From: Cellulomonas wangsupingiae
GTDB taxonomy: Bacteria; Actinomycetota; Actinomycetes; Actinomycetales; Cellulomonadaceae
Direction: 5' to 3'
DNA: 64,000 nt
Assembly (NCBI RefSeq): GCF_024508275.1
Contig: NZ_CP101989.1
Location: 1,612,001-1,676,000, forward strand
Made by a program: the position numbers and the translations under genes. This document shows, in pieces, positions 1-64,000 of the stretch. The notes beneath the pieces are model-generated. The model made no database searches, was not told the DNA's origin, and saw only the letters and a program-made list of their open reading frames with translations. Every line of letters begins with the position of its first letter. The first letter of the stretch is position 1.

Positions 1-999
1 ACGCCGGACGTCGTGCACGTGCCCGAGGACCTCGCGGCGCCGCCGCTGGAGACGCCCGCGCCCACCGCCGGGCGCCTGCGCCGGCTGCGCGACCGGCTCG
101 CGCGGTCGGGGTCGCCGCTGGGGACCCGCCTGCTGGGCGTGCTCTCGCGCGACCACCTCACCGAGGACGACTGGGACGAGCTGGAGGAGACGCTCCTGCT
201 CGCCGACGTCGGCGCCGGCCCGACGGACGAGCTGATCGACGCGCTGCGCACCCGCGTGCGCGTGGAGGGTCTGCGGGACGGCGAGCAGGCCCGCGCGGTG
301 CTCCGCGAGCAGCTGCTGGCGCTCGTCGACCCGTCCCTCGACCGGACGCTGCGGACGACGCCGACCACGGGGGAGGACGGGCAGCGGCTGCCCGCCGTCG
401 TGCTGGTGGTCGGCGTCAACGGCACCGGCAAGACGACGACGGTCGGCAAGCTCGCCCGCGTCCTGGTCGCCGACGGCAGCAGCGTCGTCCTCGGTGCCGC
501 CGACACGTTCCGGGCCGCGGCCGCGGACCAGCTCCAGACATGGGGCTCGCGCGTGGGTGTGCCCACGGTGCGCTCGGACCGCGACGGCGCGGACCCGGCG
601 GCCGTGGCCTTCGACGCCGTGCGCACCGGCGTGACGGACGGTGCGGACGTCGTCCTGGTGGACACGGCCGGGCGGCTGCAGAACAAGGCCGGCCTGATGG
701 ACGAGCTCGGCAAGATCACGCGGGTCATCACGCGCACCGCACCGCTGTCCGAGGTGCTGCTCGTGCTCGACGCGACCACCGGGCAGAACGGGCTCAACCA
801 GGCGCGCGTCTTCGCCGAGGTGGCCGGCGTCACCGGCATCGTGCTGACCAAGCTCGACGGCACCGCCAAGGGCGGCATCGTCGTGGCGGTGCAGCGCGAG
901 CTCGGCGTGCCCGTCAAGCTCGTCGGCCTCGGCGAGGGGCCGGACGACCTGGCGCCGTTCGACCCCGAGGCGTTCGTCGACGGGCTGCTGCAGGGCTGA
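1..999 (+). CDS. ftsY: Signal recognition particle receptor FtsY (5' end cut by the window edge)
   Basis: FtsY is the membrane-associated GTPase that docks the SRP–ribosome complex at the Sec translocon. The NG domain is complete: P-loop GVNGTGKTTT (about 412–441), DTAGRL (about 661–678) and TKLDGTAKGG (about 847–876). The frame is open to base 1. A GTG at 13 would be a possible start, but actinobacterial FtsY usually has a longer N-terminal membrane-anchoring region, so I read the gene as starting upstream of the window. The G domain resembles that of Ffh (4702–6318), its GTPase partner, but the methionine-rich M domain is absent, which makes this the receptor. A strong hairpin follows the stop. 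Confidence 0.95.
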   Translation, partial: TPDVVHVPEDLAAPPLETPAPTAGRLRRLRDRLARSGSPLGTRLLGVLSRDHLTEDDWDELEETLLLADVGAGPTDELIDALRTRVRVEGLRDGEQARAVLREQLLALVDPSLDRTLRTTPTTGEDGQRLPAVVLVVGVNGTGKTTTVGKLARVLVADGSSVVLGAADTFRAAAADQLQTWGSRVGVPTVRSDRDGADPAAVAFDAVRTGVTDGADVVLVDTAGRLQNKAGLMDELGKITRVITRTAPLSEVLLVLDATTGQNGLNQARVFAEVAGVTGIVLTKLDGTAKGGIVVAVQRELGVPVKLVGLGEGPDDLAPFDPEAFVDGLLQG

Positions 1000-1017
1000 C
1001 CCGCCGGCCGGCGGAGC

Positions 1018-1060
1018 GACGCCGCGTCCCGGGCGTGCCCACGCACCGGGACGCGGCGTC
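1018..1060 (+). terminator. Terminator hairpin after ftsY
   Basis: GACGCCGCGTCCCGG (1018–1032) pairs perfectly with 1046–1060 (15 bp). The 13-nt loop can form a small inner stem. No T-run follows. It lies 19 bp after the ftsY stop and before the amtB control region, so it separates the two transcripts. Confidence 0.75.
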
Positions 1061-1086
1061 CTGCGCACTGGACATACGCCCAGCAC

Positions 1087-1133
1087 GAAACCCAACGTTT
1101 ACGCGGCGGGGTCGGCTGTCACACGTGCGTAAC
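1087..1133 (+). promoter_or_regulatory. GlnR-like half-boxes upstream of amtB
   Basis: Two pairs of 5-mers with 6-nt spacing match parts of the actinobacterial GlnR box (gTnAC-n6-GaAAC repeats). They are GAAAC-n6-TTTAC (1087–1102) and GTCAC-n6-GTAAC (1118–1133). Each pair has one mismatch to the family consensus, and they are separated by 15 bp instead of forming the continuous 44-bp box. Their place 80–126 bp before the amtB start suits nitrogen control, but binding is inferred. Confidence 0.45.
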
Positions 1134-1212
1134 CGGCGTGCCGGTCCTGCGAAACCACCTCGCTCCACAGTTGTCCCCGTCCGGCCGCCCGGCTGGCGAG
1201 GGGAGTGCAGAC

Positions 1213-2861
<1,649 letters not shown>

Positions 2862-2875
2862 GTCGCAGCCACCAC

Positions 2876-4672
2876 ATGACGACCGAGCGGCCGCCCGCGG
2901 GGGGCGCGGCCGGGTCGCCGCAGCAGCCGCAGGTCCCGTACCCCGCCGGGGTGCGGGACCTGCGTGCTGCCCGGCTCGACCTGGCCGCACGGATGATGGG
3001 TCCGGACAGCGACGGCGTGGCACGCCGCCGCGCGATCGCCGACCTCGTGGTCGGCGCGCTCGCGCGTCTCTGGACCGAGGCGACGGAGGGTCGCGACGTG
3101 CACGGCGTCGCGCTCGGCGTCGTGGGAAGCGTGGGCCGCGGCGACGCGAGCCCGGTGTCCGACCTCGACCTGCTGTTGGTGCACGAGGGCCGGGGCCGCT
3201 CGCCCGAGGAGCTCGCCGGGCTCGCCGAGCGCCTGTGGTACCCGATCTGGGACGCCGGCCTCGACCTCGACCACTCGGTGCGCTCGCTCGCCCAGTGCCG
3301 CCAGGTCGCGTCGAAGGACCTGCCGGCGGCGGTCGGCCTGCTCGAGCTGCAGCCCGTCGCGGGTGACGGCATGGTCGTCGCCCGCGCCACGTCGGCGCTG
3401 CTCGCGGACTGGCGGTCGGCGGCACGCCGCCGCCTGCCCGAGCTGCTCGCGTCGACGCGCCAGCGCGCGGACCGGCACGGTGAGCTCGCGTACCTCATCG
3501 AGCCCGACCTCAAGGAGGCGCGCGGCGGCATCAGGGACGCCGTCGTGCTGTCGGCCCTCGCGGCGACGTGGCTCACCGACCGGCCGCACGGCGCGGTCGA
3601 CCACGCGTACGCGCACCTGCTCGACGTGCGGGACGCCGTCCAGGTCGTGACCCGCCGCCACACGAACCGTCTGCTCCAGGCCGACCAGGACGAGGTCGCG
3701 GCGCTCGTCGGCTTCGACGACCGCGACGACCTGCTCGCGTCCATCGCCGAGGCCGGCCGTGTCATCTCCTACGCGCTGGACACGACGGCGCGCAACGCGC
3801 GCCAGGCGCTGCAGCGTCCCGCCCGGGCGCCCATGCTCGTGCGCGGGCGGCGCACGCCGCCCCGGCTGCGCACGATCGCCGAGGGCCTCGTGGAGCACGA
3901 CGGCGAGATCGTCCTGGCCGTCGACGCCCGTCCCGCCGAGGACCCCGTGCTGTCCCTGCGCGCCGCCGCGACGGCGACGCGCACGGGGCTGGTCCTGTCA
4001 CCCGTGACGGTCGCGAGCCTCGAGGCCACGCCACCGCTGCCGACCCCGTGGCCCCGTGCCGCCCGCCAGCAGCTGCTGCACCTGCTCGGCTCCGGCCCGG
4101 CGCAGGTGCCGGTGTGGGAGGCGCTGGACCTCGCGGGCGTGGCGACGACGTGGATCCCCGAGTGGGCGGGGGTGCGCAACCGCCCGCAGCGCTCCGCCAT
4201 CCACCGGCACACGGTGGACCGCCACCTCGTGGAGACCGTCGCGCGCGCGGGCCGTGACCGCCGTGCCGTCGAGGCGCCGGACACGCTGCTGCTCGCCGCG
4301 CTCCTGCACGACATCGGCAAGCGGGCCGGGGCGGGCGACCACTCGGTCGAGGGTGCCCGGATCGCCGGGCCGATCGTGGCGCGCATGGGCTTCGGGCCGC
4401 AGGTCGTCGCGGACGTGACGCGTCTGGTCCGGGAGCACCTCACGCTCGCGGAGCTCGCCACGACGGCCGACCCGCAGGACCCGGCGACCGTCACGCGGCT
4501 GCTCGACGCCGTGGACCACCGCGCGGACCTGCTGGTGCTGCTGCGCGCGCTCACGGAGGCGGACGCGTCCGCGGCGGGCCCGTCGGCGTGGACCGCGTGG
4601 CGCGCGCGGCTCGTCGACGACCTGGCCGCCCGGGCCGGCGGGGTGTTGGCGGGTACCCTGGGACGTCCGTAG
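2876..4672 (+). CDS. glnD: PII nucleotidyltransferase GlnD, lacking ACT domains
   Basis: Adds and removes a nucleotide on the PII T-loop tyrosine according to nitrogen status. The nucleotidyltransferase motif starts at G84-S85 with [16 protein letters not shown], including metal-binding Asp96 and Asp98. The HD hydrolase motif [15 protein letters not shown] carries His478-Asp479. The protein stops at residue 598, soon after the HD domain. GlnD proteins of enterobacteria and mycobacteria are about 800–890 residues and end in two glutamine-sensing ACT domains. Only 29 bp separate this stop from ffh, so no ACT region is hidden nearby. Third gene of amtB–glnK–glnD. Its activity may be insensitive to glutamine or use another sensor. 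Confidence 0.9.
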
Positions 4673-4701
4673 CCGTCCCTCCGAGCATCCCGAGGCCCAG
4701 C

Positions 4702-6318
4702 TTGTTCGCCACCCTCTCCGACCGTCTCACGTCGACGTTCAAGAACCTGCGTGCGAAGGGTCGCCTGTCCGAGGCGGACATCGACGCGACGATCCGCGAG
4801 ATCCGCCGCGCGCTCCTCGACGCCGACGTCGCCGTCCCGGTCGTCCGGCAGTTCACCGGCGCCGTGCGCGAGCGCGCGCTGTCGGCCGAGGTGTCGGGCG
4901 CGCTGAACCCCGCGCAGCAGGTCGTCAAGATCGTCAACGACGAGCTCGTCGCGATCCTGGGCGGGCAGACGCGGAACCTCGCGTTCGCCAAGCAGCCGCC
5001 GACCGTGATCATGCTCGCCGGCCTCCAGGGCGCGGGCAAGACCACGCTCGCGGGCAAGCTGGCGCTGTGGCTGCGCGAGCAGGGGCACACGCCGCTCCTG
5101 GTCGCCGCCGACCTGCAGCGCCCCAACGCCGTCACGCAGCTGCAGGTCGTCGGTGAGCGCGCGGGCGTGCCCGTGTACGCGCCGCACCCCGGCAACCAGG
5201 GCGCCGACGACGTGCTGCCCACCGGCGCGGACCCCGTCGCGGTCGCGCGCTCCGGCCTGGAGACGGCACGGCAGAAGCAGCACGACGTGGTCGTCGTCGA
5301 CACGGCCGGCCGCCTCGGCGTCGACGCCGAGCTCATGGCGCAGGCGTCGGACATCCGTGCCGCCGTCGACCCGGACGAGGTCCTGTTCGTCGTCGACGCG
5401 ATGATCGGCCAGGACGCGGTCACGACCGCGCAGGCGTTCGCCGACGGCGTCGGGTTCACCGGCGTCGTGCTGTCCAAGCTCGACGGCGACGCGCGCGGTG
5501 GTGCGGCCCTGTCGATCGCGAGCGTCACCGGTCGTCCGATCATGTTCGCGTCCACGGGCGAGAAGCTCACCGACTTCGAGGTGTTCCACCCCGACCGCAT
5601 GGCGTCGCGGATCCTCGACATGGGCGACGTGCTCACGCTCATCGAGCAGGCCGAGAAGGCGTTCGACGCCGACGAGGCCGAGAAGATGGCCGGCAAGCTC
5701 GTCTCCGGCCAGGACTTCACGCTCGAGGACTTCCTCGTGCAGATGCAGCAGCTGAAGAACATGGGCTCGATCAAGAAGATGTTCGGGATGCTGCCGGGCA
5801 TGGGCCAGATGCGCGAGGCGCTGGAGAACTTCGACGAGCGGGAGGTCGACCGCATCGAGGCGATCATCCGCTCGATGACGCCCGGCGAGCGCCAGAACCC
5901 GAAGATCATCAACGGGTCGCGCCGCGCCCGCATCGCCCGCGGCTCGGGCACCACGACGAGCGAGATCAACCAGCTGCTCGAGCGCTTCGAGGGCGCCCGC
6001 AAGATGATGCGCCAGATGGCCAAGGGCGGCGGCATGCCCGGCGGGATGCCCGGCATGGGCAACCTGCCCGGCATGGGGGGCAAGAAGTCGCGCGGCAAGC
6101 AGGCGCCCGCCAAGCGCGCCAAGGGCGCACGGTCGGGCAACCCCGCCAAGCGCGCGGAGCAGGAGCGCGCGGCGGCGGCACGTGCCGCCGGCGAGGGGCC
6201 CGCGGCGCCTGCGGGATCGGCGTTCGGCCTCGCCGGCCGGGACGCGGCCGCCGACCCGGCGGCGTTCGACCCGACGGACCTGCCGGCGGGCCTGGGTGAC
6301 CTGTTCAAGGGCCGCTGA
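4702..6318 (+). CDS. ffh: Signal recognition particle protein Ffh
   Basis: 538-residue SRP54 homologue. It binds 4.5S RNA and signal peptides at the ribosome and pairs with FtsY. The N-domain starts FATLSDRLTSTFKNLRAKG. The GTPase motifs are GLQGAGKTTLAGKLA, DTAGRLGVDAELM and SKLDGDARGG. The C-terminal M domain is methionine-rich (KMMRQMAKGGGMPGGMPGMG) and ends in a Lys/Ala-rich tail. I take TTG 4702 as the start because family homology begins exactly there, and the sequence ahead of it is glnD and a short spacer. The next gene starts 7 bp after the stop. Confidence 0.95.
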   Translation: MFATLSDRLTSTFKNLRAKGRLSEADIDATIREIRRALLDADVAVPVVRQFTGAVRERALSAEVSGALNPAQQVVKIVNDELVAILGGQTRNLAFAKQPPTVIMLAGLQGAGKTTLAGKLALWLREQGHTPLLVAADLQRPNAVTQLQVVGERAGVPVYAPHPGNQGADDVLPTGADPVAVARSGLETARQKQHDVVVVDTAGRLGVDAELMAQASDIRAAVDPDEVLFVVDAMIGQDAVTTAQAFADGVGFTGVVLSKLDGDARGGAALSIASVTGRPIMFASTGEKLTDFEVFHPDRMASRILDMGDVLTLIEQAEKAFDADEAEKMAGKLVSGQDFTLEDFLVQMQQLKNMGSIKKMFGMLPGMGQMREALENFDEREVDRIEAIIRSMTPGERQNPKIINGSRRARIARGSGTTTSEINQLLERFEGARKMMRQMAKGGGMPGGMPGMGNLPGMGGKKSRGKQAPAKRAKGARSGNPAKRAEQERAAAARAAGEGPAAPAGSAFGLAGRDAAADPAAFDPTDLPAGLGDLFKGR

Positions 6319-6324
6319 CCCCGC

Positions 6325-7413
6325 GTGATCACCCACCTGCGCGGCACGGTCGTCGTCGACGACGAGCAGGAGGTGGGCGAGGCCTGGGTCGTGGGTGACC
6401 GGCTCACGCTCGAGCGGCCCGCCGGCGTGCCCGACGTCGTGCTGCAGGGCTGGGTGCTGCCCGGCCTGGTCGACGTGCACTGCCACGTCGGCCTGGCCGC
6501 CGACGGGCCCGTGGACGACGCGACCGCCGAGGCGCAGGCGCTGGCCGACCGCGACGCCGGCGTCCTGCTCGTGCGCGACGCGGGCTCACCCGCCGACACG
6601 CGGTGGGTGGACGGTCGGCCCGACCTGCCGCGGCTCCTGCGGGCCGGCCGGCACCTCGCCCTGCCGAAGCGCTACCTGCGCCACTACGGGCGCGAGCTGG
6701 CCGACCCGTCGCAGCTGCCGCAGGCGGTGCGGCAGGAGGCGGCCCGCGGCGACGGCTGGGTGAAGGTCGTCGCCGACTGGATCGACCGTGGCCTGGGTGC
6801 CGACGGCGACCTGCGACCGCTGTGGCCGGCCGACGTGCTCGCGGCCGCCGTCGCCGCGGCGCACGAAGCGGGCGCCCGCGTCACGGCCCACACGTTCAGC
6901 CACGAGGCGCTCGACGGCCTGCTGGACGCGGGGGTCGACTGCCTCGAGCACGCGACCGGGGCGACGCGCGAGCACATCGAGCGGATCGCGGCGGCGGGCG
7001 TGCCGGTGACGGCGACGCTGCTGCAGGTCGGGCAGTTCGAGGCGATCGCGGCGCAGGGCGAGGCCCGGTACCCGCGGTTCGCGGCCCGCATGCGCGCGAT
7101 GCACGCCCGCCGGTACGACCACGTGCGCGACCTGCACGACGCGGGCGTCCGGGTCCTGGTCGGCACCGACGCCGGGGGCACGATCGGGCACGGGCGCATC
7201 GCCGACGAGGCCGCGGAGATGGCCAGGGCCGGGATCCCGGTGCGCGACGTGGTCGCGGCCGCGTCGTGGCGGACCCGGGCGTGGCTGGGGGTGCCCGGCG
7301 TCGCGGAGGGCGCGAGCGCGGACGTGGTCGTCTACGCGACGGATCCGCGCACGGACGTCGCCGCGCTGGTCACCCCGCGGGCCGTGGTGCTGCGCGGGGT
7401 GCGGGTGCGCTGA
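6325..7413 (+). CDS. Amidohydrolase family protein
   Basis: 362-residue TIM-barrel metal hydrolase. Metal-ligand motifs in order are HCHVG near residue 52, the lysine-containing GWVKVVADW, HTFSHEALDGL, a histidine in CLEHATG, and GTDAGGTIGHGRI with the final aspartate. The β-sandwich at the ends (RGTVVVDDEQEVGEA; SADVVVYATDPRTD) is typical of the imidazolonepropionase-like and prolidase-like amidohydrolases. The substrate cannot be told from sequence. The GTG start lies 7 bp after ffh, so it is probably cotranscribed with ffh. No signal peptide is seen, so it should be cytoplasmic. Confidence 0.85.
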   Translation: MITHLRGTVVVDDEQEVGEAWVVGDRLTLERPAGVPDVVLQGWVLPGLVDVHCHVGLAADGPVDDATAEAQALADRDAGVLLVRDAGSPADTRWVDGRPDLPRLLRAGRHLALPKRYLRHYGRELADPSQLPQAVRQEAARGDGWVKVVADWIDRGLGADGDLRPLWPADVLAAAVAAAHEAGARVTAHTFSHEALDGLLDAGVDCLEHATGATREHIERIAAAGVPVTATLLQVGQFEAIAAQGEARYPRFAARMRAMHARRYDHVRDLHDAGVRVLVGTDAGGTIGHGRIADEAAEMARAGIPVRDVVAAASWRTRAWLGVPGVAEGASADVVVYATDPRTDVAALVTPRAVVLRGVRVR

Positions 7414-7463
7414 CCCCGCAGTCACAAGGCCCGTCACGCCGGCGGTGCCGCGCAGCGGGCTGG

Positions 7464-7492
7464 TTGGTCCGCCCTCGTGCGTCTGGCACAAT
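7464..7492 (+). promoter_or_regulatory. Candidate promoter of rpsP–khpA
   Basis: TTGGTC (7464–7469), 17-bp spacer, CACAAT (7487–7492), about 130 bp before the rpsP start. The match to the housekeeping sigma consensus is partial but correctly spaced. It sits in the 210-bp gap between the amidohydrolase and rpsP genes, which otherwise holds nothing I can name. Confidence 0.5.
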
Positions 7493-7623
7493 GGTCCGCT
7501 GTACTCGGTCCGACGCAGCCCCTCTACCTGCCCGGTGCCGTGTCCTTCGGCCTGACCGGCGCGCTCACCCCACGGGCAAGCGCCGCGAGGCCACCCCAGC
7601 AGACATCAGGAGAACACCACCTC

Positions 7624-8052
7624 GTGGCTACGAAGATCCGTCTCAAGCGCATCGGCAAGATCCATGCGCCGTACTACCGCATCGTCGTCGCCGACTCGCG
7701 CACCAAGCGCGACGGTCGCGTGATCGAGGAGATCGGCAAGTACCACCCCACCGAGGAGCCCTCGCTCATCGAGATCACCTCGGAGCGGGCGCAGTACTGG
7801 CTCGGTGTCGGCGCGCAGCCGTCCGAGCAGGTCCTCGTCCTGCTGAAGATCACGGGTGACTGGCAGAAGTTCAAGGGCCTGCCGGGTGCCGAGGGCACGC
7901 TGCGGACCAAGGCCCCCAAGGCCGACCCGAAGGCCGCCGTCGAGGCCGCCGCGCTGGACGCCGAGAAGGTCAAGGCGAAGGCGTCGGAGAAGAAGGCCGC
8001 CACGTCGGAGCCCGCCGAGGCGTCGGCTCCCGCCGAGGACGAGCAGGCCTGA
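7624..8052 (+). CDS. rpsP: 30S ribosomal protein S16
   Basis: 142-residue S16 of the small subunit. The conserved core [40 protein letters not shown] is followed by an Ala/Lys/Glu-rich C-terminal extension typical of actinobacteria. GTG 7624 is chosen because AGGAGA (7608–7613) lies 10 bases upstream and the family begins there. The frame stays open further upstream but without homology. The stop overlaps the khpA ATG by one base, so the two are translationally coupled. Confidence 0.96.
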
Positions 8053-8291
8053 TGCTCGCCGACGCGCTCGAGCACCTGGTGCGCGGCATCGTCGACCACC
8101 CGGACGACGTGCACGTGCGTGCCTCGTCCCTGCGCCGCGGCGAGATGCTCGAGGTGCGCGTGCACCCCGAGGACCTCGGCCGCGTCATCGGTCGCGGCGG
8201 CCGCACCGCCCGCGCGCTGCGCACGGTGGTCGGGGCGCTGTCGCCCGACGGTGCCGTGCGCGTCGACGTCGTGGACGTCGACCGGCGCTGA
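8052..8291 (+). CDS. khpA: KH-domain RNA-binding protein KhpA (YlqC family)
   Basis: 79-residue single type-II KH domain protein. The nucleic-acid-binding loop is VIGRGGRTARALRTVV, close to the GxxG signature. It is encoded between S16 and RimM as in most Gram-positive bacteria. In streptococci KhpA acts with KhpB as an RNA chaperone affecting division (family knowledge). ATG 8052 overlaps the rpsP stop. A strong terminator follows 24 bp after the stop. Confidence 0.9.
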   Translation: MLADALEHLVRGIVDHPDDVHVRASSLRRGEMLEVRVHPEDLGRVIGRGGRTARALRTVVGALSPDGAVRVDVVDVDRR

Positions 8292-8315
8292 GCCGGGCAC
8301 GCCAACCGAGCCGTG

Positions 8316-8347
8316 GACGGCCCGGTCCCTCGCGGGACCGGGCCGTC
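8316..8347 (+). terminator. Terminator hairpin after khpA
   Basis: GACGGCCCGGTCCC (8316–8329) and its perfect 14-bp complement (8334–8347) flank a TCGC loop. No T-run follows. It ends the rpsP–khpA unit, so rimM needs its own promoter or readthrough. A second small hairpin, CCCCGA-CACG-TCGGGG (8353–8368), runs into the rimM ribosome-binding site. Confidence 0.75.
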
Positions 8348-8380
8348 GTCGTCCCCGACACGTCGGGGGAGGGAGTGACC

Positions 8381-8947
8381 ATGCTGCTGACCGTCGCCCG
8401 TATCGGACGCCCGCACGGGCTGCGCGGAGAGGTCGCCCTCGACGTGCGCACCGACGTGCCCGAGCTGCGGTTCGTGGTGGGTGCGCGCTTCGCCACCGAG
8501 CCCGCGGCCGCCGGGCCGCTGGAGATCACCCACCTGCGCGAGTCGCAGGGGCGTTGGTACGCCACGTTCGCGCAGGCGGGCGACCGCACGGCCGCCGAGA
8601 CGCTGCGCGGCGTCTCGTTGCTCGTCGAGAGCGACGAGGACCCGGCCGACGACGACGGCTGGTACCCCCACGAGCTCGTCGGGCTGCGGGCGGAGCACGC
8701 GGCGGACGGCCGGGTCCTGGGCGAGGTCGTCGGGCTCGAGCACCTGCCGGCGCACGACGTCCTCGTCCTGCGCGAGCCGGACGGCGCACGGACCCTCGTC
8801 CCGTTCGTCGAGGCCATCGTGCCCGTCGTGGACGTCGCCGCCGGACGCGTCGTGCTCGACCCGCCGGGCGGGCTGCTGGCCGCCGACGCCGCGAACCTCG
8901 TGGTGAGCGACGAGACGCGCGGCGACGACGCCGGGACCGGGGCCTGA
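8381..8947 (+). CDS. rimM: Ribosome maturation factor RimM
   Basis: 188-residue 16S rRNA processing factor that binds S19 during 30S head assembly. The N-terminal RimM barrel starts MLLTVARIGRPHGLRGEVAL. The C-terminal PRC barrel contains WYPHELVGL and LVPFVEAIVPVVD. ATG 8381 follows the purine-rich GGGGGAGGGAG (8365–8375). The trmD start lies 3 bp after the stop, so the two are coupled as in most bacteria. Confidence 0.94.
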   Translation: MLLTVARIGRPHGLRGEVALDVRTDVPELRFVVGARFATEPAAAGPLEITHLRESQGRWYATFAQAGDRTAAETLRGVSLLVESDEDPADDDGWYPHELVGLRAEHAADGRVLGEVVGLEHLPAHDVLVLREPDGARTLVPFVEAIVPVVDVAAGRVVLDPPGGLLAADAANLVVSDETRGDDAGTGA

Positions 8948-8950
8948 GCC

Positions 8951-9757
8951 GTGCGCGTCGACGTCGTCTCGATCTTCCCGGAGTACCTGGCGCCGCTGGA
9001 GCTCTCGCTGGTGGGCAAGGCGCGGGCGGCCGGCCTGCTGGACCTGCGCGTCCACGACCTGCGCGCGTGGACGGACGACCGGCACCGCACGGTCGACGAC
9101 ACGCCCTTCGGCGGGGGCGCCGGCATGGTCATGCGTCCCGACGTCTGGGGGCGCGCGCTCGACGACGTCCTGACGCCCGAGGCGCACCTCCTCGTCCCCT
9201 CGCCCGCCGGTGCGCCGTTCACGCAGCGCACCGCGGAGGCGCTGGCGCTCGAGGAGCACCTGGTCGTGGCGTGCGGCCGGTACGAGGGCATCGACGCGCG
9301 GGTCGCGGAGCACTACGCGTCCCGCGGGCGCGTCACCGAGGTCTCGCTGGGCGACTACGTCCTCAACGGCGGCGAGGTGGCCGCGCTCGTCGTGGTCGAG
9401 GCGGTCGCGCGCCTCCTGCCCGGCGTGGTCGGCAACCCCGCGTCGCTCGTCGAGGAGTCGCACGGGGCGGCTGGGCTGCTCGAGTACCCCGTCTACACCA
9501 AGCCCGCGTCCTGGCAGGGCCACGACGTGCCGGACGTGCTCCTCTCGGGCCACCACGCGCGGATCGAGCGGTGGCGTCGCGACGAGGCGCTGCGCCGCAC
9601 GGCCGACCGTCGGCCGGACCTGCTCGCGGACCTCGACGTCGCACAGCTGGACCGGCACGACCGGCAGGTGCTGGCCGCCTCGGGGTGGGAGGTCGTCGAC
9701 GGGCGGCTGTGCCGGGTCCCGGCGATTCGGTCTGCTGACGGGCCTGTGGCAGACTGA
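8951..9757 (+). CDS. trmD: tRNA (guanine-N1)-methyltransferase TrmD
   Basis: 268-residue SPOUT-class enzyme forming m1G37 in tRNAs with G36, which prevents +1 frameshifting. Signatures are [31 protein letters not shown], the trefoil-knot AdoMet site [10 protein letters not shown] and [18 protein letters not shown] 8951 fits the family N-terminus. The C-terminus overlaps the candidate rplS promoter. Confidence 0.95.
9726..9755 (+). promoter_or_regulatory. Candidate rplS promoter
   Basis: TTCGGT (9726–9731), 18-bp spacer, CAGACT (9750–9755), inside the end of trmD. It would give a leader of about 190 nt ahead of rplS, rich in complementary segments. Only the spacing and the -10-like hexamer support it. 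Confidence 0.35.
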
Positions 9758-9878
9758 CTCCTCGGTGTGCGTCCGCCGCCTCTCTGCCGCAGGGGAGAGC
9801 GCCCGTGACGCGCGGACCGGAACGGCCCTCGCGGTCGTCCTCCCGGTCCGGACCGAACGAGACCCGAACCACGGGCGT

Positions 9879-9943
9879 CCGCCCTGCCCCGGCAGCGCGT
9901 GCGCCCGTCGATCACGTTCCTGACCTGCGGCAGGGCGGGGAAG
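9879..9943 (+). promoter_or_regulatory. Structured rplS leader that can mask the ribosome-binding site
   Basis: CCGCCCTGCC (9879–9888) is perfectly complementary to GGCAGGGCGG (9929–9938). The 3' arm runs directly into GGGGAAG (9937–9943), the Shine-Dalgarno region for ATG 9953. The 5' arm can instead pair locally (GGGC 9873–9876 with GCCC 9881–9884), so two alternative folds exist. This resembles ribosomal-protein autoregulatory leaders. No function is shown. Confidence 0.5.
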
Positions 9944-9952
9944 CGACACCAC

Positions 9953-10318
9953 ATGCAGACGCTCGACGCGGTCGACGCAGCATCGCTGCGGCACGACCAC
10001 CCGGACTTCCGGCCCGGCGACACCCTCAAGGTCAACGTGAAGGTCGTCGAGGGCAACCGCTCCCGCATCCAGGCGTTCCAGGGCGTCGTCATCGCCCGCC
10101 AGGGTGCCGGCGTGCGTGAGACGTTCACGATCCGCAAGATCAGCTTCGGTGTCGGCGTCGAGCGGACGTTCCCGCTGCACACGCCGTCGCTCGACTCGAT
10201 CGAGGTCGTGACGCGCGGTGACGTGCGGCGCGCGAAGCTGTACTACCTGCGCGCGCTGCGCGGCAAGAAGGCGAAGATCAAGGAGAAGCGCGAGAACACT
10301 CCGGCCAAGAAGGGCTGA
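9953..10318 (+). CDS. rplS: 50S ribosomal protein L19
   Basis: 121-residue large-subunit protein at the 30S/50S interface. The core includes [50 protein letters not shown] and [22 protein letters not shown] 9953 ([11 protein letters not shown]) matches the family start and follows a G-rich ribosome-binding site. Upstream in-frame codons have no homology. A terminator hairpin lies 24 bp after the stop, so L19 is probably made from its own short transcript with a long structured leader. Confidence 0.96.
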
Positions 10319-10342
10319 GCAGCGGTCTCCCGGCACGTCCGC

Positions 10343-10374
10343 GGCGGGCGGTCACCCTCGGGTGGCCGCCCGCC
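10343..10374 (+). terminator. Terminator hairpin after rplS
   Basis: A 14-bp stem, GGCGGGCGGTCACC (10343–10356) with 10361–10374, contains one G·T wobble and a CTCG loop. No T-run follows. It separates rplS from lepB. Confidence 0.7.
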
Positions 10375-10471
10375 GTCGCGCACCCACGAGGGGCGTCCAG
10401 CCGACGTCCAGGTCGGTCTCGCGACGTGGCTCGGCGACCCGCATGGCGCGCGTCCGTGCCAGAGTGTGACG

Positions 10472-11356
10472 GTGAGCGAGTTCCGAGCCGACGGAGCGGG
10501 GCCGGCACCGTCCCCCGACCGGGCGCCCCACGCGTCGACGAGTGCCGACCGTCCGATGTGGGCTCCCACCGGGGCCAACGGGACCGGCGGTGCGGGCAAG
10601 GAGTGGGCGGCGCGACCCCGCGACGAGCGAGGCGGCGGCTCCGGCCGCGGCCGCCGTGACCGCGAGGCCGTGCGGCGCCGCCCGGCCACCGCGTGGACCT
10701 GGGTCCGCGAGACCGCGATCATCCTCGTCAGCGCGCTGGTGCTCTCGCTGGTCGTCAAGACGTTCCTGGTGCAGGCGTTCTTCATCCCCTCGCAGTCGAT
10801 GCGCGACACCCTCGTCGAGAACGACCGGATCCTGGTCAGCAAGCTCACGCCTGGTCCCTTCGACATCGAGCGCGGCGACGTCGTGGTCTTCAAGGACCCG
10901 GGCGGGTGGCTCGCGCCGGAGGTCCAGCAGCCCCGCAGTGCGCTCGCGGAGGCCGTCAACGAAGGGCTGACGTTCATCGGGCTGCTGCCGCAGGACGCCG
11001 GTGAGCACCTGGTCAAGCGCGTCATCGGGCTGCCGGGGGACCACGTCGTGAGCGAGGGAGACGGGCACCCGGTCACCGTCAACGGCGTCCCGATCGACGA
11101 GCCGTACCTGGCGACCGGCTCGCAGCCGAGCGAGAAGGCCTTCGACGTCGTCGTCCCCGCGAACTCCCTGTGGGTCATGGGCGACAACCGGCAGCACTCG
11201 GCCGACTCGCGGTACAACCAGGGGCGTGCCGGGGGCGGGTCCGTGCCGATCGACAACGTCGTGGGCGTCGCCTTCGTGACGGTGTGGCCCGTCGACCGGT
11301 TGACGCTGCTGCGCAACCCGTCCGAGACGTTCGCGAACGTGCCCGACGCGGGATGA
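10472..11356 (+). CDS. lepB: Signal peptidase I
   Basis: Serine/lysine protease that removes signal peptides of secreted proteins at the outer face of the membrane. About 294 residues. A hydrophilic Gly/Arg-rich cytoplasmic N-terminus is followed by one transmembrane helix ([20 protein letters not shown]). Box B is FFIPSQSM with the nucleophile Ser at about 109. The general-base Lys is in [12 protein letters not shown], and box E is [12 protein letters not shown]. Two GTG starts are possible, 10466 and 10472. I prefer 10472 because CAGAGT ends exactly 6 nt before it, the spacing seen at other apparently leaderless genes here. The stop overlaps rnhB. Confidence 0.95.
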
Positions 11357-12180
11357 CCACGGCAGACCTGGACGGTGCCACGCGGACCGCGGCACGCCCG
11401 GTCCGGCGCGGGACGGCGCGGCCGGCGCCGCACCTGCGGCACGAGCGCGCGCTGCTGCGGGCCGGCCTGCGCTACGTGGCGGGCATGGACGAGGTCGGAC
11501 GCGGGTCCCTGGCGGGCCCGGTGTCGGTCGGCGTCGTCGTCGTCGACGTCGCCACGCGGTCGGCGCCGCGGGGGGTCGCGGACTCCAAGCTGCTGACGCC
11601 GGCGGCGCGCCAGGCGCTGCTCCCGGCGCTCGGTCGGTGGGGCGTGGCGCGTGCCGTCGGCCACGCGTCGGCGGACGAGATCGACGAGCGTGGCATCGTC
11701 GCGGCCCTGCGGCTGGCGGGGACCCGCGCGCTGCGCACCGTCCTGTCCGTGGTGGACCGGGTCGACGCCGTGGTCCTCGACGGCTCGCACGACTGGCTGA
11801 CGCCGCCGCAGCCCGACCTCTTCGGGACGCAGGACGACCTGTTCGCCCCGCCGCTCGACGTGCACGTCCCCGTGGTGCACCTGAAGGTCAAGGCGGACCG
11901 GTCGTGCGCGAGCGTCGCCGCCGCCAGCGTGCTGGCCAAGTGCGAGCGCGACGCCCTCATGGTGCGGCACGCGGCGGACCACCCGCAGTACCGGTGGGAG
12001 GAGAACAAGGGCTACGCCGCCCCGGAGCACCTCGCGGCGCTGCGCGAGCACGGGCCCAGCCCGCTGCACCGCCGCTCCTGGCGGCTGCCGACGGTCCAGG
12101 AGCCCTCCGTGGTGACCAGCGGGCCGGGCTGGGCGGCCGACACGCTGCTGCCGGACGAGGCGCTGCGCGGCAGGCCGTGA
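11353..12180 (+). CDS. rnhB: Ribonuclease HII
   Basis: 275-residue enzyme that cuts RNA in RNA–DNA hybrids and at misincorporated ribonucleotides. The catalytic start [14 protein letters not shown] carries the DEG-type acidic pair. Later acidic residues lie in [10 protein letters not shown] and [18 protein letters not shown], and [18 protein letters not shown] is typical. ATG 11353 overlaps the lepB stop (ATGA), so the two are translationally coupled as in other actinobacteria. About 30 residues precede the core and are not conserved. Confidence 0.94.
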
Positions 12181-12205
12181 CGGTGCGATGGGGGATGATG
12201 GTCCG

Positions 12206-12529
12206 GTGAGCGCCGAGGACCTGGAGAACTACGAGACCGACATGGAGCTCGCGCTGTACCGCGAGTACCGCGACGTGGTCGGCCTCTTCTCGTACGTCGT
12301 CGAGACCGAGCGACGCTTCTACCTGGCCAACCACGTGGACCTGCAGGTGCGCTCGGCAGCCGGCGAGGTGTACTTCGAGCTCGCGCTCGTCGACGCCTGG
12401 GTGTGGGACGTCTACCGCTCTGCCCGGTTCGTGAAGTCCGTGCGCGTCGTGACGTTCAAGGACGTCAACGTCGAGGAGCTCGCCAAGGCGGAGCTGGACC
12501 TGGGGTCCGAGGCCGGCTTCACGCGCTGA
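12206..12529 (+). CDS. DUF2469 family protein
   Basis: 107-residue acidic protein of the actinobacterial DUF2469 family, function unknown. It starts MSAEDLENYETDMELALYRE and contains VETERRFYLANHVDLQV and VKSVRVVTFKDVNVEELAKA. The family usually lies between rnhB and yraN, as here. GTG 12206 is chosen because homology starts there. GATGAT (12194–12199) ends 6 nt upstream and could be a -10 element of a leaderless transcript or a weak ribosome-binding site. Confidence 0.9.
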   Translation: MSAEDLENYETDMELALYREYRDVVGLFSYVVETERRFYLANHVDLQVRSAAGEVYFELALVDAWVWDVYRSARFVKSVRVVTFKDVNVEELAKAELDLGSEAGFTR

Positions 12530-12531
12530 CG

Positions 12532-12576
12532 GGTCGGCGCCGCCCGGGCCTGCCGGGCGCCCTTGCCGAGCCGACC
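12532..12576 (+). terminator. Possible two-tier terminator after the DUF2469 gene
   Basis: Inner perfect hairpin CGCCCGG-GCCTG-CCGGGCG (12541–12559), enclosed by GGTCGG (12532–12537) and CCGACC (12571–12576). No T-run follows. It lies in the 142-bp gap before yraN. Confidence 0.45.
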
Positions 12577-12671
12577 ACAGCCCCGTCGCCGGGCGCCTCG
12601 TCCACCGACTGCGCTCGCGTCGCACCACGCCGCGTCCGCACCCTCCAGGGTCGGTGCCGGAGGTGGTCGAC

Positions 12672-13028
12672 GTGCGGGCGAAGGACGCGGTCGGACGGTA
12701 CGGGGAGGACGTGGCGGCGGCGTTCGTCGTGCGCGCGGGGTGGACGGTGCTGGCCCGGAACTGGCGGTGCGACGAGGGCGAGCTCGACCTCGTCGCGCTC
12801 GACGGCGACGAACTCGTCGCCGTCGAGGTCAAGACTCGGCGGTCGACGGCCTACGGGCACCCCGCCGAGGCGGTCACGCACCGCAAGCTGGCACGCCTGC
12901 GGCGCCTGACCGCCCGGTGGCTGCGCGAGCACGAGGTCCGCGCACGCTCGGTGCGCGTCGACGTCATCGCGATCGTCCTGCCGCGGCAGGGAGCGGCGCA
13001 GGTCGAGCACCTCGTGGGGGTGGTCTGA
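12672..13028 (+). CDS. yraN: YraN family (UPF0102) nuclease-fold protein
   Basis: 118-residue protein with the restriction-endonuclease-like fold, seen in GELDLVALDGDELVAVEVKT (PD-(D/E)xK arrangement). Biochemical role unsettled. It is commonly encoded next to comM and dprA and may act on DNA. GTG 12672 is favoured over GTG 12654 and 12663 because GGAGG (12659–12663) lies 8 bp before it and homology begins at MRAKDAVGRYGEDVAA. comM starts immediately after the stop. Confidence 0.9.
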   Translation: MRAKDAVGRYGEDVAAAFVVRAGWTVLARNWRCDEGELDLVALDGDELVAVEVKTRRSTAYGHPAEAVTHRKLARLRRLTARWLREHEVRARSVRVDVIAIVLPRQGAAQVEHLVGVV

Positions 13029-14546
13029 GTGCTGGGCCGCACGCGCGCCGTGGCCCTCGTCGGGCTGGCGGGGCACCTGGTCGACGTGGAGTCGCACCTG
13101 GCGCCGTCCCTGCCCGCGTTCACGCTCGTCGGGCTGCCGGACGCCTCGCTCGCCGAGGCACGGGACCGCGTGCGCGCCGCGGTCACCTCGTCCGGCCTGA
13201 CGTGGCCGACACGGCGGATCACGGTGAACCTGTCACCCGCCACGCTGCCGAAGACCGGCTCGTCGTTCGACCTCGCCGTCGCGGTCGCCACGTTGGCAGG
13301 CGCGGGGCTGGTCGAGGCCGCGTCGGTGGCCGCGTGGGTGCACCTGGGCGAGCTCGGGCTCGACGGCAGGTTGCGGCCGGTGCGCGGGGTGCTGCCCTCC
13401 GTCGCGGCGTCGGTCGCCGCCGGGCACTCCCGCGTGGTCGTGCCGCGCGGCAACGCCGCCGAGGCACGGCTCGTCCCGGGTGCGCAGGTCCTGGCCGCGG
13501 ACAGCCTCGCGCAGGTCGCGGCGCACCACGGCGCCGACGTCGAGGTGCCGGACGTGGAGCCCGTCCGCGACGTCGCCTCCGCCGTGGCGCACCGCATCGT
13601 CCCGGACCTGGCGGACGTGCTCGGCCAGGAGGAGGCCCGCTACGGCCTGGAGGTCGCGGCCGCCGGGGGGCACCACCTGCTGATGGTCGGCCCCCCGGGT
13701 GCCGGCAAGACCATGCTCGCGTCCCGGCTGCCGGGTCTGCTGCCGGACCTCGACGAGGCCGACGCCGTCGAGGTCACGGCGGTCCACTCCGTCGCCGGCA
13801 CGTTCGACCCGGGGCGCGGGCTGGTGCGTCGGCCGCCGTTCGAGGACCCGCACCACACCGCGACGCCGGCCAGCATCGTCGGCGGCGGCTCCGGGCTGCC
13901 ACGTCCCGGCGCGGCGTCCCGCGCGCACCGGGGTGTGCTCTTCCTCGACGAGGCGCCCGAGTTCACCTCCGCCGTCCTGCAGACGCTGCGGCAGCCCCTC
14001 GAGCACGGCGAGCTCGCGCTGCACCGGGCCGGGGGGACCGCGCGCTACCCGGCGCGGTTCCAGCTCGTGCTCGCCGCGAACCCCTGTCCCTGCGGCAACG
14101 CGGTCGGCAAGGGGCTGGCGTGCACCTGCCGTCCCGAGCAGCGGCGCCGGTACTTCGGCAAGCTGTCCGGGCCGCTGCTCGACCGCATCGACCTGCAGCT
14201 CGAGGTGCCGGCGGCCCGGGCGGTCGACGTCAGGGGAGAGGACACGGTGACGGTGGCCGTCCGGGTCGCGGCGGCCCGCGCAGCGCAGCTGGAGCGCTGG
14301 CGCACCACGACGTGGCGCACCAACGCGGAGGTGCCTGGACGCGAGCTGCAGGCGCGGCTGGGGCCGGACCGGAGCCTGGTGGCCGACCTCGACCGCGCCG
14401 TCGACCGGGGGACCCTGAGCCTGCGCGGTGCGGACCGGGTGCTGCGCGTCGCGTGGACGGTGGCCGACCTCGAGGGGCGGGCGGCCCCGCACCGCGCCGA
14501 CGTGGCGCACGCCCTGGTGCTGCGGACCCGGGGGCACGGCGCATGA
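13029..14546 (+). CDS. comM: YifB/ComM family AAA+ ATPase (Mg-chelatase-like)
   Basis: 505-residue protein. The N-terminal Lon-type fold contains FTLVGLPDASLAEARDRV and is followed by an AAA+ core: Walker A GPPGAGKTMLASRLPGLLP, Walker B GVLFLDEAPEF, and ANPCPCGN–CTCRPEQ cysteine motifs. The C-terminal Mg-chelatase domain contains LSLRGADRVLRVAWTVADLE. ComM is a branch-migration helicase that helps integrate transforming DNA in naturally competent bacteria (family knowledge). It sits between yraN and dprA, overlapping dprA by 4 bp, so a joint role in DNA uptake or recombination is likely. Confidence 0.92.
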   Translation: MLGRTRAVALVGLAGHLVDVESHLAPSLPAFTLVGLPDASLAEARDRVRAAVTSSGLTWPTRRITVNLSPATLPKTGSSFDLAVAVATLAGAGLVEAASVAAWVHLGELGLDGRLRPVRGVLPSVAASVAAGHSRVVVPRGNAAEARLVPGAQVLAADSLAQVAAHHGADVEVPDVEPVRDVASAVAHRIVPDLADVLGQEEARYGLEVAAAGGHHLLMVGPPGAGKTMLASRLPGLLPDLDEADAVEVTAVHSVAGTFDPGRGLVRRPPFEDPHHTATPASIVGGGSGLPRPGAASRAHRGVLFLDEAPEFTSAVLQTLRQPLEHGELALHRAGGTARYPARFQLVLAANPCPCGNAVGKGLACTCRPEQRRRYFGKLSGPLLDRIDLQLEVPAARAVDVRGEDTVTVAVRVAAARAAQLERWRTTTWRTNAEVPGRELQARLGPDRSLVADLDRAVDRGTLSLRGADRVLRVAWTVADLEGRAAPHRADVAHALVLRTRGHGA

Positions 14547-15769
14547 GCGGCACGGACGTGGCCGTCGCGCAGGACGACGGGCGGGCCGCGCGCGCGTTCT
14601 GGAGCGCGCTCGTCGAGCCCGGTGACGCGGTGGCGGGAGCGCTCGTCCAGGCGTGCGGCGCGGTGGCGTCGCTCGGGTGGGTCGCGCACGCGGTGGCCGC
14701 AGGGCGGCCCGACTGGTCCGTCCTGGCGGGGAGCACGGGCCACCTCGACGACGCGCTGCGTCGACGGGTCGAGGTCGCCGTGCGTCGGTGGGCGGCCCGG
14801 TGGCCGTCGGTCGATCCCGCACGTGACCTGGCCGTCGCCGCGCGGTGCGGCGCACGCCTGGTCGTCCCCGGCGACGACGCCTGGCCGGCGGTCCTCGACG
14901 ATCTCGGGGCGGTCGCCCCGTTCGCGCTCTGGGTGCGCGGTGAGGACCCCCGCGTGCGGCGGTCCGTCGCGCTGGTGGGCGCCCGGGCCTGCACGACGTA
15001 CGGCGAGCGGGTGGCGGTGGACCTCGCGACCGACCTCGCGCGGTCCGGGTGGGTCGTCGTCTCCGGAGGCGCCTACGGCATCGACGCGGCGGCCCACCGG
15101 GGGGCGGTCCTGGTCGGCGGGCCGACGGTCGTCGTGCTCGCCGGGGGCGTCGACCGGCCGTACCCGGCGGGGAACGCGCGCCTGCTCGAGGAGGTCGTGC
15201 GGGCGGGCGGCACCCTCGTCAGCGAGGTGCCGCCCGGGTCGACACCGACCCGCGGCCGGTTCCTGCAGCGCAACCGCCTCATCGCCGCGATGTCGCGCGC
15301 GACCGTCGTGGTGGAGGCCGCGTGGCGGTCGGGTGCCGCCAGCACGGCCCACCACGCCGCAGGGCTGCTGCGGCCGGTGGGCGCCGTCCCCGGGCCCGTG
15401 ACGTCGGCGGCGTCCGCCGGGTGCCACCGGCTGCTGCGCGACGGCGTGGCCGTGTGCGTGACGGACGCGTCGGAGGTGATGGAGCTCGCGGGCGACGTCG
15501 GCCGCGACGCGGCTCCCGGCCACGCCGACGCCGAGGTGCGTGCCCTCGACGGCCTCGAGCCGGCGGCGCGCCAGGTCCACGACGGGCTCTCGCGACGTGT
15601 CGCCCGCGACACGCAGCAGGTCGCCGCGCGTGCCGGGACGTCGGCCGCGGAGGCACGTGCGATGCTCGGCCTGCTCGAGCTCGAGGGCCTGGCGCACCGA
15701 CGCGGTTCCGGTTGGGTCGCAGGGGTGGGCACAGAGGCCCGGTCGGGTGAAAAAAAGCGGCGTTCGTAG
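14543..15769 (+). CDS. dprA: DNA-processing protein DprA
   Basis: 408-residue single-strand DNA-binding protein that loads RecA on incoming DNA. The N-terminal region is helical. The Rossmann-like core shows VGARACTTYGERVA, SGGAYGIDAAAHRGA, VVVLAGGVDRPYPAGN, SEVPPGSTPTRGRFLQRN and RLIAAMSRATVVVEA. A C-terminal winged-helix region (RRVARDTQQVAARAGTSAAE) follows. ATG 14543 overlaps the comM stop. The last codons include seven consecutive A bases, odd for this GC-rich strand, followed by a hairpin across the stop. Confidence 0.93.
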   Translation: MSGTDVAVAQDDGRAARAFWSALVEPGDAVAGALVQACGAVASLGWVAHAVAAGRPDWSVLAGSTGHLDDALRRRVEVAVRRWAARWPSVDPARDLAVAARCGARLVVPGDDAWPAVLDDLGAVAPFALWVRGEDPRVRRSVALVGARACTTYGERVAVDLATDLARSGWVVVSGGAYGIDAAAHRGAVLVGGPTVVVLAGGVDRPYPAGNARLLEEVVRAGGTLVSEVPPGSTPTRGRFLQRNRLIAAMSRATVVVEAAWRSGAASTAHHAAGLLRPVGAVPGPVTSAASAGCHRLLRDGVAVCVTDASEVMELAGDVGRDAAPGHADAEVRALDGLEPAARQVHDGLSRRVARDTQQVAARAGTSAAEARAMLGLLELEGLAHRRGSGWVAGVGTEARSGEKKRRS

Positions 15770-15780
15770 GAATCGACGCC
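15750..15780 (-). terminator. A7 tract and hairpin across the dprA stop (terminator-like on the minus strand)
   Basis: Read on the minus strand, a 7-bp stem with one bulged base (15780–15759, loop of 7) is followed by seven T residues (15756–15750). That is the classic intrinsic-terminator layout, and the only one with a T-run I noticed in the window. No leftward gene lies directly to its right, so its purpose may be to stop antisense transcription into dprA, or it may be chance. Confidence 0.35.
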
Positions 15781-15882
15781 ACCGGATCGGACATTGTCGG
15801 CCAATACGTGCGGGCCATTGGTCGTGGTCGCGCAGGGAGCCTTGTCGAACTGCGTGGCGCCCGTCACCTTAGGGGTATGTAC

Positions 15883-16809
15883 ATGGCGGAGATCAGCGCG
15901 GGAGCGCCGCAGCGCGCGCGTCTGCGCAGCGACTTCGCCCTGCACCTGCGTGCCCAGCGAGGCGTCTCGGAGCACACGGTCCGCGCATATCTCGGCGATC
16001 TCGACCACCTTCTGGACCACGCCGCGCGCCACGGTGCCACGCACCTGTCGGACATCGACATCGCGGTTCTCCGCGGCTGGCTCGCCGCGATGGCGAACGC
16101 GGACCGCAGCCGTGCGACCCTCGCCCGGCGGGCCGCCGCGGCCCGCACGTTCTTCGCGTGGGCGACCCATACCAGCCGCGTGGCGACCGACCCCACGCTG
16201 CGTCTGGGGACGGCCCGCGCCGCGGGGACGCTGCCGACGGTCCTCGCGCTCGAGCCGGTGACGCGCCTGCTCGACGCGGCGCGTGACCGCGCGGCCGACG
16301 GCGAGGCGGTGCACGTGCGGGACTGGGCGTGCGTCGAGCTGCTCTACGCCACGGGCGTCCGCGTCGGCGAGCTCTGCGGCGCGGACGTCGACGACCTCGA
16401 CCTCGCCGAGCTGACGCTGCGCGTCATCGGCAAGGGCGACAAGGAGCGCGTGGTCCCGTTCGGACGACCGGCTGCGCGGGCGGTGCAGGCCTGGCTCACG
16501 ACCGGGCGGCCGCAGCTCGCACGTGACGGGTCGCCGGCGGCCCTCTTCCTCGGCCGCCGGGGTGGCCGCGTGGACCAGCGTCAGGTGCGCACCGTCGTGC
16601 ACCAGCTGGCCGCGCTCGTCGGCGTCGACGACGTCGCGCCGCACGCGTTGCGTCACACGGCCGCGACGCACCTGCTCGAGGGCGGGTCGGACCTGCGCAC
16701 GGTGCAGGAGATCCTCGGCCACGCCAGCCTGTCGACCACCCAGCGGTACACGCACGTGTCCGCCGACCGGCTCCGTTCGGCCTTCCAGCTCGCACACCCG
16801 CGGGCATGA
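15883..16809 (+). CDS. xerC: Tyrosine recombinase XerC
   Basis: 308-residue site-specific recombinase that, with XerD, resolves chromosome dimers at dif. The N-terminal SAM-like domain (LRAQRGVSEHTVRAYLGDLD) is followed by the catalytic domain. Active-site residues are all present: Arg160 (ATGVRVGELCG), Lys184 (GKGDKERVVPFG), His254 and Arg257 (HALRHTAATHLL), His280 (LGHASLSTTQ) and Tyr289 (QRYTHVS). ATG 15883 is preceded by AGGGG (15871–15875). ATG 15877 is possible but lacks spacing. whiG starts 7 bp downstream. Position within the dprA–whiG core order argues against a phage integrase. Confidence 0.9.
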   Translation: MAEISAGAPQRARLRSDFALHLRAQRGVSEHTVRAYLGDLDHLLDHAARHGATHLSDIDIAVLRGWLAAMANADRSRATLARRAAAARTFFAWATHTSRVATDPTLRLGTARAAGTLPTVLALEPVTRLLDAARDRAADGEAVHVRDWACVELLYATGVRVGELCGADVDDLDLAELTLRVIGKGDKERVVPFGRPAARAVQAWLTTGRPQLARDGSPAALFLGRRGGRVDQRQVRTVVHQLAALVGVDDVAPHALRHTAATHLLEGGSDLRTVQEILGHASLSTTQRYTHVSADRLRSAFQLAHPRA

Positions 16810-16816
16810 GGCACCC

Positions 16817-17833
16817 ATGACGACGACCCGGAGGGTGACCCCCTCCTTTCGCCCGATGACCAGCACGACCCGCACAGAGACGGATCCGACGATGACGGTC
16901 CTGCACGACGCCCTCGCCGACCACGCCGCGCAGGTCGCGCTGCGTGGTCACCGCCCCGGGACGGCGCCCGTCGGCGTCATCCCGCAGCAGCGGACCGCTC
17001 CCGCCGTCACCCCCGGTACCGCCGGCGACGAGGTCGCACCGGCCGACCCGCTGGAGGTCGCGCGTGCGGTGTCGCCCGTCGACGACGCGTGGGAGGAGTT
17101 CGCCGCCACGCACTGCAGCCAGGCGCGCGAGCGGCTGATCCTGCACTACGTGCCCCTCGTCACCGCCGTCGCGGGGCGTCTCGGGATGCGCCTGCCGTCG
17201 ACCGTCGAGCACGCGGACCTCGTGTCGTACGGCATGTTCGGGCTGCTCGACGCGATCGAGAAGTACCGCACCGACCGCGCCGTGAAGTTCGAGTCGTACG
17301 CCTCCTCGCGGATCCGCGGCGCCATCATCGACGAGCTGCGCGCGATGGACTGGGTCCCGCGCTCGGTCCGCACCAAGGCACGCGCCGTCGACCGCGCGTA
17401 CGGGGAGCTCGAGGCATCCCTCCACCGGGCGCCCACGGAGGCGGAGGTCGCCGAGCGCCTGGAGCTGCCCGTCAGCGAGCTGCGCGCGGTCTGCTCGCAG
17501 CTCGCGGCCGTCAACATCGCGGCGCTCGACGAGATGCTCGCCGGCAGCGACGACCGGCCCGGTGCCGCGACGCTCGCCGACACCCTCGGGGACCGTCGCG
17601 CGGAGGACCCGGCAGGCTCGGTCGAGGCGCAGGAGACCAAGTACCTCCTCGCCAGGGCGATCGAGTGCCTCGGCGAGCGGGAGCGCCTCGTCGTCGTCCT
17701 CTACTACTACGAGGGCATGACGCTGGCCGAGATCGGTCGCGTCCTGGGTGTGACCGAGTCGCGCATCTCGCAGATCCACACGGCCTCCATGGCGCGCCTG
17801 CGTGCGCGCCTGCTGGACGCCGAGCGCGCCTGA
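16817..17833 (+). CDS. whiG: RNA polymerase sigma factor, WhiG/FliA family
   Basis: 338-residue alternative sigma factor. Regions 2 to 4 are complete: LPSTVEHADLVSYGMFGLLD, KFESYASSRIRGAIIDELR, MDWVPRSVRTKARAVD, a region 3 of APTEAEVAERLELPVSELR, and region 4 YYYEGMTLAEIGRVLGVTES–RISQIH. WhiG controls sporulation in Streptomyces and FliA controls flagella elsewhere. Which programme applies here is not visible. ATG 16817 has GAGG (16808–16811) at good spacing. About 90 residues before region 1.2–2 make it longer than the roughly 280-residue WhiG. ATG 16892 is an alternative start. The gene order dprA–whiG–M23–rpsB matches Streptomyces. Confidence 0.88.
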   Translation: MTTTRRVTPSFRPMTSTTRTETDPTMTVLHDALADHAAQVALRGHRPGTAPVGVIPQQRTAPAVTPGTAGDEVAPADPLEVARAVSPVDDAWEEFAATHCSQARERLILHYVPLVTAVAGRLGMRLPSTVEHADLVSYGMFGLLDAIEKYRTDRAVKFESYASSRIRGAIIDELRAMDWVPRSVRTKARAVDRAYGELEASLHRAPTEAEVAERLELPVSELRAVCSQLAAVNIAALDEMLAGSDDRPGAATLADTLGDRRAEDPAGSVEAQETKYLLARAIECLGERERLVVVLYYYEGMTLAEIGRVLGVTESRISQIHTASMARLRARLLDAERA

Positions 17834-17842
17834 CGGCCCCCG

Positions 17843-18418
17843 TCACCCGGCAGGGAGCAGCACGATCGGACCCGTGCCGGGCAGCAGGAGCCACGGGTCG
17901 ACGTAGCGGTCGCCCACGCGGACGCCCCAGTGCAGCGCGGGCCCGCCCGGTGTGCCGCCGTGCGCGTCGCCCGCGAGCGTGCCGAGCGTGGCGCCCGCGA
18001 TGACCTGGGCGCCCTCGTGCACCGTCGCCGTCAGGGGCTCCAGGCTGCTGCGGCGCCCGTCGGCGTGCAGGACGGTGACGACGCCGCGGCCCGCGACGTC
18101 GCCGGCGAACGTCACGACGCCCGCCGCGGGGGAGACGACGGTCGCCCCGGCCGTGGCGGCGACGTCCACCCCGCGGTGGCCGGCGAGCCAGGGGCGCGGT
18201 GGCGGGTCGAAAGGGCGCAGCAGGTGCGCGGGTGGGTCCAGGGGGAGCCGGTAGGTCACCGTGACGTCGCGGGCCGAGGGTGCGAGGCCCCCGTGGGGCG
18301 CGGCCGCCGCCGACGGCGCCCCGAGGGCGACGGCGAGGGCCAGGACGGCGCCGCGACGGAGCGCGTGCCCCGCGGTGCGTGAGCGGGCCCGTGGTGCGGC
18401 GGGCGAAGAGGTGTCCAC
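17843..18418 (-). CDS. Secreted M23 (LytM-type) peptidase
   Basis: 191-residue exported protein. A basic start is followed by a hydrophobic signal segment ([18 protein letters not shown]) and an M23 domain with zinc-ligand motifs [12 protein letters not shown] and [14 protein letters not shown]. Members cleave peptidoglycan cross-bridges or activate amidases. The equivalent gene lies next to whiG/rpsB in Streptomyces. GTG 18418 is preferred over GTG 18514: it gives a normal signal peptide, and CAGCCT (18430–18425) ends 6 nt before it. It converges with whiG with a 9-bp gap. Confidence 0.85.
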
Positions 18419-18825
18419 GTGTCCAGGCTGGTGCCCTGCGCGGGGGCCGACGGGGCCGGACCCCGCGGGCCGTGGACGGCGCCTGCGGCGAGAGGGCCTG
18501 TGGTCGGCTCGCACGGTCCGGGACGTACGGCGGGTGCGTTATCCTGGTCCCACGACCGGCATGTGCTGGTCGAATTCGCGTGCCACGACCCCGGTCGTCC
18601 ACGTCCGGCGCCTCGCTCGTGCCCGATCATCCACGGATGGCGGGACGGTGCGGCACCGGCGCAGGCGGCAGGACGTCGTCCGCAACGGTCCGGGCCCCGT
18701 GCCCGGCGCGGACGGTGGGTGGCACCAGGGGCGTGGCCGCCGGCCGCGCCGACAACCGAGTGAGCGGGCCCGGGGGGTCCGCAACGAGTGCGCGCACCTC
18801 GCGGTGCGCGTCGGAAGGACGTGCC
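18419..18825. other. Intergenic region between the M23 peptidase gene and rpsB
   Basis: About 400 bases with no convincing gene. It holds the divergent control signals: a possible rpsB -10 element TATCCT (18540–18545) with no good -35, the possible leaderless promoter of the M23 gene (CAGCCT, 18430–18425, minus strand), and the rpsB leader with a hairpin beside the ribosome-binding site. An in-frame extension of rpsB reaches into it but has no ribosomal protein homology. Confidence 0.5.
18791..18818 (+). promoter_or_regulatory. rpsB leader hairpin abutting the ribosome-binding site
   Basis: CGCGCACC (18791–18798), loop TCGC, GGTGCGCG (18803–18810): a perfect 8-bp stem, extendable by one G·T pair. 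GGAAGGA (18812–18818) begins one base later, and the start codon is at 18826. This is a plausible binding site for S2 feedback control, but only the fold and position are seen. Confidence 0.45.
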
Positions 18826-19827
18826 ATGGCCGTCGTGACCATGCGCCAGCTGCTCGAGAGCGGTGTCCACTTCGGGCACCAGACCCGCCGCTGGAACCCC
18901 AAGATGAAGCGCTTCATCTTCACCGAGCGCAACGGCATCTACATCGTCGACCTGCAGCAGTCGCTGTCGTACATCGACCGTGCCTACGAGTTCGTCTCGC
19001 AGACGGTCGCCCACGGTGGCTCGATCCTGTTCGTCGGCACGAAGAAGCAGGCGCAGGAGCCGGTCGCGGAGCAGGCCGCACGCGTCGGCATGCCCTACGT
19101 CAACCAGCGCTGGCTGGGCGGCATGCTCACCAACTTCACCACGGTGCACAAGCGTCTGCAGCGCCTCAAGGAGCTCGAGCAGATCGACTTCGACGACGTC
19201 GCGGGCTCGTCCCTGACGAAGAAGGAGCTGCTCGTCCTGCGTCGCGAGAAGGACAAGCTCACCAAGACGCTCGGTGGCATCCGTGACATGGCCAAGGTCC
19301 CCTCGGCCGTCTGGATCGTCGACACGAACAAGGAGCACCTCGCGGTCGACGAGGCGCGCAAGCTGGGCATCCCGGTCGTCGCGATCCTCGACACCAACTG
19401 CGACCCCGACGTCGTGGACTACCCGATCCCGGGCAACGACGACGCGATCCGCGCCGTCCAGCTGCTCACCCGCGTGATCGCGGACGCGGTCGCCGACGGC
19501 ACGCTGAAGCGTCACTCTGGTGGTGCCGCCGCCACGCAGGGTGCCGACGTCGACGCCGAGCCGCTCGCCGAGTGGGAGCGGGAGCTCCTCGCCGGTGCCG
19601 AGGCCGGTCTGCAGGACCCGGCGCTCGCGCCGGCCGCTGTCGAGGCCGCTGCCGCCGCAGCCGGTGACCCGGTGGCGCCCGAGGGCACCGCGGGCCCGGA
19701 GGAGTCGGCCGTCGTCCCCGGTCAGGACGCCGCTCCTGCCGTCGAGGCGGCAGCCGCCGCCGAGGCGCGCGAGGAGGCCGCCGCCGAGGCGACCGAGGCG
19801 CCCGCCGAGGGCACCGACCAGGCCTGA
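18826..19827 (+). CDS. rpsB: 30S ribosomal protein S2
   Basis: 333-residue small-subunit protein, with core [40 protein letters not shown] sequence, [30 protein letters not shown] and [15 protein letters not shown]. Beyond residue about 270 it carries an Ala/Glu-rich tail, a common actinobacterial extension. ATG 18826 follows GGAAGGA. tsf follows after 119 bp containing two strong hairpins. Confidence 0.96.
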
Positions 19828-19863
19828 CGCCGGGCGCCCGCAAGGGCTGCCGGCACGACCCCA

Positions 19864-19920
19864 CGGGTGCGGCGCGGGACTCAACCGCGCCGCACCCGGC
19901 ATGCCGAGGACGTCGGCATG
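19864..19920 (+). terminator. Tandem hairpins between rpsB and tsf (attenuator-like)
   Basis: First hairpin: 14 bp perfect, CGGGTGCGGCGCGG (19864–19877) with 19885–19898 and loop GACTCAA. Second: 8 bp perfect, CATGCCGA (19900–19907), loop GGACG, TCGGCATG (19913–19920). No T-run. They lie 36 bp after rpsB and 26 bp before tsf, so they could set the S2:EF-Ts ratio by partial termination or stabilise the 3' end of rpsB mRNA. Confidence 0.6.
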
Positions 19921-19946
19921 ACGAGAACTCGAGGACGGACGTAACG

Positions 19947-20792
19947 ATGGCGAACTACTCGCTCGCAGACATCAAGGCGCTGCGCGAGCGGACCGGTGCG
20001 GGGATGCTCGACGTGAAGAAGGCGCTCGAGGAGGCCGACGGCGACGCCGACAAGGCCCTCGAGATCATTCGCGTCAAGGGCCTCAAGGGCGTCGGCAAGC
20101 GCGAGGGTCGCGCCGCCTCCGACGGCCTGGTCGCCGCGCACGTGGGTCCGACGGCCGACGGAGAGGGTCAGGTCGGCGTGCTCGTCGAGATCAACTCCGA
20201 GACGGACTTCGTCGCGAAGAACCAGACGTTCATCTCGCTCGCCGACCGCGTGCTCGCGGCCGCCGTCGCGACGGGTGCGGCCGACGCCGACGCGCTGCTC
20301 GCCGCCGAGTCGGACGGCACCCCCGTCCAGACCGTCGTCGACGAGACCGCCGCCACGCTGGGCGAGAAGGTCGTCGTCCGCCGGGTCGCGCGCCTCGCGG
20401 GCGAGCACGTCGAGGTCTACCTCCACAAGGTCAACAAGGACCTGCCCCCGCAGGTCGGCGTGCTCGTCGCGACCGACGCGGCGGGTGCCGCCGTCGCCCG
20501 CGACATCGCCACGCACATCGCGGCGTTCTCGCCCGCGTACCTGACGCGTGACGAGGTCCCCGCGGACGTCGTGGAGAACGAGCGCCGCATCGCCGAGGAG
20601 ACCGCCCGCAACGAGGGCAAGCCGGAGGGTGCGCTGCCGAAGATCGTCGAGGGGCGCCTCAACGGCTTCTTCAAGGAGTCCGTGCTCGTGGACCAGGCGT
20701 TCGCGAAGGACAACAAGAAGTCGGTCGCCCAGGTGCTCGCCGAGGCCGGCGGCACGGTCACGGGCTTCGTGCGCTACCGCGTCGGAGCCTGA
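19947..20792 (+). CDS. tsf: Translation elongation factor Ts
   Basis: 281-residue guanine-nucleotide exchange factor for EF-Tu. The N-terminal UBA-like domain is [20 protein letters not shown]. The Tu-contact motif is [15 protein letters not shown]. The C-terminal part contains [23 protein letters not shown] 19947 is preceded by GAGGACGG. It forms a conserved pair with rpsB. A long hairpin follows before pyrH. Confidence 0.96.
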
Positions 20793-20807
20793 GCACGACA
20801 TGACGAC

Positions 20808-20839
20808 GGTGGCCCCGGCCCGGGAGGGTCGGGGCCACC
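20808..20839 (+). terminator. Terminator hairpin after tsf
   Basis: 14-bp stem GGTGGCCCCGGCCC (20808–20821) with 20826–20839, one G·T wobble, loop GGGA, and no T-run. It lies 15 bp after the tsf stop and 88 bp before pyrH. Confidence 0.75.
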
Positions 20840-20927
20840 GCCGCACCGGGCGTCCGCGGTCCGCCGGGCGACCCGCACGCAGCCAGCGGCCACGCGCCGG
20901 CCGGCGCACGACCGAGGTGGAGGACAC

Positions 20928-21683
20928 GTGAGCGAGCAGCCGTCGTCGCAGGAGCAGGACCGCAACGGACCGGGCAGCGCGCGGCGCGTCCTGCTCAAGC
21001 TCTCGGGCGAGAGCTTCGGCGGTGGCTCCGTCGGGCTCGCCGTGCCCGTGGTGCGCCGCATCGCCGAGGAGATCGCCGTCGCCGTCCGCGAGGGCGTGCA
21101 GGTCGCGATCGTCGTCGGCGGAGGGAACTTCTTCCGCGGCGTCGAGCTGCAGGTCAGCGGCATGGACCGCGCCCGAGCCGACTACATGGGCATGCTCGGC
21201 ACGGTGATGAACTGCCTGGCGCTGCAGGACTTCCTCGAGCAGGCCGGCGTGAGCACCCGCGTGCAGACGGCGATCACCATGGGTCAGGTCGCCGAGCCGT
21301 ACATCCCGCTGCGCGCCATCCGGCACCTGGAGAAGGGCCGTGTCGTCATCTTCGGCGCCGGCGCCGGCATGCCGTACTTCTCCACCGACACCGTCGCGGT
21401 GCAGCGCGCCCTGGAGACCCACTGCCAGGAGGTCCTCATGGCGAAGAACGGCGTCGACGGCGTCTACACGGCCGACCCGCGGACCGACCCCGACGCGCGC
21501 AAGCTCGACCACCTGACCTACACCGAGGCGATCGTGGGTGAGCTCGGTGTCATGGACACCTCGGCCCTGAGCCTGTGCCGCGACAACGACGTGCCGATGC
21601 GCGTGTTCGGCCTCGAGGAGATCGGGAACGTCACGCGCGCGCTCGAGGGTGAGAAGATCGGGACGCTCGTCACCGCGAGCTGA
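20928..21683 (+). CDS. pyrH: UMP kinase
   Basis: 251-residue hexameric kinase phosphorylating UMP to UDP. Motifs are [51 protein letters not shown], the allosteric/ATP region [15 protein letters not shown], and [23 protein letters not shown] 20928 follows GGTGGAGG. It precedes frr as in most bacteria. Confidence 0.96.
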
Positions 21684-21749
21684 GGAGCCGGCTGCGGCCG
21701 ATCCCCCCGCACGCCCCAGGTCCGCACCACATCAGACGAAGGAGCACCG

Positions 21750-22307
21750 GTGATCGACGACACACTCCTCGAGGCCGAGGAGAAGATGGACAAGGCCGTG
21801 GAGGTCGCCAAGGACGACTTCGCGGCGATCCGCACCGGCCGCGCGAACGCGGCGATGTTCGCCAAGGTGTTCGTGGACTACTACGGCTCCCCGACGCCGC
21901 TGCAGCAGCTCGCGTCCTTCAACGTCGTCGAGGCGCGGACGATCCTGGTGTCGCCGTTCGACAAGTCGTCGATGGCGGCGATCGAGAAGTCCCTGCGCGA
22001 CTCGGACCTCGGCGTCAACCCGACCAACGACGGCAACGTCGTGCGCGTCGTGCTGCCCGCCCTGACGGCCGAGCGGCGCAAGGACTTCGTCAAGCTCGCC
22101 AAGTCCAAGGCGGAGGACGCGCGCATCTCGGTGCGTTCCGTGCGCCGCCGGGCGAAGGAGGAGCTCGACCGCATCGCGAAGGACGGCGAGGCGGGCGAGG
22201 ACGAGGTCGCACGGGCCGAGAAGGAGCTCGAGTCGCTCACGAAGAAGCACGTCGAGCTGGTGGACCACCTCCTCGCCTCCAAGGAGAGCGAGCTGCTCGA
22301 GGTCTGA
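21750..22307 (+). CDS. frr: Ribosome recycling factor
   Basis: 185-residue tRNA-mimicking factor that splits post-termination ribosomes with EF-G. Typical sequence includes [60 protein letters not shown] and [18 protein letters not shown] 21750 has AAGGAG (21739–21744) at ideal spacing. The stop overlaps the cdsA ATG by one base. Confidence 0.96.
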
Positions 22308-23149
22308 TGACGCAGCTCGCAGCCCCTCGCAAGACCACGGGCGGCCGGGATCTCCCGGCCGCCGTGGCCGTCGGCGTCCTCCTGCTCGGGGCGGTCGGCG
22401 CGTCCCTGTTCATCCGCAAGGAGGCGTTCGCGGCCTTCGCGGTCATCGCCGTCAGCGCGGCGATGTGGGAGCTCGCGCAGGCGTTCACGCGCCGGTCGAT
22501 CCACCTGCCCCTCGTGCCGCTGGTCGTGGGCTCGGCCGGGATCCTCGTCTCCGCGTACGTCGCCGGCACGGAGGCGCTGTTCGTCGCGTTCCTGCTGACC
22601 GTGGGTGGCGCGGTCGTCTGGCGCGTCCTCGACGGCAGCGGCGAGGCGGCCCTGCGCGACGCGTCGGCCGCCACGTTCGCCGCGGCCTACCTGCCGTTCC
22701 TCGGCGGGTTCGTCATGCTGATGCTGGCGGAGCCCGACGGACCGGCGCGTGTCGCGCTGTTCGTGCTGCTGGCCGTCGCGTGCGACACCGGCGGCTACGT
22801 GGTCGGCAGCCTGCTGGGGCGGCACCCGCTCGCGCCGTCGGTGAGCCCCAAGAAGTCCTGGGAGGGCCTGCTCGGCTCGCTCGTGCTGACGAGCGTCGTC
22901 GGCGTCGTCGGGATCCAGACGGTGTTCCACGGCCAGCCGCTCGTGGGCGCGCTGCTCGGTGTCGGCGTGGTCGTGAGCGCGACGCTCGGTGACCTCGCCG
23001 AGTCCATGATCAAGCGCGACCTCGAGCTCAAGGACATGGGTCGGCTGCTGCCCGGCCACGGCGGCGTGCTCGACCGCCTGGACTCGCTCCTGCTGACCGC
23101 GCCGACCGTGTGGGTGCTGCTCACCGTCCTGCAGCCCGCCGCCGGCTGA
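22307..23149 (+). CDS. cdsA: Phosphatidate cytidylyltransferase
   Basis: 280-residue membrane enzyme that makes CDP-diacylglycerol from phosphatidate and CTP, the branch point for phospholipids. Several hydrophobic helices are followed by the CDS signature SPKKSWEGLLGS, then GDLAESMIKRDLELKDMG and GHGGVLDRLDSLL. ATG 22307 overlaps the frr stop. rlmN follows after 30 bp with its own strong ribosome-binding site. Confidence 0.94.
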   Translation: MTQLAAPRKTTGGRDLPAAVAVGVLLLGAVGASLFIRKEAFAAFAVIAVSAAMWELAQAFTRRSIHLPLVPLVVGSAGILVSAYVAGTEALFVAFLLTVGGAVVWRVLDGSGEAALRDASAATFAAAYLPFLGGFVMLMLAEPDGPARVALFVLLAVACDTGGYVVGSLLGRHPLAPSVSPKKSWEGLLGSLVLTSVVGVVGIQTVFHGQPLVGALLGVGVVVSATLGDLAESMIKRDLELKDMGRLLPGHGGVLDRLDSLLLTAPTVWVLLTVLQPAAG

Positions 23150-23179
23150 ACGCCACCACCCCGGAAGGAGGCGCCGACC

Positions 23180-24307
23180 GTGAGCACCACCCCTGTGCGC
23201 CTGCAGCTCACCGCCCCGAACCGCGGAGCGCGCGGCAAGCCGCCGCGCCACTTCGTCGACCTGACGCCCGACGAGCGCGTCGCCGCCGTGACCGCGCTCG
23301 GCGAGAAGGCGTTCCGTGCCAAGCAGCTCGCGACGCACTACTTCACCCACCTGACGGCCGACGCCGAGGCGATGACCGACCTGCCGAAGGCGTCGCGCGA
23401 CGTCCTCGTCGCGGACCTCTTCCCCGAGCTGCTGACGACGAGCCGGACGCTCACGGCCGACCACGGCACGACCGTCAAGACCCTGTACCACCTGTTCGAC
23501 GGCGCGAAGGTCGAGTCGGTGCTCATGCGGTACGCCAACCGCACGACGCTGTGCGTCTCGTCCCAGGCGGGCTGCGGGCTGGCGTGCTCGTTCTGCGCCA
23601 CCGGCAAGATGGGTCTGCTGCGCAACCTGTCGACGGCCGAGATCGTCGAGCAGGTGAGGCAGGCGGCCCGTGCGCTCGCCGCCGGTGAGGTCCCCGGGGG
23701 CGCCACCCGGCTGAGCAACGTGGTCTTCATGGGCATGGGCGAGCCGCTGGCGAACTACAAGGCCGTCATGGCGACGGTGCGCAGGCTCGTGGCCCCCGCG
23801 CCCGACGGCCTGGGCATGTCCGCCCGCAACGTCACGGTGTCCACCGTCGGCCTGGTGCCGGCGATGGACAAGCTCGCGGGCGAGGGCATCCCGGTGACGC
23901 TGGCGCTCTCGCTGCACGCGCCCGACGACGAGCTGCGCAGCGAGCTCGTCCCGGTCAACACCCGCTGGAGCGTCGACGAGGCGCTGGACTCCGCGCGCCG
24001 GTACTTCGACGTCACCGGGCGCCGCGTGTCCATCGAGTACGCGCTGATCCGCGACGTCAACGACCACGCGTGGCGTGCGGACCTGCTGGGGGAGAAGCTC
24101 GTCGCGCGCGGGTCCGGGTGGGTGCACTGCAACCCGATCCCGCTGAACCCGACGCCCGGCTCGCGCTGGACGGCGAGCGATCCGCAGGTCGAGCGCGAGT
24201 TCGTGGCACGCTTGCGTGCGCACGGCATCCCCACGACCATCCGGGACACCCGTGGCAGCGACATCGACGGCGCGTGCGGCCAGCTCGCGGCGGAGGAGGA
24301 CGAGTGA
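23180..24307 (+). CDS. rlmN: Dual-specificity 23S rRNA/tRNA (adenine-C2)-methyltransferase RlmN
   Basis: 375-residue radical-SAM enzyme that methylates C2 of A2503 in 23S rRNA and A37 in some tRNAs. The iron-sulfur motif is [19 protein letters not shown] (Cx3Cx2C). Others are [51 protein letters not shown] and [17 protein letters not shown] 23180 follows GGAAGGAGG. The stop overlaps the next start by 4 bp. Confidence 0.95.
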
Positions 24308-24858
24308 GCGACGGCATGTTCCGGACCGTGTCCGGTCTCAGGCGCGGCTACGACCCGGACGAGGTCGACGAGTTCTTCTCGCACGCCCGCTCGGTCTACG
24401 AGCAGGGGCCGGCGACGTCCTTGTCGGGTGCCGACGTCCGGCAGGCGGCGTTCGACATGGTGCGCGGCGGGTACGTCACCGCGGCCGTGGACGCCGCGCT
24501 CGACCGGCTGGAGGCGGCGTTCGTCGCGCGCCACCGCAGCCAGTTCGTCGCCGAGCGTGGCCAGGAGGCGTGGATGGCGCACCTCGGGGCGCAGGCGCGC
24601 ACGCTGTACGGCCGGCTCGGCCGGCCCGACGGTGACCGGTTCGCACCGCCCGAGGGGCGCAAGCCCGGCTACGAGCCCGCCGACGTCGACGAGCTGTGCC
24701 ACCGCCTCGTCGCCTACTTCGACACCGGTGCGCCGCTGACGGCGGGCGAGGTCCGCGCCATGACGTTCCGTCGTCGCAACGGGCGCAACGGGTACGCGGA
24801 GGGGCCGGTCGACGCGTTCGTCGCGCGTGCGGTCGAGGTCCTGCTCGGGGTCGAGTGA
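24304..24858 (+). CDS. DivIVA domain-containing protein
   Basis: 184-residue soluble protein with DivIVA-type segments: [40 protein letters not shown], and [18 protein letters not shown]. DivIVA family proteins sense membrane curvature or recruit growth and division factors, but this small protein lacks the long coiled coil of Wag31/DivIVA. GTG 24304 overlaps the rlmN stop, and dxr follows after 31 bp, so it is embedded in a core operon. Its specific role is unknown. Confidence 0.8.
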
Positions 24859-24889
24859 GCGCCGTGCAGCGTCGGCGGACGTGGGCGCC

Positions 24890-26044
24890 GTGAGCCGCTC
24901 GGTGGTGGTGCTCGGCTCGACGGGTTCGATCGGGACGCAGGCGCTGGACATCGTCGCGGCCGCCCCCGGCCGCTTCACGGTCGCGGGCCTGTCGGCGGGC
25001 GGGGCGAACCTCGAGCTCCTGGTCGCCCAGGCGCGTGCGCACGCGGTCCCGGTCGTCGCGGTCGCCGACCCGGCCGCCGGCCCGACGCTGCGGGACGCGC
25101 TGCCGGGCACGCGGGTCCTGGCCGGACCCGATGCCGCCGCGGAGCTCGCGGCCACCGGCGCCGACGTCGTGCTCAACGGCATCACCGGGTCGGTGGGCCT
25201 CCTGCCGACGCTCGCGGCGCTGCGGGCCGGGTCGACGCTGGCCCTGGCGAACAAGGAGTCGCTCGTCGTCGGCGGGGCGCTCGTGCACGCCGCGGCCGTG
25301 CGGCCCGACCAGATCGTGCCCGTCGACTCCGAGCACTCCGCCATCGCCCAGGCGCTGCGCTCGGGCGCCCCGGGGGAGGTCCACCGGCTCGTGCTCACGG
25401 CGTCGGGCGGGCCCTTCCGCGGGTGGAGCGCCGAGCGGGTCGCGTCGGCCACCCCGCAGCAGGCGCTCGCGCACCCGACCTGGTCGATGGGGCCGGTCGT
25501 CACGGTGAACTCGGCGAGCCTGATGAACAAGGGGCTCGAGCTCATCGAGGCCCACCTGCTGTTCGACGTCCCCGTGGAGCGGATCGCAGTGGTCGTGCAC
25601 CCGCAGTCGGTGGTGCACTCGATGGTCGAGTTCGTCGACGGGTCGACGATCGCGCAGGCCTCGCCGCCGGACATGCGGTTGCCGATCGCGCTCGGGCTGG
25701 CGTGGCCGGACCGCGTGCCGAGGGCTGCGCGGCCGTGCGACTGGTCCGCCGCGACGTCGTGGACCTTCGAGCCGCTCGCCGAGGACGTGTTCCCCGCGGT
25801 CGGCCTGGCGCGGTCGGCGGCCGCCGCGTCCGCGACGCACCCGGCGGTCTACAACGCCGCGAACGAGGAGGGCGTCGCCGCGTTCCTCGCCGGCCGGATC
25901 GGCTTCGGCCGGATCGTCGCGACCGTGGCCCGGGTGCTCGAGGAGCACGACGGCACGACGGCGCAGGCGCTCACGCTCGACGCGGTGCTCGACGCCGAGC
26001 GGTGGGCGCGCGCGCGGGCGCGCGAGGTGCTCGCGGCCGGCTGA
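24890..26044 (+). CDS. dxr: 1-deoxy-D-xylulose 5-phosphate reductoisomerase
   Basis: 384-residue NADPH-dependent enzyme, second step of the MEP isoprenoid pathway. Motifs are [18 protein letters not shown] for [43 protein letters not shown] and [20 protein letters not shown], and [20 protein letters not shown] 24890 is chosen (GTG 24881 possible). The next pathway gene present here, ispG, is 10.8 kb away because the polyamine block lies between. The gene converges with the FAD oxidoreductase with a 13-bp gap. Confidence 0.95.
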
Positions 26045-26057
26045 CGCGCCGTCCGGC

Positions 26058-27434
26058 TCAGCGACCCAGCAGCGGTGCCACGGCGTCGGCGACCCGGCTG
26101 GGTCGCCCGGTGCGTGCCTCGACGCGGTCCGACCAGGTCGTGGCCCAGCGCGCGGCGGTGATCCCCGCCCATCGCAAGGGCTCCGGCTCCCACGGGGGTG
26201 ACCGGTGGCCCACCCACGGCAGCCGGGTGAGCGGCGTGTCCGCGCCGGTGACCAGGTCGGCGAGCGTGCGCCCCGCCAGGTTCGCCGCGCCGACACCGTC
26301 ACCGACGTAGCCGCCTGCCGCACCGATCCCGGTGTCGGGGTCGAGCACCACCGACGGGTGCCAGTCGCGCGGCACACCCAGCGGCCCGCCCCACGCGTGG
26401 GTGACGTCGTAGCCGTCGACCTGCGGGAAGAGGTCGACCAGGGTCCGGTGGAGGTGCTCGTGCACGCGCGCGACGTGGTCGTACGACGCGTCGAGACGCG
26501 AGCCCAGGTGGTAGGGCGCGCCCCGTCCGCCGAAGGCGATGCGGTCGTCCGCCGTCCGCTGCCCGTAGACGACGAGGTGCCGGGCGTCGGTGAACGTCTG
26601 CCCGTCCGCGAGCCCGATCTGCGACCACACGTCGGGGGGCAGCGGCTCGGTCGCGATCATCAGCGAGTACACGGGCGCGACCGTGCGCCGCCCGCCCGGC
26701 AGGGACGCCGACCACGCCTCGGTCGCCCGCAGCACCCAGCGGGCCCGGACGGTGCCGTGGTCGGTCACCACGGCACGTGGCGAGACGCGCAGCGCGCGGG
26801 TGCCCTCGGCGATGCGGGCGCCGCGCTGCTCGAGCACGCGTGCGAGGCCCTGCACGAGGCGGGCCGGCTGGACGCGCGCGCAGTCGGGCGTCCAGGCACC
26901 CGCGAGCACGCCGTCCGCGCGCACGTGCGCCGCGACGCCCTCGGGGTCCAGGAGGTGCGCCTCGTCCCCCCAGCGTGCGGCCTCCTCGACCTCGGCCGCG
27001 ACGCGCAGCACCTGGGGCGGGGTGCGTGCGAGGGTGACCGTCCCGCCGAACCGGAAGTCGCAGTCGATCTGCTCGGCGGCGGTGACGCCCCCGACCTCCA
27101 CGACGGTGTCACGCATCGCCGCGCGCATCGCGAGTGCGGCGTCGGGGCCGTGCCGACGTGCGAGCGCGTCGGGTGCGACGGGGAAGAGCGCCGAGCACCA
27201 CCCGCCGTTGCGCCCGCTGGCCCCGAACCCGGCGGTCCGTGCGTCGAGCACGAGGACGTCGAGCGACGGGTCCGCCTCCAGGAGGTAGTACGCCGTCCAG
27301 AGCCCGGTGTACCCCGCCCCGACCACCACGACGTCGGCCGTCGTGTCGCCGTCGAGCGGAGCGCGCGGCTGGGCGGCGGCAGGGTCCTCGCCGACCACCT
27401 GGTCCCACCACAGGGAGACGTCGGCGAGCGTCAC
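26058..27434 (-). CDS. FAD-dependent amine/amino-acid oxidoreductase (DAO family)
   Basis: 458-residue flavoprotein. The dinucleotide-binding motif is VVVVGAGYTGLWTAYYLLE at about residues 33–51, and FGASGRNGGWCSALFP follows. The C-terminal FAD contact is GYVGDGVGAANLAGRTLADL. This architecture occurs in gamma-glutamylputrescine oxidase (PuuB), glycine oxidase and related enzymes. No gamma-glutamylputrescine synthetase is encoded nearby, so the exact substrate is open. Context points to a polyamine or polyamine-derived amine. GTG 27434 overlaps the aminotransferase stop by 4 bp. Last gene of the lrp–aminotransferase–oxidoreductase operon. Confidence 0.87.
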   Translation of the reverse strand: MTLADVSLWWDQVVGEDPAAAQPRAPLDGDTTADVVVVGAGYTGLWTAYYLLEADPSLDVLVLDARTAGFGASGRNGGWCSALFPVAPDALARRHGPDAALAMRAAMRDTVVEVGGVTAAEQIDCDFRFGGTVTLARTPPQVLRVAAEVEEAARWGDEAHLLDPEGVAAHVRADGVLAGAWTPDCARVQPARLVQGLARVLEQRGARIAEGTRALRVSPRAVVTDHGTVRARWVLRATEAWSASLPGGRRTVAPVYSLMIATEPLPPDVWSQIGLADGQTFTDARHLVVYGQRTADDRIAFGGRGAPYHLGSRLDASYDHVARVHEHLHRTLVDLFPQVDGYDVTHAWGGPLGVPRDWHPSVVLDPDTGIGAAGGYVGDGVGAANLAGRTLADLVTGADTPLTRLPWVGHRSPPWEPEPLRWAGITAARWATTWSDRVEARTGRPSRVADAVAPLLGR

Positions 27435-28807
27435 AGGCGCGCCCACGCCTCGGTCAGCACCCCGCGCAGGATCTGCTCGATCTCGTCGAACTGCGCCGGG
27501 CCGCACGTCAGGGGCGGCGCGAGCTGGACGACCGGGTCCCCGCGGTCGTCGGCGCGGCAGTACAGCCCGGCCTCGTACAGCGCGGGGGTCAGGAAGCCGC
27601 GCAGCAGCCGCTCGGACTCGTCGTCGTCGAACGTCTCCCGGGTCGCCCTGTCCTTGACGAGCTCGATGCCGTAGAAGAAGCCCTCGCCGCGCACGTCGCC
27701 GACGATGGGCAGGTCGAGCAGGCGCTCGAGCGTGCTGCGCAGCACCGGGGCGTTCTCGTGGACGTGGTCGACCACGCCCTCGGCCTCGAAGAGGTCGAGG
27801 TTGGCCATGGCGACGGCCGCCGACACGGGGTGGCCGCCGAACGTGTAGCCGTGCGCGAAGCTCGTGGAGCCCGTCGCGAAGGGCTCGTACACCCGGTCGG
27901 ACACCAGGCAGGCGCCGATGGGCGAGTAGCCCGACGTCATGCCCTTGGCGCACGTGATCATGTCGGGGACGTAACCCAGGTCCTCGCACGCGAAGATCGA
28001 GCCGATGCGCCCGAACGCGCAGATGACCTCGTCGGAGACGAGGAGCACGTCGTGCTCGTCGCAGATCTCCCGCACCCGCTCGAAGTACCCGGGCGGGGGT
28101 GGGAAGCAGCCGCCCGCGTTCTGCACGGGCTCGAGGAAGACCGCGGCGACCGTCTCGGGCCCCTCGAACTCGATGGCCTCGCCGATGCGGTCGGCGGCCC
28201 AGCGGCCGAAGGCCTTCGGGTCGTCGCGCAGGTGCTCCGGGGCACGGTACGCGTTGGTGTTGGGCACCTTGTGGGCACCGGGCACGAGCGGCTCGAACGG
28301 CGCCTTCAGCTCGGGCAGGCCCGTGATGGACAGCGCGCCCTGCGTGGTGCCGTGGTAGGCGATGGCCCGCGAGACCACCTTGTGCTTGCCGGGGCGTCCG
28401 CGCAGCCTCCAGTACTGCTTCGCCAGCTTCCAGGCCGTCTCGACGGCCTCGCCGCCACCCGTCGTGAAGAAGACCCGGTTGACGTCGCCCGGTGCGTGGG
28501 CGGCGAGGCGCTCGGCCAGGTCGATCGCCTGCGGGTGCGCGTAGGACCACAGCGGGAAGAACGCGAGCTCGCGCGCCTGGGCCGCCGCCGCTGCGGCCAG
28601 CTCCTCGCGCCCGTGGCCGAGCTGCACGACGAACAGCCCCGACAGGCCGTCGATGAGGCGGTGGCCGTCGGCGTCCCAGATGTGGTGACCCTCGCCGCGC
28701 ACGATCGTCGGGACCCCGTGGTCCCAGGCGCTCTGCCGCGTGAAGTGGCCCCACAGGTGGGCGCGGGCGGCCGTCTGCCGGTCGGTGCCGCGTGCTGTGG
28801 TGGTCAT
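27431..28807 (-). CDS. Class III aminotransferase, probable putrescine/polyamine aminotransferase
   Basis: 458-residue PLP enzyme. Key parts are FFTTGGGEAVETAWKLAKQY, RAIAYHGTTQGALSITGL, EPVQNAGGCFPPPPGYFERV, LLVSDEVICAFGRIG with the PLP aspartate, and MITCAKGMTSGYSPIGACL with the Schiff-base lysine. The family includes putrescine–pyruvate aminotransferase (SpuC). With an aldehyde dehydrogenase and a Pot transporter beside it, conversion of putrescine to 4-aminobutyraldehyde is the likely job, though beta-alanine or other ω-amino substrates cannot be excluded. ATG 28807 overlaps the lrp stop (ATGA). Confidence 0.87.
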   Translation of the reverse strand: MTTTARGTDRQTAARAHLWGHFTRQSAWDHGVPTIVRGEGHHIWDADGHRLIDGLSGLFVVQLGHGREELAAAAAAQARELAFFPLWSYAHPQAIDLAERLAAHAPGDVNRVFFTTGGGEAVETAWKLAKQYWRLRGRPGKHKVVSRAIAYHGTTQGALSITGLPELKAPFEPLVPGAHKVPNTNAYRAPEHLRDDPKAFGRWAADRIGEAIEFEGPETVAAVFLEPVQNAGGCFPPPPGYFERVREICDEHDVLLVSDEVICAFGRIGSIFACEDLGYVPDMITCAKGMTSGYSPIGACLVSDRVYEPFATGSTSFAHGYTFGGHPVSAAVAMANLDLFEAEGVVDHVHENAPVLRSTLERLLDLPIVGDVRGEGFFYGIELVKDRATRETFDDDESERLLRGFLTPALYEAGLYCRADDRGDPVVQLAPPLTCGPAQFDEIEQILRGVLTEAWARL

Positions 28808-29271
28808 CGCGTCCCCCAGTTGTAGAGCTGCTTGTGCAGGCGCAGGTAGACGAACGTCTCGGTGCTGCGGACCCCGGGCAGGGTCCGGATCGTCTCGTTG
28901 AGGACGGTCAGCAGGTGCTCGTCGTCCTCGCACACGACCTCGACGAGGACGTCGAACGAGCCGGCGGTCACGACCACGTAGTCGACCTCCGGGATGGTCG
29001 CGACGTGGTCCGCCAGGACGTTCAGGTCGCCGTCGGCGCGGATCCCGATCATCGCCTGGCGCCGGAAGCCCACCTGCATCGGGTCCGTGACGGCGACGAT
29101 CTGGATGACGCCGGACTCCTGCAGCCGCTGCACACGCTGCCGCACGGCCGCCTCGGACAGGCCGACGGCCTTCCCGATCGTCGCGTACGGCCGGCGTCCG
29201 TCCTCCTGGAGCTGTTCGATGATCCCCTTGGCGGCCGCGTCGAGCGCGACGGCGCTGCGTTCTGACGTCAT
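28804..29271 (-). CDS. Lrp/AsnC family transcriptional regulator
   Basis: 155-residue regulator. The N-terminal helix-turn-helix (LQEDGRRPYATIGKAVGLSE, AAVRQRVQRLQESGVIQIVA) is followed by the RAM ligand-binding domain (GSFDVLVEVVCEDDEHLLTV, IRTLPGVRSTETFVYLRLHK). Such proteins form octamers that wrap DNA and sense amino acids or related metabolites. First gene of the leftward operon and divergent from the aldehyde dehydrogenase gene. The shared 210-bp gap holds three phased GGATCC sites, so it probably controls both directions and itself. Confidence 0.9.
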   Translation of the reverse strand: MTSERSAVALDAAAKGIIEQLQEDGRRPYATIGKAVGLSEAAVRQRVQRLQESGVIQIVAVTDPMQVGFRRQAMIGIRADGDLNVLADHVATIPEVDYVVVTAGSFDVLVEVVCEDDEHLLTVLNETIRTLPGVRSTETFVYLRLHKQLYNWGTR

Positions 29272-29278
29272 GGCCCCG

Positions 29279-29308
29279 ATCGTGGTACCCCGCGCCGCGC
29301 CGCGGCAA
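29279..29308 (-). promoter_or_regulatory. Candidate lrp promoter (leaderless)
   Basis: On the minus strand, TTGCCG (29308–29303), 18-bp spacer, CACGAT (29284–29279), then 7 nt to the ATG at 29271. The -35 directly abuts operator site 1 (29309–29320), so occupancy of that site would be expected to affect lrp expression. Confidence 0.5.
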
Positions 29309-29380
29309 GTGGATCCGTGGGCCGGCCGCTGGTTCACGCACGGATCCGTGGCGAGGAGGGCGGGCGACGACGGATCCACC
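29309..29380. promoter_or_regulatory. Three phased GGATCC-centred operator-like sites
   Basis: Site 1 GTGGATCCGTGG (29309–29320), site 2 inside the 12-bp palindrome CACGGATCCGTG (29339–29350), and site 3 on the minus strand GTGGATCCGTCG (29379–29368). Their centres are 31 and 30 bp apart, close to three helical turns, so all face the same side of the DNA. They lie between the lrp -35 and the predicted aldehyde dehydrogenase promoter. Multiple phased sites are how Lrp/AsnC octamers bind (family knowledge). The link to this Lrp protein is inferred. Confidence 0.7.
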
Positions 29381-29392
29381 GGTGACCGACGC

Positions 29393-29421
29393 TTCCGGTC
29401 GCGCTCCGGTCGCACTAGCCT
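29393..29421 (+). promoter_or_regulatory. Candidate promoter of the aldehyde dehydrogenase gene
   Basis: TTCCGG (29393–29398), 17-bp spacer, TAGCCT (29416–29421). The same architecture (TTCCGG-N17-TAACCT) precedes cenC. The -35 starts 13 bp after operator site 3. Confidence 0.45.
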
Positions 29422-29481
29422 CGCGGGATCGCACCGCCCGACACCGCCGTCCGCCGGTCGCCCGGCGCCAGGAGGAGGACC

Positions 29482-30921
29482 GTGACCGTCACCGCGAGCG
29501 AGCTGACCAACGTCGTCGACGGCAAGGACGTCCCGGCGCAGGACGGCCGGACGACAGCCGTCGTCGACCCGAGCACCGGGCAGGAGTACGCACGGGCGCC
29601 GCTCAGCGGCCCCGCGGACGTCGACCTCGCGTTCGCCGCCGCGGACCGGGCGGCCGCGGCGTGGGGACGCACGACACCGGCCGAGCGGCAGACGGCGCTG
29701 CTCGCCCTCGCCGACCTCGTCGACGCGCACGCCGACGAGCTGGTGACGGCGGAGTCGCGCAACACCGGCAAGCCGCTGCACCTGACGGTGACCGATGAGG
29801 TGCCGCCGTGCGTCGACCAGCTGCGGTTCTTCGCCGGTGCCGCGCGGGTCCTGACGGGGTTGTCGGCGGGGGAGTACCTCGAGGGCCACACCTCGTGGCT
29901 GCGCCGTGAGCCGGTCGGCGTCGTCGGCCAGGTCACGCCGTGGAACTACCCGCTGATGATGGCCGTGTGGAAGATCGCCCCCGCGCTCGCGGCCGGCAAC
30001 ACCGTCGTCCTCAAGCCCTCGGACACCACGCCGGTCACGACGGTGAGGCTCGCGCAGCTGGCCACGCAGGTGCTGCCGCCCGGCGTGCTCAACGTCGTGT
30101 GCGGCGACCGGAGCACGGGCCGGGCGCTCGTCGCCCACCCGCGCCCCGACCTGGTGGCGATCACGGGGTCCGTGCGCGCGGGCTCCGAGGTCGCGCGCGC
30201 CGCGGCCGACGGCCTCAAGCGGGTGCACCTGGAGCTCGGCGGCAAGGCCCCCGTGCTGGTGTTCGACGACGCCGACCTCGAGGCGGCGGCCGAGGGGATC
30301 GCGGAGGCGGGCTACTACAACGCCGGTCAGGACTGCACGGCCGCCACGCGGGTGCTGGTCCACGCGCGGGTGCACGACGACCTCGTCGCGGCCCTCGTGC
30401 CGGCCGCGCGGGCGAGGCGCACGGGCGCCCCCGACGATCCCGGCGTGGCGTTCGGGCCGTTGAACAGCGCGGCGCAGCTCGCGCGGGTGACCGGCTTCCT
30501 CGACCGTCTGCCCGACCACGCGCAGGTCGCCGTGGGCGGCGGGCGGCCCGACGGCCCCGGGTACTTCCTCGAGGCCACGGTCGTCACGGGGCTGCGGCAG
30601 CAGGACGAGGCGGTGCAGGAGGAGATCTTCGGCCCGGTGATCACCGTGCAGGCGTTCGACGACGAGGACGAGGCCGTGCGTCTGGCCAACGACGTGAGGT
30701 ACGGCCTGGCGTCGTCGGTGTGGACACGGGACCACGCGCGCGCGCTGCGGGTCTCACGTGCGCTCGACGCCGGTGTCGTGTGGGTCAACACGCACCTCCC
30801 GTTCGTCGCCGAGATGCCGCACGGGGGGTTCAAGCACTCGGGTCACGGCAAGGACCTCTCCCTCTACGGGCTGGACGAGTACACCCGGGTCAAGCACGTG
30901 ATGTCGGCCTTCGGGGCCTAG
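29482..30921 (+). CDS. patD: Aldehyde dehydrogenase, probable 4-aminobutyraldehyde dehydrogenase
   Basis: 479-residue NAD(P)+-dependent dehydrogenase. Motifs are GQVTPWNYPLMMAVWKIAPA, the catalytic glutamate in HLELGGKAPVLVF, the catalytic cysteine in NAGQDCTAATRVLVH, and EEIFGPVITV. NAGQDCTA in place of the common NxGQxC–C(T/V)A variants and overall similarity favour the gamma-aminobutyraldehyde dehydrogenase (PatD/YdcW) branch, oxidising 4-aminobutyraldehyde to GABA. GTG 29482 has AGGAGGAGG just upstream. Divergent from lrp and followed by the transporter operon 242 bp later. Confidence 0.85.
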   Translation: MTVTASELTNVVDGKDVPAQDGRTTAVVDPSTGQEYARAPLSGPADVDLAFAAADRAAAAWGRTTPAERQTALLALADLVDAHADELVTAESRNTGKPLHLTVTDEVPPCVDQLRFFAGAARVLTGLSAGEYLEGHTSWLRREPVGVVGQVTPWNYPLMMAVWKIAPALAAGNTVVLKPSDTTPVTTVRLAQLATQVLPPGVLNVVCGDRSTGRALVAHPRPDLVAITGSVRAGSEVARAAADGLKRVHLELGGKAPVLVFDDADLEAAAEGIAEAGYYNAGQDCTAATRVLVHARVHDDLVAALVPAARARRTGAPDDPGVAFGPLNSAAQLARVTGFLDRLPDHAQVAVGGGRPDGPGYFLEATVVTGLRQQDEAVQEEIFGPVITVQAFDDEDEAVRLANDVRYGLASSVWTRDHARALRVSRALDAGVVWVNTHLPFVAEMPHGGFKHSGHGKDLSLYGLDEYTRVKHVMSAFGA

Positions 30922-31163
30922 GGCGCACCGGGACGAACCGGGAGGGGTCCGACACGTGGGCGGCCCTGTCACCTTTCGGGAGCACGCCAGTAACATGTCG
31001 CCGCGTCGTGTCTCAGGCATGTTCTTCGTCGCGAATGTTCCGGGAATGGAAACTTTTCGTTGCGCCTGGCCCGTGGCACCACGGATTCCTTGTGCGAGCA
31101 CCTGCGGGTGCGCCACGATCCAGCCGGGTCGCGCGTCGTCGCGGCCCGCACGAGAGGAGCGAG
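30922..31163 (+). promoter_or_regulatory. Leader/control region of the Pot transporter operon
   Basis: 242 bases without a gene and visibly lower in G+C than the surroundings, especially about 31019–31062. A possible promoter is TGTCAC (30968–30973), 17-bp spacer, TAACAT (30991–30996). Two degenerate relatives of the GGATCC sites occur about 32 bp apart: CACGGATTCC (31080–31089) and CACGATCC (31114–31121). A GAGAGGAGCGAG ribosome-binding site precedes the ATG. Confidence 0.4.
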
Positions 31164-32372
31164 ATGAGCAGCGACCGACGTCCGCTCCCGGGGGACCCCC
31201 GGGTGCGTGAGCTGGTGCGGCAGGCTCGGGGGGTCTCCCGGCGGCGGTTCCTGGCGGGGGCGGCCGGCGCCGCGGGGACCGGGGCGCTGCTGGCGGCGTG
31301 CGGGACCGGCGGCCCCACGCAGGCGGGGCCGGACGGCGGTGGTGGCTCAGGCGCGCTGCGGTGGGCGAACTGGACGCAGTACCTCGACCAGAATGTGGAG
31401 GGCACCGGCTTCCCCACCCTCGAGGCGTTCGAGGAGACGTCGGGGATCGACGTCGAGTACTTCGAGGACATCGAGGACAACGACTCGTTCTACGGCAAGA
31501 TCTCGCGCCAGCTCGAGAGCGGGCAGGACATCGGCTACGACGTCGTCACCCTCACCGACTGGATGACGGCGCGGTGGATCCGCCAGGAGCACGTCGCCGA
31601 GCTCGACCGCACGCGCATGCCCAACGCCGCGAACATCCTGCCGAACCTCGAGTCCGTCGACTTCGACGACGGGCGCAGGTACTCCCTGACGTGGCAGTCC
31701 GGCTTCGCGGGCATCGCGTGGAACATCGAGGCGATCCCGGACGGTCTGCGCTCGGTCTCGGACCTGTGGGACCCGCAGCACAAGGGCCGCATCGTCGTCC
31801 TGTCCGAGATGCGCGACACGATCGGCCTCATCATGCTCGAGAACGGGATGGACCCGGCGGGCGACTGGACCACGGACGACTGGTTCGACGCCCTCGACGT
31901 GGTGCAGCGCAACCTCGACGACGGCCAGATCCGCCAGGTCCGCGGCAACTCCTACACGGAGGACCTCAAGTCGGGCGACGCGGTCGCCTGCATGGCGTGG
32001 TCGGGGGACATCACGTCGCTGAACTACGAGGTCGGGGGCAAGTTCGCGTTCGCCATCCCCGACGCCGGCGGCACGCTGTGGAGCGACAACGTCATGGTGC
32101 CGAAGGCCTCGCCGCGCCGGGCGCAGGCGGAGGAGCTCTTCGACTACTACTACGACCCCGAGGTCGCCGCCGAGGTCGCCGCGTGGGTCAACTACATCAC
32201 CCCGGTGCAGGGGGCCCAGGAGGTGCTGGCGCGGACCGACCCCGAGCTCGCCGAGGACCCGATGATCTTCCCGACCGAGGAGATCCTGTCCCGGGCGCAC
32301 GTGTTCCGGACGCTGACGCCGGCGGAGGAGGAGCGGTACAACGGTCAGTTCCTCCAGGTCATCGGCGTGTGA
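31164..32372 (+). CDS. potD: Polyamine ABC transporter substrate-binding lipoprotein (PotD/PotF family)
   Basis: 402-residue extracellular binding protein. The N-terminus combines a twin-arginine motif (VSRRRFLAGAAG) with a lipobox (LLAACG, Cys near residue 41), so export is probably via Tat with lipid anchoring. Core features are LRWANWTQYLDQNV, YDVVTLTDWMTARWI, NVMVPKASPRRAQAEELFDY and AAWVNYITPVQGAQEVL, typical of spermidine/putrescine-binding proteins. Affinity for one polyamine cannot be told. ATG 31164 follows GAGAGGAGCGAG. First gene of potD–A–B–C. Confidence 0.88.
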   Translation: MSSDRRPLPGDPRVRELVRQARGVSRRRFLAGAAGAAGTGALLAACGTGGPTQAGPDGGGGSGALRWANWTQYLDQNVEGTGFPTLEAFEETSGIDVEYFEDIEDNDSFYGKISRQLESGQDIGYDVVTLTDWMTARWIRQEHVAELDRTRMPNAANILPNLESVDFDDGRRYSLTWQSGFAGIAWNIEAIPDGLRSVSDLWDPQHKGRIVVLSEMRDTIGLIMLENGMDPAGDWTTDDWFDALDVVQRNLDDGQIRQVRGNSYTEDLKSGDAVACMAWSGDITSLNYEVGGKFAFAIPDAGGTLWSDNVMVPKASPRRAQAEELFDYYYDPEVAAEVAAWVNYITPVQGAQEVLARTDPELAEDPMIFPTEEILSRAHVFRTLTPAEEERYNGQFLQVIGV

Positions 32373-32376
32373 GAGC

Positions 32377-33558
32377 GTGACCGCCCTCGGGACGCAGGTG
32401 GCCGCGGACGTCGTCGCGGCAGGGCCGGGCGAGGCCGCGCTGGAGGTGGCGGCGGTGACGAAGCGCTTCGGCGGCTTCGTCGCCGTCGACGAGCTCAGCC
32501 TGACCGTGCCCACGGGGTCCTTCTTCGCGCTCCTCGGCCCCTCGGGCTGCGGGAAGACGACGACGCTGCGCATGGTCGCCGGTCTCGAGCGGCCGTCGGC
32601 CGGGACCATCCGCCTCGCGGGTCGCGACGTCACGGAGGTCCCCGCGCACCGGCGGGCGGTCAACACGGTCTTCCAGTCGTACGCGCTGTTCCCGCACCTC
32701 GACGTGCTCGAGAACGTCGCGTTCGGCCTGCGCCGCCGGCGGGTGCGCGACGCGCGGGCCCGGGCGCTGGAGGCGCTCGACCTCGTCGAGCTCGCGCACC
32801 TCTCGCGGCGCCGCCCCGGCGAGCTGTCGGGCGGCCAGCAGCAGCGCGTCGCGCTGGCGCGCGCGGTCGTCAACCGTCCCGCGCTGCTGCTCCTCGACGA
32901 GCCGCTGGGAGCGCTCGACCTCAAGCTGCGTCGGCAGATGCAGCTGGAGCTCAAGCGCATCCAGGCGGAGGTGGGGATCACGTTCGTGCACGTCACGCAC
33001 GACCAGGAGGAGGCCATGACGATGGCCGACACGGTGGCGGTCATGAACCACGGGCGCATCGAGCAGCTCGGGGCGCCGCCGGACCTGTACGAGCACCCGC
33101 GCACGGCGTTCGTCGCGAACTTCCTCGGGCAGTCCAACCTGGTCGCGGGCACCGTGGTCGAGACCCTGGCCGGCGGTGCGACGCTCGGCGTGGACGTCGC
33201 GGGCACCCGCGTCGCCGTGCCGGTCGCGCGCAGCGTGGCGGCCGGCCCCCGGGTGCTCGTGGGCGTACGACCCGAGAAGATCCGGCTGCTCGACGACGCC
33301 GCCGCCCCCGACGTCGCCGACAACGTGCTGGGTCCCGGCACGGTCGTCGACACCTCCTTCACGGGCGTCAGCACGCAATACCAGGTCGAGGTCGACGGCG
33401 TGGGGACGTTCGGCGTCTTCGCGCAGAACGCCGGCGGCGGCCCCGTGCACGCCCCCGGCAGCAGGGTGCGTCTCGCGTGGGCGCACGCGCACACGTTCGC
33501 GCTCGACGGTCACGAGGAGGTCGCGGCCGGCACGGTCGACCTGGACGACGTGCCGTGA
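32377..33558 (+). CDS. potA: Polyamine ABC transporter ATP-binding protein
   Basis: 393-residue nucleotide-binding subunit. Walker A GPSGCGKTTTLRMVAGLE, Q-loop NTVFQSYALFPHLD, signature LSGGQQQRVALARAVV, Walker B LLLLDEPLGALD, and switch histidine FVHVTHDQEEAMTM. A TOBE domain follows (VLVGVRPEKIRLLD, ending near FALDGHEEV), as in PotA. The GTG start lies 4 bp after potD. The stop overlaps the potB GTG by 4 bp. It powers import through PotB and PotC. Confidence 0.92.
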   Translation: MTALGTQVAADVVAAGPGEAALEVAAVTKRFGGFVAVDELSLTVPTGSFFALLGPSGCGKTTTLRMVAGLERPSAGTIRLAGRDVTEVPAHRRAVNTVFQSYALFPHLDVLENVAFGLRRRRVRDARARALEALDLVELAHLSRRRPGELSGGQQQRVALARAVVNRPALLLLDEPLGALDLKLRRQMQLELKRIQAEVGITFVHVTHDQEEAMTMADTVAVMNHGRIEQLGAPPDLYEHPRTAFVANFLGQSNLVAGTVVETLAGGATLGVDVAGTRVAVPVARSVAAGPRVLVGVRPEKIRLLDDAAAPDVADNVLGPGTVVDTSFTGVSTQYQVEVDGVGTFGVFAQNAGGGPVHAPGSRVRLAWAHAHTFALDGHEEVAAGTVDLDDVP

Positions 33559-34475
33559 GCGTGGTCGCGGCCCTGAGCCGGCCGCCCGGCGCCGCCGCAC
33601 CACCCGGCCCGGGCGGTCCGCGCCGGCCCGGTCTGCGCCGGCTCCTCGCGCCCGGGCTGCTGTACCTCGTCCTGCTCTTCGTGCTCCCCGTGGGCATGCT
33701 GCTCGCGACGTCGCTGTACGCACCGGTCCCGGGTGGCGAGCTCGGCGAGTTCGCCCCGGCGCTGAGGTGGCAGAACTACACCGAGGCGCTGGCGCAGTTC
33801 TGGCCGCAGCTGCTGCGGTCGTTCGGGTTCGCCGCCGTCGCCACGGTGGCGACGCTGCTCGTCGGCTACCCGATGGCCTACGTCATCGCCGTGCGGGCCC
33901 GTGGCCGCCCGGGGGTGCAGGGCCTGCTCGTGGTGCTGGTCGTGGCGCCGTTCTTCACGAGCTTCGTCCTGCGCACCGTCGCGTGGAAGCAGATCCTCGC
34001 CGACGAGGGCGCGGTGGTGGCGGCGCTGCGGTGGCTGCACCTGCTGGCACCGGACGGGCGGGTCTCGGCGACGCCCGTGGCGGTCGTCATCGGCCTGACG
34101 TACTCGTTCCTGCCGTTCATGGTGCTGCCGCTGTTCGCGGCTCTCGAGCGGCTCGACCCGCGGCTCCTGGAGGCGGGCTCGGACCTGTACGCCACGCCGC
34201 TGACCACGTTCCGCACCGTCACCCTGCCGCTGTCCGCGCCGGGTGTCGTGGCCGGCACGCTGCTGACGTTCATCCCGGCGGTCGGTGACTACGTCAACGC
34301 CGCGCTGCTGGGCAACAACAGGAGCACGGTGATGATCGGCCAGGTCATCGACGCCCGGTTCTTCCGCGTCCTGGACTACCCGACGGCCGCCGTGCTGTCG
34401 GTGGTGCTCATGGTCTCCATCCTCGCGCTCGTCACGTCGTACGTCCGGCGCGCGGGCACCGAGGAGCTCGTGTGA
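33555..34475 (+). CDS. potB: Polyamine ABC transporter permease PotB
   Basis: 306-residue membrane permease with about six helices, beginning with LLYLVLLFVLPVGMLLATSL. The EAA-type coupling motif to PotA is ERLDPRLLEAGSDLYATPLT, with TLPLSAPGVVAGTLLTFIPA after it. The start GTG 33555 overlaps the potA stop. The N-terminal 30 residues are Pro/Gly-rich and non-hydrophobic. The stop overlaps potC by 4 bp. Confidence 0.9.
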   Translation: MSVVAALSRPPGAAAPPGPGGPRRPGLRRLLAPGLLYLVLLFVLPVGMLLATSLYAPVPGGELGEFAPALRWQNYTEALAQFWPQLLRSFGFAAVATVATLLVGYPMAYVIAVRARGRPGVQGLLVVLVVAPFFTSFVLRTVAWKQILADEGAVVAALRWLHLLAPDGRVSATPVAVVIGLTYSFLPFMVLPLFAALERLDPRLLEAGSDLYATPLTTFRTVTLPLSAPGVVAGTLLTFIPAVGDYVNAALLGNNRSTVMIGQVIDARFFRVLDYPTAAVLSVVLMVSILALVTSYVRRAGTEELV

Positions 34476-35260
34476 ACGGGCTGCGCCTCGGACGGGCCGT
34501 CGTGCCGACCTTCGCCGCGCTCGGTTTCGTGTTCCTGCTCGTCCCGATCGCCTACACCGTGCTGTTCTCGTTCAACGACGCGGCCAAGTCGAACCTGGCG
34601 TGGCGGGGGTTCACGCTCGACGCCTGGCGCAACCCGTGCGGGGCGCCCCGCGTGTGCTCCGCGCTGGTCGGGTCGCTGCAGGTCGGGCTCGTGTCCACGC
34701 TCGTCGCGACGGTCCTGGGCACGCTGCTGGCCGTGGCGCTCGTGCGAGGACGGTTCCGCGGCCGCGGGGCCGTGAACCTCCTGGTGTTCCTCCCGATGGC
34801 GACGCCCGAGGTGGTGCTCGGCGCGGCGCTCGTCTCCCAGTTCCTGTCGCTGCGGCTCCCGCTCGGCTTCGGGACGGTCGTGCTCGCGCACGTCATGTTC
34901 TGCCTGAGCTTCGTGGTCGTGGCCGTCAAGGCGCGCGTCGCGACGCTCGACCCTGCTCTCGAGCACGCCGCGGCCGACCTGTACGCCTCGGGCTGGCAGG
35001 CGTTCTGGCGGGTGACGTTCCCCCTGCTGCTGCCCGGGATCGGCGCGGCCGCGCTGCTCGCCTTCAGCCTGAGCTTCGACGACTTCATCGTCACGAGCTT
35101 CACGTCGGGGCCCTTCACGACGTTCCCCGAGTTCGTCTACGTGTCCGCGACGCGCGGCATCCCGCCGCAGGCCAACGTCATCAGCTCGGCGATGTTCGCC
35201 GTCGCGCTGCTCGTCGTGGTCGTCGTGCAGCTGGTGCACCGGGCACGACGCCGGGGCTGA
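34472..35260 (+). CDS. potC: Polyamine ABC transporter permease PotC
   Basis: 262-residue second permease. It opens with VVPTFAALGFVFLLVPIAYT, and its coupling loop is LEHAAADLYASGWQAFWRVT followed by FPLLLPGIGAAALLAF. FDDFIVTSFTSGPFTTFPEF is characteristic of PotC/PotI proteins. GTG 34472 overlaps the potB stop. Last gene of the transporter operon. The downstream 129-bp gap carries the rip promoter. Confidence 0.9.
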   Translation: MNGLRLGRAVVPTFAALGFVFLLVPIAYTVLFSFNDAAKSNLAWRGFTLDAWRNPCGAPRVCSALVGSLQVGLVSTLVATVLGTLLAVALVRGRFRGRGAVNLLVFLPMATPEVVLGAALVSQFLSLRLPLGFGTVVLAHVMFCLSFVVVAVKARVATLDPALEHAAADLYASGWQAFWRVTFPLLLPGIGAAALLAFSLSFDDFIVTSFTSGPFTTFPEFVYVSATRGIPPQANVISSAMFAVALLVVVVVQLVHRARRRG

Positions 35261-35337
35261 CGTCGCGCGGCTGCGCCGTCCGGGCGGTGTTCCCAGGGTC
35301 CTGCCAGGTCGTCCGGCGACGATGCCCTGCGGGCACG

Positions 35338-35343
35338 TAACCT
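35338..35343 (+). promoter_or_regulatory. Candidate -10 element of rip
   Basis: TAACCT, 46 bp before the rip start, within a sequence typical of -10 boxes in this window. No convincing -35 is seen. It would let rip be expressed independently of the Pot operon, as expected if the polyamine block is an insertion. Confidence 0.35.
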
Positions 35344-35389
35344 GTGGGCGCAGGCACGGGCCGTCCGGCCCGCAGGGGAGGGTGGTGTC

Positions 35390-36703
35390 GTGGAGACGTT
35401 CGTGGGGGTCCTCGTCTTCGTGGTCGTGCTGCTCGGGTCGATCGCGCTGCACGAGGTCGGTCACATGGTCCCCGCCAAGCGCTTCGGCGTGCGTGTGAGC
35501 CAGTACATGGTCGGCTTCGGCCCGACGCTGTGGTCGCGGACCAAGGGCGAGACGGAGTACGGCGTCAAGGCGCTGCCGCTCGGCGGCTACGTGCGCCTCA
35601 TCGGCATGTACCCCACCGACGAGGCCGTCGGCGCACGCGAGCCGCGTGGCTGGTGGCAGCGCGTCGCCGCCGACGCCCGCGCGGCGAGCGCGAGCGAGAT
35701 CCGCCCCGGTGAGGACCACCGGGCGTTCTACCGGCTGTCGACCCCCAAGAAGCTCGTCGTCATGCTCGGCGGCCCCGTGATGAACCTCGTCATCGCGGTC
35801 GTGCTGCTCCTCGTCGCGTACGTCGGCATCGGCGTCCCGGTGGCGGGCACCACCGTGGCGAGCGTCTCGGAGTGCATCGTCGCCGCGGACGCGCCCGCCG
35901 GCACCGCCTGCGCCGACGACGACCCGCTCGCGCCCGCCGCGGCCGCGGGCCTGCGGCCGGGCGACCGGATCGTGTCGTACGACGGCGTGGAGGTCACGTC
36001 CTGGCCGCAGGTCAGCGGGATGATCCGGGACAGCGGTGACCGCACCGTCCCCCTCGTCGTCGAGCGCGACGGCCAGGAGGTGTCCCTGACGGTGACACCG
36101 GTGGTCGCCGAGCGGCCCGTGGTCGACGACGACGGGACCGTGGTCACCGACGGCTCGGGCGAGGTGGTCACGCGTGAGGTCGGGTTCCTCGGCGTCGGGC
36201 CGTCGACCGAGGTCCAGCGCCAGTCGGTCGGCAAGGCGCTGTCCGTCGCGGCCTCCTCCACCTGGCAGACCGTGCAGGTGGTCGTCACGCTCCCGCAGCG
36301 GGTCGCCGACCTCGTCTCCACCACGGTCTCGGGGGGCGACCGCGACGCGACGTCCATCGTCGGGCCGGTCGGCGTCGGCCGCTTCGCCGGCGAGATCGCC
36401 GCCATGGACTCCACGCCGGTCGCGGTGCGCGCCGCCGGCCTGCTCTCGACGCTCGCGATGCTGAACCTGGCGCTGTTCGTGTTCAACCTGCTGCCGCTGC
36501 CGCCGCTCGACGGCGGGCACGTGGTGGCCGCGCTCTGGGAGGGCGGCCGCCGGCAGGTCGCACGGCTGCGCGGCAGGGTCCGGACCCGGCCGTCGGACTC
36601 GGCGCTCCTCGTGCCCCTGGCGTACACGGTCTTCGTCGTCCTGGGCGGCGTCGGGCTGCTGCTGGTGTACCTGGACATCGTCAACCCGGTCCGCCTCGGC
36701 TGA
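35390..36703 (+). CDS. rip1: Site-2 protease (RseP/Rip1 family, M50)
   Basis: 437-residue intramembrane zinc metalloprotease. Zinc motif HEVGH at residues 21–25 (His21, Glu22, His25) in the first helix, a PDZ domain around [20 protein letters not shown], and the third ligand in [16 protein letters not shown]. In mycobacteria Rip1 cleaves anti-sigma factors and controls envelope composition (family knowledge). GTG 35390 follows AGGGGAGG. It is normally adjacent to dxr and ispG; here ispG still follows but dxr lies 9.3 kb upstream. Confidence 0.93.
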
Positions 36704-36720
36704 CCGGGCGGTAAGCGGTC

Positions 36721-36740
36721 GCGGCGCGTGGACGCGCCGT
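36721..36740 (+). terminator. Weak terminator hairpin after rip
   Basis: CGGCGCG-TGGA-CGCGCCG, 7 bp, extendable by one wobble pair and lacking a T-run. A second, longer-range pairing GGCGGCTC (36741–36748) with GAGCCGCC (36774–36781) follows before ispG. Confidence 0.4.
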
Positions 36741-36814
36741 GGCGGCTCGGTGAGCGTGCGGGTGGCGGGGGCTGAGCCGCCGTGACGGGGGCCGCGGGGT
36801 GGGATGATGGGGGC

Positions 36815-37975
36815 GTGAGCACCTCGATCAACCTCGGAATGCCGCAGGCGCCCGCCCTCGTCCTGGCGCCCCGGCGCGTGTCCCGCAAGATCCGCGTGGG
36901 CAAGGTGGAGGTCGGAGGGGACGCCCCCGTCTCGGTGCAGTCGATGACGACGACGCCGACGACCGACATCAACCGGACGCTGCAGCAGATCGCCGAGCTG
37001 ACCGCGGCGGGCTGCGACATCGTGCGCGTCGCCGTGCCGAGCCAGGACGACGCGGAGGCGCTGCCCGCCATCGCCCGCAAGTCGCAGATCCCCGTGATCG
37101 CGGACATCCACTTCCAGCCGAAGTACGTGTTCGCCGCGATCGACGCGGGCTGTGCGGCGGTCCGCGTCAACCCGGGCAACATCCGCAAGTTCGACGACCA
37201 GGTCAAGGAGATCGCGCAGCGCGCCACCGCCGCGGGCGTGTCGATCCGGATCGGCGTCAACGCGGGCTCGCTCGACCCGCGGCTGCTGGCCAAGTACGGC
37301 AAGGCCACGCCCGAGGCGCTGGTCGAGTCGGCGGTCTGGGAGGCGTCCCTGTTCGAGGAGCACGGGTTCCGCGACTTCAAGATCAGCGTCAAGCACAACG
37401 ACCCGGTCGTCATGGTGCGCGCCTACGAGATGCTCGCCGAGCGGGGCGACTGGCCCCTGCACCTCGGGGTGACCGAGGCCGGCCCGGCGTTCCAGGGCAC
37501 GATCAAGTCGGCGACGGCGTTCGGTGCGCTGCTGAGCAAGGGCATCGGCGACACCATCCGCGTGTCGCTGTCCGCGCCCCCGGTCGAGGAGGTCAAGGTC
37601 GGCCTGCAGATCCTGCAGTCGCTCAACCTGCGGCCCCGCAAGCTCGAGATCGTGTCGTGCCCGTCGTGCGGGCGCGCCCAGGTCGACGTCTACACGCTGG
37701 CCGAGAAGGTCACGGCCGGGCTCGAGGGCATGGAGGTGCCGCTGCGCGTCGCCGTGATGGGGTGCGTCGTCAACGGCCCCGGCGAGGCGCGCGAGGCGGA
37801 CCTGGGCGTCGCGTCGGGCAACGGGAAGGGCCAGATCTTCGTCCGCGGCGAGGTCATCAAGACCGTGCCGGAGGCGCTGATCGTGGAGACCCTCATCGAG
37901 GAGGCCATGCGTCTGGCCGAGACGATGGACCCCGTCGAGTCCGGTGAGGGCTCGCCCGTCGTCACCGTGGGCTGA
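36815..37975 (+). CDS. ispG: 4-hydroxy-3-methylbut-2-enyl diphosphate synthase (flavodoxin)
   Basis: 386-residue iron-sulfur enzyme of the MEP pathway, converting MEcPP to HMBPP. Typical sequence: [57 protein letters not shown] and [14 protein letters not shown]. The cluster cysteines are in [13 protein letters not shown] and [23 protein letters not shown] 36815 is chosen over an upstream GTG (36782) because GATGAT ends 6 nt before it and homology starts near there. It shares the pathway with dxr (24890–26044). Confidence 0.94.
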
Positions 37976-38013
37976 GACGCGGCGTGCGTCCGCTCGACAC
38001 CGGCTCGATCCGA

Positions 38014-38043
38014 GCGACAGCGTCCTGTGACGTGGGGCACAAT
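38014..38043 (+). promoter_or_regulatory. Candidate leaderless promoter of the GNAT gene
   Basis: GCGACA (38014–38019), 18-bp spacer, CACAAT (38038–38043), then 6 nt to ATG 38050. Four of six bases match at each hexamer. Confidence 0.5.
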
Positions 38044-38049
38044 CAGGGC

Positions 38050-38949
38050 ATGGTGGCACCGCGGGCATCGACGCTGTCGGGGCGCACCGGGGCGGTCGTG
38101 CTGGGGGACGCCGACGTCCCGGCCGCGCTCGCCGTGTGCGCGACCGACCCCGTGGGGTCCGTGCTCGCCGCGAGCCGGCTCGAGCACGCGGCCGAGGTGG
38201 GCCTGCGCCGCGCGGGTGGGGAGCTGTGGGGCTACGCCGAGGACGACGTCCTGCTGGCGGTCTGCTGGGTCGGCGCCAACCTCGTCCCCGTGGGGGGGAC
38301 GGCCGACGCGGACGTGACGTCCCGCGCGCTGACGGCGTTCGCCGACCTGGGCCGGAACCGCGGGCGTCGCTGCTCGTCGCTCGTCGGCCCGGCCGACGCG
38401 GTGCTCGGCCTGTGGTCGCGGCTGCGGCGCACGTGGCCGGCCGAGCGTGAGGTCCGCGCGCACCAGCCCTCGATGGTGCTGGACACCGACCCCCGGGTGG
38501 CGCCGGACCTGCGGGTGCGTCGCTCCCGGCCCGACGAGTACGACACCGTGCTGCCCGCCTGCATCCGCATGTTCACCGAGGAGGTCGGGTACTCGCCGGC
38601 CAGCGGTCCGGCGGGGCCGTACGAGGTGCGGGTCCGACGCCTCGTGGAGGACGGGCGGTCCTTCGTGATCGTCGACGGCGACGGCGGCCGCCGACCGCGC
38701 GTCGTCTTCAAGGCCGAGGTGCCGGCGGTCGCCGGCGGCGTGGCGCAGGTCCAGGGCGTGTGGGTGGACCCGGAGCGGCGCGGCGAGCGGCTCTCCGAGG
38801 GCGGCATGGCGGCCGTCGTGAAGGCGACCCGCGCGCACATCGCGCCCGTCGTGTCCCTGTACGTCAACGGGTACAACACGCGCGCCGTGCGGGCCTACGC
38901 GGCCGTCGGCTTCCGCGAGGTCGGGGCCTACGCGACGGTGCTGTTCTGA
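38050..38949 (+). CDS. GNAT family N-acetyltransferase with N-terminal DUF4081-like domain
   Basis: 299-residue protein. The N-terminal half (LAASRLEHAAEVGLRRAGGE–LWGYAEDDVLLAVCWVGANL) resembles the DUF4081 module. The C-terminal GNAT domain contains VQGVWVDPERRGERLSEGGM, a P-loop-like acetyl-CoA site, and VSLYVNGYNTRAVRAYAAVG–FREVGAYATVLF. Actinobacteria commonly have this gene directly after ispG, as here. The substrate is unknown. ATG 38050 has no ribosome-binding site, but a -10-like CACAAT ends 6 nt upstream. Confidence 0.87.
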   Translation: MVAPRASTLSGRTGAVVLGDADVPAALAVCATDPVGSVLAASRLEHAAEVGLRRAGGELWGYAEDDVLLAVCWVGANLVPVGGTADADVTSRALTAFADLGRNRGRRCSSLVGPADAVLGLWSRLRRTWPAEREVRAHQPSMVLDTDPRVAPDLRVRRSRPDEYDTVLPACIRMFTEEVGYSPASGPAGPYEVRVRRLVEDGRSFVIVDGDGGRRPRVVFKAEVPAVAGGVAQVQGVWVDPERRGERLSEGGMAAVVKATRAHIAPVVSLYVNGYNTRAVRAYAAVGFREVGAYATVLF

Positions 38950-38982
38950 CGCACGGTCCTGCGCGGCCGACGGACGCGCGGG

Positions 38983-39381
38983 TCAGACGGGGCTGAGCAC
39001 GGGGCGCAGCTGCCACCAGCGCAGCAGCGCACCGGTCGCCGCACCCACCAGCACGGCGACGAGCGTCGCGAGCCAGGGTGCGTCGAGAGTGACGACGCGC
39101 ACGACGAGGGCACCGGCGACGACGAGGGCGATCAGGGTCGCCATCATGACGGCGGCGCCCAGCGACGTCCCCAGCGGGCTGCCGTCCACCCGGGACCGCC
39201 AGCTCAGGCGCACCCCGACCATCGCGAGGACGCCGGCCGTCATGAGGGTCCAGGCGGCGATGCCCTGGCCCGCGGCCAGCAGGGCGAAGCCGCCGACCGA
39301 GCACGCGTTCACCGCGCCGCCGACGACGGCGAAGCGGGCGGGCAGGGCGCGGTCGCGGACGAGCCTCGGCGTTGCGGTCAC
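38983..39381 (-). CDS. Small membrane protein of unknown function
   Basis: 132 residues, predicted four membrane helices: [58 protein letters not shown] and [19 protein letters not shown] short basic N-terminus ([14 protein letters not shown]) precedes them, and no catalytic motif is seen. I do not recognise the family. GTG 39381 is supported by TACCCT (39393–39388) ending 6 nt upstream, suggesting a leaderless transcript. It converges with the GNAT gene with 33 bp between. Confidence 0.65.
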
Positions 39382-39425
39382 GGCGCCAGGGTAGCGACGG
39401 TCACCTCGGCGCGGGCGCGTTCGGC

Positions 39426-40316
39426 TCAGCGCAGGAGCCGCGACATCCGGCGGTCCGCGAGCGGCCGGCCCCCCGTCTGGCACGTCGGGCAGTACTGCAG
39501 CGAGGAGTCGGCGAACGAGACCTCGTGGACGGTGTCGCCGCAGGGCGTGCCGTCCCAGCCCGGGCACGGTTCCCCCGTGCGGCCGTGCACGCGCATGCCG
39601 CGGCGCTTGGCGTCCTTGAGCTCGGCCGCCGGACGCCCGGACGCGGTCGCGACGGCCTCGGTCAGGACCGCGCGGATCGCCTCGTGCAGCGCCGCGGTCC
39701 GCGCCGCGTCGTACGAGCGCGTCGGGGCGAACGGGCTGGTGCGCGCCACCAGCAGGATCTCGTCGGAGTACGCGTTCCCGATGCCGGCGATCGTGCCCTG
39801 GTCCCGCAGGAGGCCCTTGACCTGCTGGTTGCGTGCTGCCAGCAGCTCGCCCAGCCGCTCGGGAGTGAACTCCTCGGACAGCGGCTCGACGCCGAGCGAC
39901 GCGATCTGCGGCACGTCCGCCGGGTCCGGCACGACGTGCACCGCCAGGCGCTTGCGCGTGCCGGCCTCCGTCAGGTCGAAGCCGGTGCCGTCGTCGAACC
40001 CCACGCGCAACGCGATCGGCGACCTCCCCGGCCGCGCGGGCCGCTCGGGCAGCGCGTCGTACCACCGCAGCCAGCCGGCGCGCGCGAGGTGCCACACGAG
40101 GTGCAGCGTGCCGGCGGTGGGGGAGTCGACCGCCAGGTCCAGCCACTTGCCGTGGCGGGCCACCCCCGTCACGGTGGCCCCGCGCAGCTCCGTCGGTGCT
40201 GGCCGGAAGGTCTTCAGCGCGCTGATCGCGGCGACCTCGACGCGCGTCACGGCACGACCCACGGTCCGCTCGCGCAGGTGCTGCGCGAGCGCCTCCACCT
40301 CCGGCAGCTCCGGCAT
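39426..40316 (-). CDS. Fpg/Nei family DNA glycosylase
   Basis: 296-residue base-excision repair enzyme. It starts [20 protein letters not shown], so the catalytic Pro2 and Glu3 are present. The helix-two-turn-helix carries [20 protein letters not shown]. The C-terminal zinc finger is unusual: the first cysteine pair is spaced C-x7-C ([14 protein letters not shown]) instead of C-x2-C, while the second pair YCPTCQTGG is normal. ATG 40316 has a GAGGAT ribosome-binding site. Divergent from proS. Fpg and Nei substrates differ, and I cannot assign one. Confidence 0.88.
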
Positions 40317-40422
40317 CTGGGCATCCTCGCATCCCGGCGCCCCGGCGGCAGGTGCACGGGACCGGTCGTCGGCGAGGCGTCCCTGGTCCGTGCGGCGCGG
40401 CGGGCGCACTAGGCTCGTCGCC

Positions 40423-42216
40423 ATGCTCCTGCGCATGTCCACGCTGTTCGTCCGCACCCTGCGCGAGGACCCCGCCGACGCCGAGGTCGCCAGCCACCGG
40501 CTGCTCGTGCGCGCGGGGTACATCCGCCGAGCCGCCCCCGGTGTCTACACCTGGCTGCCGCTGGGCCTGCGCGTCCTCGCGAAGGTCGAGCAGGTCGTCC
40601 GCGAGGAGATGGCCGCGATCGGCGCGCAGGAGGTGCACTTCCCGGCACTCCTGCCCAAGGAGCCGTACGAGGCGACGGGCCGGTGGGCGGAGTACGGGCC
40701 CAACATCTTCCGCCTCAAGGACCGCAAGGGCGGCGACTACCTGCTGGCGCCCACGCACGAGGAGATGTTCACGCTCCTGGTGAAGGACCTGTACTCCTCG
40801 TACAAGGACCTGCCGCTCGCGCTCTACCAGATCCAGACCAAGTACCGCGACGAGGCCCGGCCGCGCGCCGGCCTGATCCGCGGCCGCGAGTTCGTCATGA
40901 AGGACGCCTACTCGTTCGACCTGGACGACGAGGGCCTCGCCGCGTCGTACGAGGCGCAGCGCGGCGCGTACCGGCGCATCTTCGAGCGGCTCGGCCTGGA
41001 GTACGTGATCGTCGCCGCCACCTCGGGGGCGATGGGTGGCTCGCGGTCCGAGGAGTTCCTCACGCCGACGGCCATCGGCGAGGACACGTTCGTGCGCTCG
41101 CCCGGGGGCTACGCCGCGAACGTCGAGGCCGTGACCACCGTCGTGCCCGAGCCCCTGGACTGGGCCGACGCACCGGCCGCGCACGTCGAGGACACGCCCG
41201 ACACGCCCACGATCGACTCGCTCGTCGCGCTGGCCAACGAGCGGATGCCCCGCGGTGACCGTCCGTGGACCGCGGCGGACACGCTGAAGAACGTCGTCCT
41301 GGCGCTCGTGCAGCCGACGGGTGAGCGTGAGCTCGTCGTCGTCGGCCTGCCCGGGGACCGCGACGTCGACCTCAAGCGTCTCGAGGCAGCAGTCGCACCC
41401 GCGGAGGTCGAGACCGCCGGGGACGCCGACTTCGCGGCCCACCCCGAGCTCGTCCGCGGGTACATCGGCCCGCTGGCGCTCGGCCCCAACGTGCCCGTCG
41501 CCGACGGCGAGGAGCGCACCGCGGTGCGCTACCTGCTCGACCCCCGCGTGGTGCCCGGCACCCGCTGGATCACGGGCGCGAACGAGCCCGGGCGGCACGT
41601 CTTCGACCTGGTCGCCGGGCGCGACTTCACGGCGGACGGCACCGTCGAGGCCGCCGAGGTGCGCGCCGGTGACCCCGCGCCCGACGGCTCGGGCCCGCTC
41701 GAGCTCGCGCGCGGCATCGAGATCGGTCACATCTTCCAGCTCGGCCGCAAGTACGCCCAGGCGCTCGGGCTGAGCGTCCTGGACCAGAACGGCAAGGCCC
41801 GGGTCGTCACGATGGGGTCGTACGGCATCGGCGTGACGCGCGTCCTGGCGGCCCTCGCCGAGGCCAACCACGACGACCGCGGCCTGGCCTGGCCGGCGAA
41901 CGTCGCCCCGGCGCAGGTCCACGTGGTCGCCACCGGCAAGGACGCGGCGGTGTTCGAGGCCGCGGAGGCGCTGGCCACGACGCTGTCCGCGCGGGGTGTG
42001 GAGGTGCTCTACGACGACCGGCCCAAGGTCTCCCCGGGTGTGAAGTTCGCGGACGCCGAGCTGCTGGGAGTGCCGCTGGTCGTGGTCGTGGGCCGCGGGC
42101 TCGCCGACGGCGTCGTGGAGGTCAGGCCCCGCATCGGCGGCACGGCCGAGCAGGTCCCCGTGGCGACGGCCGCGGACCGCGTCGCCGAGCTCGTCGACGA
42201 GGCGCTCGCCGGCTGA
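40423..42216 (+). CDS. proS: Prolyl-tRNA synthetase (bacterial type, with editing domain)
   Basis: 597-residue class II synthetase charging tRNA-Pro. Motif region 1–2 includes [20 protein letters not shown] and [20 protein letters not shown]. The inserted YbaK-type editing domain spans roughly 230–390 ([36 protein letters not shown]). Motif 3 is [15 protein letters not shown], and a C-terminal anticodon-binding domain follows. ATG 40423 is preferred over ATG 40435; TAGGCT (40410–40415) ends 7 nt upstream and there is no ribosome-binding site. It converges with the DUF4439 gene with a 21-bp gap. Confidence 0.94.
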
Positions 42217-42237
42217 CGTCGGCGGAGGGCGGCCGCG

Positions 42238-43281
42238 TCAGTCGACGGGCGCGGTCGCCAGCTCCGGCATGCCCGGGAACGGGACGGGGGCGGCGCCCCA
42301 GCCCCGCGCCGCGGCCGCAGCCGTGCGCAACGAGGCGACGCCCTGCGCGCGCCGACCCGCGGGGGCCCCGGCGACCACGTGGGAGCTCGCGTCGGCGACC
42401 GCCTGCTCCAGGGTCCGGGGCAGCGCCTCGACGACGGCCGGGTCGTCGACGGCGGCGGGCAGCGCGTACGCGGAGCGGCGCGGGTCGGTCGGCTGACCGA
42501 CGACCCCTGCCGCGCGGGCCCAGTCGTCCGAGGCCGTCCGGTGACCGGCGGACGCCTGCAGCATGGCCGCACGCCGGTCGTCGGCGGCGCGGGCGGCGAG
42601 GACGGTGAACGTCCACGCGGCCTCGTCGTGCGCGAGCGCGAGCTCGGCCGCCCCGTCCGGGGCGGGTGCGTCCGGTGCGGGGGTGGTGCCGTCCGTCACG
42701 GCCGCTGCCGTCGCCGCGTCGGCGGTCGGCTCGGGGCGGGGGAGGCCACCGACGGTGGCCACGCGGTCCGCCAGACCGTCACGTGCGGCCGCCACGGAGG
42801 CGACGAGGCGCGCCAGGGCGGGGTCCGGGACGGAGTCGGCGTCGGCCGCCGCCTGCTCCGCATCGTCCACGAGACGACCGAGCAGCGCGGTGACGTCCGT
42901 CACGGCGGGAGCCGTCGGGGTCGGCGACGCGGTGGGCGTCGGGTCGGGCAGCCCCGAGTCGTACACGCCGCCGAGCTCCTCGGCGTGGCGGGTCGAGAAC
43001 GCCGCGACCTCGTCGAGCGCGGCACGCACCGCCGGGTCGGTCGCGGACCCCGAGAGGCCGGTCGCGGCCGTCGCCAGGTCGAGCGCGTCGTCCACCGTGC
43101 GGGCGCGGACCTGCTCGGTCGCGTCGGGCGACGGCTCGACGGGCGCCGGGGTCTCGAGGCGCAGGCCGCACCCGGCCAGCGCGAGGACGGCAGCGGTGAG
43201 CAGCGCGGCGACGCGGGGCACCCGCGGGCGGCGGTGCGTCGGCGGACCCTGCGGCTGCGGTGCGGTGCGGTGTCGGGGCAT
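42238..43281 (-). CDS. Lipoprotein with C-terminal DUF4439 (ferritin-like) domain
   Basis: About 347 residues. A basic start, a hydrophobic signal and lipobox (AALLTAAVLALAGC) are followed by a Pro/Thr/Ala-rich surface region. The C-terminal helical part (LALAHDEAAWTFTVLAARAA, MLQASAGHRTASDDWARAAG) resembles the ferritin-like DUF4439 family. Function unknown. ATG 43281 is chosen over ATG 43299 because it gives a normal signal peptide and CAGGAT lies 8 nt upstream. Divergent from rimP, as often seen in actinobacteria. Confidence 0.75.
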   Translation of the reverse strand: MPRHRTAPQPQGPPTHRRPRVPRVAALLTAAVLALAGCGLRLETPAPVEPSPDATEQVRARTVDDALDLATAATGLSGSATDPAVRAALDEVAAFSTRHAEELGGVYDSGLPDPTPTASPTPTAPAVTDVTALLGRLVDDAEQAAADADSVPDPALARLVASVAAARDGLADRVATVGGLPRPEPTADAATAAAVTDGTTPAPDAPAPDGAAELALAHDEAAWTFTVLAARAADDRRAAMLQASAGHRTASDDWARAAGVVGQPTDPRRSAYALPAAVDDPAVVEALPRTLEQAVADASSHVVAGAPAGRRAQGVASLRTAAAAARGWGAAPVPFPGMPELATAPVD

Positions 43282-43421
43282 CGGCCGCGATCCTGCCATG
43301 CCGGTCCGTGCGGGCCGCGCACGTCGGGGAGCGGCGCCCGGAGTCGTTACGCTGGTGGGACAACGTCACAGGGTCGCCGCCTGCGCCCCATCGTGCAGGA
43401 GAGCCGACAGGAGGCCAGGTC

Positions 43422-43988
43422 ATGGTCGCGCCAGCTACCGCACCACGGGTGCGGGAGGTCGTCGAGGCCGCCGTGACGGGTGCCGGCCTGCTCCTCGACG
43501 GGCTCGACGTCACCGGCAGCGGACGCAGCACGGTCGTGCGCGTCGTCGTGGACCTGGTGGACGACGACCCGGGAACCCTGGACCTCGATCGGGTCGGCGA
43601 CGTCACGCGTGCCGTGTCGGACGCGCTGGACGCGGCCGACGTGCTGCCCGGTGCGTACACCCTCGAGGTCGGCAGCCCTGGCGCCGAGCGTCCGCTGACG
43701 CTCGCGCGCCACTGGCGCCGGGCCCGCGGGCGCACCGTGGTCGTGCGCCTGGTCGACGGTCGCACGCTCAGCGGCAGGCTCGAGCAGGTCGCCGACGGCG
43801 ACACGCCCGACCTCGTCGTCGTGCCGGTCACGGCGCCGGGCAAGGGCCGCAGGCCGGTGCAGGGCGCGCCCGTGACGTTGGCGTGGGACGACGTGCGGGA
43901 CGCACGTGTGCAGGTGGACCTCGCCGCCGTGCGCGACGACGAGGCCGACGAAGGCGCCGGCCCTCGGGACGGCGCAGGGGAGGGCTGA
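43422..43988 (+). CDS. rimP: Ribosome maturation factor RimP
   Basis: 188-residue 30S assembly factor. Conserved stretches are [60 protein letters not shown] and [21 protein letters not shown] 43422 follows AGGAGG at good spacing. A possible -10 (TACGCT, 43348–43353) lies upstream. nusA begins 1 bp after the stop, giving the classical rimP–nusA–ylxR–infB operon. Confidence 0.93.
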
Positions 43989-43989
43989 C

Positions 43990-45048
43990 GTGGACATCGA
44001 CATGCAGGCGCTGCGACTCATCGAGCGCGAGCGGGAGATCAGCCTCGACGTGCTCGTCGAGGCCATCGAGCAGGCGCTGCTCTCGGCCTACCACCGGACG
44101 CCCGGTGCGCAGGCGCGTGCGCGCGTGGAGCTGGACCGGCGCAGCGGACACGTGACCGTGTGGGCGCGCGACCCCGCACCGGAGGACGCGGAGCCGGGCG
44201 CCGCCGAGCCGCCGGAGTACGACGACACCCCGGCCGGCTTCGGGCGCATCGCGACGGCCACCGCGCGGCAGGTCATCGTGCAGCGGCTGCGCGACGCCGA
44301 GGACGACCAGGTGCTCGGCACCTTCCGCAGCAAGGCGGGCGAGGTGCTCGGCGGCGTGATCCAGCAGGGTCGCGACCCGCGCACGGTGCTCGTCGACGTC
44401 GGCGGCACGGAGGCCGTGCTGCCGGCGCACGAGCAGGTCCCGGGCGAGAAGTACGTCCACGGGGAGCGGCTGCGGTCGTACGTGCTCGACGTCGCGCGAG
44501 GTCCGCGCGGGCCGCAGATCACGCTGTCGCGCACGCACCCGAACCTCGTGCGCAAGCTGTTCGCGCTCGAGGTGCCGGAGATCGCGGACGGGACCGTGGA
44601 GATCATGGCGATGGCCCGCGAGGCCGGGCACCGCACCAAGATGGCCGTGCGGGCCAACGTGCCGGGCGTCAACGCCAAGGGCGCGTGCATCGGGCCGATG
44701 GGCGGGCGCGTGCGTGCCGTCATGGCCGAGCTGCACGGCGAGAAGATCGACATCGTCGACCACTCCGACGACCCGGCGGAGATGATCGCGCACGCCCTGT
44801 CGCCGGCGCGTGTGCTCGACGTCACCATCGTCGACCCGGTCGCGCGCGCCGCACGGGTCGTCGTGCCGGACTACCAGCTGTCGCTCGCCATCGGCAAGGA
44901 GGGGCAGAACGCCCGTCTGGCCGCGAAGCTCACCAGCTGGCGGATCGACATCCGGTCGGACGCGGAGCAGGCGTCCGGAACCCCCACCTCGTCGCCCGAC
45001 CGTGCTGCGGACGAGCCCGGTGCGGGGGCGTCCGGTCACGTCCGGTGA
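43990..45048 (+). CDS. nusA: Transcription termination/antitermination factor NusA
   Basis: 352-residue RNA polymerase-binding factor. The N-terminal domain is [20 protein letters not shown], the S1 domain contains [18 protein letters not shown], and KH1/KH2 include [20 protein letters not shown] and [23 protein letters not shown] 43990 follows GGGGAGGG. It lacks the C-terminal acidic repeats of enterobacterial NusA, as is normal in actinobacteria. Confidence 0.95.
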
Positions 45049-45122
45049 CCAGGCGCGCTAGACTCGGCAGGGCTGGGCCGGATGCCCGGCTCCCTTCGCC
45101 GAGCAGGCGGAACCCCGATCCC

Positions 45123-45503
45123 GTGCCTCCCGTGCCCGAACCGGGTCCCGTCCGCACGTGTGTGGGGTGCCGTGCGACCGGCTCCCGGCAGGCTCTGCTG
45201 AGGGTGGTGCTCGACGCCGGCACGGGTGATCCCGTGCTCGTCGTCGACGAGCACCGCCGGATGCCGGGCCGGGGTGCGTGGCTGCACCCCGACCAGCGTT
45301 GCCTCGAGCTCGCCGTCAAGCGGCGGGCGCTCGGACGGGCGCTGCGGTACGCGGGGCCCTTGGGCACCGACACCGTGGCCCGTGCCGTCACGCGGCACGC
45401 CGCGCAGGAGGTCCAGCCACAGCACAGCACCACGGTGCCGGATTCCACTCCGGTGCCGACCGTCGACAGGGAAGCGGGTTGGAAGCCGATGGCCCCCCGA
45501 TGA
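45123..45503 (+). CDS. ylxR: YlxR family (DUF448) RNA-binding protein
   Basis: About 126 residues. The YlxR core is PVRTCVGCRATGSRQALLRV, then RRMPGRGAWLHPDQRCLELA–VKRRALGRAL, with a non-conserved tail of about 40 residues. YlxR has been linked to RNase P modulation in Bacillus (family knowledge). GTG 45123 or 45132 are both possible, with GGCGGAA upstream. A -10-like TAGACT lies at 45059–45064. The stop codon falls inside the first unit of a 14-bp tandem repeat. Confidence 0.85.
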   Translation: MPPVPEPGPVRTCVGCRATGSRQALLRVVLDAGTGDPVLVVDEHRRMPGRGAWLHPDQRCLELAVKRRALGRALRYAGPLGTDTVARAVTRHAAQEVQPQHSTTVPDSTPVPTVDREAGWKPMAPR

Positions 45504-45539
45504 GCACGCACCGATGAGTACCCAGCGATGAGTACCCCG
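45498..45539. repeat. Three 14-bp tandem repeats between ylxR and infB
   Basis: Units CGATGAGCACGCAC (45498–45511), CGATGAGTACCCAG (45512–45525) and CGATGAGTACCCCG (45526–45539). Each unit contains ATGA, so three ATG codons occur in three different frames at 45500, 45514 and 45528. Unit 1 also holds the ylxR stop. Function unknown; slippage or a decoy-start effect upstream of infB are guesses. Confidence 0.8.
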
Positions 45540-45588
45540 CACTAACGACGGTCCGACCCTGTCCAGGGCGGACCAGGACAGGAGAGAT

Positions 45589-48531
45589 GTGGCTAAGGTC
45601 CGCGTCTACGAGCTCGCCAAGGAGCTCGGGGTCGACAGCAAGACCATCATGACCAAGCTGAACGAGCTCGGTGAGTTCGTCCGGTCGGCGTCCTCGACGA
45701 TCGAGCCGCCCGTCGTGCGCAAGCTGCGCGACACCTACCCGGCAGGCGGGTCCGGCAACGGACGCTCCGCCTCGTCGGCACGCCCCGCAGCGCCGAAGGC
45801 GCCCGCGTCGTCGGACGGCACGCCCGCTCCGGCTCCCGCACGTCCCGCGGCACCGGCTCCGGCCGCACCCGCGCCCGTCGCGGAGGCGCCGCAGGCCCCG
45901 GCCGCACCGGCTCCCGCCGCGCAGGCGCCGGCCGCGCAGGCTCCGGCCGCGCAGGCTCCGGCACCGCAGGCTCCGGCCCCGCAGGCACCGGCTCCCCAGG
46001 CACCCGCCCCGCGGGCGCCGGCACCGGCTCCCGCCGCACGTCCGGCCCCGGCCGCGCAGGGCGCACGTCCGGGCGCGCCGCGTCCGGCCCAGGCCGGCGG
46101 CCAGGCCGGCGGTGCCCGTCCGGGCGCCTCGCGTCCGGCTGCGCGTCCGGGCAACAACCCGTTCGCTCCCGCGCAGGGGATGCCCCGTCAGGGCGAGCGC
46201 CCCGGCGGCCCGCGTCCCGGTGGCCCGCGTCCGGGCAACAACCCGTTCGCGCCCTCGCAGGGCATGCCCCGTCCCGGTGACCGTCGTCCGGCGCCCGCCG
46301 AGGGTGCGCCCGCGGCTGCTGCCGGCGACCGTCCGGGCGGTCCGCGCCCCGGTGGTCCGCGTCCGGGCGGTCCGCGTCCCAACCCGGGCATGATGCCCGG
46401 TCGCACCCAGAGCGGCGTCGGTCGTCCGGGCGAGCGCCCGGCCGCGCCCGGCCGCGGTGGCGGCGCCGGTCGTGGCGGCTTCGGTGGCGGCGCAGGCCGT
46501 CCCGGTGGCGGCAGCGGTCCCGGCGCCGGTGGCGGCGGCTTCGCCGGTCGTCCCGGTGGCGGCGGCGGTCGTCCCGGTGGTGCCGGTCGCGGCTCCACGC
46601 AGGGTGCGTTCGGCCGTGCCGGCGGGCGTCCCGTCCGCGGGCGCAAGTCGAAGCGTGCGAAGCGCCAGGAGTTCGAGCAGATGCAGGCGCCGTCGCTGGG
46701 CGGCGTGTCCGTCCCGCGCGGCAACGGCAAGACCGTGGTGCGCCTGCGTCACGGCTCGTCGCTGAACGACTTCGCCGACAAGATCGACGCCAACCCCGCG
46801 TCGCTCGTCACCGTGCTGTTCCACCTCGGTGAGATGGCCACGGCCACGCAGTCGCTCGACGAGGACACGTTCGGCACGCTCGCGTCCGAGCTGGGCTACG
46901 TCATCGAGATGGTGTCGGCCGAGGAGGAGGACCGCGAGCTGCTCGGGGCCTTCGACATCGACCTGGAGGCCGAGCTCGAGGCCGAGGGCGACGAGGACCT
47001 GGAGGCGCGGCCCCCGGTCGTCACCGTCATGGGTCACGTCGACCACGGCAAGACCAAGCTCCTCGACGCCATCCGGTCCACGGACGTCGTCGCGGGCGAG
47101 GCCGGCGGCATCACCCAGCACATCGGTGCGTACCAGGTGCGCACCGAGCACGAGGGTGTCGAGCGGGCCATCACGTTCATCGACACCCCGGGTCACGAGG
47201 CGTTCACCGCCATGCGTGCCCGTGGTGCGCAGGTCACGGACATCGCGATCCTCGTGGTCGCGGCCGACGACGGCGTGATGCCCCAGACGATCGAGGCGCT
47301 CAACCACGCGCAGTCGGCCAACGTGCCGATCGTCGTGGCGGTGAACAAGGTGGACAAGGAGGGGGCCAACCCCGACAAGATCCGCCAGCAGCTCACCGAG
47401 TACAACCTCGTGGCCGAGGAGTACGGCGGCGACACGATGTTCGTCGAGGTCTCCGCCAAGCAGCGGCTGGGCATCGACCAGCTGCTCGAGGCCGTCCTGC
47501 TCACCGCGGACGCGGCTCTCGACCTGCGCGCCAACCCCGACAAGGACGCGCGCGGTGTCGCGATCGAGGCCAACCTCGACAAGGGCCGCGGCGCCGTCGC
47601 GACCGTGCTGGTCGAGTCCGGCACGCTGCACGTCGGCGACGCGATCGTCGCGGGCACGGCCCACGGCCGTGTGCGCGCCATGCTCGACGAGCACGGCGAC
47701 ACGGTGGACGAGGCCGGCCCGGCCCGTCCGGTGCAGGTGCTCGGTCTGTCCTCGGTGCCTCGCGCCGGCGACACGTTCCTCGTGGCGCCCGACGAGCGCA
47801 CCGCGCGTCAGATCGCCGAGAAGCGCGAGGCCGCCGAGCGTGCCGCCCTCCTGGCCAAGCGCCGCAAGCGCATCAGCCTCGAGGACTTCACGCAGGCCCT
47901 GCAGCTCGGCAAGGTCGAGACGCTCAACCTCGTCCTCAAGGGCGACGTGTCCGGTGCCGTCGAGGCACTCGAGGACGCGCTGCTCAAGATCGACGTGGGC
48001 GATGCGGTCGAGCTGCGCGTCATCCACCGTGGGGTGGGTGCCATCACGCAGAACGACGTCAACCTCGCCACCGTGGACAACGCGATCATCATCGGCTTCA
48101 ACGTGAAGTTCGCGCCGCGCGTCGAGGATCTGGCGGACCGCGAGGGCGTCGACGTGCGCTTCTACTCGGTGATCTACCAGGCGATCGACGACGTCGAGGC
48201 GGCCCTCAAGGGCATGCTCAAGCCGGAGTACGAGGAGGTGCAGCTCGGTTCCGCCGAGGTGCGCGAGATCTTCCGCTCCTCCAAGTTCGGCAACATCGCC
48301 GGGTCGATCGTCCGGTCGGGCGAGATCCGACGGAACTCCAAGGCCCGCGTCCTGCGCAAGGGCAAGCTCGTGGCGGACAACCTCACGATCGAGTCGCTCA
48401 AGCGGTTCAAGGACGACGCGACCGAGGTCCGCGAGGGCTACGAGTGCGGTATCGGCCTCGGGTCGTACAACGACCTGCAGCTCGAGGACGTCATCGAGAC
48501 GTTCGAGATGCGGGAGAAGCCGCGGTCCTGA
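45589..48531 (+). CDS. infB: Translation initiation factor IF-2
   Basis: 980-residue GTPase that brings fMet-tRNA to the 30S subunit. The N-terminal IF2N domain ([20 protein letters not shown]) is followed by a very long Ala/Pro- then Gly/Arg-rich linker of about 300 residues with internal repeats. Next come a second N-domain ([15 protein letters not shown]), the G domain (GHVDHGKT at 482–489, [12 protein letters not shown] at about 586) and the C-terminal domains ending FEMREKP. GTG 45589 matches the family start, with GGAGAG close upstream. A 16-bp terminator follows. Confidence 0.96.
45916..46020 (+). repeat. 15-bp tandem repeats inside infB
   Basis: Seven degenerate copies of a 15-bp unit, first copy GCCGCGCAGGCGCCG (45916–45930), encode [10 protein letters not shown] and APRAP pentapeptides in the IF-2 linker. 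Downstream, a longer element encoding [15 protein letters not shown] occurs twice (about 46147–46195 and 46231–46279). Such linkers vary in length between strains. Confidence 0.8.
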
Positions 48532-48538
48532 GGACCGA

Positions 48539-48573
48539 CGTCCGGGGGTGAGCGTCACGCTCACCCCCGGACG
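48539..48573 (+). terminator. Terminator hairpin after infB
   Basis: Perfect 16-bp stem CGTCCGGGGGTGAGCG (48539–48554) with 48558–48573 and loop TCA, 7 bp after the infB stop. Only GGTCTTC follows, not a true T-run. Confidence 0.85.
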
Positions 48574-48647
48574 GGTCTTCAGACCGCCCCCGTCAGTCGT
48601 CAGGCCCCACGCCCGCGGGCGGGGCGGGCAGAAGGAAGGCAACAGAC

Positions 48648-49082
48648 ATGGCCGACTCAGGTCGTGCACGCAAGCTGGCCGAACGCGTCCAGCAGGTCGT
48701 CGCGCAGATGATCGACACCCGGGTCAAGGACCCGCGCCTCGGCTTCGTGACGGTCACCGACGTGCGCGTCACGGGTGACCTGCAGCACGCCGACGTCTAC
48801 TACACCGTCCTCGGCGACGAGGAGGCGCGCGACGGGTCCGCGAAGGCGCTCGAGAGCGCCAAGGGCCTCATCCGCTCCGAGGTGGGCAAGCAGACCGGCA
48901 TCCGGCTGACGCCCACCCTCGCGTTCCACCTCGACGCGGTGCCGGAGACGGCGGCGCACCTCGAGGAGGCGCTCTCGGAGGCGGCTCGCCGCGACGCCGA
49001 GGTCGCGCGCCTGGCGGCGAGCGCGCGGTACGCCGGCGAGCCCGACCCGTACCGCCGGGCGGACGACGACGTCGAGGACTGA
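48648..49082 (+). CDS. rbfA: 30S ribosome-binding factor RbfA
   Basis: 144-residue KH-fold factor needed for 16S rRNA 5'-end maturation and cold adaptation. The conserved core is [49 protein letters not shown] and [23 protein letters not shown] 48648 follows GAAGGAAG. Flanked on both sides by strong hairpins, so it can be expressed as its own unit. Confidence 0.94.
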
Positions 49083-49100
49083 TCCGCCGCTGCACCTCGC

Positions 49101-49144
49101 ACGCCGCGACGGTGGGCTGCTCCGGCAGCCCACCGTCGCGGCGT
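49101..49144 (+). terminator. Terminator hairpin after rbfA (20-bp stem)
   Basis: Perfect 20-bp stem: ACGCCGCGACGGTGGGCTGC (49101–49120) with 49125–49144, loop TCCG. This is the longest perfect hairpin I found in the window. No T-run follows. It lies 18 bp after the rbfA stop and 27 bp before the truB -10 element. Confidence 0.85.
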
Positions 49145-49183
49145 TCGTGCAGGGTGCGCACCGGCGCCGGATAACCTGGGGCG

Positions 49184-50155
49184 GTGCCCCCCACACCGCC
49201 GTCCTCCCCTCATGACGCCGGTGCCCGCCCGGCCCCGACGCGTCGTCCGACGGCCGCCGACGGCGTCCTGGTGGTCGACAAGCCCGCCGGGTGGACGAGC
49301 CACGACGTCGTGGCGCGCGTGCGCCGGCTGGCCGCGACCCGCAAGGTCGGCCACGCCGGCACGCTCGACCCCATGGCGACCGGTGTGCTGGTGCTGGGCG
49401 TCGGACGCGCGACGCGGCTGCTGACGTACGTGACCGGCGCCGACAAGGACTACCGGGCGACGGTGCGCCTGGGGGTCGACACGACGACCGACGACGCCGA
49501 GGGCGAGGTGCTGCGGCAGGTCGACGCGGCGGGCGTCGTGCGCGCCGACCTCGACGCGCAGGTCGCGGCCCTCACGGGCGACATCCTGCAGGCGCCCAGC
49601 GCGGTCTCGGCGATCAAGGTCGACGGGCAGCGCGCCTACGCGCGGGTGCGGGCGGGGGAGGACGTCGCGCTCGCCGCGCGCCCCGTGCGCGTGGCCCGGT
49701 TCGAGGTGCTCGACGTGCGGCCCGTGCAGGCCGACGGCATGGCGGTGCTCGACGTCGACGTCGAGGTGACGTGCTCGTCGGGGACCTACGTGCGCGCGCT
49801 GGCCCGGGACCTCGGTGCCGCGCTGGGCGTCGGCGGGCACCTGACGGCGCTGCGCCGCACCCGCGTGGGCGGGTTCGACCTGCGCCAGGCGCGGACGCTC
49901 GAGGAGCTCGGCGCGACGCCCGAGGACGAGGCGATCACGGTGCTGTCGCCCGCTGCCGCGGCGCGGGCCGTGCTGCCCGTGCGGGAGCTCGACGAGGCGG
50001 AGGCCCGGGCGCTGTCGTACGGGCAGGGCGTCGAGGCGGCCGACGAGCCCGCCGGTCCGGTCGCGGCGGTCGGCCCGGGGGAGGTCCTGGTCGCCGTCGT
50101 CGAGCGCCGCGGTCCGCGGCTGCGGCCGGCCGTGGTGTTCGCGCCGGCGTCCTGA
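49184..50155 (+). CDS. truB: tRNA pseudouridine(55) synthase TruB
   Basis: 323-residue enzyme that makes Ψ55 in the tRNA T-loop. Motifs are GVLVVDKPAGWTSHDVVARV, the catalytic aspartate in GHAGTLDPMATGVLVLGVG, KDYRATVRLGVDTTTDDAEG, QAPSAVSAIKVDGQRAYARV and CSSGTYVRALARDLGAALG. A short C-terminal PUA-like extension follows. GTG 49184 has no ribosome-binding site. TAACCT (49172–49177) ends 6 nt upstream, pointing to a leaderless mRNA. A strong terminator insulates it from rbfA. Confidence 0.94.
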   Translation: MPPTPPSSPHDAGARPAPTRRPTAADGVLVVDKPAGWTSHDVVARVRRLAATRKVGHAGTLDPMATGVLVLGVGRATRLLTYVTGADKDYRATVRLGVDTTTDDAEGEVLRQVDAAGVVRADLDAQVAALTGDILQAPSAVSAIKVDGQRAYARVRAGEDVALAARPVRVARFEVLDVRPVQADGMAVLDVDVEVTCSSGTYVRALARDLGAALGVGGHLTALRRTRVGGFDLRQARTLEELGATPEDEAITVLSPAAAARAVLPVRELDEAEARALSYGQGVEAADEPAGPVAAVGPGEVLVAVVERRGPRLRPAVVFAPAS

Positions 50156-50211
50156 GCCTGGTCACGGCGGCCCGAAGCGTTTCGATCGGCCCGTCGTCCC
50201 CAGGTCACCCC

Positions 50212-50240
50212 TTCCGGTTCGTCCGCTTCGACCGTAACCT
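50212..50240 (+). promoter_or_regulatory. Candidate cenC promoter
   Basis: TTCCGG (50212–50217), 17-bp spacer, TAACCT (50235–50240). Transcription would start near 50247, upstream of the palindrome at 50277. A second near-palindrome, CGAAGCGTTTCG (50173–50184), lies 28 bp before the -35. Confidence 0.5.
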
Positions 50241-50276
50241 GTCGCCAGCAGGACGGGCGCCCAGCACGCCGAGGTG

Positions 50277-50290
50277 TGGGAGCGCTCCTA
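50277..50290. promoter_or_regulatory. CelR/CebR-type operator upstream of cenC
   Basis: TGGGAGCGCTCCTA differs by one base from TGGGAGCGCTCCCA, the 14-bp palindrome bound by the LacI-family cellobiose repressors CelR of Thermobifida and CebR of Streptomyces (established knowledge). It lies in the predicted 5' leader, 19 bp before the start codon, where a repressor could block transcription until cellobiose is present. No such repressor gene is in the window. Confidence 0.75.
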
Positions 50291-50308
50291 GCCACCCGGG
50301 GAGACGAC

Positions 50309-53300
50309 GTGGTTTCTCGAAGGACCCGCCGCGCACTGAGCGCCGCGACAGCCATCACCAGCGTGGGCGTGCTCGCGGCCGTCGGGCTGCTGCCCGCCGC
50401 CGCGGTCGACGACGGCTTCGACGACGGACCCGGCGCGTGGATCGCGTACGGCACGGACGGCGACATCGACACCAGCAGCGGAGCGTTGTGCGTCGACGTG
50501 CCGGCCGGCTCGGCGCAGTACGGCGTCGGGGTCGTCCTCAACGGCGTCGCCGTCGAGGAGGGGGCGACCTACACGTTCGCCTACACGGCGAGCGCCTCGA
50601 CCGACGTCACGATCCGTGCGCTCGTCGGCCAGAACGGCGCGCCGTACGGCACGGTGCTCGACACGAGCCCGGCGCTGACGGCCGAGCCGACGGCCGTCGA
50701 GGAGACGTTCGTCGCCACGGCGTCGTACCCGGCGACGCCGACCGACGAGTCGCCCGAGGGCCAGATCGCCTTCCAGCTGGGCGGCGTCACCGCCGAGGCG
50801 TGGACCTTCTGCCTCGACGACGTCGCTCTGACCAGCGACAGCGAGCTGCTGCCCCACACGTCGTTCGCCGAGTCGCTCGGCCCGTGGGGGCTGTACGGCA
50901 CGAGCGACCCGGTCTTCGCCGACGGCGAGATGTGCGTCGAGGTGCCCGGCGGCAACGCCAACCCCTGGGACGCCGGCCTGTCGTTCACGGGCCTGCCGAT
51001 CGAGGAGGGCGCCAACTACGTCCTGGAGCTGACCGGCCGCACCGAACCCGCGACGCCCGTGCGCGTCATCGTCGGCGAGGGCGGCGGTGCGTACCGCACG
51101 GCGTTCGAGCAGTCGGCCGCACCCCTGGGGACCGAGACGACCACGCTGTCCTACCCCTTCACGGCTGGGCTGACGTTCCCCGCCGACGGTGACGCGCCCG
51201 GCCAGGTCGCGCTGCACCTCGGCAAGGCCGCCGCGTACACGTTCTGCCTCACGGAGGTCTCCTTGACGACGTCGGCCACGCCGCCGCCCCCGTACGAGCC
51301 GGACACCGGCCCGCGCGTCCGCGTCAACCAGGTGGGGTACCTCCCCGAGGGCCCGAAGCGCGCGACGCTCCTGACCGACGCGACCGAGGCCGTGACGTGG
51401 CAGCTCCTGGACGCCGACGGCGAGGAGCTGGCCGACGGCGAGTCGCAGCCGGTCGGCCCCGACGCGTCGTCCGGCCAGGACGTGCACGTCATCGACTTCT
51501 CCGACGTCACCGCCACCGGCACGGGCCTCACGCTGGTCGCCGACGGCGAGACGAGCCACCCGTTCGCGATCGCCGAGGACCTGTACGGCCAGCTGCGGTA
51601 CGACGCGCTGAACTACTTCTACCTCGCGCGCTCGGGCACCGACATCGAGGCGTCGATCGTCGGCGAGGAGTACGCGCGGGAGGCCGGCCACGTGGGTGTC
51701 CCGCCCAACCAGGGTGACACCGCGGTGCCGTGCATCGGCCCGCGCGACTACTACGACGGCTGGACCTGCGACTACACGCTCGACGTCACGGGCGGCTGGT
51801 ACGACGCGGGCGACCACGGCAAGTACGTCGTGAACGGCGGCATCGCGGTCGCGCAGCTGCTCTCGACGTACGAGCGCACGCTGACCACTCCCGGCGCCAC
51901 CGCCGGCGCCCTCGACGACGGCACGCTCGACCTGCCCGAGCACGGCAACGGCGTGCCGGACGTGCTGGACGAGGCCCGCTGGGAGCTGGAGTGGATGCAG
52001 AAGATGGTCGTGCCGTCCGGCGAGTACGCCGGCATGGTGCACCACAAGATCCACGACGAGGGGTGGACCGGCCTGCCGCTCGCCCCGGCGGACGACCCGC
52101 AGCCGCGCTCGCTGCACCGGCCCTCGACCGCGGCGACGCTCAACGTCGCGGCCGTCGCGGCGCAGGGCGCCCGGCTCTTCGCGGACCACGACGCCGACTT
52201 CGCGGCGAGCCTGCTGGCGACCGCACGCAGCACGTACGACGCCGCGCTCGCGCACCCCGACGTGTACGCACCCGCCGCCGCGGGCAGTGACGGTGGTGGC
52301 CCCTACGACGACGCCGACGTCACCGACGAGTTCTACTGGGCGGCAGCCGAGCTGTACGTCACCACGGGCGAGGACCGGTACGCCACGGACGTCACGGCCA
52401 GCGCCCACCACACGGGCGACGTGTTCGGGCCCGGCGGCTTCCACTGGGGCGGCACCGCGGCGCTGGGGCGTCTGACGCTGGCGACCGTGCCGAACGGCCT
52501 GCCCGACCGCGCCGAGGTGCGCGCGTCGGTCGTGGCCGGCGCCGACAGGTACCTGGCCGCGCAGGCGGAGCAGCCCTGGGGTTCCGTGTACTCGCCCTCG
52601 GGCGGCGTCTACGACTGGGGGTCGAACTCGTCGGTCACGAACATCCTCGTGGTGGTCGCGACGGCGTACGACCTCACCGGTGACGAGAAGTACCTGCGCG
52701 GCACGCTCGAGGGCCTCGACTACCTCTTCGGTCGCAACGCGCTCAACCGGTCCTACGTGACCGGCTGGGGCACGGTGTTCTCGCAGAACCAGCACTCGCG
52801 GTGGTTCGCGGCACAGCTCGACCCGTCGCTGCCGCACCCCCCGCCGGGCTCGCTCGCGGGTGGTCCGAACTCGGTCACCGGCACCTGGGACCCGACGATG
52901 CAGGCCACGCTGTCGCCCGACTGCGCGCCGGCCACCTGCTACCTCGACGAGATCAGCTCGTGGGCGTCGAACGAGATCACCATCAACTGGAACTCGGCGC
53001 TGTCGTGGGTCGCGTCGTTCGCGGCGGACCAGAGGAGCGGCGGCGTCGCGCCGGCCGCGCCGCAGGTCACCACGCAGCCCGTCGACACCACGGTGGCGCT
53101 CGGGACGACGGCGACCTTCACGGCCGCCGCGTCCGGGGTCCCGGCGCCGCAGGTCCAGTGGCAGGTCCGTGACGGCGCGCGCTGGCGCGACGTGCCCGGC
53201 GCCACCGCCACGACGCTCGAGGTCGTCGCCACGGCGAGGACGTCGGGGGCCCAGTACCGGGCCGTCTTCACGAACGCGTCCGGCACGGTCACGACGGCGG

Positions 53301-53605
53301 TCGCCCGGCTCCTCGTGGAGCAGCAGGCCCCGGTCGTCGTCCGGCACCCCGTCGATGCGTCGGGGAGGATCGGCACGTTCGTGCAGTTCAGCGCCGCGGC
53401 GAGCGGCCACCCGGCACCCACGGTGCGGTGGCAGGTGCGCTGGGGCGGCGGCCCGTGGATCACGGTGCCGTTCGCACGCAGCACGACGCTGCGGGTGCTG
53501 GTCACCCCGCTCGGGTACGGCACGCAGTACCGCGCGGTGTTCACCAACCCCGGCGGCACGGCCGCGACCGACGGCGCGCACCTCACGCCGCGCTTCGGCC
53601 GCTGA
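50309..53605 (+). CDS. cenC: Family 9 endoglucanase, CenC-like
   Basis: 1098-residue secreted cellulase. Order: signal peptide (VSRRTRRALSAATAITSVGV onward, cleavage near LLPAAA), two CBM4-type cellulose-binding modules (about 35–180 and 190–320), an Ig-like domain (RVRVNQVGYLPEGPKRATLL), a GH9 catalytic domain, and two C-terminal Ig-like repeats (each with VxWQVR and QYRAVFTN). Catalytic residues are Asp499 and Asp502 in GGWYDAGDHGKYVVNGG and Glu889 in SNEITINWNSALSWV. Length and plan match Cellulomonas fimi CenC (1101 residues). GTG 50309 has GGGGAG just upstream. Hydrolyses cellulose outside the cell, giving mostly cellobiose in the family. Confidence 0.95.
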   Translation: MVSRRTRRALSAATAITSVGVLAAVGLLPAAAVDDGFDDGPGAWIAYGTDGDIDTSSGALCVDVPAGSAQYGVGVVLNGVAVEEGATYTFAYTASASTDVTIRALVGQNGAPYGTVLDTSPALTAEPTAVEETFVATASYPATPTDESPEGQIAFQLGGVTAEAWTFCLDDVALTSDSELLPHTSFAESLGPWGLYGTSDPVFADGEMCVEVPGGNANPWDAGLSFTGLPIEEGANYVLELTGRTEPATPVRVIVGEGGGAYRTAFEQSAAPLGTETTTLSYPFTAGLTFPADGDAPGQVALHLGKAAAYTFCLTEVSLTTSATPPPPYEPDTGPRVRVNQVGYLPEGPKRATLLTDATEAVTWQLLDADGEELADGESQPVGPDASSGQDVHVIDFSDVTATGTGLTLVADGETSHPFAIAEDLYGQLRYDALNYFYLARSGTDIEASIVGEEYAREAGHVGVPPNQGDTAVPCIGPRDYYDGWTCDYTLDVTGGWYDAGDHGKYVVNGGIAVAQLLSTYERTLTTPGATAGALDDGTLDLPEHGNGVPDVLDEARWELEWMQKMVVPSGEYAGMVHHKIHDEGWTGLPLAPADDPQPRSLHRPSTAATLNVAAVAAQGARLFADHDADFAASLLATARSTYDAALAHPDVYAPAAAGSDGGGPYDDADVTDEFYWAAAELYVTTGEDRYATDVTASAHHTGDVFGPGGFHWGGTAALGRLTLATVPNGLPDRAEVRASVVAGADRYLAAQAEQPWGSVYSPSGGVYDWGSNSSVTNILVVVATAYDLTGDEKYLRGTLEGLDYLFGRNALNRSYVTGWGTVFSQNQHSRWFAAQLDPSLPHPPPGSLAGGPNSVTGTWDPTMQATLSPDCAPATCYLDEISSWASNEITINWNSALSWVASFAADQRSGGVAPAAPQVTTQPVDTTVALGTTATFTAAASGVPAPQVQWQVRDGARWRDVPGATATTLEVVATARTSGAQYRAVFTNASGTVTTAVARLLVEQQAPVVVRHPVDASGRIGTFVQFSAAASGHPAPTVRWQVRWGGGPWITVPFARSTTLRVLVTPLGYGTQYRAVFTNPGGTAATDGAHLTPRFGR

Positions 53606-53611
53606 CCCGTC

Positions 53612-53647
53612 CCGCCCGTCCCGGTGCGGGTGCACCGGGACGGGCGG
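53612..53647 (+). terminator. Terminator hairpin after cenC
   Basis: Perfect 16-bp stem CCGCCCGTCCCGGTGC (53612–53627) with 53632–53647, loop GGGT, 6 bp after the stop and without a T-run. Confidence 0.85.
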
Positions 53648-53727
53648 TGGGCGTGCGCCCGCGTCCGGCGTGGCAGGCTTGTCCGCCGGGCCCCGCGACG
53701 GACGGGGCGACGGTGACGGGAGCTGGC

Positions 53728-54732
53728 GTGCAGGTCTGGACCGACGTGTCGCAGGTGCCGACGGGGTGGGGACCGTCCGTCGTGACGCTCGGCAACTTCG
53801 ACGGCGTGCACCGCGGGCACGTGGCGGTGCTGACGCGGATGGTCGACGACGCGCGCGCCGCCGGCGCCCACGCCGTCGCGGTCACGTTCACGCCCCACCC
53901 GGCCCAGGTGCACCGCCCGGACGACGCACCGCCGCTGCTGCTCGGGGACGCCGACCGGCTCGAGCTGCTCGCGGGTACCGGCCTCGACGCCGTCCTGCTC
54001 GTGACGTACACGCTCGACTTCGCGCGGCAGAGCCCCGAGGAGTTCGTGCGCCGGTACCTCGTGGGTGCGCTGCGGGCCCGGACGGTCGTGGTCGGCCGGG
54101 ACGTGCGCTTCGGCTGGCAGAACTCCGGTGACCTGTCGACCATGCGCGAGCTGGGGGAGCGGTACGGGTTCGAGGTCGAGGTCATCGACGACGTGCGCCC
54201 CGGGGAGGCCGCGGACGACACGCCGGCCCACCGCCGGTGGTCCTCGACGTGGGTGCGCGAGCTGCTCGCCGCCGGTGACGTGCGCACCGCGGCCGACGTG
54301 CTGGGCCGGCCGCACCGGGTGCGCGGCGTCGTGGTCCACGGCGACGCGCGCGGGCGCGAGCTCGGGTACCCCACCGCCAACCTCGGCCCGACCGCCGGGA
54401 TGGTCCCCGCGGACGGCGTCTACGCCGGGTGGCTGCGCCGGGGCGAGCGTTCCGCGGACGGCAGTGCCGTGCCCGTGGCGGACAGGGTGCTGCCCGCCGC
54501 CGTGTCGATCGGCACCAACCCCACGTTCGCGGGGCGGGAGCGGCGCGTGGAGGCGTACGTCCTCGACCGCACGGACCTCGAGCTGTACGACGAGGAGGTC
54601 GTCCTCGAGTTGGTCGACCGGCTGCGTCCGACGCTGCGGTTCGAGTCGGTGGACGATCTGCTCGTGCAGATGGCGGCGGACGTGCGGGACGTGCGCCGCG
54701 AGCTCGGCACGACGGTGCCGCCCGGTGCGTGA
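53728..54732 (+). CDS. ribF: Bifunctional riboflavin kinase/FAD synthetase RibF
   Basis: 334-residue enzyme making FMN and FAD. The N-terminal adenylyltransferase contains [17 protein letters not shown] and [17 protein letters not shown] with [13 protein letters not shown]. The C-terminal kinase contains [28 protein letters not shown] and [23 protein letters not shown] 53728 is preferred over GTG 53713 because GGGAG (53718–53722) is correctly spaced. The truB–ribF–rpsO order is usual, but cenC has come between truB and ribF here. Confidence 0.93.
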
Positions 54733-54754
54733 CGGGAGCGTCGGCGCGTCCTGG

Positions 54755-54789
54755 TAGGGTGGTCCACGCCGTAAGACCGGCCGCGGACC
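54755..54789 (+). promoter_or_regulatory. rpsO promoter element and leader stem
   Basis: A -10-like TAGGGT (54755–54760) is followed by GGTCC (54761–54765) pairing with GGACC (54785–54789), enclosing a CCG/CGG inner stem. A further CCGGG/CCCGG pair lies downstream before the ribosome-binding site. This resembles S15 autoregulatory leaders in general outline only. Confidence 0.35.
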
Positions 54790-54848
54790 GAGAGAGCCCG
54801 GGTGGACATGCCCCGGCGCACCGCGCAACGAGACACCTGAGGAGCACC

Positions 54849-55118
54849 GTGCCGCTCGACCTTGGCATCAAGCAGTCCATCATGACCGAGTACGCCACCC
54901 ACGAGGGCGACACCGGCTCGCCCGAGGTGCAGATCGCCGTTCTGACGCAGCGGATCAAGGACCTCACCGAGCACCTCAAGACGCACAAGCACGACCACCA
55001 CAGCCGTCGCGGCCTGCTGCTGCTCGTCGGACGTCGTCGCCGCCTGCTGGGTTACCTGCAGAAGGTCGACATCAACCGCTACCGCGCGCTCATCGAGCGC
55101 CTCGGCCTGCGTCGCTGA
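54849..55118 (+). CDS. rpsO: 30S ribosomal protein S15
   Basis: 89-residue primary 16S rRNA-binding protein of the platform. Sequence hallmarks: [60 protein letters not shown] and [23 protein letters not shown] 54849 follows TGAGGAGCACC. It is followed by a strong hairpin and then pnp, the order found in most bacteria. Confidence 0.97.
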
Positions 55119-55127
55119 ACGACCCGC

Positions 55128-55158
55128 ACCAGCCCGGACCGTGTCGGTCCGGGCTGGT
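55128..55158 (+). terminator. Terminator hairpin between rpsO and pnp
   Basis: Perfect 14-bp stem ACCAGCCCGGACCG (55128–55141) with 55145–55158, loop TGT, 9 bp after the rpsO stop and without a T-run. Partial readthrough would feed pnp. Confidence 0.8.
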
Positions 55159-55263
55159 CCTGCGTCGGGCCCGGTCCTCGCGACCGGGCTGACGTGCACC
55201 ATCCGCACCACCAGCACGACCAGCACAACCACCGCGCCGACCCCGCTCGTCCGGTCCTCGGTA

Positions 55264-55294
55264 GTGGCCCCCGGAACACGTGTCCGGGTACCAC
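55264..55294 (+). promoter_or_regulatory. Hairpin in the pnp leader
   Basis: Inner stem CCCGGA (55270–55275) with TCCGGG (55283–55288) around ACACGTG, and outer stem GTGG (55264–55267) with CCAC (55291–55294) across a 2×2 internal loop. It lies 55 bp before the pnp start. In other bacteria pnp leaders carry a stem cut by RNase III for autoregulation. Such a role here is inferred from position only. Confidence 0.4.
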
Positions 55295-55348
55295 GGTCGA
55301 AGACCGCCGCGGGGCAGGGCGGCGCCTTCGAGAACAAGGAGGGCACCC

Positions 55349-57580
55349 ATGGAGGGTCCCGAGATCCAGTTCGCCGAGGCCACGATCGACAACGGTCGCT
55401 TCGGCACCCGCACCGTCCGCTTCGAGACCGGCCGTCTGGCCAAGCAGGCCGCCGGTGCGGCCGTCGCCTACCTCGACGACGACACGATGCTGCTGTCGGC
55501 CACCACGGCCGGCAAGCACCCCCGTGAGCAGTTCGACTTCTTCCCGCTGACGGTCGACGTCGAGGAGCGGCAGTACGCCGCCGGCAAGATCCCCGGCTCG
55601 TTCTTCCGTCGCGAGGGTCGCCCCTCGACCGAGGCGATCCTGGCCTGCCGCCTGATCGACCGCCCGCTGCGCCCCCTGTTCGTCAAGGGCCTGCGCAACG
55701 AGGTCCAGGTCGTCGTCACGGTGCTGTCCATCAACCCGGACGACTCCTACGACGTCCTGGCGATCAACGCCGCGTCGATGTCCACCCAGCTGTCGGGCCT
55801 GCCGTTCTCCGGCCCGATCGCGGCGACGCGCCTCGCGCTCGTCGACGGCCAGTGGGTCGCGTTCCCGCGCTACTCCGAGCGCGAGCGCTCGACGTTCGAC
55901 ATCGTCGTCGCCGGCCGCGTCGTCGGTGACGACGTCGCGATCGCGATGATCGAGGCCGACGCCCCCGTGGGCGCGTGGGACCTCATCCACAACGCCGGCG
56001 GCACCGCGCCGACCGAGGAGGTCGTCTCCCAGGGCCTCGAGGCGGCCAAGCCGTTCATCAAGGCGCTGGTCGAGGCGCAGCAGCAGCTCGCCGCGACGTC
56101 CGCCAAGGAGACCCAGGTCTTCCCGACGTTCCCCGACTACCAGCCCGACGCGTACGCCGCCGTCGAGCAGGCCGCCACGGCGCGCCTGTCCGAGGCGCTG
56201 TCGATCGCCGACAAGCAGCAGCGCGAGGCTCGTCTCGACGAGATCAAGGCCGAGGTCCAGGGCGAGCTCGTCGAGCAGTTCGAGGGCCGCGAGAAGGAGA
56301 TCTCCGCCGCGTACCGCTCGGTCCAGAAGGCGCTCATCCGCCAGCGGATCCTCACCGACGGCTTCCGCATCGACGGCCGTGGCCTGCGCGACATCCGCAC
56401 GCTCTCGGCCGAGGTCGAGGTCCTGCCCCGCACGCACGGCTCGGCGCTGTTCGAGCGCGGCGAGACGCAGATCCTCGGCGTCACGACGCTGAACATGCTG
56501 CGCATGGAGCAGCAGATCGACTCGCTCTCCCCGGAGACGCGCAAGCGGTACATGCACCACTACAACTTCCCGCCGTACTCGACCGGTGAGACGGGTCGCG
56601 TCGGCTCGCCGAAGCGTCGCGAGATCGGTCACGGCGCGCTGGCCGAGCGGGCGATCCTGCCCGTGCTGCCGTCGCGTGAGGACTTCCCGTACGCGATCCG
56701 CCAGGTCTCCGAGGCGCTGGGCTCCAACGGCTCGACGTCGATGGGCTCGGTCTGCGCCGCGACCCTGTCGCTGCTCAACGCGGGTGTGCCGCTGCGCGCA
56801 CCCGTCGCGGGCATCGCGATGGGCCTGGTCTCCGACACGGTCGACGGGGAGACGCGCTACGCCGCGCTCACCGACATCCTCGGTGCCGAGGACGCGTTCG
56901 GCGACATGGACTTCAAGGTCGCCGGCACGCGGGAGTTCGTCACCGCGATCCAGCTCGACACCAAGCTCGACGGCATCCCCGCGTCGGTGCTCACGGGTGC
57001 GCTGACGCAGGCCAAGGAGGCCCGCCTGGCCATCCTCGACGTCATCGGCGAGGCCATCGACGTCCCGGACGAGATGAGCCCGTTCGCCCCGCGCGTCATC
57101 GCGGTGAAGGTGCCGGTCGACAAGATCGGCGAGGTCATCGGCCCGAAGGGCAAGATGATCAACCAGATCCAGGAGGAGACCGGCGCCGACATCTCCATCG
57201 AGGACGACGGCACGGTCTACATCGGCGCCACCGACGGACCGTCGGCGGAGGCCGCGCGGGCCGCGATCAACGCGATCGCGAACCCGCACATGCCCGAGAT
57301 CGGCGAGCGCTTCGTCGGCACCGTGGTGAAGACGACGACGTTCGGCGCGTTCATCTCGCTGTCGCCGGGCAAGGACGGGCTGCTGCACATCTCGCAGATC
57401 CGCAAGCTCGTCGGCGGCAAGCGCGTCGAGAACGTCGAGGACGTGCTGGCCATCGGCCAGAAGGTCCAGGTCGAGATCGGCGAGATCGACCCGCGCGGCA
57501 AGCTGTCGCTGCACGCGGTGCTCGACGAGGCGCAGGGCGAGGGCGAGCAGGCCACCGAGCCGGCGACGGCCGACGCCTGA
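55349..57580 (+). CDS. pnp: Polyribonucleotide nucleotidyltransferase (PNPase)
   Basis: 743-residue 3'-to-5' phosphorolytic RNase and RNA-tailing enzyme. Two RNase PH domains: the first has [20 protein letters not shown] and [20 protein letters not shown]; the second has [20 protein letters not shown] and [23 protein letters not shown] domain follows ([20 protein letters not shown]), then S1 ([20 protein letters not shown]). ATG 55349 follows AAGGAGGG. pepR starts 1 bp after the stop. Confidence 0.96.
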
Positions 57581-57581
57581 C

Positions 57582-58907
57582 GTGCCGCTGAACCTCCCGC
57601 TCGTCGCGCCCGGGTCACCGGGGGCCGAGCTCGTCGTCGGGCAGGACGGTGGCGCCGCAGTGCGGCGCACCGTCCTGCCCGGCGGGGTCCGGGTCCTGTC
57701 CGAGCACATGCCCGGCCTGCGCTCGGCGACCGTCGGGGCGTGGGTCGGCGTCGGCTCGCGGGACGAGACGTCGGGCCACTTCGGCTCGACGCACTTCCTC
57801 GAGCACCTGCTGTTCAAGGGCACGGCCCGGCGCACCGCGATGGACATCGCGGAGGCGTTCGACGCCGTCGGCGGCGAGGCGAACGCCGCCACCGGCAAGG
57901 AGCACACCTGCTACTACGCGCGCGTGCTCGACACGGACGTGCCGATGGCCGTGGACGTCATCGCGGACATGGTGACGTCCGCGCGCCTCGACGTCGACGA
58001 GCTGGAGACCGAGCGCGGGGTCATCCTCGAAGAGCTCGCGATGAACGACGACGACCCCTCGGACGTCGCGCACGAGCAGTTCGCCACCGCGGTCTTCGGC
58101 GACACGCCGCTCGGCCGGCCCATCGGCGGGACGCCGCAGGCGATCCGCTCGGTGCCGCGCGACGCCGTCTGGGAGCACTACCGCGAGCACTACCGCCCGG
58201 ACACGCTCGTCGTGACCGCCGCGGGCGGGGTCGACCACGACGCGCTGTGCGCGCAGGTGGAGGCCGCGCTGACGGCGGGCGGCTGGGCGCTCGACCCGGG
58301 GTCCGCCCCCGCCGGTCGGCGCGCCGCGGGCACCACGGGCCCGGTGCCGTCCGGCACGGAGCTGACGGTCCGGCGGCCCACCGAGCAGGCGAACGTCATC
58401 GTCGGTGGCACCTGCCTCAACGCGACCGACGACCGGCGCTTCGTGCTGTCGGTCCTGACCGCGGCCCTCGGCGGCGGGATGTCCTCGCGCCTCTTCCAGG
58501 AGATCCGCGAGAAGCGCGGTCTGGCGTACTCGACGTACGCGTTCGCGAGCGGCCACGCCGACGCGGGCCTGTTCGGGCTCTACGCCGGCTGCACGCCCGC
58601 GAAGGTCGACGAGGTGACGGCCCTCATGGTCGTCGAGCTCGAGCGCATGGCCGACACGCCGATGGGCGCTCCGGAGCTGGCCCGCAGCATCGGGCAGCTG
58701 TGCGGCGGGCTCGTGCTCGGCATGGAGGAGACGGGCGCGCGCATGAGCCGTCTCGGCAAGGCCGAGCTGGTCCACGGCGAGCTCCTCGACGTCGACGAGT
58801 CGCTCGCGCGGATCCGCTCCGTCACGGCGCAGCAGGTGCAGGAGCTGGCCGGCGAGCTGGCCGCGGCACCGCGCAGCGTCGTGCGCGTGGGGCCCTTCGG
58901 CGACTGA
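57582..58907 (+). CDS. pepR: M16 family zinc peptidase (PepR-like)
   Basis: 441-residue pitrilysin-type peptidase. The inverted zinc motif HFLEH is at residues 71–75 (His71, Glu74, His75), in FGSTHFLEHLLFKGT. The third ligand glutamate is in ERGVILEELAMNDDDPSD. The second inactive half includes RLFQEIREKRGLAYSTYAFA. The same gene follows pnp in mycobacteria (PepR). The GTG start is 1 bp from pnp, so the two are cotranscribed. Physiological substrates are unknown. Confidence 0.92.
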   Translation: MPLNLPLVAPGSPGAELVVGQDGGAAVRRTVLPGGVRVLSEHMPGLRSATVGAWVGVGSRDETSGHFGSTHFLEHLLFKGTARRTAMDIAEAFDAVGGEANAATGKEHTCYYARVLDTDVPMAVDVIADMVTSARLDVDELETERGVILEELAMNDDDPSDVAHEQFATAVFGDTPLGRPIGGTPQAIRSVPRDAVWEHYREHYRPDTLVVTAAGGVDHDALCAQVEAALTAGGWALDPGSAPAGRRAAGTTGPVPSGTELTVRRPTEQANVIVGGTCLNATDDRRFVLSVLTAALGGGMSSRLFQEIREKRGLAYSTYAFASGHADAGLFGLYAGCTPAKVDEVTALMVVELERMADTPMGAPELARSIGQLCGGLVLGMEETGARMSRLGKAELVHGELLDVDESLARIRSVTAQQVQELAGELAAAPRSVVRVGPFGD

Positions 58908-58943
58908 GCGTCCGCACGCCGCCGCGGCGCGGCATGATGAGGT

Positions 58944-61068
<2,125 letters not shown>

Positions 61069-61089
61069 GGCCCGCGGGCGAGGTCCGGT

Positions 61090-61641
61090 CTAGATCCCCG
61101 CGTACCAGCGGCGCTCGGTGACGACGTGCGCCTCCTCGTCCGGCCCCGGGCCGGTGGCGAGGCGCCGCGTGCGTCCGTCGGGGCCGAGGCCCGCGCCGGA
61201 CAGGAACTGCTCGCGCGCGGCGTCCCCGTCGACGACCCACGTCTGCACCTGGTCGGCGCCGTCGGCGCGCAGCAGGTCGACGGCCGCCGCGAGCAGGCGG
61301 GACCCGTGCCCCGCGCGCTGGTCCGGCGGGTCGACCTCGAGCGCGAGGACCACACCGCCCGGCGCCTGCATCGGGTCCGGCGGCGCGACGGGAGCGACCG
61401 ACGCGACACCGACCACGCGCGGACCGTCGCACGCGACGAGCACGTGGTAGCCCGAGCCGGGCGGCGTGGTGACGGCCTGGCGCCACTGGGCGACGAACGC
61501 CTGCTCGTCGAGCGAGTCCAGGACGACCTCGCCGAGCACGTCGGCGTGGGCCGCCCGCCAGGCCGCGAGCTGGATGCGGGCGATGCGCGTCTCGTCGCCG
61601 GGGACGGCGGGGCGGACCGAGACGTCAGCGGTGGGCAGCAC
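61090..61641 (-). CDS. GNAT family N-acetyltransferase
   Basis: 183 residues with GNAT motifs: VSVRPAVPGDETRIARIQLA at the start, VVLALEVDPPDQRAGHGSRL–LAAAVDLLRADGADQ for acetyl-CoA binding, and FLSGAGLGPDGRTRRLATGP near the end. Substrate unknown. GTG 61641 is supported by TAGGCT (61653–61648) ending exactly 6 nt upstream. The TAG stop is rare among the genes here. It converges with the dapB operon. Confidence 0.82.
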   Translation of the reverse strand: MLPTADVSVRPAVPGDETRIARIQLAAWRAAHADVLGEVVLDSLDEQAFVAQWRQAVTTPPGSGYHVLVACDGPRVVGVASVAPVAPPDPMQAPGGVVLALEVDPPDQRAGHGSRLLAAAVDLLRADGADQVQTWVVDGDAAREQFLSGAGLGPDGRTRRLATGPGPDEEAHVVTERRWYAGI

Positions 61642-61679
61642 CCGGTGAGCCTAACCCTGGGCCGTCGGGGCGCGCCGCG

Positions 61680-61994
61680 TCACGGCATGCCCAGCAGGCG
61701 CAGCCCGGCGGCCGTGGCGGCGGCGAGCACGACGACGAGGACGAAGGGCGCGCGCAGCGCGAGTGCCACGGCGGCCACGCCGAGCGCCGGCAGCCGCGCG
61801 TCGACGACGAGGCGGTCCCCGGCCGTCGCGGTCTGCACGGCGACCAGGGCGGAGAGCAGGGCGACGGTGACGAGCGCCGCGACGCGCGCCACCCGGGGCT
61901 GGGCGAGCCAGTGCTCGGGCAGGACGTGACCCGCGAGCTTGATCGCCAGGCACGCGAGGCTCGCGAGGAGCACAGCGCCCCACAGCGCGCTCAC
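61680..61994 (-). CDS. azlD: AzlD family branched-chain amino acid exporter subunit
   Basis: 104-residue membrane protein with four hydrophobic segments (WGAVLLASLACLAIKLAGHV, ARVAALVTVALLSALVAVQT, LPALGVAAVALALRAPFVLV, VVLAAATAAGLRLLG). Size and partner gene fit AzlD, the small subunit that works with AzlC in branched-chain amino acid efflux. GTG 61994 overlaps the azlC stop by 4 bp. Confidence 0.85.
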   Translation of the reverse strand: MSALWGAVLLASLACLAIKLAGHVLPEHWLAQPRVARVAALVTVALLSALVAVQTATAGDRLVVDARLPALGVAAVALALRAPFVLVVVLAAATAAGLRLLGMP

Positions 61995-62686
61995 GGCGTC
62001 CGCCCGGCACGGGACGCGCGGGGCGTGGTGACCAGCCCCACGACGATCGCCACCAGCGCCGCGAGCAGCACCGGCACGCCCGTCGGCAGCAGGGGCGTGG
62101 TGACGAGCGCGACGACGACGGCCGCGGCGGCGACGCCCTGGGCCGCCCGGCCGGCGAGCCGCGGCCACACGAGCGCCAGGAACGCGGCCGCGGCGGCCGC
62201 GTCCAGGCCGTACGCGCGCGGGTCGCCCAGGCGGTCGCCCGCCAGCGCGCCGAGCAGCGTGAACAGGTTCCACAGCACGAAGACGCCCGCGCCCGTCCAC
62301 CAGAACCCGGTGCGGGCCGCGGACCGCGTCGGCTGGGCCGTCGCGACAGCCGTCGACTCGTCGATCGTCAGCTGTGCCGCGGGCACGCGCAGGCGCCACG
62401 GCAGGTCGAGCAGCGGTGTGAGCTGCGCGCCGTACAACCCGTTGCGTGCGCCGAGGAGGGTCGCCGACGCGACGGCGGCACCGAGGGCGCCACCGGAGCC
62501 CACGACGCCGATGAAGGCGAACTGCGACCCGCCGGAGAACATCAGCAGGCTCAACGCCATCGTCTGGGGGAGGGACAGCCCGGCGGCGACGGACAGCGCG
62601 CCGAACGACACCCCGTACAGTCCGGTGGCCAACGAGACCGAGACCGCCTGCCGACGGGCGGCGGTCGAGGGGTCGTGCGGCGTCAC
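61991..62686 (-). CDS. azlC: AzlC family branched-chain amino acid exporter subunit
   Basis: 231-residue membrane protein. The family pattern is SLATGLYGVSFGALSVAAGL, LSLLMFSGGSQFAFIGVVGS, GARNGLYGAQLTPLLDLPWR, QLTIDESTAVATAQ and GFWWTGAGVFVLWNLFTLLG. The GTG start at 62686 is the only in-frame start near the homology. GACAGT (62698–62693) ends 6 nt upstream. Forms an operon with azlD. Confidence 0.88.
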   Translation of the reverse strand: MTPHDPSTAARRQAVSVSLATGLYGVSFGALSVAAGLSLPQTMALSLLMFSGGSQFAFIGVVGSGGALGAAVASATLLGARNGLYGAQLTPLLDLPWRLRVPAAQLTIDESTAVATAQPTRSAARTGFWWTGAGVFVLWNLFTLLGALAGDRLGDPRAYGLDAAAAAAFLALVWPRLAGRAAQGVAAAAVVVALVTTPLLPTGVPVLLAALVAIVVGLVTTPRASRAGRTP

Positions 62687-62741
62687 GACGCCACTGTCGC
62701 ACAGGACCACCGGGCCGCCGTCACCCGGCCTGCGCAGGGCG

Positions 62742-64000
62742 TCAGAGGGCGACGTACACGGGCTCCAGGTACTCCTCGAGACCCAGCTCGCCGCCCTCGC
62801 GCCCCAGCCCGGAGGTCTTGACGCCGCCGAACGGTGCGCTCGCGTCCGACACCATGCCCCGGTTGATGCCGACCATGCCGGCCTCGAGCTCCTCGGCCAG
62901 CCGCATCGCGCGTCCGACGTCGCGCGTGTACGCGTAGGCGACGAGCCCGAAGGGCGTCCCGTTGGCCAGGCGCAGCGCCTCGTCCTCGTCATCGAACGTC
63001 ACGATCGGCGCCACCGGCCCGAACGTCTCCTCGGTGACGACCCGGGCGTCCGGGTCGACCTCCGTGAGCACGGTGGGCGCGTAGAAGTACCCCGCGCGTC
63101 GTGGTGCGTGCCCCCCGGTGCGGACGCGCGCCCCGCCGTCGGTGGCCTGCGCGACCACCTCGGCCACCCGCTCCACCGCGGACCGCTGGATCAGCGGGCC
63201 CACGGTGACGCCGTCGTCCGCGCCGTGCCCGACCACGAGGCCGTCGAAGGCGGCCGTGAGGCGGCGCGCGAACTCCTCGGCCACGGAGCCGTGGACGAGG
63301 AACCGGTTGGCGGCCACGCACGTCTGCCCGGAGTTGCGCATCTTGGCCTGCACGGCGCCCTCGACCGCGGCGTCGAGGTCCGCGTCGGGGAACACGAGGA
63401 ACGGCGCGTTGCCGCCCAGCTCCATCGAGGTGCGCAGGACCGACGGCGCCGCGGCCGCCAGCAGCGTCGCACCGACCTCGGTGGACCCCGTGAACGACAG
63501 CTTGCGCAGGCGGGGGTCGGCCAGCAGCGGCTCGCTGATGCGACGCGCCGAGGACGACGGCACCACGTTGACGACGCCCGTCGGCAGGTCCCGCGCCTCG
63601 AGCTCGGCACGGATGACCTCGGCCACGTACGCGGTCGTCAGGGGCGTGAGCTGGGCGGGCTTGACCACGCACGTGCACCCGGCCGCGAGCGCGGGGGCGA
63701 CCTTGCGCGCGATCATCGCGATCGGGAAGTTCCACGGAGCGATGAGCAGCGCGGGCCCGACCGGCCGGCGCAGGACGAGCTGGTGGTGCGTACCCGCGGG
63801 CGCGCGCCGGGCGAGCCCGTCGACCCGCACCGCCTGCTCGCCGTACCAGCGGACGTACTCGGCGGCGTACGCCACCTCGGCGCGCGACTCGGCCAGCGGC
63901 TTGCCACCCTCGGCGGTGACGAGCGCCGCGATGTCGTCGGCGCGCGCGGTGAGCGCGTCGAACACCGCGCGCAGCAGGTCGGCGCGCACGCGCGGGGCCG
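62742..64000 (-). CDS. gabD: Succinate-semialdehyde dehydrogenase-like enzyme (5' end cut by the window edge)
   Basis: NAD(P)+-dependent aldehyde dehydrogenase missing its N-terminus, since the frame is open to base 64000. At least 415 residues are visible. Motifs are APWNFPIAMIARKVAPALAA, LRKLSFTGSTEVGATLLAA, the catalytic glutamate in SMELGGNAPFLVF and the catalytic cysteine in RNSGQTCVAANRFLVH, and GGVKTSGLGREGGELGLEEY. This set is typical of GabD. It could complete GABA breakdown begun by the polyamine block, but no GABA aminotransferase other than 27431–28807 is in view. Confidence 0.87.
   Translation of the reverse strand, partial: APRVRADLLRAVFDALTARADDIAALVTAEGGKPLAESRAEVAYAAEYVRWYGEQAVRVDGLARRAPAGTHHQLVLRRPVGPALLIAPWNFPIAMIARKVAPALAAGCTCVVKPAQLTPLTTAYVAEVIRAELEARDLPTGVVNVVPSSSARRISEPLLADPRLRKLSFTGSTEVGATLLAAAAPSVLRTSMELGGNAPFLVFPDADLDAAVEGAVQAKMRNSGQTCVAANRFLVHGSVAEEFARRLTAAFDGLVVGHGADDGVTVGPLIQRSAVERVAEVVAQATDGGARVRTGGHAPRRAGYFYAPTVLTEVDPDARVVTEETFGPVAPIVTFDDEDEALRLANGTPFGLVAYAYTRDVGRAMRLAEELEAGMVGINRGMVSDASAPFGGVKTSGLGREGGELGLEEYLEPVYVAL

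Follow-up and report, generated by a model that had tools for sequence, protein, structure and literature searches.

A predicted Lrp operator array with a 31-bp pitch between divergent polyamine-catabolism promoters of Cellulomonas wangsupingiae

In this study we present evidence that the intergenic region 29272-29481 of a 64,000-nucleotide stretch of the Cellulomonas wangsupingiae genome (below, the window) is a phased operator array. The array would serve the Lrp/AsnC-type regulator encoded beside it (28804-29271) and would lie between the divergent promoters of a polyamine-catabolism locus, a reading to which we give a probability of roughly 0.88. The evidence is comparative and consists of a palindrome and a 31-bp pitch that related loci have kept. 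We infer that the neighbouring Lrp binds the sites of the array and that its effector is a metabolite of the polyamine pathway.

RESULTS

The regulator has an N-terminal AsnC-type helix-turn-helix and a C-terminal RAM (AsnC_trans_reg) domain, both above their Pfam cut-offs (PF13404, 51.5 bits against 27; PF01037, 62 bits against 25). The stop/start overlaps that join lrp, the aminotransferase gene and the FAD-dependent oxidoreductase gene (Table 1) make it most likely that lrp is the first of three genes in one operon. With lrp apparently first in this catabolic operon, the array would control catabolism besides lrp. The word 'autoregulatory', used in a preliminary description of this DNA, is therefore too narrow for an operon that also appears to include the aminotransferase and the oxidoreductase. 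No NCBIfam model reached its own cut-off for the FAD-dependent oxidoreductase, and the dehydrogenase scores under the cut-off of TIGR03374, a model stricter than the one given in Table 1. Downstream of the dehydrogenase gene lies a transporter with PotD-, PotA-, PotB- and PotC-like components. Only the PotA-like protein, encoded by the gene after the PotD-like gene, passes a model cut-off (potA TIGR01187, 364.3 bits, cut-off 355.6), the PotD-like product itself being under the cut-off of the PotD model.

Table 1. Features of the locus in window coordinates; operators and promoter elements are predicted
Feature	Position	Strand	Remarks
FAD-dependent oxidoreductase gene	26058..27434	-	start overlaps aminotransferase stop (GTGA)
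Class-III aminotransferase gene	27431..28807	-	start overlaps lrp stop (ATGA)
Lrp/AsnC-type regulator gene (lrp)	28804..29271	-	Pfam HTH_AsnC-type and AsnC_trans_reg above cut-off
lrp -10, CACGAT	29279..29284	-	putative; 18-bp spacer from -35
lrp -35, TTGCCG	29303..29308	-	directly adjoins site 1
Operator 1, lrp-proximal	29309..29318	.	centre 29313.5; abuts lrp -35; relatives hold a ACGGAWTCNCTTG-like element there
Operator 2, middle	29340..29349	.	centre 29344.5; perfect 10-bp palindrome ACGGATCCGT
Operator 3, distal, dehydrogenase-gene side	29370..29379	.	centre 29374.5
Aldehyde dehydrogenase gene -35, TTCCGG	29393..29398	+	putative
Aldehyde dehydrogenase gene -10, TAGCCT	29416..29421	+	putative; 17-bp spacer; TA(G/C)NNT-like, its distances from the array clustering
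Aminobutyraldehyde dehydrogenase gene	29482..30921	+	NF010000, 708.8 bits (cut-off 615)
Single operator ACGGATTCCTT	31081..31091	.	strongest odd-form site in window; before PotD-like gene
Transporter promoter, -35 TTGTGC and -10 CACGAT	31090-31095 and 31114-31119	.	18-bp spacer; layout matches lrp promoter
PotD-like substrate-binding lipoprotein gene	31164..32372	+	leads the genes of a polyamine-type ABC transporter, which extend to 35260

For comparison we assembled 110 lrp loci, namely the best 80 of 566 titled loci, many of them MAGs, and 30 from the genus (29 relatives and the window's own), some species being present in both sets. The dehydrogenase gene is divergent from lrp and adjacent to it at 105 of the 110, Streptomyces included; at L024 the divergent dehydrogenase match is just 32% identical. 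The order aminotransferase - lrp - divergent dehydrogenase likens the locus, by gene order, to that of the Lrp/AsnC-family protein EpuRII (SCO5656), which is listed between the aminotransferase gene SCO5655 and the dehydrogenase gene SCO5657 and is connected with polyamine use (PMC9397018). Streptomyces relatives of the window's Lrp are 69-75% identical to it among the matches listed.

Regions upstream of lrp that shared at least 25% of their 8-mers were removed, which left 76, and setting aside the window (L083), L054 (no adjacent dehydrogenase gene) and L079 (truncated) gave a training set of 73. Expectation-maximisation on these 73 regions, begun from 220 random seeds with the six best runs refined, converged in five of the six on ACGGAWTCCGT, after which came a weak position and then a G; the sixth run gave a shifted copy. 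The motif is an odd palindrome centred on W, and its 11-column matrix was made symmetric and then frozen. Sites of at least 5 bits number 162 in the 73 regions against a mean of 29 in 20 shuffles. Their pairs gather at one spacing: 61 pairs lie 31 bp apart where 1.2 would be expected from random placement, and the other lags hold 7 pairs at 32 bp, 7 at 62 bp, 6 at 63 bp and at most 3 each over the remainder of the 7-109 bp range.

Relatives that keep the genes could have lost the sites or their spacing, an outcome that would speak against the array. What we found instead is a 31-bp pair summing to at least 14 bits in 64 of the 73 training regions, compared with 1 of 730 shuffles; pairs of this strength at other lags tested (27-35 bp) number 9 at lag 30, 16 at lag 32 and at most 3 elsewhere. 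Nine regions fall below the threshold (L084, L091, L090, L088, L095, L006, L003, L058 and L016). In six of them (L084, L088, L090, L091, L003 and L095) one site takes the GGATCC form, an even palindrome on which the odd matrix imposes a penalty, and L006 and L058 have no good 31-bp partner site. L004, L009 and L015 reach 14 bits by virtue of a strong proximal site, the partner contributing just 2.0-2.6 bits. With a spacer-tolerant matrix applied to 74 regions (window included), a second site above 4 bits appears in 68 and a third as well in 19; shuffles gave 1 of 222 and 0 of 222, respectively. The mean score at the position 31 bp beyond the middle site is -1.0 bits, the scanned offsets as a whole averaging -11.6 (sd 1.9). 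Of the three sites, two are widely kept; most of the window's clade has a clear third site, which is weak elsewhere.

The same pitch appears in a held-out set of 38 further loci (nine of the genus and 29 of the class), 25 of which are unrelated by the 8-mer rule, both to the earlier loci and among themselves. The 31-bp pair sums to at least 14 bits in 22 of these 25, and in 19 of the 25 both members reach at least 3 bits, a rule under which the next lags, 20 and 32, count 3 each. Held-out loci L125, L127 and L143 remain below even the 14-bit sum. Within the short stretches fetched, the dehydrogenase gene was not found at L125, L127, L143, L126, L128, L145 and L156. L125 and L127 are genus members with an lrp orthologue and no array upstream of it, and their neighbourhood may be rearranged.

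It might be possible that another regulator, of the EpuRI type or an Lrp paralogue, uses the sites and that the linked lrp gene is incidental. Among S. coelicolor promoters, EpuRI shifts those of sco5657 and epuRII (PMC8998196), and the genus commonly carries Lrp paralogues of ~35% identity. However, the distribution of the operator follows the linked gene. The 13-mer ACGGAWTCVCTTG, a form that excludes the window's own operator variant, has 21 matches in 81 genus genomes, each within ~100 bp upstream of the lrp match. All 21 come from the 39 genomes that have a strong lrp orthologue (E 4.7e-63 or better), of which 18, the window's own included, lack the exact 13-mer, and none was found in the 42 genus genomes without a strong orthologue, though 40 of these have weaker Lrp matches. 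EpuRII, moreover, shifts its own promoter by EMSA in S. coelicolor (PMC8998196), and the phasing of dimer sites at two or three helical turns is a trait of the Lrp family (PMC2995911), one that the predicted sites share with their 31-bp period. We consider a different binder unlikely.

In the window's genome, near-palindromes occur at 42 places and a reversed control pattern at 4, two figures from which we conclude nothing. None of the 15 examined of these 42 loci has a 31-bp partner site, and these 15 thus revealed no further arrays in the genome. Two loci, L115 and L118 (G000:C1:1191437 and 1819508), carry a perfect ACGGATTCCGT with identical secondary matches at identical positions and perhaps represent a duplicated mobile element.

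A generic scan for sigma-70 promoters and terminators found nothing, and the assignments of the lrp and dehydrogenase promoters in Table 1 accordingly rest on resemblance among relatives. The promoter hexamers of the locus are far from the consensus. On this comparative footing the hexamers proposed for the dehydrogenase gene are present, and the first site does abut the lrp -35, both as the preliminary description had it. The ATG of lrp comes 7 nt after its -10, and the lrp mRNA is perhaps leaderless. Past the centre of the proximal operator, the first TTG comes at 4-5.5 bp in 49 of the 74 regions, at 16-17 bp in 21 and at neither distance in 4, by a rule that is crude (in L063 and L080 the first TTG looks accidental). 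The two placements of the lrp -35 are about one helical turn apart.

These distances bear on the suggestion that the proximal element is an extended promoter, that is, the -35 region of some sigma factor, and no operator. The close TTG of the 49 regions would fit, as would the same layout of element and -35 before the transporter gene. However, the 21 regions with the TTG at 16-17 bp would not, and the proximal motif is palindromic and repeated 31 and 62-63 bp away, so that we regard a promoter element as highly improbable and retain the operator.

For the dehydrogenase -10 we searched the pattern TA(G/C)NNT, with an expectation of 0.23 matches per shuffled region. Among the 70 regions with the gene in range, 56 have one match, 5 have two or more and 9 have none. 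The 56 single matches lie 47-50 bp from the middle site in 28 cases, 59-60 bp in 2, 69-72 bp in 15, 78-82 bp in 5 and elsewhere in 6. Their periodicity at 10.5 bp (R 0.77, from the 53 single-match regions at 40-90 bp, the distances 18, 31 and 39 bp having been dropped) is suggestive only, since the regions are related to one another. Counting each of the 16 distinct distances once gives R 0.50; P is 0.017 when the period is preset and 0.79 when it is allowed to vary.

A match to the PotD-like protein is present at 26 loci. At 10 of the 11 closest (57-67% identical) an operator of at least 7 bits lies 79-113 bp before the predicted start of the PotD-like gene, and at the eleventh, L015, it lies at ~130 bp. 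None of the 15 other loci (35-55% identical, many partial) has an operator in the 79-113 bp range. The PotD-like gene of L005 is preceded, at 149 to 87 bp, by three operators ~31 bp apart, against the single one of the window. Among the best 80 of the 566 titled loci, L021, L028, L038, L042, L052 and L062 have a second lag-31 pair 3.4-3.8 kb upstream of lrp, and L049 and L055 each have a further lag-31 pair singly.

In the window the sites were noticed as copies of GGATCC. An exact search of the 64 kb places them at 29311-29316, 29342-29347 and 29372-29377, inside the 12-mers GTGGATCCGTGG (29309-29320, plus strand), ACGGATCCGTGG (29340-29351, plus strand) and GTGGATCCGTCG (29379-29368, minus strand), and the coordinates bear out the spacing of 31 and 30 bp between centres that had been described. 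The centres of even sites are ambiguous by half a base, and the 31/30 spacing thus fits a 31/31 rhythm. Operator 2 is the top-scoring site of the window at 14.4 bits (spacer-tolerant matrix). A search of the whole genome for GGATCCGTSG-N16-22-GGATCC returned three strand-wise matches, all within the cluster 29309-29380. In the window, the looser 12-mer with up to two mismatches is not over-represented (18 matches, 27.7 expected).

GGATCC itself did not prove to be the shared element. Within 200 bp upstream of lrp, 92 of the 110 loci have no GGATCC, 13 have one, 4 have two and the window alone has three, and we rejected the literal hexamer as the conserved element: the conserved operator is the odd palindrome, of which GGATCC is a local variant. 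The proximal site reads GGAATC in eight close relatives (L084-L091) and GGATCC in the window; CGGATCCG is present at the middle site in all nine. After de-duplication, seven members of the window's clade remain, in which 61-63 bp separate the distal from the proximal site; L086 has no distal site above 2 bits, and GGATCC occurs twice in four close relatives. With three copies unique to the window and the palindrome widely kept, the literal repeat appears to be a local refinement of an array that is far older. That the triplet arose as a cluster by chance, or is what restriction-site or repeat evolution left behind, with no binding protein, is scarcely credible: GGATCC is indeed unenriched in the window (16 copies, 20.1 expected by base composition) and the literal triplet is missing from the other 109 loci, but random placement of 16 copies brought three within 61 bp in just 0.15% of 200,000 trials (0.0015), and the palindrome and its 31-bp spacing are kept far beyond the genus.

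DISCUSSION

The comparative evidence upholds the Lrp operator array, and the following mechanism might be envisaged. Each operator would be the site for one Lrp dimer, and the 31-bp pitch, equal to three helical turns, would place two or three dimers on one face of the DNA. These dimers would belong to a single Lrp oligomer, probably an octamer, that bends or wraps the 61 bp from the first centre to the third and in this way sets both divergent promoters, the first serving lrp, the aminotransferase and the FAD-dependent oxidoreductase and the second the aminobutyraldehyde dehydrogenase. A single like operator, in the same position relative to a predicted -35, would bring in the PotD-like transporter gene. 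In our judgement there is an even chance that bound Lrp mainly activates. We lean to activation because the hexamers are weak, an operator centre lies ~42 bp before the lrp start codon and the positions look helically constrained. Repression relieved by a signal metabolite is almost as probable, and an effect of neither kind is unlikely.

Regulatory switches of this kind are known and textbook; the operator, the exact pitch and the spread appear to be the new detail. EpuRII is reported to shift, besides its own promoter, those of glnA3, sco5676, sco5977, sco6960 and other regulators, and sco5657 is not among the targets named in the parts of that report covered here (PMC8998196). According to a review, sco5655 expression increases with polyamines (PMC9397018). 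The terms 'binding motif' and 'consensus' appear nowhere in the main text of PMC8998196, and the sources covered here give neither a motif nor a site spacing for EpuRII. Among the papers listed by literature searches, none reports an EpuRII motif in its title or at the beginning of its abstract.

The closest analogue so far described is BarR, an Lrp-type regulator of Acidianus and Sulfolobus, for which three operators separate the divergent barR and aminotransferase genes (PMC10201364). It forms octamers with apparent DNA wrapping by AFM, and in an E. coli reporter system its own gene was repressed and the partner aminotransferase gene activated (PMC10201364). However, BarR is archaeal, the spacings for Ah-BarR are 17 and 27-29 bp, and the effector is beta-alanine (PMC10201364), whereas the window's array has a constant 31 bp from centre to centre and its lrp is apparently the first gene of the catabolic operon. 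Ss-LrpB of Sulfolobus solfataricus, with a 15-bp consensus (TTGCAAAATTTGCAA), is described as having its highest affinity at the outer sites, whereas in the window the middle site has the top score. The solved structure nearest by sequence to the window's Lrp is PH1519, with entries including 2e1c. The palindrome of this protein, FL11, is unlike the operator palindrome of the window. Entry 2e1c is the FL11-DNA cocrystal, and FL11 of Pyrococcus binds as a dimer to a 13-bp palindrome and forms octamers with lysine or arginine (PMC2995911). FL11 differs also in its predicted control of ~200 transcription units.

It is conceivable, though we hold it doubtful, that the array acts as a rigid nucleoprotein scaffold whose 31-bp pitch is kept across the class, the promoters being shifted only by whole helical turns. 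The offsets behind this idea are 5 or 16-17 bp between the proximal site and the lrp -35, and ~49, 60, 71 or 81 bp between the middle site and the dehydrogenase -10. If it were true, a stereospecific contact between Lrp and RNA polymerase would be implied at both promoters.

In conclusion, we describe a putative operator array that would give a precise operator, ACGGAWTCCGT every 31 bp, to a regulator of polyamine use that is widespread in actinobacteria. Two or three targets are also predicted for this regulator, for which the sources covered here report gel shifts alone. The lrp promoter positions one helical turn apart may serve as a natural experiment on the contact between an Lrp-type regulator and RNA polymerase.
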